DNA of 35,307 nt from Gammaproteobacteria bacterium GWE2_42_36 (GTDB taxonomy: Bacteria; Pseudomonadota; Gammaproteobacteria; UBA12402), in NCBI GenBank assembly GCA_001801305.1, contig MGXH01000036.1, positions 1 through 35,307 on the forward strand, in the 5' to 3' direction. The position numbers and the translations under genes were made by a program. The notes under the pieces were generated by a model. The model did not search any database and had not been told where the DNA came from. It was given only the letters and a program-made list of their open reading frames with translations. Position 1 is the first letter of the stretch; each line of letters starts with the position of its first letter. Shown here in pieces: positions 1-35,307 of the stretch.

Positions 1-1179
1 AATTGCTTCATCGATATCATTGGCACGAATAAAGGGCAACACAGGCATCAATAACTCGAGTCGCGCAAATGGATGATCCGCACGCACTTCGGCAAATGCC
101 AATCGCTTTGAAGGGTCAACGTCCATCCCGATTTGTTTTAAAATCAGCTGCACATCTTTGCCGACCCAATTTTTATTGGCATGATTATTCTCGACAATAA
201 TCGATTCCACTCGCTTGGCTTGCAATGAATTTAATTCAACCGCTGCATGACGCACGAGCGCTTTCTTGAATTCATCGGCCGCTTTTTTTGTGACGATAAT
301 GTTTTTCTCGACGACACAAATAATATTGTTGTCGGTACTCGCACTGGCAATAATATCTTTAGCCGCTTGATCAAAATCAGCAGTTTCATCCACCACAGTC
401 GGCGGATTGCCTGGACCAGCTGCAATCACTTTTTTACCGGAGTTCATCGCCGCTTCAACAACCGCCGGGCCGCCGGTCACCACAAGTAATTTGACCAACG
501 GATGTTTCATCATGATTTGGGCCGATTGAATCGTCGGACGATACACGGTCGTAATCAAATTGGGCGGGCCGCCGGCTGAAATAATCGCTTGGTTGATTAA
601 ATCAACTGTAAACACGGATGTTTTTTTCGCAGAAGGATGCGGATTAAATACAACGGAATTGCCGCCGGCAATCATGCCGATCGTATTACAAATAATCGTT
701 TCAGAAGGATTTGTGCAAGGCGTAATCGCGCCAATCAATCCGTACGGTGCACGTTCTTCAATCGTTAACCCTCGATCACCGGTATACGCGGTTGGTTCTA
801 AATCTTCAACACCCGGCGTTTTATGAATGGCGGTTTCGTTTTTAATGATTTTATCGTCGTATCGACCGAGCCCGGTTTCATCTAATGCTAAACGCGATAA
901 GGTTTTCACCTGAGCTTGGCAATATTCTCGAATACGCGCGATGATTTGTTTGCGCTGCTCGACAGGAATCGATTGATAATCTAAAAACGCTTTTTTTGCT
1001 GCTTGAACTGCTGATTCAATATCGTCGAAACAGCCTTTTTTTAAATCATTTGAATAGGGTTCTGATTTCAATGAAACGATTTTGTCGACAGGTTTTGATT
1101 CGGTTTTTGTCGCGCTCGGCGCTAACTGGCTCACAACTCGATCAACAATCGCATTAATATTTCGCTCATCGATCATCAT
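1..1179 (-). CDS. CoA-acylating aldehyde dehydrogenase of a microcompartment (PduP/EutE-like), 3' end cut off by the window
   Basis: I translated 393 codons from the ATG at 1179, which has an AGGAAA ribosome site 5 nt upstream; the frame is open to base 1. PduP/EutE proteins are about 460-470 residues, so roughly the last 70 are outside. The protein has the aldehyde-dehydrogenase fold, with a nucleotide-binding part (APYGLIGAITPCTNPSE near 144-160) and the catalytic cysteine in NNIICVVEK (Cys288). Family members oxidise acetaldehyde or propionaldehyde to the acyl-CoA with NAD+ inside BMC shells. The first 20 residues (NINAIVDRVVSQLA) form an amphipathic helix followed by a Ser/Thr/Lys/Pro-rich linker, as in encapsulation peptides that bind shell proteins. 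It lies 22 nt downstream of the vertex-protein gene, so the two are probably cotranscribed. The native aldehyde, and hence the BMC type, cannot be told from this window. Confidence 0.9.
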   Translation of the reverse strand, partial: MMIDERNINAIVDRVVSQLAPSATKTESKPVDKIVSLKSEPYSNDLKKGCFDDIESAVQAAKKAFLDYQSIPVEQRKQIIARIREYCQAQVKTLSRLALDETGLGRYDDKIIKNETAIHKTPGVEDLEPTAYTGDRGLTIEERAPYGLIGAITPCTNPSETIICNTIGMIAGGNSVVFNPHPSAKKTSVFTVDLINQAIISAGGPPNLITTVYRPTIQSAQIMMKHPLVKLLVVTGGPAVVEAAMNSGKKVIAAGPGNPPTVVDETADFDQAAKDIIASASTDNNIICVVEKNIIVTKKAADEFKKALVRHAAVELNSLQAKRVESIIVENNHANKNWVGKDVQLILKQIGMDVDPSKRLAFAEVRADHPFARLELLMPVLPFIRANDIDEAI

Positions 1180-1201
1180 AAAAATTTCCTGTCTCTTCTA
1201 A

Positions 1202-1501
1202 TTAAGCTTCTTGGTTTTTTTTATATTTCGTGATGCCACCCAGCTCTAATTCATCAACAATCGCCATGATGACCGTATCGACAGGTTTATCTTTCGTCAC
1301 ATACGTTTGACGCGCAGAACTTCCTGCAGCAGTCAGTACGACTTCGCCAACACCCGCACCGACAGAATCAATCGCGACAACAATCGAACCCGTTGGCTTG
1401 CCTTCAGCGTCGATTGCTTCGACCAATTGAAAGGTAAGCCCTTCTAGTTTCTCATCTTTACTTGTAGAGACAACTGTTCCAATCACTTTGCCCAGCTGCA
1501 T
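1202..1501 (-). CDS. BMC pentameric vertex protein (EutN/CcmL family, BMC-P)
   Basis: This 99-residue protein starts MQLGKVIGTVVSTSKDEKLE, the usual opening of the EutN/CcmL family. It carries the central AIDSVGAGVGEVVLTAAGSS stretch (about 63-82) and the VDTVIMAIVDEL ending. Family pentamers cap the twelve vertices of a polyhedral protein shell. The length matches the family (about 85-100). The start has a strong AGGAGA site 7 nt upstream. It sits between the hexamer-forming shell gene and the aldehyde dehydrogenase, the normal company for such a gene. The tail ends in a Lys/Asn/Gln-rich extension of unknown role. Confidence 0.95.
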   Translation of the reverse strand: MQLGKVIGTVVSTSKDEKLEGLTFQLVEAIDAEGKPTGSIVVAIDSVGAGVGEVVLTAAGSSARQTYVTKDKPVDTVIMAIVDELELGGITKYKKNQEA

Positions 1502-1628
1502 AGAAGAATCTCCTGTTAAAAAAATGATTCAATTTAGCGCGTGTGGATCACCCTACAAAAACTCTCAAACACACTTGATGATTGAAAATTGTGGCGTGAA
1601 GATTAAGGAAACGAATTGCTTCACAACC

Positions 1629-1656
1629 GTCATCCCGCGGCTTGACCGCGGGATCT
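1629..1656. repeat. Short palindromic repeat (ATCCCGCGG...CCGCGGGAT)
   Basis: CCCGCGG and CCGCGGG flank the loop CTTGA, forming a G+C-rich hairpin in the gap between the two shell-protein genes. A near copy with two compensating changes (CCCACGG/CCGTGGG, same CTTGA loop) lies at 3167-3192. The compensating changes suggest that the structure is conserved. There is no T-run on either side, so it does not look like an intrinsic terminator. Confidence 0.75.
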
Positions 1657-1702
1657 AGGATAACTGATGAACCATCGCGAAACGACGCTGCTCATCAACC
1701 TT

Positions 1703-2002
1703 TTACTTCTTTTTCTTATCCTCTGCCTGACGACCTAACGAAAACACTAAATCAAGGTTATCATGCGGTCTTGGAATGACGTGAACAGAAACCAACTCGC
1801 CGACTTTTTCAGCGGCTCTGGCACCCGCTTCCGTAGCGGCTTTAACGGCGGCAACATCACCGCGTACAATGGCGGTAACCAGCCCTGCGCCCACTTTTTC
1901 ATAACCGATCAAAGTGACTTTAGCGGCTTTAACCATCGCGTCGGACGCTTCGACCATACCGATAAATCCTCGGGTTTCGATCATACCTAATGCATCTGCC
2001 AT
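1703..2002 (-). CDS. BMC hexameric shell protein (PduA/EutM/CcmK family, BMC-H)
   Basis: This 99-residue protein has one BMC domain. It begins [20 protein letters not shown] and contains the [29 protein letters not shown] region and SVHVIPRPH near residues 73-81. Those are hallmark positions of PduA/EutM-type hexamers, which tile the facets of the shell and form the central pore. A strong GAGGAGA site lies 7 nt before the ATG. The last residues are a Lys-rich tail (EDKKKK). It appears to be the first gene of the leftward BMC unit, with a 200-bp gap to the vertex gene that contains a palindromic repeat. Only one hexamer gene is visible; others may lie further left. Confidence 0.96.
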
Positions 2003-2120
2003 TTTACGTTCTCCTCAGTTGAAATTAAGGTTTAATTGTAGAATCTAAAATTCGTCTGAGGATGATATGCGTCGAGATCCTAAAAATCAAGGACAAGGAG
2101 AGATGAAAAATTGAATTCTG

Positions 2121-2170
2121 AACGCAAAGCCAAAAATTGGCTAAATCGAGACTGTTTTAGCGCTTGCGTT
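2121..2170. other. Nested inverted repeats in the leader/promoter gap before the BMC unit
   Basis: Outer arms AACGCAAAGC (2121-2130) and GCTTGCGTT (2162-2170) are complementary with one bulge. Inside is a second small hairpin, AGCCAA-AAA-TTGGCT (2128-2142). The structure lies between the MetH-domain gene (ending 2205) and the shell gene (starting 2002). Read leftward, the inner hairpin is followed by only three T. It could be a weak terminator for the upstream gene or a structured leader or operator for the BMC genes. I found no cobalamin-riboswitch signature here. Confidence 0.3.
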
Positions 2171-2204
2171 TCTGGCAATGGCGGCTATGTAACGACGCCT
2201 TTCC

Positions 2205-3005
2205 TCAATCTTGTATAAAAAACCAGTGTGCCTGCGGATGAGATACTACAATCGCCGAAGTCGAACTTTCTGGCACTAACTCATCCGCTTCACTCAATGT
2301 CACGCCAATACGATCGGCTTTTAAAAGCATTAATATTTTTTCTTGATCGTGCAATTCCGGACAGGCAGAATAACCGAGCGAAAAACGAGCACCTCGATAG
2401 CGGTGCTGAAAAACCGCGTCCATTTGAGCGGGCTCTTCTGCAGAAAATCCCAACTCAATACGAATACGTCGATGGACATACTCCGAAAGCGCAGCCGTAA
2501 AAGCAGCACTTAACCCGTACCAATAAAAATAGGCCTGATAATATGCTCGCTCGAATAATGTTTTTGCATAATCGGAAATACCTTGCCCGCTCGTGACCAG
2601 TTGAAGGGCAACAACATCTCTGTCCCCGCTTTGCGTTGATCGAAAATAATCCGTCAAACATAAACGATTCCCTTTTGATTGCCGAGGAAAATTAAAACGA
2701 CATAAAATTTCGCGGCTAACATGATCGGCATAAATAATTAAATCATCGGCTTCAGATTGACAGCTAAAATAACCATACACTGCTTTCGGCACTAAAATTT
2801 TCTTATCCTGATCTTCTTGAATCAATTGATCTAACACGGTTTGCGCATAGGCATCAAATTGGCTAAATCCCCAGTGTGCTTTGGCTAAATGCGGTAAATT
2901 CAAGTAAGGGATAATATGTTCTGTTTTTAATCCATCGAGACAACAAGCACCAAAAAAAGGCGGACAAGGGACAGGCTGTTGTTTCAGCGCATCATGAGGC
3001 ATCAT
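2205..3005 (-). CDS. Free-standing MetH activation domain (cobalamin-dependent methionine synthase, AdoMet-binding C-terminal module)
   Basis: The protein matches the MetH activation domain from end to end. It has PPFFG near its start (as at the opening of that domain in E. coli MetH), SEYVHRRIRIELGF, and RYRGARFSLGYSACP near 202-216, the R-x-x-x-G-Y-x-A-C-P signature that binds AdoMet. In full-length MetH (about 1200 residues) this module remethylates inactive cob(II)alamin. No homocysteine, folate or B12-binding domain is encoded in the 200 bp upstream, so this is a split or relic gene. I chose the ATG at 3005 because GGAG lies 8 nt upstream; an in-frame ATG at 3023 has no ribosome site. 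It is transcribed toward the BMC genes. It may work with a separate MetH core elsewhere, or reactivate another corrinoid protein (inference). Confidence 0.85.
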   Translation of the reverse strand: MMPHDALKQQPVPCPPFFGACCLDGLKTEHIIPYLNLPHLAKAHWGFSQFDAYAQTVLDQLIQEDQDKKILVPKAVYGYFSCQSEADDLIIYADHVSREILCRFNFPRQSKGNRLCLTDYFRSTQSGDRDVVALQLVTSGQGISDYAKTLFERAYYQAYFYWYGLSAAFTAALSEYVHRRIRIELGFSAEEPAQMDAVFQHRYRGARFSLGYSACPELHDQEKILMLLKADRIGVTLSEADELVPESSTSAIVVSHPQAHWFFIQD

Positions 3006-3076
3006 GCCGTCAGCTCCATTCATTTTTCAAAAAAAATCAATCTCTCAAAAAAACGTTCCTGCTTTTTACTCATACC

Positions 3077-3192
3077 ATTCCCGCGAAAGCGGGAATCCAG
3101 AAGCCGCATCATCCATAATCATCTTTCTAGATAATTTCGTAGCCCATAAACTGGATTCCGCAGTCCGTCATCCCACGGCTTGACCGTGGGGT
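3077..3192. repeat. Composite palindromic repeat region
   Basis: Three linked elements fill this gap. The first is a perfect 8-bp hairpin ATTCCCGC-GAAA-GCGGGAAT (3077-3096). The second is an inverted pair GCGGGAATCCAG (3089-3100) and CTGGATTCCGC (3151-3161) enclosing about 50 bp. The third is a CCCACGG-CTTGA-CCGTGGG hairpin (about 3167-3192) related to the copy at 1629-1656. Such units are typical of dispersed REP-like sequences. None is followed by a T-run. Confidence 0.7.
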
Positions 3193-3226
3193 GATGTCGC
3201 GTAGCAACTCGTTTCGTCGATCCTTT

Positions 3227-3850
3227 TTAGAACCGCCACCACGGCTTTTGTGGCAAATCTTTCTCACAAGATAACAATTGTGTTTGATAGTCCCAAGCGC
3301 GACATTGCACTTGTTTCGCCAATGAAACCAACCAGGGCTTTTTCCGATAGCTCCCATTAATATACCCTGTAATTCCTTCATGGTAAGCCAAATAAATAGC
3401 ATAAGCTGAACTGTTACTGATCGGGATACCCGTGCGTAAAGCAATTTGATGAGAATACCAACCGATAAAATCCGCTGCGTCTGAAAATTCATCTCGATAC
3501 GCATTATGATGCCCGGTATCCGCCTGATAATTGCGCCATGTTTGATTGAGCGCTTGCGAATAGCCGTAGGCGGTCGATGGGCGTTGCCATGGCACAATAA
3601 ACAATAGCCTATCTCTCGGCGGTTTCGCTGCCGCGGTGAAGCGCGATTCAGAATACATCACCGACATAAGCACGCTGATCGGGATATGCCATCGATCTCG
3701 AACGTCTTTAGCAGCCCAATACCACTGTGGATATTCATTAAAGATGGTACAAATATTCTCCTGATGAGTCGGTGGGGATGGAGAACAAGCAGCTAATATG
3801 GCTAAAAAACTGGCCAATACAATAAACGACAAAAAACGGCTAAGACGCAT
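3227..3850 (-). CDS. Lipoprotein with lytic transglycosylase-like (SLT) domain
   Basis: This 207-residue protein has a hydrophobic N-terminal signal and the lipobox LAAC (Cys22), so it should be lipidated and anchored in an envelope membrane. The rest resembles the SLT/lysozyme-like family. SVMYSESRF (Glu68 as likely catalytic acid) is followed by STAYGYSQALNQTWRNYQ and AYLAYHEGITGY, the usual motif order of lytic transglycosylases that cut peptidoglycan glycan strands. The start overlaps the end of bepA by 11 nt with AAGGA 8 nt upstream, so translation is probably coupled. The two may act together in envelope maintenance (inference). The residue spacing after the catalytic Glu differs from classical Slt70, so the exact subfamily is not certain. 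Confidence 0.82.
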   Translation of the reverse strand: MRLSRFLSFIVLASFLAILAACSPSPPTHQENICTIFNEYPQWYWAAKDVRDRWHIPISVLMSVMYSESRFTAAAKPPRDRLLFIVPWQRPSTAYGYSQALNQTWRNYQADTGHHNAYRDEFSDAADFIGWYSHQIALRTGIPISNSSAYAIYLAYHEGITGYINGSYRKKPWLVSLAKQVQCRAWDYQTQLLSCEKDLPQKPWWRF

Positions 3851-5279
3851 TCATTTGATCCTTAATTTGTTGGATTTTTTCATTGATTTTACGTTTTTGG
3901 TACAAATCATTTTGCGCTGATTCTAAAGCCAATTGGAGTTGTTGTATAGCGCCTTTTAGGTCGCCGTATAAAAGATAGAGTTGCGCACGCGTTTGATAAG
4001 CATCCAGCAAATCATGGGCCCGTCCCTGCACCTGAAATAATAAATCGAGATAAACATCATCTTCCTGGTATCGATCTTGGTAAGGTTCCAAAACTTTTCG
4101 GGCTTGCACATACGCTTGTGTATGAAATAAAAATGTCGCGTAACTCATCATGAACGGATAATAACTCGCATGACCTGATGCTAACGCTTTATAAATAACC
4201 ATAGCCGCATCGCGATTGTTCATCTGGGCATCGATTTCAGCCTCAGTAATTTGAAAAATCAAAATCGACGGATTTTGCGCGACTAATTTTTGAATAATCG
4301 GTAAAGCATCCTTGAATCGATGCGCTTTAGACAAAGCCAGCGCGTAACCATATTGCAAAATAAAATTATTCGCATTGCCCTGTTTTTTCAATAAAATGTC
4401 ATATCGCCGCACGGCGCTCAGGGGATCGAGATTCAACTCATCCGCTAAACGCACACGCATCAGTAAATAATCAACACTATTCAGAACGCGCGCTTTTAAA
4501 GGAAACTGCTCACAACGATTGGAAGCATCGGCCAATCGTTCTTCAGTCACGGGATGTGAACGCAATAAATCTGGCACATGATCGCCGTTTAAAGAAGATT
4601 GCTTGGCTAATCGACCAAAAAAAGTCGGCATACTGCAAGGATCAAATCCCGCGTTCGCTAATGTCTGAATCCCAATATGATCCGCTTCTCGTTCAAAATC
4701 ACGTGAATAACTCAAACTTTTTTCCGCGCCACCCGCTGTTGCCGCCGTTAAAACCCCCATACCGGCATTCGGATTTTTTACGCCTGCGGCAATGCCCGCC
4801 AGCATGCCGGCGATTGTGGATAATGTCAGCCATTTTTGCTCCTCAAATCCACGTGCAATATGACGCTGAATAACGTGCGAGGTTTCATGGGCTATTACCG
4901 CCGCCAGCTCGCTTTCCGTTTGTGCCGTAAAAATCAACCCACTATTCACGCCGACATAACCCGCGGGTCCCGCAAAAGCATTGATGCTCGAGTCCCGAAC
5001 GATAAAGAAATAAAAATGTTGCTTTGGCTTGGGACTACTAGCCACCAAATGGGCGCCTAATGTTTGAATATAATTTACGACGAATGGATCCGACACTAAA
5101 GGTAACTGGTTGCGAATCGCTTGCATGAATTTTTCGCCCAAATTCTTTTCATCCTGTAGAGATAAAGATCGCTCAGACGGATCACCTAAATTAGGTAGAT
5201 TATAAGCGAAAACACTTAGCGCCATGCTAGACAACAGTAACCACAACAAGCATTGGATAAATTTTTTCATTTTCATCAT
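3840..5279 (-). CDS. bepA: Periplasmic M48 metalloprotease/chaperone with TPR domain (BepA/YfgC-like)
   Basis: This 479-residue protein opens with a cleavable signal (about 1-25, ending SVFA). An M48 peptidase domain follows. HETSH at 131-135 supplies two zinc ligands and the catalytic Glu, and READHIG (Glu198) supplies the third ligand. LLRSHPVTEERLADA comes before a C-terminal TPR-like half (about 270-479) rich in helical pairs. Length and layout match E. coli BepA (487), which helps assemble or degrade stalled LptD and other outer-membrane proteins with BamA. The ATG overlaps the stop of the toxin gene upstream (ATGA type), with GGGTGAG 8 nt before it. It is therefore translationally coupled to the toxin-antitoxin pair, an unusual neighbour. 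Confidence 0.92.
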   Translation of the reverse strand: MMKMKKFIQCLLWLLLSSMALSVFAYNLPNLGDPSERSLSLQDEKNLGEKFMQAIRNQLPLVSDPFVVNYIQTLGAHLVASSPKPKQHFYFFIVRDSSINAFAGPAGYVGVNSGLIFTAQTESELAAVIAHETSHVIQRHIARGFEEQKWLTLSTIAGMLAGIAAGVKNPNAGMGVLTAATAGGAEKSLSYSRDFEREADHIGIQTLANAGFDPCSMPTFFGRLAKQSSLNGDHVPDLLRSHPVTEERLADASNRCEQFPLKARVLNSVDYLLMRVRLADELNLDPLSAVRRYDILLKKQGNANNFILQYGYALALSKAHRFKDALPIIQKLVAQNPSILIFQITEAEIDAQMNNRDAAMVIYKALASGHASYYPFMMSYATFLFHTQAYVQARKVLEPYQDRYQEDDVYLDLLFQVQGRAHDLLDAYQTRAQLYLLYGDLKGAIQQLQLALESAQNDLYQKRKINEKIQQIKDQMNAS

Positions 5280-6160
5280 GACAATAACTCACCCGACATC
5301 GTTTGTATCTTCTCCAAGATAGTGAGAAAAAAAGCTTTTGTCCATAAAGTCATCGAAGCGCTATTTTTTATAAAAGGGAATACATCTTTTTTTGCCTGTT
5401 CGAAATCAGTTGATTGAATTTTTTCGCGCAATAACTCAACCAACGCCGATCGATCGAATGTCTTTTTTTCCTCCCATGCGTGACTTTGAACGAGCCGCGC
5501 TTTTAAATGTGTTAAATTAACCGGCGTTTGCCTGGACAAATACCAAATAAAATCATACCAATCTCTTCCTTTAACACGAACCATCCATGGCCGACACAGT
5601 AACGCATGAATTTTCCCAGCAAATAAAGAAGGCTCCGTAAAACTTTTCACCGAAAAAGGAATGGGTGAAAGCAAAAATTTAGTTTCCGTATTAAACGAAC
5701 CCGGCGGATCAGTGTCTACTTCCATTTTAATTTTAATTGTTTGCATGTGATGCACCCCTTTCAGCATATCGGGTGGGGTATCGATCATAAGAAGTTGTTT
5801 TTTCGATTCTGCTTTGATGAATGCGGATTCAATTGAAGAAGCTTGTGGCTTTATTTTCGTTTGAACAGTGGCCTCAAAACCAAAACTGGCGAGTTCCTTG
5901 GCGATTGCCTTATTATAACCATCTAAACTAAAATGCTTGTTTTTTTGCAGAAGAGAAAAATCGAGGTCTTCAGAAAAACGATCCAACCCATATAAAATTC
6001 TGAGCGCAGAACCGCCATAAAACGCCGCTTTTTCAAAAAATTTTGCACGCCACAATCCCAGCAGCGCGATCTCTTGGAAAATCTCTTTGAGCGAATTGAG
6101 ATAATCTTGCTGAGATCGGCAAATATATTTTTTTAAAATTTGTTTAATAACATCATGCAT
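5276..6160 (-). CDS. abiEii: AbiEii/AbiGii-family nucleotidyltransferase toxin
   Basis: This 294-residue protein has the signature motifs of the AbiEii nucleotidyltransferase-like family. AFYGGSALRILYG (near 47-59) is followed by RFSEDLDFSLL with the two metal-binding aspartates. The basic motif KIHALLCR...VKGRDWYDFIWYL comes near residues 180-205. AbiEii proteins are the toxins of type IV toxin-antitoxin and phage-abortive-infection modules; characterised relatives inhibit growth by modifying tRNA with nucleotides. The gene begins 4 nt after its partner ends, with AAGGAA 8 nt before the ATG. No key motif looks damaged. The C-terminal about 60 residues are family-variable. Confidence 0.9.
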   Translation of the reverse strand: MHDVIKQILKKYICRSQQDYLNSLKEIFQEIALLGLWRAKFFEKAAFYGGSALRILYGLDRFSEDLDFSLLQKNKHFSLDGYNKAIAKELASFGFEATVQTKIKPQASSIESAFIKAESKKQLLMIDTPPDMLKGVHHMQTIKIKMEVDTDPPGSFNTETKFLLSPIPFSVKSFTEPSLFAGKIHALLCRPWMVRVKGRDWYDFIWYLSRQTPVNLTHLKARLVQSHAWEEKKTFDRSALVELLREKIQSTDFEQAKKDVFPFIKNSASMTLWTKAFFLTILEKIQTMSGELLS

Positions 6161-6164
6161 GACC

Positions 6165-6812
6165 TCATTTCCTTTTTTTTAAATAATGCATGAGCAAACG
6201 AATTCGCGCATCTTGATAAACATGATTTATTTCTTGGAGATATTTTAATTTAAATTTCAATAATAAATTTTCGTCGATACGCAAATGATGAAATAAATAC
6301 TTTTCCATATCATCGCCATGCTGCAACGCCACTCTCTTATCAATAAAATAAAGCTGATCACAAAGTGCTTTTTCAGGCGTCGAAATTAAAAAAGGCTGAT
6401 CCGGAAGCAACGTGGCTTGCACAATACCTACCGTATATTGGCGCGCTGGCAAATAATAGTAAATAAAATCGCCCACGGCGGTGTTAAAAAATTTATATCG
6501 ATTACTGGTGATGCTAGTCACACTTTCTACACGTTCTGGAATGAGGCCATAGAAACCCAATGCATACGTTAATGAAATCGCCGAGGGGCCATAAATAAGA
6601 TTAGCCAACACTTCTTTTGAATAAGGATGTAAAGCGGCTGATTCTCCAAAAACGTATAATCCTTTTTTGACACGAATGAGCTCGCCTGATTTTAACCAAG
6701 CAGAAATTTTTTCTCGAGGACAAGCATAGCGACTGAGCGCAGACATCATAAAGGAATAATCCACCTCTTCTCGGCCTGCTCGTTTTCTCAATGTTTCGAT
6801 TTTCATCAGCAT
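6165..6812 (-). CDS. abiEi: AbiEi-family antitoxin/transcriptional regulator
   Basis: This 215-residue protein has an N-terminal winged-helix segment (about 1-55, ending LKSGELIRVKKGLYVF), a typical AbiEi opening. The linker SKEVLANLIYGPSAISLTYAL and the region STPEKALCDQLYF (about 140-152) are common in AbiEi antitoxins. Family members neutralise AbiEii and repress their own promoter by binding inverted repeats. The order antitoxin-toxin and the 4-nt gap are standard for the module. GGAAG lies 4 nt before the first ATG; a second in-frame ATG at 6806 is possible. An imperfect inverted repeat about 55 bp upstream may be its operator. Confidence 0.88.
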   Translation of the reverse strand: MLMKIETLRKRAGREEVDYSFMMSALSRYACPREKISAWLKSGELIRVKKGLYVFGESAALHPYSKEVLANLIYGPSAISLTYALGFYGLIPERVESVTSITSNRYKFFNTAVGDFIYYYLPARQYTVGIVQATLLPDQPFLISTPEKALCDQLYFIDKRVALQHGDDMEKYLFHHLRIDENLLLKFKLKYLQEINHVYQDARIRLLMHYLKKRK

Positions 6813-6864
6813 TCAACTTCCACTCAGCGTTTAACCTGGAAACGCGGTTCGTTTGAAAAATCCA

Positions 6865-6889
6865 ATATGTCAGGTATTTTCCGACATAC
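6865..6889 (-). promoter_or_regulatory. Candidate AbiEi operator/promoter region
   Basis: The repeat TATGTC (6866-6871) and GACATA (6883-6888), extended by partly matching GG/CC, forms an imperfect palindrome upstream of abiEi. Read leftward, TTGCTT followed after 17 nt by GAAAAT could be the -35 and -10 boxes, placing the repeat on the promoter. AbiEi proteins are known to autorepress through inverted repeats. The assignment here rests on position and symmetry only. Confidence 0.4.
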
Positions 6890-6950
6890 TGGTAAAACAA
6901 GCAAGAGAAATAAAACGCCTGATATTGAAAAACAGATTTTGAAAAATTAC

Positions 6951-6979
6951 TTGACTCAACAAAGCTCAATCGGTTTAAT
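6951..6979 (+). promoter_or_regulatory. Promoter of tRNA-Phe
   Basis: TTGACT (6951-6956) and TTTAAT (6974-6979) are separated by exactly 17 nt. The G+C-rich discriminator AGGCGC follows, as is usual for stable-RNA promoters under stringent control. The tRNA begins 23 nt after the -10 box. Confidence 0.75.
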
Positions 6980-7002
6980 AGGCGCTCTTGCAATCAACCG
7001 AT

Positions 7003-7078
7003 GGCCAGATAGCTCAGTCGGTAGAGCAGAGGCCTGAAAAGCCTTGTGTCGGCAGTTCAATTCTGCCTCTGGCCACCA
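7003..7078 (+). tRNA. tRNA-Phe (anticodon GAA)
   Basis: This is a full 76-nt cloverleaf. The acceptor stem pairs GGCCAGA with TCTGGCC and the CCA end is encoded. The D arm is GCTC/GAGC. The anticodon stem GAGGC/GCCTT carries the loop CTGAAAA, whose anticodon is GAA. The T arm is GGCAG-TTCAATT-CTGCC. It is the only RNA gene I can see and marks the switch from leftward to rightward transcription. Confidence 0.97.
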
Positions 7079-7087
7079 TGTTTTTTA

Positions 7088-7155
7088 GTAATTATTCATC
7101 GTGATGATATAAGAACGTCCAGACGTTTGGATGGTTTTTGGCGAAAAATCAATGG
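7088..7155. repeat. Dispersed element, copy A (GTAATTATTCA type)
   Basis: It starts GTAATTATTCA and continues with GTGATGATATAAGAACG and GGATGGTTTTTGGC. It can be aligned over about 65 bp with copy B at 32480-32578 (GATAATACAAGAACG, GGATGATTTTTGAC). The right-hand end is degraded compared with copy B. It lies directly after tRNA-Phe. Confidence 0.7.
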
Positions 7156-7258
7156 GTCGCTATTTTACCTGCGTTTCCACCGCTTGGTGATTTTAAAAAA
7201 CAGAATCGCAAGAAACCATAACAACTTTCCTGTAAATTAAAATTCCGCATGAAAACCT

Positions 7259-7267
7259 TGCTAAAAT
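7259..7267 (+). promoter_or_regulatory. Possible extended -10 promoter for the rightward membrane-protein genes
   Basis: TGCTAAAAT fits an extended -10 element (TG-n-TAAAAT) about 40 nt before the ATG at 7309. No good -35 box is present 17 nt upstream. The position is sensible, but the call is weak. Confidence 0.3.
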
Positions 7268-7308
7268 ACGCTAACATTCATCGACATATCAAAATTTAGA
7301 GATTCATT

Positions 7309-9315
7309 ATGTTTGATTCTATGATTTCTGCCTACTTACTCTTATTTATCACAGGCATCGGCTTCTCTTTACTACTAACGTCGTGGCACAAAAAACCGCT
7401 GGCTCTTGCTATAACTTTGGCGCCTTTGATTAGCGCCTGTTTGCTCACTGTGATCGGCGTATATTATTTATCGACATATCGCGGACAATATTCAGCCAGT
7501 GACTTCCTAATCTTTACCGCCATGACATCTATTACCATTGCGTTTTTTTTGATAATTAAAAAAGGCATCATGAATCTTTCTCTGCGCCTCAACGGACTCG
7601 TGTTGACATACATAGCTATCACCGTATTTCTCAGCTTGCTTTTATGTAATTATCACGATGGCATCATAACGCATTACCTTAACCCCGATATTAGCGCCTA
7701 TTTAGCATCATCGCAGTGGATTACCGACGGTCATAAAATCAATCCACTCAACGGCGTATATATCGTCGAGATACTCGGATCAGCATTGAGATGGGGGCTC
7801 CCTTTTCTAACGGGCACGATAGCGCAAGTTTTGCATGCGAATATCGCCGAATTACTCTACCCTATTATTTTAATTATTTTCTTTCATGGTTTATGGGCAA
7901 TTTCCCTCTTATTTGATACCGCTTTCTTTAACCCTTCTAGTGATAAAAGAATATTTTTCACCGCAATAACCATGAGCCTTAATGGATCGCTCTTATACTT
8001 TATTTTAGAGGGGTTTTGCCCATCCATCCTCGCCATTATTTTTCTGAACTTAATTATTATCCTACTAGCAACGCCAATAACAAAAAAAAATGGGCTGCAA
8101 ATTTCACTGATAGTCACTCTGCTGTCAGGCGCTATAATCACACTATACAGTGAATTATACATATTAGCTGTGCTCATCATATTGGGCTCGCTTTTTTTCA
8201 GCGGGGTATTACGAAATAAAGAAACTATAAAATCTAGCGGGTTGATGCTTTTATCGATGCTCTTGGGGTTTTTAAGCGTCCTCCCGTTAAGCCATAAAGT
8301 CATTGGTTTTACATCGGCAAACGCTCTCAACATCAATAACGTCGGATATCCTCAACCACGATGGACAACTCCTTCTGATCTGGTCAGCCTAACCAACCTG
8401 TATCTTAACCCACAAAAATTCATTTCTTGCATTGGGAGTTATTACACGAAACACACCTCATTCGTATTGAACATAACCGTACTACTATTATCCTTATGGA
8501 TATTCTGTATCATTGCCTATTGGCGAAAAGGAAAAAACTTACTCTTAATCTTGGCCATGAGCGCCGCTGTATTGCTTTTGCACCATTTTTCTAATCTCGT
8601 TATTTTCGTATTATCTTTATGGGTCGCTTACGAAATAATCCGACGATGGGGGAAAAACCCCATCGTACTAACGCTAATTGCCGGGATTACCTCATTCTTC
8701 CTATACGACCGTTTTATGATTCAATATCATCAATATCCGCCCTATAACTATTTTTACGATAAATTAGCCACAGACGTTTCTCCGTTGTTAATTGCATTTT
8801 TTATCGGCAGCATTTATAACAACCCGAATCTTAAAACATTAAAAATAAAAATCGGCATTGTTATCGCCTGCGCCACGCTAAGCATATCGATCATGCTGTC
8901 ATCTTGGACACAAATTCGTGGCTATACTGACATTAACTCTTTAAATCAAATCAAAAACACGATACATGCGCCTTATGTTTTTCTCGTCAACACAAGAGGG
9001 TATCGACAAGGAGAGCTAAAAGGCTATCTGCGCTTCGTTGATCGGTGCGACGAGTCCATCATGTCTGCCTATCTCGGCGATAATTTCATAGACCAACGGA
9101 ATCTGAATTCTTTAAAACAATTTTCCAACAATCGACCCGTTTTACTGATTGTTCGTAAAATAGCCTTGCAAAATGAAAAACAATATCGCGAAAAATATTT
9201 TCAACAAATCATTTTAGACACTCCTTCTTATTTTGTCCTAAACATTCGTAAAACTATAAGAGACTTAGCTAGCGGTGACCCTGTTAAAAACATACAGGCG
9301 ATAATAAATTTGTAA
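7309..9315 (+). CDS. Large polytopic membrane protein, possibly GT-C fold; function unknown
   Basis: This 668-residue protein has about a dozen or more hydrophobic segments from residue 7 to about 545, then a soluble tail of about 110 residues. I do not recognise a named family. After the fourth segment comes a loop with NPDISAYLASSQWITDG (about 125-141). The leftward membrane protein at 29974-31509 has NPDGLRYFAAANAYVSQG at a comparable early position. Asp in the first outer loop of such proteins is typical of GT-C glycosyltransferases, which take sugars from polyprenyl phosphates. The ribosome site is GAGA, 7 nt before the ATG. Codon use is visibly A+T-rich, like its two rightward neighbours and unlike tol/ruvB, which may mark transferred DNA. 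It could also be a polymerase or flippase. Confidence 0.6.
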   Translation: MFDSMISAYLLLFITGIGFSLLLTSWHKKPLALAITLAPLISACLLTVIGVYYLSTYRGQYSASDFLIFTAMTSITIAFFLIIKKGIMNLSLRLNGLVLTYIAITVFLSLLLCNYHDGIITHYLNPDISAYLASSQWITDGHKINPLNGVYIVEILGSALRWGLPFLTGTIAQVLHANIAELLYPIILIIFFHGLWAISLLFDTAFFNPSSDKRIFFTAITMSLNGSLLYFILEGFCPSILAIIFLNLIIILLATPITKKNGLQISLIVTLLSGAIITLYSELYILAVLIILGSLFFSGVLRNKETIKSSGLMLLSMLLGFLSVLPLSHKVIGFTSANALNINNVGYPQPRWTTPSDLVSLTNLYLNPQKFISCIGSYYTKHTSFVLNITVLLLSLWIFCIIAYWRKGKNLLLILAMSAAVLLLHHFSNLVIFVLSLWVAYEIIRRWGKNPIVLTLIAGITSFFLYDRFMIQYHQYPPYNYFYDKLATDVSPLLIAFFIGSIYNNPNLKTLKIKIGIVIACATLSISIMLSSWTQIRGYTDINSLNQIKNTIHAPYVFLVNTRGYRQGELKGYLRFVDRCDESIMSAYLGDNFIDQRNLNSLKQFSNNRPVLLIVRKIALQNEKQYREKYFQQIILDTPSYFVLNIRKTIRDLASGDPVKNIQAIINL

Positions 9316-9357
9316 GTATTAATTCATCATTTAAAGAAAAAACAACTCGGGATAATT

Positions 9358-11937
9358 ATGTTATATAGCCTTTTAAATACTGGTCGAAAAAAAACAAATG
9401 CGTTTATTCAATTACATTTAACTATTGTTTTCATCCTTTTCTCAATCGGTTTAGCCAATTTTTTATACGTTATTCCTTTACTGCTGCAATCAAAATTACA
9501 AATCCCTGTTTCGATGCATGAATGGAGTTATATGTTTTTTTTTCCGGAAAAACCTATAACTATTTTAAGTTACCTAATCGCCATTCCAGTCTTTTTTGGT
9601 TATTTTTACCTGTACTTTATTTGCTATCAATTTCTATCGACTCACACCATCCAACGCACTATTGCTCGTTCTTCGCTAAGTCTTCTATTATCTTTTGCGA
9701 TTAATCTTTTAATCGTTCTCAATAAAACTCACGTGGTACTAGCTGCATCAGTCCCTCTATGGATTTTTGCATTCTACTTTACATTATATCCTCTACTTGC
9801 GGTTCGTTCTTCAATAAGAAAAGCTTGCACAACGCCGCACTCTATTGCTCTGCAGATTCATCTTCTTAAAAAGATCTATTACCTTTTAGGAGGCATAGTC
9901 TTATTGCAATTTATTTTTATTTTTCAACCGATGGTATTTGGCAAGCTTAAGGTCATCAATGAATTTTGGGATATCCCCGAGCAAACGTGGCTAACCGATC
10001 ATTATGTTGATAACACCCAATATATAAATACTCATCATTTAATCGGTCTTCATAGCAAATATGATTTAAGACTAAAAACAGATACCGTAATCGATGACAA
10101 TTGTATTCCCCTCGCTAATACACCTTCCTTACAAAAACTCATCCAAAGAAAAAATTCAGCCTGGCTAGCTGCGATAAAACAGGGTGTATTTGATCAGGCT
10201 ACTTATTATTATCGGGGTGGACTGTGCGTCATTGGCGACTTAACAACTGACGATAAATTAAATTTATTGCACTGGGCAAACACGCAAAATGAAAAAAGCG
10301 GTTTGATCTATTTATTTCATCGCATGTCTCAAAACCAGGGGGAGGGGCTATCACAAACAAACACTCAAGACAATTCCTTTTTCATAGCGCAAACACCTGA
10401 AGAAAAATTTGTTGCGCTCAATAAACTTGAAACGCATTGGCAAATCCTGAATCGATTTTTCTTTCATCACCAAAATTTTGTCCTAAGTCCCATCAATGAA
10501 ATTAATTTAGGCAAAAATCCCCATCAGGTTTATATGCAATATGGCTATATTAACACCATCATTATAAAAGACATTTTACACTTTTTTGGTCCTATTCGAT
10601 TAGATCATTACATCAAAGCGTTGTTCTCTTTTTATTATTTTTACTATGCCCTTTTCTTGCTATTGCTCATTCTGCTTTTTAAAGATATTCGTTATGTTGT
10701 ACCCATCCTGTTACTCTGCACAGCCGCTCTGAATTATATTAATTTCGACTTTTTGTTGATTGCACCTGGCATTAACCCCATTCGACATTTTTTTGATCTT
10801 TTTATCTTTTGCTTTTTATTTCTATACCTCCTCAGAGAAAAGAAGTGGTACCTCATATTAGCCATTGTTTCTGGGTTAATAGCCACTGTCGCCAATCCTC
10901 AATTTGGTTTATTTGCTTATTTTGCCTTAATCATCACCCTGTCTGCAAAATGGTTACTCTCCCATCAAACAAAGTTACTCAAACTTTCTTCGATAGGGCT
11001 TTTTCTTGTTTTTGCCGCCATCGGCATAATCGTCTATAAATCCACTAACATCGGCGCCACGGTGTTGAACAATTACTACTTGGCTGGCTTGTTGGGATTC
11101 CATTTAAAACGGACCCTATTCATAGGAATTCTGCTGCTCCTCGGTATCTGCTATATCGTCATTTCTCATGCGCTCATTAAAAAAAATACTTTTGCCTATG
11201 TGGCGCTTTTTTCCGTACTATATTCTCAAGGAGCATTGCTTTATTACATTTGGGGATCTGACTTGACACATTTACTGGTGCTAAATTCTATTCTCATCAT
11301 CGCGATCTTTAGCATCTTAAAGCTGGCTTTTGAAAATTACACCCCATTAAAAGAAAAACAACATCTTTACTTAATTTCAATAGGTCTTTTAGCTTGCATG
11401 ATTTACCTACCCTCTGTTGCTTATTTTTATTATACAAAAGCAAAATTTGATCGTGTCTTTAGCACCCATAAAACCTACGAATGGGACCTTCCCACAGCAA
11501 AGTTTATTTCGACTATAAGCCCAACTTATTTTTTAGACTCTATTAACCTTATCCAATCTTTTTCTTCTTCCAATAGCATTTATATCATCTCGAAATACGA
11601 CAACATGCTGCCCTTTTTAGCGGGGAAATATAGCGCCATGCCTTACTTTGACGTTCCTTGGTTGGCCATTGGCGATGCTGAAACCAAAGATTGCATAGAC
11701 ACCATTAAAAACAACAAACCGACCTATTTATTTGTTGATTCTGATATTGATAGATCCTACGCCAGAGACATTATCAATGCGGCCAGCATCATGGGTTCTT
11801 CTCAAGATGACCTAGCAGACTCGGTTAACCGAGTCGCACGACTAAATAGTTTAAAAGTTATTTTTGATGCGGTCAAAGATGACTATCAACCCATTCAATC
11901 CGCTCAATTAATTACAGTGTATAAGAGAACAAAATAA
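9358..11937 (+). CDS. Very large polytopic membrane protein with central soluble domain; function unknown
   Basis: This 859-residue protein has about five membrane segments in residues 18-205. A hydrophilic stretch of about 200 residues (about 205-395) follows, then another long series of membrane segments (about 410-700) and a soluble tail. At the second membrane block it reads GKNPHQVYMQYGYINTII then FFGPIRLDHYIKALF. Such Y-x-QYG and GP elements occur in uncharacterised glycosyltransferase-like membrane proteins, but I cannot name the family. GGGA lies 5 nt before the ATG, and the gene starts 42 nt after the previous one. Both it and the first gene end in a soluble domain that contains a strand-like LFVDSD or FLVNTR element, so they may be distant relatives. 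A role in polysaccharide transfer or polymerisation is inferred from context only. Confidence 0.55.
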   Translation: MLYSLLNTGRKKTNAFIQLHLTIVFILFSIGLANFLYVIPLLLQSKLQIPVSMHEWSYMFFFPEKPITILSYLIAIPVFFGYFYLYFICYQFLSTHTIQRTIARSSLSLLLSFAINLLIVLNKTHVVLAASVPLWIFAFYFTLYPLLAVRSSIRKACTTPHSIALQIHLLKKIYYLLGGIVLLQFIFIFQPMVFGKLKVINEFWDIPEQTWLTDHYVDNTQYINTHHLIGLHSKYDLRLKTDTVIDDNCIPLANTPSLQKLIQRKNSAWLAAIKQGVFDQATYYYRGGLCVIGDLTTDDKLNLLHWANTQNEKSGLIYLFHRMSQNQGEGLSQTNTQDNSFFIAQTPEEKFVALNKLETHWQILNRFFFHHQNFVLSPINEINLGKNPHQVYMQYGYINTIIIKDILHFFGPIRLDHYIKALFSFYYFYYALFLLLLILLFKDIRYVVPILLLCTAALNYINFDFLLIAPGINPIRHFFDLFIFCFLFLYLLREKKWYLILAIVSGLIATVANPQFGLFAYFALIITLSAKWLLSHQTKLLKLSSIGLFLVFAAIGIIVYKSTNIGATVLNNYYLAGLLGFHLKRTLFIGILLLLGICYIVISHALIKKNTFAYVALFSVLYSQGALLYYIWGSDLTHLLVLNSILIIAIFSILKLAFENYTPLKEKQHLYLISIGLLACMIYLPSVAYFYYTKAKFDRVFSTHKTYEWDLPTAKFISTISPTYFLDSINLIQSFSSSNSIYIISKYDNMLPFLAGKYSAMPYFDVPWLAIGDAETKDCIDTIKNNKPTYLFVDSDIDRSYARDIINAASIMGSSQDDLADSVNRVARLNSLKVIFDAVKDDYQPIQSAQLITVYKRTK

Positions 11938-11989
11938 TTTGCTGTTCATTTTTAATATGCAAAATAAATATTCCCGTGGAAAATTTAAC

Positions 11990-13816
11990 ATGAACTCTAA
12001 AAAAATAAATGATATTTTTCCCTACTGTATGATATGTCTTGTCATAGCTGGATACATGCTTTTATCATTCAACAAATATGTTCCAGCTCAAGAAGGCTGG
12101 TTCGATTATGATTGTTTGCTGATGAAGGCAGGAAAATTTCCATACAAAGATTTCTACCTCCATATTCCACCACTTTTCCTCCTGCTGATACATACGTTAC
12201 ATAAACTATTTGGGGAGGACTTAATCGTTTTAAGACTATACGGCGTAGTAGAACGGGTGGTTATTTCATGCTTGATTTTCTACATCCTTAAAAAGAATTT
12301 CAAACCCAATGCCGCCTTCATTGCAACGCTATTAGGTATTTTCTTCTATAGCAGTTTCAATGTGGACTTGCCCTATTCCTATTACCAAACAGCTTTTTTA
12401 ATCTCTTTACTTACCGCTTGTATTTTTGAAAACGCGTTGAACAAAATCAACAAGGTTTCCCATGGTTATATTGCCGCGGGCATATTCATCGCAATCTTAT
12501 TTTTTTTGAAACAGTCGACAAGCATGGTCATGCTCATAACGCTGCTGCTGATTATGATAGGGCATTATCTGCGCTTAGCCCAATATCGCCGTTTGTTAAT
12601 TACCATCGCCTATTTTGGATTGGGTTTCGCCATTATTACTTCTATAATAATCATTTGGTTAATCTCACATCATGCCTTTGCACCATATCTTAAAATCGTT
12701 TTTCTAACCAGCGAAAGCAAAGGATCCCCATCTGAAATTTTGTTCGGCTTCATTCCGCGATTATTCAATGGAGTCAAATCATTCCCATTAATCATGATAG
12801 TCTCTACATTATTTGCCTATCATTTATTTGCCAAAAGATTTCAAGAGACTAAAACAGTCGAGGACAAGCCGGTTTATATATTATACGGCATACTAATCAT
12901 TATTGCTTATGGTTATACTTATTGGGATAAATCGATCATTACGAAATTTATGTTGCTAGACAACATAAATGCGCTCACTCAAAAGATAATAATCCTATGT
13001 GTTTTTTATTTGTTACTGTCTTTGATTACCTATACTTATCGATGGTATAAAAATCCGCAAAACATGGTTTTAAGAAGCAAATTATTTTGGATCGTCTTTG
13101 CAGCAATGTGGGCATATAGTCATGCAATGTCCGGCGTTCTTGAGATTTCTGCTTTCATGTTTGGTTTACCTCTCTGTTTGTTGTTATTTTGGTCGAATTA
13201 TAAAAACAAATATTTTATGTACCCTGTTAAATTTGCGACAATAACCATCGGCATCGCAGCTATTATCCTTATCTCATCCCAAAAATATGCTACACCTTAT
13301 TATTGGTGGGGATGGGGAGAACCAGATGTCCGCACTGCAACAGAAACAACAACTATCCCTCGACTAAAAGGAATGAGGATTTCTCTAAGAGATAAATTAC
13401 TTTTTGAACATGTTTTTTCGTTGATTTCAAAGAACAGCTCACCTTCCGATGATGTGTTCTTTTTCCCCCACATTTCTCTGTTCAATATTTTATCTGATCG
13501 AACATATTCCGCCTATACGACAGTATGTTATTTCGATGTCTGCTCTGATACATACGCAGAGCAAACAGCTGAGTACTTGGTGCACAAAAAACCAAAACTG
13601 ATATTAGACATGTTGTTTCCCGAATCAGCATGGAAAATACATGAAGAAATCTTTCGACAGGGAAAACCAAGTGGACAGCGAAAAATTCAACAGGTCATCA
13701 CCCAAATGACCCATGACGGAACATATCAGCAGATCGCTATGCTATCTACTGAAGGGAATTATCCAATTGTTATTCTAAAGCGCACGGACTTTCCGATGAG
13801 AAAGCCGCACGGATAA
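11990..13816 (+). CDS. GT-C-type membrane glycosyltransferase (GT39/ArnT-like)
   Basis: The protein is 608 residues from the ATG at 11990, which has GTGGA 9 nt upstream. In-frame starts at 11957 (ATG) and 11939 (TTG) are less well placed. After the first membrane helix comes PAQEGWFDYDCLLMKAGKFP followed by YKDFYLHIPPLFLLL and VLRLYGVVERV. This is the layout of the first periplasmic loop in PMT/ArnT-like enzymes: an acidic pair, then G-x-x-P-Y-x-D-F and an R-containing helix. About ten more membrane segments follow, then a C-terminal soluble domain of about 160 residues. The family uses polyprenyl-phosphate sugars as donors on the periplasmic side. It converges on the operon encoding GtrA-like and GtrB-like proteins, which could provide that donor. 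Confidence 0.7.
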   Translation: MNSKKINDIFPYCMICLVIAGYMLLSFNKYVPAQEGWFDYDCLLMKAGKFPYKDFYLHIPPLFLLLIHTLHKLFGEDLIVLRLYGVVERVVISCLIFYILKKNFKPNAAFIATLLGIFFYSSFNVDLPYSYYQTAFLISLLTACIFENALNKINKVSHGYIAAGIFIAILFFLKQSTSMVMLITLLLIMIGHYLRLAQYRRLLITIAYFGLGFAIITSIIIIWLISHHAFAPYLKIVFLTSESKGSPSEILFGFIPRLFNGVKSFPLIMIVSTLFAYHLFAKRFQETKTVEDKPVYILYGILIIIAYGYTYWDKSIITKFMLLDNINALTQKIIILCVFYLLLSLITYTYRWYKNPQNMVLRSKLFWIVFAAMWAYSHAMSGVLEISAFMFGLPLCLLLFWSNYKNKYFMYPVKFATITIGIAAIILISSQKYATPYYWWGWGEPDVRTATETTTIPRLKGMRISLRDKLLFEHVFSLISKNSSPSDDVFFFPHISLFNILSDRTYSAYTTVCYFDVCSDTYAEQTAEYLVHKKPKLILDMLFPESAWKIHEEIFRQGKPSGQRKIQQVITQMTHDGTYQQIAMLSTEGNYPIVILKRTDFPMRKPHG

Positions 13817-13840
13817 AGTTTTTTCTTTTATCAATTAGTA

Positions 13841-13870
13841 AAAATTCCCACATAAAAACGTGGGAATTTT
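13841..13870. terminator. Bidirectional intrinsic terminator
   Basis: AAAATTCCCAC (13841-13851) and GTGGGAATTTT (13860-13870) make a perfect 11-bp stem with an 8-nt loop, A-run on one side and T-run on the other. It lies between converging genes ending at 13816 (+) and 13908 (-), where a terminator serving both strands is expected. Confidence 0.88.
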
Positions 13871-13907
13871 ATTGGGATTCCACGTATTCCTATGATGGTA
13901 GCACGAA

Positions 13908-14843
13908 CTATACATCAAAATTCACACGTTCTTTTTCTATCACGAGCGGCCTTTTCAAGACTTGCGTATGAATAGCAGCGATGTATTCACCCAACATACC
14001 AATAAAAAACAACTGGACGGATGAAAAGAAAAACAAGCCGATTAGCATCGGCGCAATACCGACATTAAAATGATGCCAAAACATAAGCTTCAACAATAAA
14101 AAAACAACCGCCATCGAAAAACTGATCGATGACAATATAAACCCCACAATCGTCATCATGCGAATCGGCACTTTAGAATGGCTAGTAATACCCAGCATCG
14201 CCATATCAAAAAGCGTATAAAAATTATTTTTCGTTTTTCCTTCTTTGCGAGGCGGTTGTTCATAAGGAATTCGGGCAATTTCAAAACCAATTTCAGCAAT
14301 CAAGCCTCGAAAATAAGGATAAGGATCGTCCATTTCACGTAAAATTTGAATAACGGACTGACCATAGAGCCCAAACCCCGTAAAATCTTTAACGAGCGGC
14401 GCTTCAGAAATCCTGGTAATCAATTGATAATAAAACTTTCGAATAGCAGCACACCCTTTGCTTTCGTTTGTTTTCTCTTTAACCCCAATGACAATTCGAT
14501 AACCCTCCTCCCATTTCTGAAGGAATGCCTTAATCATTTCTGGCGGATCTTGTAAATCCGCCACAATAGAAATCACGGCGTCGCCTTTTGCTTGCAGTAA
14601 GGCATAAGAAGGTGAGCGAATATGACCAAAATTGCGAGCGTTCACGATAATTTTTACATTTTTATCGTCTTTCGCGATTGTTTTTAAAATTTCCACGGTT
14701 TTATCTTGGGACGCATTATCAATGAATAAATGTTCATATCGATATTGAGGCAGTGTTTCAAAAACCGCTTTGACTTGCTCATAGACTGCGTTGATATTTT
14801 CTTCTTCATTATAACAAGCAGTCACAATAGTAATCAACTTCAT
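13908..14843 (-). CDS. Polyprenyl-phosphate glycosyltransferase, GT2 family (GtrB/ArnC-like)
   Basis: This 311-residue protein has an N-terminal GT-A domain that opens ITIVTACYNEEENI. It has the nucleotide-sugar site VADLQDPPE (Asp96) and LVKDFTGFGLYG. Two membrane helices near 228-252 and 262-292 complete the GtrB/DPM1-like layout. Such enzymes put one sugar from a nucleotide donor onto undecaprenyl phosphate at the inner face of the membrane. GAGG lies 7 nt upstream, and the start overlaps the GtrA-like gene by 4 nt (ATGA). It is the last gene of the sugar operon. The donor is unknown; it could be the CDP-sugar made by the preceding genes. Confidence 0.9.
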   Translation of the reverse strand: MKLITIVTACYNEEENINAVYEQVKAVFETLPQYRYEHLFIDNASQDKTVEILKTIAKDDKNVKIIVNARNFGHIRSPSYALLQAKGDAVISIVADLQDPPEMIKAFLQKWEEGYRIVIGVKEKTNESKGCAAIRKFYYQLITRISEAPLVKDFTGFGLYGQSVIQILREMDDPYPYFRGLIAEIGFEIARIPYEQPPRKEGKTKNNFYTLFDMAMLGITSHSKVPIRMMTIVGFILSSISFSMAVVFLLLKLMFWHHFNVGIAPMLIGLFFFSSVQLFFIGMLGEYIAAIHTQVLKRPLVIEKERVNFDV

Positions 14844-15232
14844 CGTTTTGCCTCAAATACAAAGTGCTTATTTAATAGATAGGACACTATCGCGCAAAAA
14901 AGTGTCGACAAAGCCCCTGCCAGATAAACGTTCAACGATAACAACAATAAGCATTTAATCAGCGATACATTGACAACATACTGTATGGCATAAACGCCAA
15001 AAAATCTAAAAATTAACCGATGATTGGAATTTTTGAAGACGATGCCGCCGATTGTTTTAAAGTTAAATAAAACACCCAAGCAAGTCGCTAAAAAAATGGC
15101 CAGTGTATAGTGGAGCCCTAAAAACACCAATAACGAAAAAATACTATACCCGAAAATAGTATTCAAAATGCCAACTAAAATAAATAATCGAAATTTTTTA
15201 TCTTTCACTAACTGAGCAAAAAAATGATACAC
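14840..15232 (-). CDS. GtrA-family membrane protein (putative lipid-linked sugar flippase)
   Basis: The protein has 130 residues and four membrane helices: LFILVGILNTIFGYSIFSLL, YTLAIFLATCLGVLFNF, FFGVYAIQYVVNVSLIK and GALSTLFCAIVSYLLN. It ends NKHFVFEAKR. N-F-K-x-x-G-x-x-V-F in the middle and N-K-x-F-V-F at the end are GtrA hallmarks. GtrA proteins are thought to move undecaprenyl-phosphate-sugar across the inner membrane for a periplasmic GT-C enzyme. The start is GTG at 15232 with AGAGA about 8 nt upstream; I find no in-frame ATG nearby. It is translationally coupled to the GT2 gene, as in gtrAB pairs. Confidence 0.88.
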   Translation of the reverse strand: MYHFFAQLVKDKKFRLFILVGILNTIFGYSIFSLLVFLGLHYTLAIFLATCLGVLFNFKTIGGIVFKNSNHRLIFRFFGVYAIQYVVNVSLIKCLLLLSLNVYLAGALSTLFCAIVSYLLNKHFVFEAKR

Positions 15233-15265
15233 CGGCCATCTCTTGAGATTGTTTTACACTAATGA

Positions 15266-16066
15266 TTATCGCTCAATTTGTTCGATCGCTTTACGATACC
15301 GCGTTTCCATCATCACAATACGATCTTCATCTTCTTTCGCAATACGTTGATAATAATCTCTTTTATTTTTTAACCACATCAACTCAAACTCGACCGCCTT
15401 TAAAAAAGCAATTTCTGGGTTATCAATGGCACCAGGGCAATTAAAAATAACTTTTCTGGTTTCAAATCGATCTAAATGTCCCGCTGGGAAAGCTTTAAAA
15501 AATGGCAGCGAATCGACTGAAACGCCCCCGCCTACAACCACTTGCAGGCCTTTCTCTTTTGCTTTTTTTGCCAGGATTAATGTTTTTTCTAACATCTCCG
15601 GTTTGTTCACAGACTCTCGGCCGAGCCCAAGAGACCCTGTGAAATCAACTCGCCCCATAACAATCCCATCTAATTCAGCAATTTCTGGGATTTTGAGCAT
15701 CTCATCGAAGTTATGGTAAGTCGTAATTGTTTCCACATTCACTAAGAGATCCACTTCGTCGATAGAGTCTCCGTAGGCGATATGGGCTGCTTTCAGAAAT
15801 TTTCTTAAAGCATAAGGCGTTTCGACCATCGGCGCGATAATGCGTTCAGCACCGATACTAATCGCATCAAACATATCTTTAATTGCTTCGCATCCACCAA
15901 TTTTAATATTCAATCCTAACCCCGCAGCTGAAACGACATCTTTTAACCGCATCGCTTCTTCAAGTCGCGTTCCTTCTGCTTCAAACTCCGCTTTAATCCC
16001 ACCCACATGATAGCGATCTTTCATCTCACTTAATAAACTAACCATTTGCTTTTCTAACTTATTCAT
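15266..16066 (-). CDS. HpcH/HpaI-family aldolase (class II, pyruvate- or acyl-type)
   Basis: This 266-residue TIM-barrel protein of the HpcH/HpaI (citrate-lyase beta) superfamily has RIIAPMVETPYALRKF (Glu82), LLVNVETITTYHNFDEM (Glu112) and GIVMGRVDFTGSLGLGR (Asp141). The last two are the expected metal ligands, and RVDFTGSLG corresponds to the P-x-D-L-x-x-S-L-G motif. Family members add pyruvate to, or split it from, aldehydes. The protein ends in a charged helical tail of about 35 residues. GAGGAGG lies 7 nt before the ATG, and the gene starts 15 nt after the cyclase gene. In a sugar operon, this enzyme probably builds or trims a keto-acid intermediate (inference). Confidence 0.85.
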   Translation of the reverse strand: MNKLEKQMVSLLSEMKDRYHVGGIKAEFEAEGTRLEEAMRLKDVVSAAGLGLNIKIGGCEAIKDMFDAISIGAERIIAPMVETPYALRKFLKAAHIAYGDSIDEVDLLVNVETITTYHNFDEMLKIPEIAELDGIVMGRVDFTGSLGLGRESVNKPEMLEKTLILAKKAKEKGLQVVVGGGVSVDSLPFFKAFPAGHLDRFETRKVIFNCPGAIDNPEIAFLKAVEFELMWLKNKRDYYQRIAKEDEDRIVMMETRYRKAIEQIER

Positions 16067-16081
16067 ACTGAAGCCTCCTCA

Positions 16082-17233
16082 TTAATTTTTAAAAGTGCCT
16101 TCCATAATGACTGCGATTTCATCCTGTAATACCGCATCTAATTCTAATTTCATTAACTGAAGCTTCCCAACAGCAGTCAACAATATAAAATTAAGCGCCG
16201 TTCCTTCTGTTTTCTTATCTCGGCGAAGATAAGAAAGCAGTTGAGTAATATCTAACTCTCGCATAATACGCATAACGCGCTCATCCAACAAGTCAAAACA
16301 CAATTGGTTTACTTGCTTTTTTTCTCGCTCATTTAAAATGTTTCGACGCGCGCTGAGTTCATTGGCCAAAATCATACCAATCACAACCGCTTGGCCATGC
16401 GCGATTTGATAACCTGATAACGATTCAATCGCATGACCTAATGTATGCCCATAATTCAACGCTTTTCGATAACGTACTTCAAACTCATCTTCCTCTATCA
16501 CGGCTTTCTTAACTGCTAATGCTGAAAAAAGCAGTTTTGAATAATCGCTAAAATTATCGACACGTCCATTTTTAACATAGCGTTGATAAACATCGATCAT
16601 AGTGTTTCCGCCAATCACCATCAATTTTAAAATCTCTCCCAATCCTGATTGAATATCAGCCGGGGCTAACGTATGCAAAAAAGAGGGGTTAATAATCACC
16701 TCTGCTGGCGCAGAAAAAAGCGCAATTTGATTTTTTGCTTGATGATAATTAATGCCTGTCTTTCCGCCGATACAACTATCACTCATAGCCAATAATGTCG
16801 TGGGAAAATACACCCAACGAATGCCTCGTCGATAGCAAGCGCCGACAAACCCGCCAATGTCTTCAATAATACCCCCACCAATCACAATTAACTTTTCTGC
16901 TTTGGTGAACCCATGATCATTGAGAAAATCTAAAACTGCTAACACGCCTGTAAATGTTTTAAACTCTTCTGTCGCAGGCGCTTGAAAGACTCTCTTTTCG
17001 TCAAATTGAAAATCTTTTTTATACAGATTAAAAACCTTTTCATCGACCAACATTAAATTATGTTGATTTTGTGACATCAGAATTTGTGCGCACTGAAATG
17101 GCTCAAGATCTTCATTCAAAGCAACTGGATAAGGACGAGGCATCGACTTCACCGTAAATTGATGTGCGCCAATCGCCTCTTTCGATAAGACAAAGGATTT
17201 ATCTTCGATAAAAAATTCAACGCCTGTCTTCAT
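16082..17233 (-). CDS. 3-dehydroquinate-synthase-like sugar-phosphate cyclase
   Basis: This 383-residue protein has the motifs of the family. IGGGIIEDIGGFVGACYRRG (118-137) and SDSCIGGKTGIN (151-162) come first. The metal ligands are Glu200 (SGLGEILK), His263 (LNYGHTLGH) and His279 (IAHGQAVVIG), with the 16-residue spacing of the two His as in true dehydroquinate synthase. It differs from AroB by an N-terminal extension and KNQIALF where AroB usually has KN-x-I-G-x-F. Such enzymes turn a sugar phosphate into a six-membered carbocycle. The gene overlaps the SDR by 4 nt and is embedded in a CDP-sugar operon, not with aro genes. I read it as a secondary sugar-phosphate cyclase; it could still be the sole AroB. 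Confidence 0.85.
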   Translation of the reverse strand: MKTGVEFFIEDKSFVLSKEAIGAHQFTVKSMPRPYPVALNEDLEPFQCAQILMSQNQHNLMLVDEKVFNLYKKDFQFDEKRVFQAPATEEFKTFTGVLAVLDFLNDHGFTKAEKLIVIGGGIIEDIGGFVGACYRRGIRWVYFPTTLLAMSDSCIGGKTGINYHQAKNQIALFSAPAEVIINPSFLHTLAPADIQSGLGEILKLMVIGGNTMIDVYQRYVKNGRVDNFSDYSKLLFSALAVKKAVIEEDEFEVRYRKALNYGHTLGHAIESLSGYQIAHGQAVVIGMILANELSARRNILNEREKKQVNQLCFDLLDERVMRIMRELDITQLLSYLRRDKKTEGTALNFILLTAVGKLQLMKLELDAVLQDEIAVIMEGTFKN

Positions 17234-17904
17234 TCCTGAAATCCTCCCGAGGTATATCCACCATCGATAATGATATCTTGTCCATTAATATATTTATTTT
17301 GATCCGAACATAAAAAATAAGCCGCGTCCGCAATATCATTTACATGCGCCAAACGATTTAACGGCACTTTCTTTTTGAGAGAATCAATCACCGCGTCGCT
17401 GTTATTTTGCCGAGTCAATTTCGTATCAACAAAACCGGGCGACAATGAATTACATTTAACGTTATGAGCGCCCAGCTCCAACGCCAATGATTTCACCATG
17501 CCGCGCAAACAGTATTTTGAAGCTGTATAAGAAAAACGGCCTTTTCGCGCAATAGATCCATAAATAGAAGAAACACCTAAAACAAAACCCGATTGTTGCG
17601 CTCTATACCCTTTCACTAAATGTTGCGTAATACGATAAAATGAAAACGCATTAATTTGCATCGTTCGATATAAATCATCCCACGCAATAGTCTCAAAAGG
17701 CTTGGGAAAATTAATCCCTGCGCAATGGACAAAAGCATGAATCGGTTGATGAAGCGCTTCCATATAATGATCAATCGAGGGCATATCCAGCAAATCCATT
17801 TCTGTGCGCGAAGGTGCTATCACGGAACATCCCTCTCGTATAAATTTTTGCCCAATAGCCGCCCCTATATCTCCTGAACCTCCTGTCAGCAAAATATTTT
17901 GCAT
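17230..17904 (-). CDS. Classical short-chain dehydrogenase/reductase (SDR)
   Basis: The protein is 224 residues from the ATG at 17904, which has AGGAG 6 nt upstream; an ATG one codon earlier is too close to it. It has the cofactor motif TGGSGDIG near 8-15, the HCAGIN motif, a catalytic Ser in GVSSIYG, and YTASK with the catalytic Tyr and Lys. It ends DIIIDGGYTSG. These are the features of classical NAD(P)H-dependent SDRs. The acidic or basic residue that would fix NADH versus NADPH is not obvious, though S-R-T-E after the second strand suggests NADPH. It sits between the ThDP enzyme (17 nt) and the cyclase (4-nt overlap). It may reduce a keto group formed by one of them, as YerF-type enzymes do in yersiniose synthesis (inference). 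Confidence 0.88.
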   Translation of the reverse strand: MQNILLTGGSGDIGAAIGQKFIREGCSVIAPSRTEMDLLDMPSIDHYMEALHQPIHAFVHCAGINFPKPFETIAWDDLYRTMQINAFSFYRITQHLVKGYRAQQSGFVLGVSSIYGSIARKGRFSYTASKYCLRGMVKSLALELGAHNVKCNSLSPGFVDTKLTRQNNSDAVIDSLKKKVPLNRLAHVNDIADAAYFLCSDQNKYINGQDIIIDGGYTSGGFQE

Positions 17905-17924
17905 CATTATCTCCTTTCAGTAAA

Positions 17925-19739
17925 TTATTCTGGCATTACATCAATAATCATATTCTCTTTTAGCTCCTGTTCGCTTAAAAATGGTGCTAAGTCTTCTAAT
18001 GGCCGTGAAACAATTTTCCCATTCGGTAACCGTTTTGAAGAAGCTTTTGGCGCAAAAGCCTGATCAATCGTCAACATCACTTCGCAAATCACTGGATCAT
18101 TTCCTGCCATCACTTTCTGAATAACGCCTGGCATTTCCTGATGAGTTTGACAGCGTTCATATCGTATCCGATAAGCCGCCGCTAATTTTTCAAGATCAGG
18201 AAAATCGATCCCCGTTTCGGGATCACACCCTACTAAAGGTTCTCCAAAAAAGTTTATCTGCGTTTGTCGAATAGAGTGATAACCATTATTATTTAAAATG
18301 AAAATCTTCACCGGATAACCATGATAAGGAAGCAACGCTAATTCCTGCAAATTCAATTGAAAACTCCCATCTCCCGTAATACATACGATTTTCTTTTTAT
18401 CGGAAGCCACACAAGCGCCAATGGCGGCGGGTAAATCATACCCCATCGAGGCACATCCCGAGTTGGTGTATAATCGCTGACCATTTTTGATTTGCATCGC
18501 TTGAAATGACATGACGCAAGCGCTGCCGTTACCCGAAACCATCACTTGATTTTCAGGGAGTTGGTCGCCAAGCGCCTCGACAAAACAATACGGGTTAATC
18601 AACTCTTTACGATCCCAATATTCATTTAACACAACGGGATATTTTTTACGCCGCTCGCGGCACCAATCGATCCAATCTGATTTTTCATGGATAGGTTGTT
18701 TTTTGAGTGCTTCAGAAAGTTTCGGCATAAAATTAGATAGATTACTTTGAACCGGTAAATCGATATTTAACGTGGGTTTTTTTAATTCATTCGAATCGAT
18801 ATCGACCATGATTTTATAAGCAGCTCTTGCAAATGTTTGCCAATTATACCCAATTTGACGAATATTTAATCGGCACCCTAAAACCAACAAAAGATCAGCA
18901 TTTTGAACCACCAGATTTCCTGCACGATCACCCACAGTTCCCGGTCGCCCGATATAATACGGGTTCGCATTGGGGACTAAATCATGCGCATTCCAAGCAG
19001 TCACAACGGGGATTTTTAATTGGTCAACGAGTTGTAACAATTCATTCTGCACGCGAGCGGTACGCACGCCGGTCCCCACTAGCAAAACAGGTCTTTGTGC
19101 GTTTTGTAATCGTTCGATAATTTGCGTAAAAATAGTTGGATCCAACGTCGGCAATTTTTCGACTGATGAATCTTCTTCCGGATGATAGGATTCCAAACTC
19201 GTTTCATCGATCATCGCCCCTTGCACATTCAATGGAATATCTAACCACACAGGGCCCGGTCGTCCATTCGTGGCTAAAAAGAATGCTTTTTCTAAATGAT
19301 ATTTAATCGTTTTCGGATCCGTCACCATCACGGCATATTTTGTCATCGGTTCAACTGATCGCACGATATCGTATTCTTGATCGCCCATTTGTCGTAATGA
19401 AGATATGCCAGAACCGCGCACTGTTGTGTCATAACGCACCTGACCTGAAATAACAAACATCGGAATAGAATCGGTCCACGCACCAAATACACCATTGAGC
19501 GCATTCAATCCGCCCGGTCCTGTCGTTACATTGACCAAGGGTAATTGACCCGTTAATCGCGCATAACTTTCCGCCGCGATAGCGCAACTTTGCTCATGAT
19601 GCCAAAAAACCGTTTCTAATCCTGGGGTTTTTCCGAGCGCATCGTTTAAATGCATTGCTCCGCCACCCACCATCAAAAACACATGTTTGATGCCTTTTGA
19701 TACTGCCCAATTGGCGATGTAATTACTTAATCGAATCAT
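17925..19739 (-). CDS. ThDP-dependent acetolactate-synthase-like enzyme, candidate sugar C-branching enzyme (YerE-like)
   Basis: This protein of about 604 residues has all three ThDP-enzyme domains. The catalytic Glu is in FWHHEQSCAIAAESYARLTG (Glu49). The FAD/ALS-like middle region includes LLVGTGVRTARVQNELLQL and IMVDIDSNELKKP. The ThDP/Mg site is GDGSFQLNLQEL to NNNGYHSIRQTQ (456-487). In yersiniose A synthesis, the related YerE uses pyruvate to add a two-carbon branch to C-4 of a CDP-3,6-dideoxy-4-ketohexose. Presence directly after ddhABC makes the same chemistry likely, but a true acetolactate synthase cannot be excluded; no small regulatory subunit is adjacent. I chose ATG 19739 (GAGG 9 nt upstream); ATG 19748 has no spacing to the ribosome site. 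Confidence 0.85.
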   Translation of the reverse strand: MIRLSNYIANWAVSKGIKHVFLMVGGGAMHLNDALGKTPGLETVFWHHEQSCAIAAESYARLTGQLPLVNVTTGPGGLNALNGVFGAWTDSIPMFVISGQVRYDTTVRGSGISSLRQMGDQEYDIVRSVEPMTKYAVMVTDPKTIKYHLEKAFFLATNGRPGPVWLDIPLNVQGAMIDETSLESYHPEEDSSVEKLPTLDPTIFTQIIERLQNAQRPVLLVGTGVRTARVQNELLQLVDQLKIPVVTAWNAHDLVPNANPYYIGRPGTVGDRAGNLVVQNADLLLVLGCRLNIRQIGYNWQTFARAAYKIMVDIDSNELKKPTLNIDLPVQSNLSNFMPKLSEALKKQPIHEKSDWIDWCRERRKKYPVVLNEYWDRKELINPYCFVEALGDQLPENQVMVSGNGSACVMSFQAMQIKNGQRLYTNSGCASMGYDLPAAIGACVASDKKKIVCITGDGSFQLNLQELALLPYHGYPVKIFILNNNGYHSIRQTQINFFGEPLVGCDPETGIDFPDLEKLAAAYRIRYERCQTHQEMPGVIQKVMAGNDPVICEVMLTIDQAFAPKASSKRLPNGKIVSRPLEDLAPFLSEQELKENMIIDVMPE

Positions 19740-19744
19740 TTTTT

Positions 19745-20791
19745 TCATCCTCTATTATTATGCCATTCTTTCGTTTTTTGGATAGCCTCAACTAAACTCA
19801 CACGTTGTTGCAACCCTAATTCTTTTCTTGCTCGTTCGATCGAGGGAACATAGCGTTCTGCTGGTTTCCCTAAAATCGGTTTTTTTGAGATTTCAACTCT
19901 GACACTTGGCTCAAACGCACTCGCCACCACATGCGCTAACTGTGTAATAGAAATCGCTCGATCAGAGCCCACATTGTAAGGTCGTTTATTTTCCCCTCGA
20001 AATAAAATCGTCCACAACCAAATCATCAAATCCGCTGCATACAAATACGAACGGTAAGACGTACCATCCCCCTGAATATGAATAGGTTCCTGATGCAAGC
20101 CCGCTAAAAGAAAATTACCAATTGCAAAATGCGTATCCAAGGGCAAATAGGGCCCTACAAATGCAAAACAACGTGCTATTTTGACTTCTAATGAACTGGT
20201 ATTAGCCACATGAATACAAAGATCTTCCGCCATTTTTTTAGCTGCGCCATAAGGCGCTTTTTCGCCCATACTCTTTGGGTCGCCTTCATATAACTCACTT
20301 AAAAAATTGACATTGGCGGGTTGCGCTCCATACACAGCTCCCGAACTTGTAAATAGCAATTTTTTTGCGCCACAATATCTAGCAAAATCGAGCACGTGTC
20401 TGGTCCCTGACGTAATCGTATCAAACATCACTTCAGGATGTTCTCGATTCAATTGCGCACTGGCTTCCGTCGCTGCATGGATAATGTATGAAAACGCACC
20501 GGCCGGAAAAGTAAAATATCTCACATCACCGAGATGAAAGCGAAGCGCGGGATCGTTCGCTAAATGGGGGGATTTTTTTTTAAAGGCTTCCGCATCGCGC
20601 GTTAATATACAAACAGAACAATTTAAATGGAATTTTTGATTAGCCCACAATAAACTTTCTAAAAACCAACACCCAAAAAAACCTGTTCCACCCGTTATAA
20701 AAATCGATTGATTTTTTAATTCACCCCAATAAGGCTGGGTGTGATCCAAAATAAAATTCAAATCTGACGCTAACGGATTAAGTTTTTTCAT
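19745..20791 (-). CDS. Extended SDR: NAD-dependent epimerase/dehydratase/ketoreductase acting on a nucleotide sugar
   Basis: This 348-residue protein has the extended-SDR Rossmann motif TGGTGFFG after about 30 leader residues. SGAVYG carries the catalytic Ser. APYGAAKKMAE carries the catalytic Tyr and Lys, and ARCFAFVGPYLP follows. The family covers paratose synthase, CDP-tyvelose 2-epimerase and many 4-ketoreductases. Position right after ddhC suggests a 4-keto reduction or epimerisation on a CDP-3,6-dideoxyhexose, or reduction of the branched product (inference). The ATG at 20791 is preferred; GTG at 20800 is an alternative. It begins 17 nt after ddhC ends. Confidence 0.82.
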   Translation of the reverse strand: MKKLNPLASDLNFILDHTQPYWGELKNQSIFITGGTGFFGCWFLESLLWANQKFHLNCSVCILTRDAEAFKKKSPHLANDPALRFHLGDVRYFTFPAGAFSYIIHAATEASAQLNREHPEVMFDTITSGTRHVLDFARYCGAKKLLFTSSGAVYGAQPANVNFLSELYEGDPKSMGEKAPYGAAKKMAEDLCIHVANTSSLEVKIARCFAFVGPYLPLDTHFAIGNFLLAGLHQEPIHIQGDGTSYRSYLYAADLMIWLWTILFRGENKRPYNVGSDRAISITQLAHVVASAFEPSVRVEISKKPILGKPAERYVPSIERARKELGLQQRVSLVEAIQKTKEWHNNRG

Positions 20792-20808
20792 AGCATCCAC
20801 TATCCCTG

Positions 20809-22146
20809 TTATCGAGCAACAAAATCACAAATCATTTTGATCATATAATCTAATTGCTCCGTTGACATGCCGGGGTAAACACCCACCCAAAAAGTGTGGT
20901 GCATAATAAAGTCCGTATGAGTTAAATCGCCCACCATTCGATAGCCCGTATTTTTTCGTCGTAACTCGTCAAAGCAAGGATGTCGCGTTAAATTACCAGC
21001 AAATAACATACGCGTTTGAACCCCATGATTTTCGAGAAAATTCACGATCTCGCTGCGACTAAATCCAGCCGATGGCTTTACACTGAGTAAAAAACCAAAC
21101 CAACTCGGTTCGGTATTCGGCGTTGCCTGTGGCAAAACAAAATATTGAGTTAACGATTTCAGTCCGTCATAGAGATGCTGCCAATTATTTTTTCGTTTTT
21201 CCGTAAACGCCTCTAGTTTTTCCAGTTGTGCGCACCCAATCGCAGCTTGTAAATCCGTCGCTTTTAAATTATAACCAAAATGGGAGTACACATATTTATG
21301 ATCATAACCAACAGGCAATATTCCATGCTGTGTGGCAAACCTGCGTTGGCAAGTATCATCTTTTCCCGAAGGACAAATGCAATCCCTGCCCCAATCACGC
21401 ATCGAGCGAGCAATCGTTTTTAATAACGGGTCGTTCATATAAACCGCGCCACCCTCTCCCATCGTCATATGATGGGGTGGATAAAAACTGCTCGTGCCAA
21501 TATCACCAAAAGTGCCTGTATACCGGCCTTGATAACGTGATCCTAAGGCATCACAATTATCTTCAATTAACCATAATTGATGGCGCTGACAAAATGCTTT
21601 CACTTGCGCTAAATCAAAGGGATTACCCAATGTATGTGCAACCATCACCAGTTTTGTTTTTTCGGATAAGGCTTGTTCAAGCAATTTGCAATCAATGTTA
21701 TAAGTGCCATCTTCAACAACTACATCAACAAAAACAGGAATAGCGCCATATTGAATCATCGGCGCCACTGTGGTTGGAAAACCAGCGGCTACGGTAATCA
21801 CTTCATCGCCTCTTTGAATTTGTCGTTTCCCCAATAACGGAGACGTCAATGTCATAAAGGCCAACAAATTAGCGGATGAACCTGAGTTTACGAGCAATGA
21901 AAAATTCACACCTAATTTTTTCGCTAGGCTTTTTTCAAATTGATCCGTAAAACGGCCTTCGGTTAACCAAAATTCCAGCGCCGCATCAACCAAATTGGTC
22001 ATCTCGTGCTCATCAAATACGCGTCCCGCGTAAGGCACTCGAGATTGCCCGGGCAAAAACTTTTTATGCTTCGGTGAATGCACCAATTCATAATACTGTT
22101 TTACCTGTTCCAAAATAGTTTTTTTTAGTTGTTCTGCTTCGCTCAT
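20809..22146 (-). CDS. rfbH: CDP-4-dehydro-6-deoxyglucose 3-dehydratase (E1, DdhC/RfbH)
   Basis: This 445-residue PLP-fold (DegT/DnrJ/EryC1) enzyme removes the C-3 hydroxyl of CDP-4-keto-6-deoxyglucose. Two features separate it from aminotransferases. The PLP lysine is replaced by His in SSFYPPHHMTMGEGG (His225/226). The iron-sulfur cysteines are present with the exact E1 spacing C-X57-C-X1-C-X7-C (Cys198, 256, 258, 266). The region DHKYVYSHFGYNLK also matches. AAAGGTG precedes the ATG. E1 needs the reductase E3 (DdhD) to finish the reaction, and no ddhD is in the window. The product would be CDP-3,6-dideoxy-4-ketohexose. Confidence 0.95.
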   Translation of the reverse strand: MSEAEQLKKTILEQVKQYYELVHSPKHKKFLPGQSRVPYAGRVFDEHEMTNLVDAALEFWLTEGRFTDQFEKSLAKKLGVNFSLLVNSGSSANLLAFMTLTSPLLGKRQIQRGDEVITVAAGFPTTVAPMIQYGAIPVFVDVVVEDGTYNIDCKLLEQALSEKTKLVMVAHTLGNPFDLAQVKAFCQRHQLWLIEDNCDALGSRYQGRYTGTFGDIGTSSFYPPHHMTMGEGGAVYMNDPLLKTIARSMRDWGRDCICPSGKDDTCQRRFATQHGILPVGYDHKYVYSHFGYNLKATDLQAAIGCAQLEKLEAFTEKRKNNWQHLYDGLKSLTQYFVLPQATPNTEPSWFGFLLSVKPSAGFSRSEIVNFLENHGVQTRMLFAGNLTRHPCFDELRRKNTGYRMVGDLTHTDFIMHHTFWVGVYPGMSTEQLDYMIKMICDFVAR

Positions 22147-22195
22147 ATCACACCTTTTTATTTATTTACAAGTTTCGCGTTTTGCACAACTTGCG

Positions 22196-23284
22196 TTAAT
22201 CAGCCCACCACAATCCTATCGATTTCGCGCTATTCACATAATGATCAATATCTTTCATCGTCATGATTTTTTCACGTTCATAAAAATCACGGTACCACTC
22301 TGTCGTCGCTTGAATAGTTTCTTCGAGCCCCCACACACTTTTCCACTTCAATAAAATATTGGCCTTGGATGCGTCTAATTTAAGCAAATGCGCTTCATGC
22401 AATTGATTGGTCTGTGCGATCACCTCATAAGCTAATTGCGGCCAATAAGATTGCATGAGGTGCACAATTGCCTGCACCGGCACTTCGCCACTCGACGAAG
22501 GTGCGAAATTCCAGCCTTCTGCAAATTGCTTATCCCCTTGCAATAATTTAACGCCTAAACATAAATAACCGCTCAAACATTCCAATACATGCTGCCAGGG
22601 TCTTGTTGCATGCGGACATCGAATTGGCACGGTTTCTCGCTTCACCGTCGCCCGAACAATATCCGGAATTAATCGATCTTTGGCCCAATCTCCTCCGCCA
22701 ATCACATTACCGGCTCTTGCACTCGCCACTAAAACATGGTGTGTTCGCCCATATTGATCTAAATTAAAATAGGCGTTTCGAAAGCTGGCCGTCACTAATT
22801 CAGAACAGCCTTTCGACACGCTATAAGGATCATACCCACCCATCGGATCATTTTCTCGATAGCCCCAAACCCACTCTTTATTTTCGTAACACTTATCCGA
22901 TGTAACAACGACAATCGATCGAATACTGTCGACCTGTCGACACGCTTGTAATAAATTGGCCGTTCCCATGATATTAGTTTCGAGGGTATATAAAGGATCC
23001 AAATAAGAATCACGAACCAACGGTTGTGCGGCTAAATGAAAAACAATTTCCGGCTGCACATCACGTATCACTTTCGCGACTGCATCTTGCGCGCGAATAT
23101 CAACAAAATGGGAATCAATCGGCAATTGAAGCAAATCAAAATGAGACGGTGTTGTATTGGGCTTCAAAGACAAGCCAACGACATTCGCACCGAGCTGAGT
23201 CAGCCAAGCTGCTAACCAGGATCCTTTAAACCCAGTATGCCCTGTGATTAAAACTTTTCGACCGTGATAACTCTTTTCAAACAT
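22196..23284 (-). CDS. rfbG: CDP-glucose 4,6-dehydratase (DdhB/RfbG)
   Basis: This 362-residue extended SDR has GHTGFKGSWLAAWL at the cofactor site, HLAAQPLVRDSY, TSDKCYEN and YDPYSVSKGCSEL with the catalytic Tyr and Lys. SARAGNVIGGGDWAKDRLIPD follows. These blocks are diagnostic of CDP-glucose 4,6-dehydratases, which make CDP-4-keto-6-deoxyglucose with tightly bound NAD. The length is normal (about 360). It follows ddhA by 6 nt and precedes ddhC by 49 nt, the standard order of a CDP-3,6-dideoxyhexose operon. Confidence 0.96.
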   Translation of the reverse strand: MFEKSYHGRKVLITGHTGFKGSWLAAWLTQLGANVVGLSLKPNTTPSHFDLLQLPIDSHFVDIRAQDAVAKVIRDVQPEIVFHLAAQPLVRDSYLDPLYTLETNIMGTANLLQACRQVDSIRSIVVVTSDKCYENKEWVWGYRENDPMGGYDPYSVSKGCSELVTASFRNAYFNLDQYGRTHHVLVASARAGNVIGGGDWAKDRLIPDIVRATVKRETVPIRCPHATRPWQHVLECLSGYLCLGVKLLQGDKQFAEGWNFAPSSSGEVPVQAIVHLMQSYWPQLAYEVIAQTNQLHEAHLLKLDASKANILLKWKSVWGLEETIQATTEWYRDFYEREKIMTMKDIDHYVNSAKSIGLWWAD

Positions 23285-23290
23285 AATAAA

Positions 23291-24064
23291 TTATTCCCAT
23301 ACTTTCCAAGGCGCTTTGCCCGAGGCCCATAAACTTTCCAATAATTGTTTTTCTCGCAACGTATCCATCGGCTGCCAAAACCCGTCATGAAAATAAACGC
23401 TCATCTGTCCATCTTTTGCTAAATTTCGCATCGGCTCTTGTTCCCATAGAGTCGCATCACCCGCGATATAGTCGATAACTTTCGGAGAAAGTACAAAAAA
23501 TCCGCCATTAATCCATCCACCATCGCCATGCGGTTTTTCAACAAAATTCGTTAGCTGATTGCCGGTAAATTCTAAAGCGCCAAACCGTCCCGGTGGCTGC
23601 ATCGCTGTCACGGTCGCCAGACGATTTTCTTTTTGATGCAATGCAATAACCGCGGCAATATCAACATTACCCACGCCATCGCCATAAGTGAGACAAAATG
23701 ATTCATCGTTTTCAATATAAGGTTTTACTCGCTTTAAGCGTCCGCCGGTCATCGTGTTATCACCTGTATCGACTAACGTCACTTTCCAAGGTTCTGCGGA
23801 TTGGTGATGTATCTGCATGGAATTATTACGCATATCAAACGTGACATCTGCCATATGCAAAAAGTAATTCGCGAAATACTCTTTGATCACATATCCTTTA
23901 TACCCAAGGCAAATCACAAATTCAGTCACCCCATAAGTCGAATAAATTTTCATGACGTGCCATAAAATCGGCTTGCCGCCAATTTCAACCATGGGCTTGG
24001 GTTTAAGCTCTGTTTCTTCCGATAAACGAGAACCTAATCCACCCGCTAAAATCACTGCTTTCAT
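23291..24064 (-). CDS. rfbF: Glucose-1-phosphate cytidylyltransferase (DdhA/RfbF)
   Basis: This 257-residue sugar nucleotidyltransferase opens [20 protein letters not shown] and continues [21 protein letters not shown], the usual start of the cytidylyltransferase. [12 protein letters not shown] is the metal site. [13 protein letters not shown] and FVEKP complete the motif set. It makes CDP-glucose from CTP and glucose-1-phosphate, the first step of the CDP-deoxysugar path. The length matches the family (257). It has a strong AGGAGG site and appears to be the first gene of the ten-gene leftward operon. The gap upstream of it is filled by repeats. Confidence 0.97.
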
Positions 24065-24132
24065 TTTTCCTCCTACTGTACACGCGTTCGCGCTTTGTTA
24101 AATTATGCGACAGATCACACTATTATTCCTAT

Positions 24133-24207
24133 GTCATTGCGAGGCGCAGTCGAAGCAATCCAGCATCAGAACTGGATTGCTTCGACGCTCACGCTCCTCG
24201 CAATGAC
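24133..24207. repeat. 75-bp near-perfect palindrome (GTCATTGCGAGG...CCTCGCAATGAC)
   Basis: Arms GTCATTGCGAGG (24133-24144) and CCTCGCAATGAC (24196-24207) are exact complements. A second inner pair GTCGAAGCAATCCAG (24149-24163) and CTGGATTGCTTCGAC (24172-24186) is also exact, with the 8-nt loop CATCAGAA. The transcribed form would be a long hairpin. Very similar palindromes are scattered in many proteobacterial genomes. It separates the rml genes from the ddh operon. Confidence 0.85.
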
Positions 24208-24257
24208 GACGTAAAAACGCCTCATAAAGTACGAAACTCGTACTGTCTACCTTCGTC

Positions 24258-24320
24258 GTAACTGCTCAGCGCGCTCGAAGGAACGTTCTTGTATCATCAC
24301 GATCCCAGCTGGGGAGTTAC
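24258..24320. repeat. Dispersed element, copy D (inverted relative to the others)
   Basis: It runs from GTAACTGCTCA (24258-24268) to GGGGAGTTAC (24311-24320). Its reverse strand contains GATCGTGATGATACAAGAAC and GAGCGCGCTGAGCAGTTAC, the internal and end sequences of copies B and C. It is 63 bp long. Confidence 0.75.
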
Positions 24321-24330
24321 CCCAAAAATC

Positions 24331-25341
24331 TCATTCGTGAGCAATATATCTCGCTAAATAAAATTGTAGCGTCGACGCTAACCCCATATTCAAATCGTAC
24401 TTGGGCATCCAATTCAATTGTGATTTGATTTTGGTATTATCAATCGCGTATCGAAAATCATGCCCAGCACGATCCTTCACAAACGAAATTAATGTTTCAT
24501 GTTTTTGCCCAATAGGCCGTAACGCATCCATCAGGGTACAAATTGCTTTAATAAGCGATAAATTATCTCGCTCACATTGCCCACCAATATTATAGGTTTC
24601 ACCTACTTGCCCTCGATTTAAAATAGTATAAATCGCCTCACAATGATCTTCAACATACAGCCAATCCCGCACATTTTGTCCATTGCCATAAACAGGAATC
24701 GATTGCTGATGAACACAAGCGCGAATGACCGTCGGAATGAGTTTTTCGTCATGCTGATAAGGACCATAATTATTCGAACAATTAGACAGCGTGATCGGCA
24801 AGCCATAAGTATGATGATAAGCCCGCACGAAATGATCGGAGGACGCTTTTGATGCGGAATAAGGAGAGCTTGGATGATAAGGCGTTGTTTCTGTAAAAGC
24901 AGGATCATGCAAGTCTAATTGACCATACACTTCATCCGTTGAAATATGGTGAAATCGACAATGCTCCGCATTGAATTTTTTTTCTTCTAACCAATATTGT
25001 TTCGCGGCATCTAACAAAGTGCATGTACCTAGTACGTTGGTTTCGACAAATACTGAAGGCCCGGTAATAGAACGATCGACATGACTTTCTGCTGCAAAAT
25101 GAACAATTGTATCAATTGCATGATCACGCAGAAGCTGAAGCACGAGCGAGCGATCCAGAATATCCCCTTGCACGAAAATATGTCGGCTATCCTGAGGTAA
25201 ATTTTCCTGGTTCCCCGCATACGTTAATTTATCTAAGCTCACGATATTAACCGATGGATCTTGTGTTAAAATATAACGGACGAAATTACAACCAATAAAC
25301 CCCGCTGAACCAGTAATCAATATGTTTTTAGGTCGATACAT
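24331..25341 (-). CDS. rmlB: dTDP-glucose 4,6-dehydratase
   Basis: The protein is 336 residues from the ATG at 25341, which has GAGG 9 nt upstream; GTG 25356 and ATG 25347 are less well spaced. It has TGSAGFIGCNFVRY, HFAAESHVDRSI, ISTDEVYGQL and PYSASKASSDHFVRAY with the catalytic Tyr and Lys. NNYGPYQHDEKLIPT and YGNGQNVRDWLYVEDH are RmlB signatures. It makes dTDP-4-keto-6-deoxyglucose. It follows rmlA directly. rmlC and rmlD, needed for dTDP-rhamnose, are not in the window. The ketosugar may therefore go elsewhere, or the other genes are distant. Confidence 0.96.
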   Translation of the reverse strand: MYRPKNILITGSAGFIGCNFVRYILTQDPSVNIVSLDKLTYAGNQENLPQDSRHIFVQGDILDRSLVLQLLRDHAIDTIVHFAAESHVDRSITGPSVFVETNVLGTCTLLDAAKQYWLEEKKFNAEHCRFHHISTDEVYGQLDLHDPAFTETTPYHPSSPYSASKASSDHFVRAYHHTYGLPITLSNCSNNYGPYQHDEKLIPTVIRACVHQQSIPVYGNGQNVRDWLYVEDHCEAIYTILNRGQVGETYNIGGQCERDNLSLIKAICTLMDALRPIGQKHETLISFVKDRAGHDFRYAIDNTKIKSQLNWMPKYDLNMGLASTLQFYLARYIAHE

Positions 25342-25352
25342 GCTCATATTCC

Positions 25353-26225
25353 TCACATAGATTCTTCTAATAATTTCAACAAATATTGCCCGTACTCATT
25401 TTTCTTTAATGGCTCAGCCAAACGTTGTAATTGTTCATCCGTAATATATTTCATTCGCCAAGCAATTTCTTCAGGTGCCGCAATTTTCAATCCTTGTCGA
25501 TCTTCCAATACGGCAAAATAATGAGAAGCTTCTAATAGGGCATGATGCGTACCCGTATCCAACCAAGCAAACCCGCGATGCAGCTTCACCAAGTCCAGCT
25601 GATTTTTTTGAATATATAAATTATTTAAATCGGTGATTTCTAATTCTCCGCGCGCAGAAGGCTTTAAAGATTTAGCAAAATCAACAACCTGATTGTCGTA
25701 AAAATATAATCCTGTCACCGCATAATGAGATTTAGGTGTTTTTGGCTTTTCTTCAATGGCGGTCACTTTATTGTGCTCATCAAAAACAGCCACGCCATAT
25801 CGCTCCGGATCATTGACATAATAGCCAAAAACCGTGGCGCCTTGTTTTTTCAAAGCGATTTTTTGGAGTTGCTGACTAAAACCTTCTCCATGAAAAATAT
25901 TATCGCCTAAAATCAAGCACACCGAATCATTGCCAATAAATGATTCGCCAATAATAAACGCTTGCGAAATACCTGCGGGTTTTTCTTGTTCGGCATAACT
26001 AAACTGTAATCCCCACGCTGACCCATCTTGCAATAATTCCTTAAAGCGTGGCAAATCGCGAGGAGTGGATATAATTAAAATATCTCGAATACCGGCCAGC
26101 ATTAATACCGAAAGTGGATAGTAGATCATCGGTTTATCGTAAATGGGTAGTAATTGCTTACTGGTACATAACGTGGCGGGATGCAATCGTGTGCCCGCGC
26201 CGCCTGCTAAAATAATACCCTTCAT
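25353..26225 (-). CDS. rmlA: Glucose-1-phosphate thymidylyltransferase
   Basis: This 290-residue protein, of normal RmlA length, opens [57 protein letters not shown] and [16 protein letters not shown] follow, all RmlA signatures. It makes dTDP-glucose and is usually feedback-inhibited by dTDP-rhamnose. The ATG at 26225 has GGGA about 7 nt upstream; an in-frame ATG four codons earlier is less likely. It is followed by rmlB 11 nt later. Confidence 0.97.
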
Positions 26226-26311
26226 AAAAAATCCCATCTGTTAGTCTAAGAAAGTTTCATGCCAGTTTAACAAATCTTACATCCTAAACAATACTATTTG
26301 ATCGCTACTTT

Positions 26312-26361
26312 GTAACTATTCACCGAGATCTTGATGATACAAGAGCGCGCTCAATAGTTAT
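26312..26361. repeat. Dispersed element, copy C (short form)
   Basis: GTAACTATTCACCGAGATC opens the copy, then TTGATGATACAAGAGCGCGC and TCAATAGTTAT close it. The two ends are inverted copies of each other. Compared with copy B, about 45 bp of the middle are missing. It lies between manC and rmlA. Confidence 0.72.
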
Positions 26362-26368
26362 GCTACTT

Positions 26369-27415
26369 TTATGATTCCACGAACCGTTTTATGTTTTGCG
26401 CATGCGCTTTATCTGCGACCAAAACCGCCGTTTCCGTCTCAATCACGATCAAGTCATTCACCCCAACTACCGCGAGCAATCGATGCTCAGCACGCAAATA
26501 GCAATTAGTCGTCTGATCAACCACCACATTGCCTCGAAGCACATTGCCTTCTTGATCTTTTGGACTCATATCAAACAAGGCTTGCCACGACCCCACATCA
26601 GACCATCCTGCGTCCATCGGTACAACCATCGCATCCGTTGTTTTTTCCATCACGGCATAATCAATCGATATTGAGGGACTGCTTTCAAAAGCTTTTGGCT
26701 CGAGTCGAAGAAAATCTGCATCTTCTTGTCGCTGTTGGAAGGCTTTTAAACAAGCGGAAAAAATAGCCGGTTCATACGCTTTGATTTCTGTTAAAAATCG
26801 TGAGGCTGAAAATACAAACATCCCGCTATTCCAGTAGTAATCCCCTTGTGCAACATATTGCTTGGCTGTTTCAATATCGGGTTTTTCGACAAATCGACTG
26901 ACAGGATAGATGGAGTCGCCTACCTCTGCGGCGCCTCTTTGAATATAACCAAAGCCCGTCTCAGCATGCGTCGGCACGATACCGAGCGTAATTAATTTAT
27001 CATGGCTCGCCTGTCGGCGCGCCACTTCAAGCGCTTGATAAAAATTTTCTAACCGGCCAATCACATGATCCGACGGCATCACACAGAGCAAAGCCTCTTT
27101 GAATCTTTCCTGAGCGAATAAAGCAGCAATAGTAATTGCCGGCGCCGTATTCCGACCCATCGGTTCGATGATAATTGCTGAGGGCTTAACACCCATTTCT
27201 TGAAGTTGTTCCGCCACCAAAAAACGGTGTTGATGATTACAGATAACGAGCGGTGGCAAAACGTCGGTAAAAGCCTTTGTTCTTTGAACCGTCTCCTGCA
27301 ACAAACTTTTATCACTGATCAGCGATAAAAACTGTTTCGGTTTTTCTGCTCGAGAAAGCGGCCACAATCGTGTGCCACTTCCTCCTGCTAAAATGACTGG
27401 AAGTAAAACAGCCAT
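26369..27415 (-). CDS. manC: Mannose-1-phosphate guanylyltransferase
   Basis: This 348-residue protein covers only the nucleotidyltransferase part. LPVILAGGSGTRLWPLSR and KPKQFLSL lead, MPSDHVI is the metal site, and GFGYIQRG, FVEKPD, WNSGMFVF and MDAGWSDVGSW follow. It makes GDP-mannose from GTP and mannose-1-phosphate. Many relatives are about 470 residues with a C-terminal phosphomannose-isomerase domain. That domain is absent here, so the isomerase and phosphomannomutase must be encoded elsewhere. AGAGG precedes the ATG closely. It lies 12 nt after ugd. Confidence 0.95.
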   Translation of the reverse strand: MAVLLPVILAGGSGTRLWPLSRAEKPKQFLSLISDKSLLQETVQRTKAFTDVLPPLVICNHQHRFLVAEQLQEMGVKPSAIIIEPMGRNTAPAITIAALFAQERFKEALLCVMPSDHVIGRLENFYQALEVARRQASHDKLITLGIVPTHAETGFGYIQRGAAEVGDSIYPVSRFVEKPDIETAKQYVAQGDYYWNSGMFVFSASRFLTEIKAYEPAIFSACLKAFQQRQEDADFLRLEPKAFESSPSISIDYAVMEKTTDAMVVPMDAGWSDVGSWQALFDMSPKDQEGNVLRGNVVVDQTTNCYLRAEHRLLAVVGVNDLIVIETETAVLVADKAHAQNIKRFVES

Positions 27416-27427
27416 ACAACCTCTCTA

Positions 27428-28771
27428 TTATTTTCTTTCGGCTCTTCCAATTCCCTCGTAAATCAATCCTATCGCGCGTAATTTTTCGGGGTCATATTGA
27501 TTGCGGCCATCTAAAACATAATTGCCCCGCATTTTTCGTTTGATCATTTTGAAATCGGGGTTTCTAAATTGTTTCCATTCTGTGATCAACACAAAAATAT
27601 CGGCGTCATTAAATACAGCATTTTGATCTTCCACTAATTTCAATTGCCCCGACTTAAGCCATTTCGTTGGCAATTCTTTCTGAGCAACCCCCATCGCCTC
27701 GGGATCATGGGCAACAATTTCTGCACCCCGCGTGATCATCTGTTTTAAAAATACTATTGAAGGAGCGTCACGCATGTCATCCGTTCCCGGTTTAAACGCC
27801 AATCCCCAGAGAGCAATTTTCATTCCTTTCAGTTTTTTACCAAATCGCTTAATTAACTTCTGACCCAACACATGCTTTTGCTCATCGTTGCGTTCTTCGA
27901 CTGCATTCAAAACCAACGGCAAAAATTGATACTCTTGCGCGAGATGAATAAGCGCTTTTACGTCTTTTGGAAAACAAGATCCGCCATAACCGCAACCCGG
28001 ATAAATAAAAGGAAATCCAATGCGAGAATCAGATCCAATCCCTAAACGCACTTTTTCAACATCAGCGCCCATACGTTCGCATAAATTGGCTATTTCATTC
28101 ATAAAAGAAATTTTTGTCGCCAACATCGCATTTGCTGCATATTTGGTCATTTCTGCATCGCGAATTCCCATACAAATCATGCGCTCATGATCCCGCGCAA
28201 AGGGACTATACAATTCTTTCATCACCCCAAGGGCATGATCATTATCCGCACCAATGACAACCCGATCAGGCCGCATACAATCATCAATAGCAGCACCCTC
28301 TTTTAAAAATTCAGGGTTACTGATCATATCGAATTTAATTTTTTTCTTGCGCTTATTGAGTTCTTTTTGAATGGTCGCTTTGACCTTTTCAGCCGTTCCT
28401 ATGGGTACCGTTGATTTATCAACAATCACCGCATATTCATTTAAATACTGACCTAATGATTTGGCAACCGATAAAACATATTTTAAATCGGCAGAACCAT
28501 CGACATCACTTGGCGTTCCAACCGCAATAACATAAACCTGTGCCGATTTTTTTTGTTCTTCTAAAGACAGCGCAAAGTGTAGCCGTCCCTCTTTGTAATT
28601 CCGTTTAACTAAATCCTCTAATCCTGGCTCATAAATAGGCATAATGCCTTGTTTTAAACGCTCAATTTTCTGTTGATCCACGTCGATACAAGTCACCTCA
28701 TTACCCATCTCGGCAAAACAAGCGCCTGTCACCAAGCCCACATACCCCGTGCCAATCACTGTAATTCTCAT
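27428..28771 (-). CDS. ugd: UDP-glucose 6-dehydrogenase
   Basis: The protein is 447 residues from MRITVIGTGYVGLVTGACFA at 28771, with AAGGGG 9 nt upstream. An ATG nine codons earlier is in frame but has no suitable site. The protein shows the N-terminal NAD site, STVPIGTAEKV, NPEFLKEGAA, and the active-site GCGYGGSCFPKD with the catalytic Cys at about residue 266. The C-terminal UDP-binding domain has WGLAFKPGTDDMRDAPS. It oxidises UDP-glucose to UDP-glucuronate, a precursor for acidic sugars in capsule or LPS. The length fits the family. Confidence 0.96.
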   Translation of the reverse strand: MRITVIGTGYVGLVTGACFAEMGNEVTCIDVDQQKIERLKQGIMPIYEPGLEDLVKRNYKEGRLHFALSLEEQKKSAQVYVIAVGTPSDVDGSADLKYVLSVAKSLGQYLNEYAVIVDKSTVPIGTAEKVKATIQKELNKRKKKIKFDMISNPEFLKEGAAIDDCMRPDRVVIGADNDHALGVMKELYSPFARDHERMICMGIRDAEMTKYAANAMLATKISFMNEIANLCERMGADVEKVRLGIGSDSRIGFPFIYPGCGYGGSCFPKDVKALIHLAQEYQFLPLVLNAVEERNDEQKHVLGQKLIKRFGKKLKGMKIALWGLAFKPGTDDMRDAPSIVFLKQMITRGAEIVAHDPEAMGVAQKELPTKWLKSGQLKLVEDQNAVFNDADIFVLITEWKQFRNPDFKMIKRKMRGNYVLDGRNQYDPEKLRAIGLIYEGIGRAERK

Positions 28772-28975
28772 AATCGCATTCCCCTTCCGAGTCATCACGT
28801 TAGTTGTTGCAATGCTTACTTTATTTACGGAATAAGCCCCCTCGAATGCGCGCCTATTTTACCGAAAAAAACCGAAACTACCATGAAAAAATAGGACCAC
28901 TCACAAGAAGCTCAGCGAGAAACAAAACCACGTGCACTATGTGCAGAACTCACTTTGGGGCTGCTGCATCACTTT

Positions 28976-29956
28976 CTAAACTCTCGATTTCTCCCACTGC
29001 CACGCATGTTCGATAATGGTTTCGAGTAACGCATATCGGGGTTGCCAATTGAGCTGCTGCATCGCTTTTGCTGAGCTCGCCACTAAAACCGCCGGATCTC
29101 CTTCTCGACGTGGCGCTTGATTAACAATAATCGATTTGCCGGTCACTTTTCTTGCCACTTCGATCACTTCTTTCACGGAATAACCATGGCCATTACCTAA
29201 ATTAAAAAATTCACTTCGATTGTTTTGCCATAAAAATTCCAACGCGAGCAAATGCGCCTCACACAAATCGCTGACATGAATATAATCTCGAACACAGGTG
29301 CCATCAGGCGTAGGATAATCATCGCCATACACATCGATGGTTTTTCTTTTGCCCGTGGCCACTTGCAAGACGAGCGGGATCAAATGCGTTTCGGGATTAT
29401 GCCGTTCACCCAGCAATCCATCAGGATGCGCCCCGGCCGCATTAAAATAGCGTAAAGAAATGGATCTCAACTGATATGCCTCGTCATAATCCTTTAATAC
29501 TGATTCGATCATCGACTTGGTTCGACCGTACGGATTGATCGGCAATTGTGGATGCTTTTCATCAATTGGCGTATACAGCGGCGTTCCATAAACGGCCGCC
29601 GAAGAAGAAAAAATAAAATATTTCACATGGCGTTTTAGCATGACCTGCAATAAATTCAGTGTATTGCTTACATTGTTAATATAATATTTTTGGGGATCTT
29701 TAGTCGATTCGCCTACTTGAATAAAAGAGGCAAAATGCATCACCGCATCAAAGGTATATCGCTGAAAAGCCAACTCGATTTGGTGAATATCGGCTAAATC
29801 ACCTTCGATAAAAGGACAACCCGAAGATACCGCATCCCGATAACCCGTCACTAAGCTATCGAAAACAACCGGTGTATAACCCCGCTCAATCAATGTGCTC
29901 ACCATGTGAGAACCAATGTACCCTGCTCCGCCCACCACTAAAATTGTTTTTGCCAT
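28976..29956 (-). CDS. galE: UDP-glucose 4-epimerase
   Basis: The protein is 326 residues from the ATG at 29956, with GAGGG 7 nt upstream. It has VVGGAGYIGSHMV, HFASFIQVGES, SSSAAVYG and NPYGRTKSMIE with the catalytic Tyr and Lys. LRYFNAAGAHPDG and GDDYPTPDGTCVRDYIH are GalE signatures. It converts UDP-glucose and UDP-galactose. It lies 17 nt after the membrane protein gene to its right. The 204-bp gap to ugd shows no clear terminator. Confidence 0.96.
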   Translation of the reverse strand: MAKTILVVGGAGYIGSHMVSTLIERGYTPVVFDSLVTGYRDAVSSGCPFIEGDLADIHQIELAFQRYTFDAVMHFASFIQVGESTKDPQKYYINNVSNTLNLLQVMLKRHVKYFIFSSSAAVYGTPLYTPIDEKHPQLPINPYGRTKSMIESVLKDYDEAYQLRSISLRYFNAAGAHPDGLLGERHNPETHLIPLVLQVATGKRKTIDVYGDDYPTPDGTCVRDYIHVSDLCEAHLLALEFLWQNNRSEFFNLGNGHGYSVKEVIEVARKVTGKSIIVNQAPRREGDPAVLVASSAKAMQQLNWQPRYALLETIIEHAWQWEKSRV

Positions 29957-29973
29957 CAATTGACCCTCGTATG

Positions 29974-31509
29974 CTATTGGTTGATTTTAAAAATGGCGAC
30001 TTGCGCTTGATGATAGCCCGATTGAAACGACAGGATCGGAGTACCCATTCGAGCAATCAATAATTGCTCCAGCGACTTTTGCTCGCCATCCATGATAATA
30101 GAAACATAATCACAATGCCGCCAAGGCGCCCGTTGAATTTTCGCAATATCAAAACGCCCTTGAGGGGTTTTGATATCGAGCGGCGTGGTGGGTCGATTCG
30201 ATAAATAAGCCATCACACCATCATCAACACACACACTCGCCGAGGCAGGAATATGAGATTTCATCCACTGGCTGGCTTGATACTGGTAAATTTTTGAATG
30301 ACCGAAACGATGTACGCTACTCACGGCCATACTTAATAATCCCACACAAATCAGCGGAAAGAGAACATGGTGAATCGAGAAAGAAGTTCGCGGCCTCATT
30401 CGCCAACGCTGGTAAAGATCAGCCAATCCAAATGGTACAAAAAGCAAAAAGACAAATGAAATCCCCATCACGTATCGATCTGCTAAAAACAAACTTTGCT
30501 CATAGAAAAAAATCAGCAAAATCAGACTAACGACCAGATAATTCAATAAAATATTTTTGACTATACGGTGGGTGATGAGCCCATAAAAAATCGCGTAGAC
30601 GGTAAGAAATGAAAACGTGAGCGTGTATTGACTGACGAGGTGCCATAAAAAAACACCCACCGCCCCCAGCAATAAAAATGCACCCGCATCATAACTTCCC
30701 TCCGGCGGCAAAATAAATTGCTTCACCGCAGCCAGGCGCTGAGAAAACCCATTGGCGGTTCCTAACACCGCATGAGGTCTTTTATAATACAATTCATACA
30801 ATCGGCTACTATGCTCAACCGTGTACAAATGCCAATGCCATAACGCGCCAAATAAAATAGCCAGATAAATCAACAGAGGCACGTTTAACTTCACGTATAA
30901 TGTTAGCCGTTTTTTCCAAGATAATTGAGGCAGCGTAAAAATGCCGAGTGGAACCGCTAAAAGAAAGACAGCCCCTTCAATACGAAATAAAAAACTAATC
31001 AGCAAACTCAGCGACCACCCTATGCTATAAAGCCAACGGTCTTGACAAACATATCGAATCAAAAACAAAATCGATAACAAATAAAAAAACCAATACCCTT
31101 GATCACGTATTACCGCATAACGATTTGCATTAAATTGATGGCAAATTAAAATAACGAGCGCAGCCAACCACAACATTTTTATTGAAGGTGTGAAGAGTCG
31201 AATAATCTCGATGAAAACCAATACGATTCCCAAAGAAAAAATGATATTCAGAAAATAGGCGGATTGCAACAATGTCAATCCGGATAATTTACTGAGATAA
31301 ACAAGTAATATTGAATAAAATGGCCAATTATAAGGGCCAAAAGCGGCACTGAATCCTTGCGACACATACGCATTGGCTGCCGCAAAATAACGAAGACCAT
31401 CGGGATTAAAAACAGGATAATGATAAATACTGATCGCGCTCAATGCCAAACTGACGGTAACTACTGTCAGATAAAGGATGAAATAATGTCTGTTTTTCTG
31501 AGTTAACAT
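29974..31509 (-). CDS. Polytopic membrane protein, GT-C-like glycosyltransferase
   Basis: This 511-residue protein has about ten to twelve membrane segments and a soluble C-terminal part (about 400-511). The first outer loop reads NPDGLRYFAAANAYVSQG, then AFGPYNWPFYSILLVYLSKL. That Asp, a following Y-x-x-A, then G-x-x-x-x-x-x-x-x-P-x-x is the pattern of the catalytic loop in GT39/PMT-like GT-C enzymes. AGGAA lies 6 nt before the ATG. It is cotranscribed with galE. The C-terminal segment ASASVCVDDGVMAYLSNRPT looks like the strand-rich soluble domain common to such proteins. Substrate unknown. Confidence 0.68.
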   Translation of the reverse strand: MLTQKNRHYFILYLTVVTVSLALSAISIYHYPVFNPDGLRYFAAANAYVSQGFSAAFGPYNWPFYSILLVYLSKLSGLTLLQSAYFLNIIFSLGIVLVFIEIIRLFTPSIKMLWLAALVILICHQFNANRYAVIRDQGYWFFYLLSILFLIRYVCQDRWLYSIGWSLSLLISFLFRIEGAVFLLAVPLGIFTLPQLSWKKRLTLYVKLNVPLLIYLAILFGALWHWHLYTVEHSSRLYELYYKRPHAVLGTANGFSQRLAAVKQFILPPEGSYDAGAFLLLGAVGVFLWHLVSQYTLTFSFLTVYAIFYGLITHRIVKNILLNYLVVSLILLIFFYEQSLFLADRYVMGISFVFLLFVPFGLADLYQRWRMRPRTSFSIHHVLFPLICVGLLSMAVSSVHRFGHSKIYQYQASQWMKSHIPASASVCVDDGVMAYLSNRPTTPLDIKTPQGRFDIAKIQRAPWRHCDYVSIIMDGEQKSLEQLLIARMGTPILSFQSGYHQAQVAIFKINQ

Positions 31510-31601
31510 GTCGTTTCCTTCATCTCCTTCCTCATCTTTTTGAATTCGAGCCTCGGAGGAAAATCGGTTGCGACTCGATCACGGTCACCCCTCGTTTTCG
31601 A

Positions 31602-32477
31602 CTATCCTGCCGCTAACAACCCTTCCGGCCGAACCGTTAAATGCAATTCTCGAAATTGATCGAACAAGGCGGGATCACTGGGGACCGGCAAAGGAGAGGC
31701 TTTTGATAAAGCCGTTAATACCGAACGATCGAGAACGGCATCGCCGCTGGATTGTGTCACCTGAACATCTAACACCGTGCCACCCGGTGCGACATGAATT
31801 AACAATTGTAATGATAAATTTTTATTCACATTGGATGGCATAATCCACTGCTGACCAATCGCGTTTAAAACAAGCCCTTTATATTTATCAATTTCCGATT
31901 GGGCTTCTTGTGATTGCGCGCCCGCCACCTTTTGCTCTTCTGCAGTAATTTGGGATTGGAGCGATTGCTCTGTTTGATCTTGTTGCTGTTTTAACAAAGC
32001 CGCTTGTTTTTGCGCAGCGGCCTGTGCTTGAGCTAATTGTTTCTGCTTCTGCACATCGGCCAATTGCTGCTTGGCTTGTGCCTGCTGCTGTTGGATTTGC
32101 GTCAACGCTTGCTGCGCTTTAACCGCTTGCGCTTGTTGTGTTGCAACCAATTTTTGCTGAGTGGCTTGTAATTGTGCCAATTGTTGTTCCGCTTGTTGAC
32201 GTTGCTGCTTCGCTAAGGCTGCTTGAGTCGCTAACTGTTTTTGCTGTGCTAGTTCAGCCGCTTGCTTTTCGGCGGCTTGTGATTGAATTTGTTGAATCGT
32301 CTGCTGTACTTTAGAAGCATCCACGGTAACCGCTTGTACAATTTTCTCCTGAGGATTCACGCCTTGCGTATACAGTTTCGCCGATCGAAAACTGATGAGT
32401 AAAAAAACGAGCGCGACCCCATAAATGATCGCGGTATAAATCGTGGCTTTTCCGTAATATCGTTTTGACTGTTTCAT
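31602..32477 (-). CDS. tolA: TolA, periplasm-spanning link of the Tol-Pal system
   Basis: This 291-residue protein has three parts. The first is a short cytoplasmic start and one membrane helix (IYTAIIYGVALVFLLISF, about 14-31). The second is a long Gln/Ala/Lys-rich helical stretch (about 55-190). The third is a compact TolA/TonB-like C-terminal domain with IGQQWIMPSNVNKNLSLQL, VLDVQVTQSSGDAVLDRSV and LSKASPLPVPSDP. TolA uses the proton-motive force from TolQR to act on Pal and TolB during outer-membrane constriction. The coil is richer in Gln than the E. coli one. It lacks a usual ribosome site: a dispersed repeat ends 3 nt before the ATG. tolB and pal do not follow. Confidence 0.93.
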   Translation of the reverse strand: MKQSKRYYGKATIYTAIIYGVALVFLLISFRSAKLYTQGVNPQEKIVQAVTVDASKVQQTIQQIQSQAAEKQAAELAQQKQLATQAALAKQQRQQAEQQLAQLQATQQKLVATQQAQAVKAQQALTQIQQQQAQAKQQLADVQKQKQLAQAQAAAQKQAALLKQQQDQTEQSLQSQITAEEQKVAGAQSQEAQSEIDKYKGLVLNAIGQQWIMPSNVNKNLSLQLLIHVAPGGTVLDVQVTQSSGDAVLDRSVLTALSKASPLPVPSDPALFDQFRELHLTVRPEGLLAAG

Positions 32478-32479
32478 TT

Positions 32480-32578
32480 GTAATTATTCACCATGATCCT
32501 GATAATACAAGAACGTTCAGATTTTGGATGATTTTTGACAAAAAATCTATGAAAAATCCGAGCGTGCTGAGTAGTTAC
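32480..32578. repeat. Dispersed element, copy B (longest copy, with inverted ends)
   Basis: This 99-bp sequence opens GTAATTATTCA (32480-32490) and closes TGAGTAGTTAC (32568-32578). The reverse complement of the close, GTAACTACTCA, matches the opening at 9 of 11 positions. The inside contains GATAATACAAGAACGTTC and GAGCGTGCTGAG, shared with the other copies. It fills nearly all of the tolR-tolA gap. Confidence 0.78.
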
Positions 32579-32585
32579 TTTCATT

Positions 32586-33026
32586 TTATGATTCCCGTGC
32601 CGGGGTTTGCGTCATGAGTCCCACCTGCACAACCCCCGCTTTTTGTAATAACACCATCGCTTGCACCACATTCCCATAATTGGCAGCCTGATCACCTCTC
32701 ACAAGCACCATGCGATCCTGATTGTTTTGTTTAGCAATGGCTATTTCTGCCGCAATACGTGTCACTAAATCTCCCGCTAAAATAGGCGATTGCGGATTAG
32801 CCGCGATATTTAAGTAATATGCGCCTGCTGCATCGACGCTGACAATAATGGGCAAATTATCTTTTGATGCAATCGGTTTCGATTGCGCCTGCGGCAATGA
32901 AACTTGAACGCCTTGGCTTAATAAAGGGGCCGTAATCATAAAAATAATCAATAAAACGAGCATCACATCAATATAAGGGACTACATTGATTTCAGCCATT
33001 GCACGTCGTTTGCTCCGCGTTCTCAT
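32586..33026 (-). CDS. tolR: TolR, inner-membrane component of Tol-Pal
   Basis: This 146-residue ExbD/TolR-family protein has a basic cytoplasmic start (RTRSKRRAMAEINVVPYIDV) and a single membrane helix with the conserved proton-path Asp20 (VPYIDVMLVLLIIFMI). A periplasmic domain ending MVLLQKAGVVQVGLMT follows. Together with TolQ it forms the proton-driven motor that energises TolA. AAGGA lies 8 nt upstream, and the gap to tolQ is 14 nt. The length is normal (about 140-150). Confidence 0.96.
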   Translation of the reverse strand: MRTRSKRRAMAEINVVPYIDVMLVLLIIFMITAPLLSQGVQVSLPQAQSKPIASKDNLPIIVSVDAAGAYYLNIAANPQSPILAGDLVTRIAAEIAIAKQNNQDRMVLVRGDQAANYGNVVQAMVLLQKAGVVQVGLMTQTPARES

Positions 33027-33040
33027 ATTATTTTTCCTTA

Positions 33041-33715
33041 CTAATTCGCTTGCAATTGTCGAGAAAGATAATTAATAAACTCTTCTTCAAACGCCTCATA
33101 ACGACTTAAAATTCGCTCCACTTCATTGGAGTAACGGTTGTAAGCAACAACGGCCGGAATCGCTGCAAATAAGCCCATCGCCGTCGCTACAAGCGCTTCG
33201 GATATGCCCGGCGCCACCATGGAGATAGTCGCTTGCTGAACATCTCCCAGTGCGTGAAAAGCGGTCATGATACCCCAAACGGTTCCAAACAAACCGACGT
33301 AGGGACTCGTCGATCCCACAGTCGCTAAAAAGGTCAAATGATATTCGAGCTCGTCCGTTACCTGCATACGCGCCACTTTCATTGCGCGTTGTACCCCTTC
33401 GGTAATCGACAAAGGATCGAATACTTTACGCTGTTTTAATCGGGTAAATTCTCGAAATCCTGCCACAAATATTTTCTCAATTCCTTCAACGCTCTCTTGT
33501 GCTGATAAGACCTGATACAACGTCATCAAATCTTCCTCTTGCCAAAATTGCATTTCAAATTGTTTGAGACTTTGCCCTATCCATTTAAAATAAAAGTAAC
33601 GTTGAAAAATAAAGACCCATGACACTAACGAGGCTGATAACAACAACAGCATCACGACTTTCACGATGGGATTCGCTGAAATAAAATATTGTAGAAAAGT
33701 TGAATTAACGACCAC
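33041..33715 (-). CDS. tolQ: TolQ, proton-channel subunit of Tol-Pal
   Basis: This 224-residue MotA/TolQ/ExbB-family protein has three membrane helices: about 15-35, 120-150 and 160-190. The second begins FLATVGSTSPYVGLFGTVWGIMTAF, the family signature, and IPAVVAYNRYSNEVERI closes the last. The start is GTG at 33715 because AAGGAG lies 9 nt upstream; a GTG at 33733 has no site. The start overlaps ybgC by 11 nt. No ATG is near. Confidence 0.94.
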   Translation of the reverse strand: MVVNSTFLQYFISANPIVKVVMLLLLSASLVSWVFIFQRYFYFKWIGQSLKQFEMQFWQEEDLMTLYQVLSAQESVEGIEKIFVAGFREFTRLKQRKVFDPLSITEGVQRAMKVARMQVTDELEYHLTFLATVGSTSPYVGLFGTVWGIMTAFHALGDVQQATISMVAPGISEALVATAMGLFAAIPAVVAYNRYSNEVERILSRYEAFEEEFINYLSRQLQAN

Positions 33716-34181
33716 GCTTATTCTCTCCTTCACGATGATTAAAACTTAATAATGCAGTTCGCAAATCATAGGGTATCGCACACGGCTTAAAGTCATGCAC
33801 GCCAACACAAACCACTTTGATCGTCGCCTGACAGTACACACATTGCGCCTCTCGCGCTTGCCGAATCACTTGCTCGTACACGACCGATGCGCGCGCTATT
33901 TTAAGCAACTGTGTTTCAACCTGCAATTGATCATATAATTTCGCTGGCTGCAAATAATCAATTTGCAAAGCAGAAACTGCAAAACCGATTTTCATGTTAC
34001 TCCACGCTGCTTGACCAAATCCAAGCGAAATCACCTGCTCGCTCCGCGCCCGCTCCATGAATCGAATATAACTCGTATGATAAACAACACCACCACAATC
34101 TGTATCTTCGTAATAAACACGAACAGGCCAAATAAATAATGGTGATTTTTCTTTTTGTTCACTATTCATTGTTTTCATCAT
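33705..34181 (-). CDS. ybgC: YbgC, Tol-Pal-associated acyl-CoA thioesterase
   Basis: This 158-residue hotdog-fold protein has [20 protein letters not shown] with the catalytic Asp28, then [13 protein letters not shown]. The 4HBT/YbgC signature is complete and the length is about 20 residues longer than E. coli YbgC (134), mostly at the N-terminus. It hydrolyses acyl-CoA, probably linked to phospholipid metabolism, and always sits at the head of tol operons. The reading frame overlaps ruvB by 20 nt. The start could also be ATG 34169, since no good ribosome site marks either. Confidence 0.95.
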
Positions 34182-35205
34182 CAGTCAATAAAGATTTCTG
34201 CGCTACCAACTGATCCGGCATTTTAAGGCCGAAGTGTAGGTAAGCATGTCGAGTCGCCATTCTGCCGCGCGGCGTCCTCATCATAAATCCTTTTTGGATT
34301 AAAAAAGGCTCCAACACATCTTCAATGGTCCCTCGCTCCTCTCCGATGGCCGCTGCTAAGCTGTCAATGCCTACCGGGCCCCCATCAAATTTATCGATCA
34401 TCGCCAATAATAATTTTCGATCCAGCATATCAAATCCATGTACGTCTACATCGAGCAAATTCAGCGCGGCATCAGCCATCGTTTTTTGTACGACCCCATT
34501 GCCTTTGACTTCCGCATAATCTCGGACACGTCTTAACAATCGATTGGCAATACGGGGCGTTCCGCGTGATCGCTTGGCAATTTCCAATGCGCCCGCTTCA
34601 TCAATCGTTACGTTTAAAATATGCGCTGAACGATGCACAATATGAGCCAAATCAGCGACTTCATAAAATTCCAATCGTTGCACTATGCCAAAGCGATCGC
34701 GTAAGGGCGAAGTCAATAAACCCGCGCGAGTTGTTGCACCAATTAAAGTAAACGGAGGAATATCCAATTTGATTGAGCGTGCCGAAGGCCCTTCGCCGAT
34801 AATAATATCAATTTGATAGTCTTCCATCGCAGGATAAAGAATTTCTTCGATCACGGGGTTGAGTCGATGAATTTCGTCAATGAATAAAACATCATCTTTT
34901 TCAAGATTGGTGAGTAGCGCTGCTAAATCGCCAGCCTTTTCGAGCACAGGCCCGGACGTTTGCTTTAAATTGGCGCCCATTTCATGGGCAATGATATGCG
35001 CCAATGTTGTTTTGCCCAATCCAGGCGGGCCAAAAATTAAGACGTGATCCAACGCTTCCTGCCGCTTTCTAGCCGCATGAATAAAAATTTCCATCTGCTC
35101 TCGAACAGGTCTTTGTCCGACATAATCCTGCAATGCTTTCGGACGAATTTGTCGGTCTAACAGGACTTCTTCGGTTAAGGCTTCTGTTGTAATCAATCGC
35201 TCCAC
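34162..35205 (-). CDS. ruvB: RuvB, Holliday-junction branch-migration ATPase
   Basis: This 347-residue AAA+ protein has [11 protein letters not shown], Walker A GPPGLGKT (59-66), Walker [11 protein letters not shown] (106-115), [19 protein letters not shown] with sensor 1, and [19 protein letters not shown] with the sensor 2 Arg. The C-terminal winged-helix DNA-binding domain ends [14 protein letters not shown]. It drives branch migration with RuvA during recombination repair. The start is a GTG at 35205 with no clear ribosome site, so coupling to an upstream gene (usually ruvA, outside the window) is likely. ruvB-ybgC-tolQRA is the standard gammaproteobacterial order. Confidence 0.97.
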
Positions 35206-35307
35206 TCGCCACGCTCGCTCTTTGTCAATTAACGGCGCAGTATATCATAAACCTGAGTTTGGGATTCGTTAATATTCATAGTTTATTAAATTTTGATGCA
35301 TTGTTTT

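Follow-up and report, generated by a model that had tools for sequence, protein, structure and literature searches.

A free-standing activation domain in a gammaproteobacterium as the putative reactivation partner of a split, B12-dependent methionine synthase

The window, by which we mean the whole stretch of DNA analysed, is contig C36 in full (35,307 bases) of the gammaproteobacterial genome G000, a 1.37-Mb assembly of 85 contigs that is 90.45% complete; G000, its congener G001, and G002 to G006 are the seven genomes of one family. On the minus strand, positions 2205–3023 encode a 272-residue protein that is assigned as a stand-alone MetH activation (reactivation) domain by PF02965, TIGR02082, and an AF2 model. 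The open reading frame begins with an ATG at 3023, and position 3005, at which the earlier note had let it start, is an in-frame internal ATG at residue 7 that offers an alternative start. Upstream, at 3227–3850 on the minus strand, is a gene for an SLT_4 lytic transglycosylase (PF19489, 232 bits), as in the congener. Two copies, 92% alike, of a REP-like palindromic 26-nt element (1627–1652 and 3165–3190) flank the activation-domain gene together with the BMC-H gene that follows it. The earlier description of the upstream region as holding only repeats and an SLT gene is thus borne out.

The genes downstream belong to a bacterial microcompartment (BMC) and are given here as context, outside the MetH system. 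All are on the minus strand: an EutM-like BMC-H shell protein at 1703–2002 (PF00936; NF012018, 133.6 bits), an EutN/CcmL-type vertex protein at 1202–1501 (PF03319), and a BMC-type aldehyde dehydrogenase at 1–1179 that is cut by the contig end (NF011927, 493 bits). The activation-domain gene is separated from BMC-H by a 202-bp stretch (2003–2204, no strand assigned), in which scans that perform at chance level (7 promoter-like sites found against 5.1 expected, and 2 terminator-like sites against 3.1) gave one promoter-like match at 2090–2062 on the minus strand and no terminator-like site. An Rfam search of the window and eight loci returned five tRNAs and no cobalamin riboswitch. Elsewhere in the window, 5276–6812 on the minus strand holds an AbiEii-type nucleotidyltransferase gene (PF08843); the gene before it matches AbiEi below the cut-off, and the two could be a type IV toxin–antitoxin pair. 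A surface-sugar region at 15266–17233, also minus, contains an HpcH/HpaI-type aldolase next to a homologue of AroB-related sugar-phosphate phospholyases (TIGR04425, below cut-off).

The MetH activation domain is the sole match of the 272-residue protein, with 129.3 bits (E 2.4e-37) against PF02965, the curated cut-off of which is 25, and a TIGR02082 match confined to positions 967–1181 of 1182. The earlier identification of a stand-alone activation domain is therefore upheld, with the longer reading frame given above. The AdoMet signature that had been claimed for it is also present. It reads R213-FSL-G217-Y218-S-A-C-P222 and is encoded at 2358–2387 on the minus strand (coordinates derived from the ORF start), and the residues R213, G217, Y218, A220, C221, and P222 (R-x3-GY-x-ACP) are invariant in all 23 aligned stand-alone domains. 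By E. coli MetH numbering, the Arg and the Gly-Tyr pair presumably face AdoMet and the corrin. Where E. coli MetH has Asp946, which we take to be an AdoMet contact, all 23 stand-alone domains have an aligned Asn, as does the MetH of Thermus. A universally conserved Tyr matters for MetH reactivation according to the accessible part of PMC10567725, and Y218 would be its counterpart.

Both sequence and fold place the protein nearest to the activation domain of Thermus thermophilus MetH (8ssc, 8ssd, 8sse). Among solved relatives, 8ssd is the closest by sequence (E 2.3e-49), with E. coli MetH at E 1.3e-16. Compared with the Thermus enzyme, which is a one-piece MetH, the 272-residue protein is missing two segments, one of about 11 residues and one of about 17. 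The AF2 model, built with 23 stand-alone domains, has a moderate mean pLDDT of 71.7 (the five models range from 71.7 to 44.9), and residues 197–220, which hold most of the motif, fall below 50. Foldseek matched this model to 8sse (E 3.1e-21, TMq 0.80), to the E. coli domain with AdoMet (6bm5; E 1.1e-14, TMq 0.78), and to the free Thermotoga domain TM0269 (1j6r; E 2e-6), so that the protein is predicted to have the fold of known reactivation domains. The comparison with E. coli MetH made in the earlier note holds in that the domain family and the GY-x-ACP motif are shared. It does not extend to the type, for the nearest is Thermus MetH and the position in the tree described below is far from the E. 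coli type, and E. coli MetH is a one-piece enzyme, unlike the probable two-protein MetH of G000.

The earlier note held that the catalytic core must be elsewhere or lost. It is elsewhere. In G000, the 272-residue protein is the only match to PF02965, whereas TIGR02082, taken to E values of up to 1, has four: this protein and one match each on C81, C57, and C76. At C81:7182–9221, a 687-residue frame that runs off the contig end carries the homocysteine and pterin domains and part of the cap domain. At C57:1–315, a frame enters from the contig start and stops after the B12 domain, with no activation domain behind it. The match on C76 is the S subunit of glutamate mutase, encoded next to GlmL and GlmE. 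The C81 and C57 pieces are 89% and 96% identical to the core of the congener, to which they align at residues 1–687 and 745–850, and the assembly gap hides 57 core residues, including the stretch aligned with the DVHDIG motif of the congener. Because the core of G000 is broken by this gap, its integrity is inferred from G001, in which the core is unbroken (850 residues, four core domains), stops at the same residues as in G000, and is accompanied by a separate activation domain. The core of G005 is likewise unbroken, with four core domains, and ends before an activation domain. In G000, G001, and G005, metF adjoins the core in divergent orientation, and in G000 the core and activation-domain genes are on different contigs. 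A core without this domain, which the earlier note had proposed to look for, is thus present (C81:7182–9221 and C57:1–315). A full-length metH, which by the same note would have made the domain a duplicated relic, was not found in the 90.45%-complete assembly, and no TIGR02082 match there exceeds the cut-off.

How far this arrangement extends was considered in two collections. In a sample of 113 genomes, made up of close kin and mostly one genome per family, at least 83 have MetH matches and at least six, from four families, have a split MetH (G000, G001, G005, G038, G039, and G066). The cores of these six end at TIGR02082 model positions 859–865, and the activation domain is in a separate ORF. 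Within the family of the window, G006 has a one-piece MetH, and the profile search gave no MetH match in G002, G003, or G004. The second collection comes from a locus scan, of which the best 80 of 536 relatives (586 stretches), the top of the ranking only, were considered. The first 25 of these 80 have the activation domain outside a MetH, in 24 cases as ORFs of 271–412 residues. As labelled, the 25 loci are from 22 beta- or gammaproteobacteria, two unspecified Proteobacteria, and one unspecified bacterium. At L065:2886–4790, which was counted as stand-alone, the activation domain ends a 634-residue ORF in which the first 386 residues have no Pfam match; this ORF is either called too long at its 5′ end or an unusual fusion.

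In each of the 25 genomes behind these top-ranked loci, a single activation domain is accompanied by a core encoded apart from it; in three of them (G115, G118, and G126), only part of the core was recovered. The core stops 0–18 residues past its aligned end in 22 of the 25 and runs off a contig in three. At eight of the 25 domain loci, the core lies within the fetched stretch, and on C73 of G005 the domain has metF and the divergent core as neighbours. Members of the 113-genome sample recur, with the same coordinates, as three of the 25 genomes (G113 is G001, G133 is G038, and G136 is G039). The earlier note had called split MetH rare in gammaproteobacteria. It is indeed in the minority (at least six among at least 83 matching genomes), yet it forms a coherent lineage across many beta- and gammaproteobacterial metagenome-assembled genomes (MAGs).

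Trees were built for both parts of the enzyme. Among 86 activation domains placed in one tree, those that stand alone (28 rows) form one clade (support 100/97), and the stand-alone state requires one change on this tree against a mean of 23.9 when shuffled. A quick tree of 73 cores likewise unites the 27 split cores in one clade (SH-aLRT 100; no bootstrap), which adjoins one-piece enzymes of Planctomycetota (support 95). The window lineage and G005 group together in both trees, and six one-piece gammaproteobacterial MetH proteins, that of G006 among them, sit on a long, remote branch in both; E. coli MetH itself is absent from both trees, and TM0269 is likewise absent. Some features of the data bear on how the trees are to be read. 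The domain tree omits three contig-cut loci of the 80 (L111, L127, and L135), flags G005 as a long branch, and counts as fused, by assumption, the domains in eight ORFs of 577 to 650 residues from other phyla (L096, L100, L113, L128, L129, L132, L133, and L139). The core tree includes the 46 of 61 one-piece candidates that passed a length filter, excludes two split cores as too short (L167 and L168), has one congener core entered twice (L043 and L165), and carries flags of odd composition for several rows, that of the window genome included.

We consider it likely that split MetH is an old and stable two-protein lineage of beta- and gammaproteobacteria. It would have arisen by one split, independent of that in Thermotoga, and its source would have been a MetH like those of Thermus and Planctomycetota, not one of the E. 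coli type; the two genes would since have drifted apart in many of its genomes. One label in the domain tree deserves mention. L067 (CAMDGF010000006.1) is a MAG contig labelled Klebsiella pneumoniae, and its domain groups with those of Rhodocyclaceae and other betaproteobacteria (100/100); the label is probably wrong.

The position of the gene in the window invites a different explanation, namely that the domain serves, or is otherwise tied to, the neighbouring microcompartment. The earlier note had raised a corrinoid link of this kind. In the window, the domain gene is on the same strand as the BMC-H gene and 202 bp upstream of it; in the congener, BMC-H lies 3.5 kb downstream of the domain, with a 1071-residue ORF between the two that counts against a tie. 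The window has no counterpart of this ORF (L044:5872–9087, on C52 of G001), which to the eye begins like a PP2C protein and has only a borderline Pfam match, to DUF4092. In G005, the domain is at 392–1138 of C73, with two tRNA genes beyond it, and BMC-H ends 218 bases from the end of C76. Because both are at contig ends and their orientation is compatible, the two might be neighbours; the ends of the contigs do not overlap, the longest shared word being 8. BMC domains are found in three of the seven family genomes (G000, G001, and G005), and these are the three with a split MetH, though two of them are congeners, so that shared descent easily explains the co-occurrence. Shell genes near the domain were seen at only one of the 25 loci drawn from the best 80 of 536 relatives, that of the congener, in a comparison that covers nearby stretches only.

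The content of the microcompartment loci also bears on such a tie. That of G005 (C76, L062 6606–13850) encodes BMC-H, EutN, an aldehyde dehydrogenase to which that of the window is 65% identical, an RnfC/PduS-like protein, BMC-T, two vertex proteins, DeoC, a second BMC-T, and a class II aldolase. PduS is a cobalamin reductase, and the RnfC/PduS-like protein could on this explanation give the electron for reactivation. Against it, DeoC, the class II aldolase, and the aldehyde dehydrogenase are on this contig with no recognised B12 enzyme. The second BMC-T and the aldolase have counterparts in G000, where C62 opens with the end of a second BMC-T (86% identical to that of G005) followed by a class II aldolase (PF00596, 66%). 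Because these pieces match the G005 locus, the BMC locus of G000, the middle of which is unassembled, probably belongs to that type as well. The features of an aldolase-type BMC, whether PVM-like or of the DeoC type (a class II aldolase or DeoC, an aldehyde dehydrogenase, and shell genes) are all present in G005. In G000, PF00596 and the BMC-T remnant are on C62, with the aldehyde dehydrogenase and shell genes on C36, presumably as parts of a single locus; profile searches found no DeoC in G000 or G001. Aldolase-type and DeoC-bearing BMC loci have been described, as the portion of PMC4207490 available to us reports, and a literature search on BMCs with DeoC and class II aldolase and on Legionellales gave general surveys only. 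The DeoC of G005 has a Cys-rich N-terminal extension of about 88 residues, and its combination with a class II aldolase and an RnfC/PduS-like protein may be a BMC type of its own.

A search for the enzymes of a B12-dependent BMC (PDU or EUT), which the earlier note had suggested, thus came out negative for the G005 locus. It was negative too for EutB (ethanolamine ammonia-lyase, PF06751) in all three genomes, with one control positive and the BMC locus of G000 partly unassembled. It says less about diol dehydratase (PF02286), which matched none of the three genomes and none of the controls either. With shell genes near the domain at one of 25 loci and no recognised B12 enzyme on the BMC contig of G005, the corrinoid link is unproven, and we regard a tie between the domain and the microcompartment as improbable.

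Still less probable is that a MetH, either full-length elsewhere in the genome or since lost, left the domain behind as a duplicate or a decaying remnant. The domain does stand alone and away from the core in G000, and in a genome that is 90.45% complete something could be unseen. However, neither a second activation domain nor a full-length MetH was found there, the motif residues are invariant, and the same arrangement recurs in 25 of 25 genomes behind the top-ranked domain loci. In addition, the gene is under purifying selection. Between G000 and the congener (copy at L044:4939–5808), the domain has a dN of 0.107 and a dS of 0.833 by NG86, for a dN/dS of about 0.13 over 271 codons. The N-terminal piece of the core gives a dN of 0.067, a dS of 0.739, and a ratio of about 0.09, and the flanking M48 and SLT genes have dS values of 0.41 and 0.35, about half that of the domain. 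On selection, motif, shared arrangement, and the lack of a full-length MetH among the matches, we reject decay.

Two further explanations can be dismissed briefly. C76 of G000 (L055:120–3407, minus) holds a complete set of genes for an adenosylcobalamin-type glutamate mutase (GlmS, GlmL, and GlmE), a second B12 enzyme in a 1.37-Mb genome; on the same contig, L055:7624–9537 encodes a 637-residue protein with a PP2C phosphatase domain. That the domain acts on this mutase is scarcely credible: above cut-off, PF02310 (B12-binding) matches nothing in G000 other than GlmS and the MetH fragment, but glutamate mutase uses adenosylcobalamin and would not be restored by reductive methylation, the cluster has its own GlmL, and the domain co-occurs with MetH cores. 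Nor is there much to recommend an artefact of assembly or binning, to which the 85 contigs and a core broken at a contig end might point and which we give almost no weight, since the domain ORF lies inside its contig with its own start, behind M48 and SLT genes that are ordered as in the congener, and the core ends in its own stop in both G000 and G001.

We conclude instead that G000 has a cobalamin-dependent methionine synthase made as two proteins, in which the 272-residue protein is very probably the subunit for reactivation, an assignment made from sequence. The direct observations behind it are both genes, their co-occurrence, the single-clade trees of both parts, and purifying selection, and together they look like a working two-protein MetH and not a relic. 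Speaking against it are the gap in the G000 core, the separation of that core from the domain, the Asn in place of Asp946, the partly recovered cores of G115, G118, and G126, the raised dS of the domain gene, and the moderate quality of the model, which is weak at the motif. Profile searches found no C-terminal domain of MetE in the seven family genomes (10 of 14 controls positive) and no C-terminal domain of RACo in the three genomes (only 1 of 14 controls positive). With no match to either, the split pair looks like the only methionine synthase of G000, and the free domain looks like its only recognised reactivation part.

The reactivation mechanism is established for E. coli MetH, and in a one-piece MetH the activation domain has to swing onto the B12 domain and away again. 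The catalytic subunit of G000, with its homocysteine, folate, cap, and B12 domains, ends where the activation domain of a one-piece MetH would begin. By analogy, it would convert methyltetrahydrofolate and homocysteine to methionine via methylcobalamin and would stall once oxidation turns cob(I)alamin into cob(II)alamin. As MetH biochemistry suggests, the free activation domain may then dock on the cap–B12 module of the stalled core and present AdoMet, which it is expected to bind, for methyl transfer. An electron from an outside reductant would allow methylcobalamin to be regenerated, a reductive methylation carried out in trans.

Separate reactivation proteins are already known in outline. 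In Thermotoga maritima (TM0268/TM0269; Huang et al. 2007, by its title as cited in PMC7857596), a separate downstream gene product aids reactivation of the core, and that system likewise pairs a MetH core lacking an activation domain with a separate reactivation protein. With 197 residues and 12% identity to the 272-residue protein, TM0269 (1j6r) is a short and distant homologue, and a sequence profile search missed it at E values of up to 10. The Thermotoga genes are adjacent, as far as that title tells, whereas those of G000 are on different contigs and those of G005 and of eight of the 25 loci are near each other; we do not regard adjacency of the two genes as a requirement for action in trans. 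We infer that the proteobacterial and Thermotoga splits are independent. Price et al. 2018 (PMC5764234) state, in the part available to us, that other bacteria can have the PF02965 reactivation domain as a protein of its own; in that part, no lineage is named for it, and the cases described (Phaeobacter and Desulfovibrio) use a RamA-like DUF4445 protein instead. A literature search on separate activation domains, in which subscription journals were thinly covered, found no naming of a proteobacterial split lineage. The G000 pair belongs to such a coherent proteobacterial lineage.

The finding has practical consequences for annotation and for biochemistry. The cores of G001 and G005 score 975.2 and 997.9 bits against TIGR02082, below its cut-off of 1010.85, and because scores can fall below this cut-off, cores that lack an activation domain could be missed, leading to false calls of methionine auxotrophy. 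A free domain would also allow docking, affinity, and stoichiometry to be measured directly. If the ancestry that we consider likely is correct, reactivation in trans would be a widespread working design of methionine synthase rather than an oddity.
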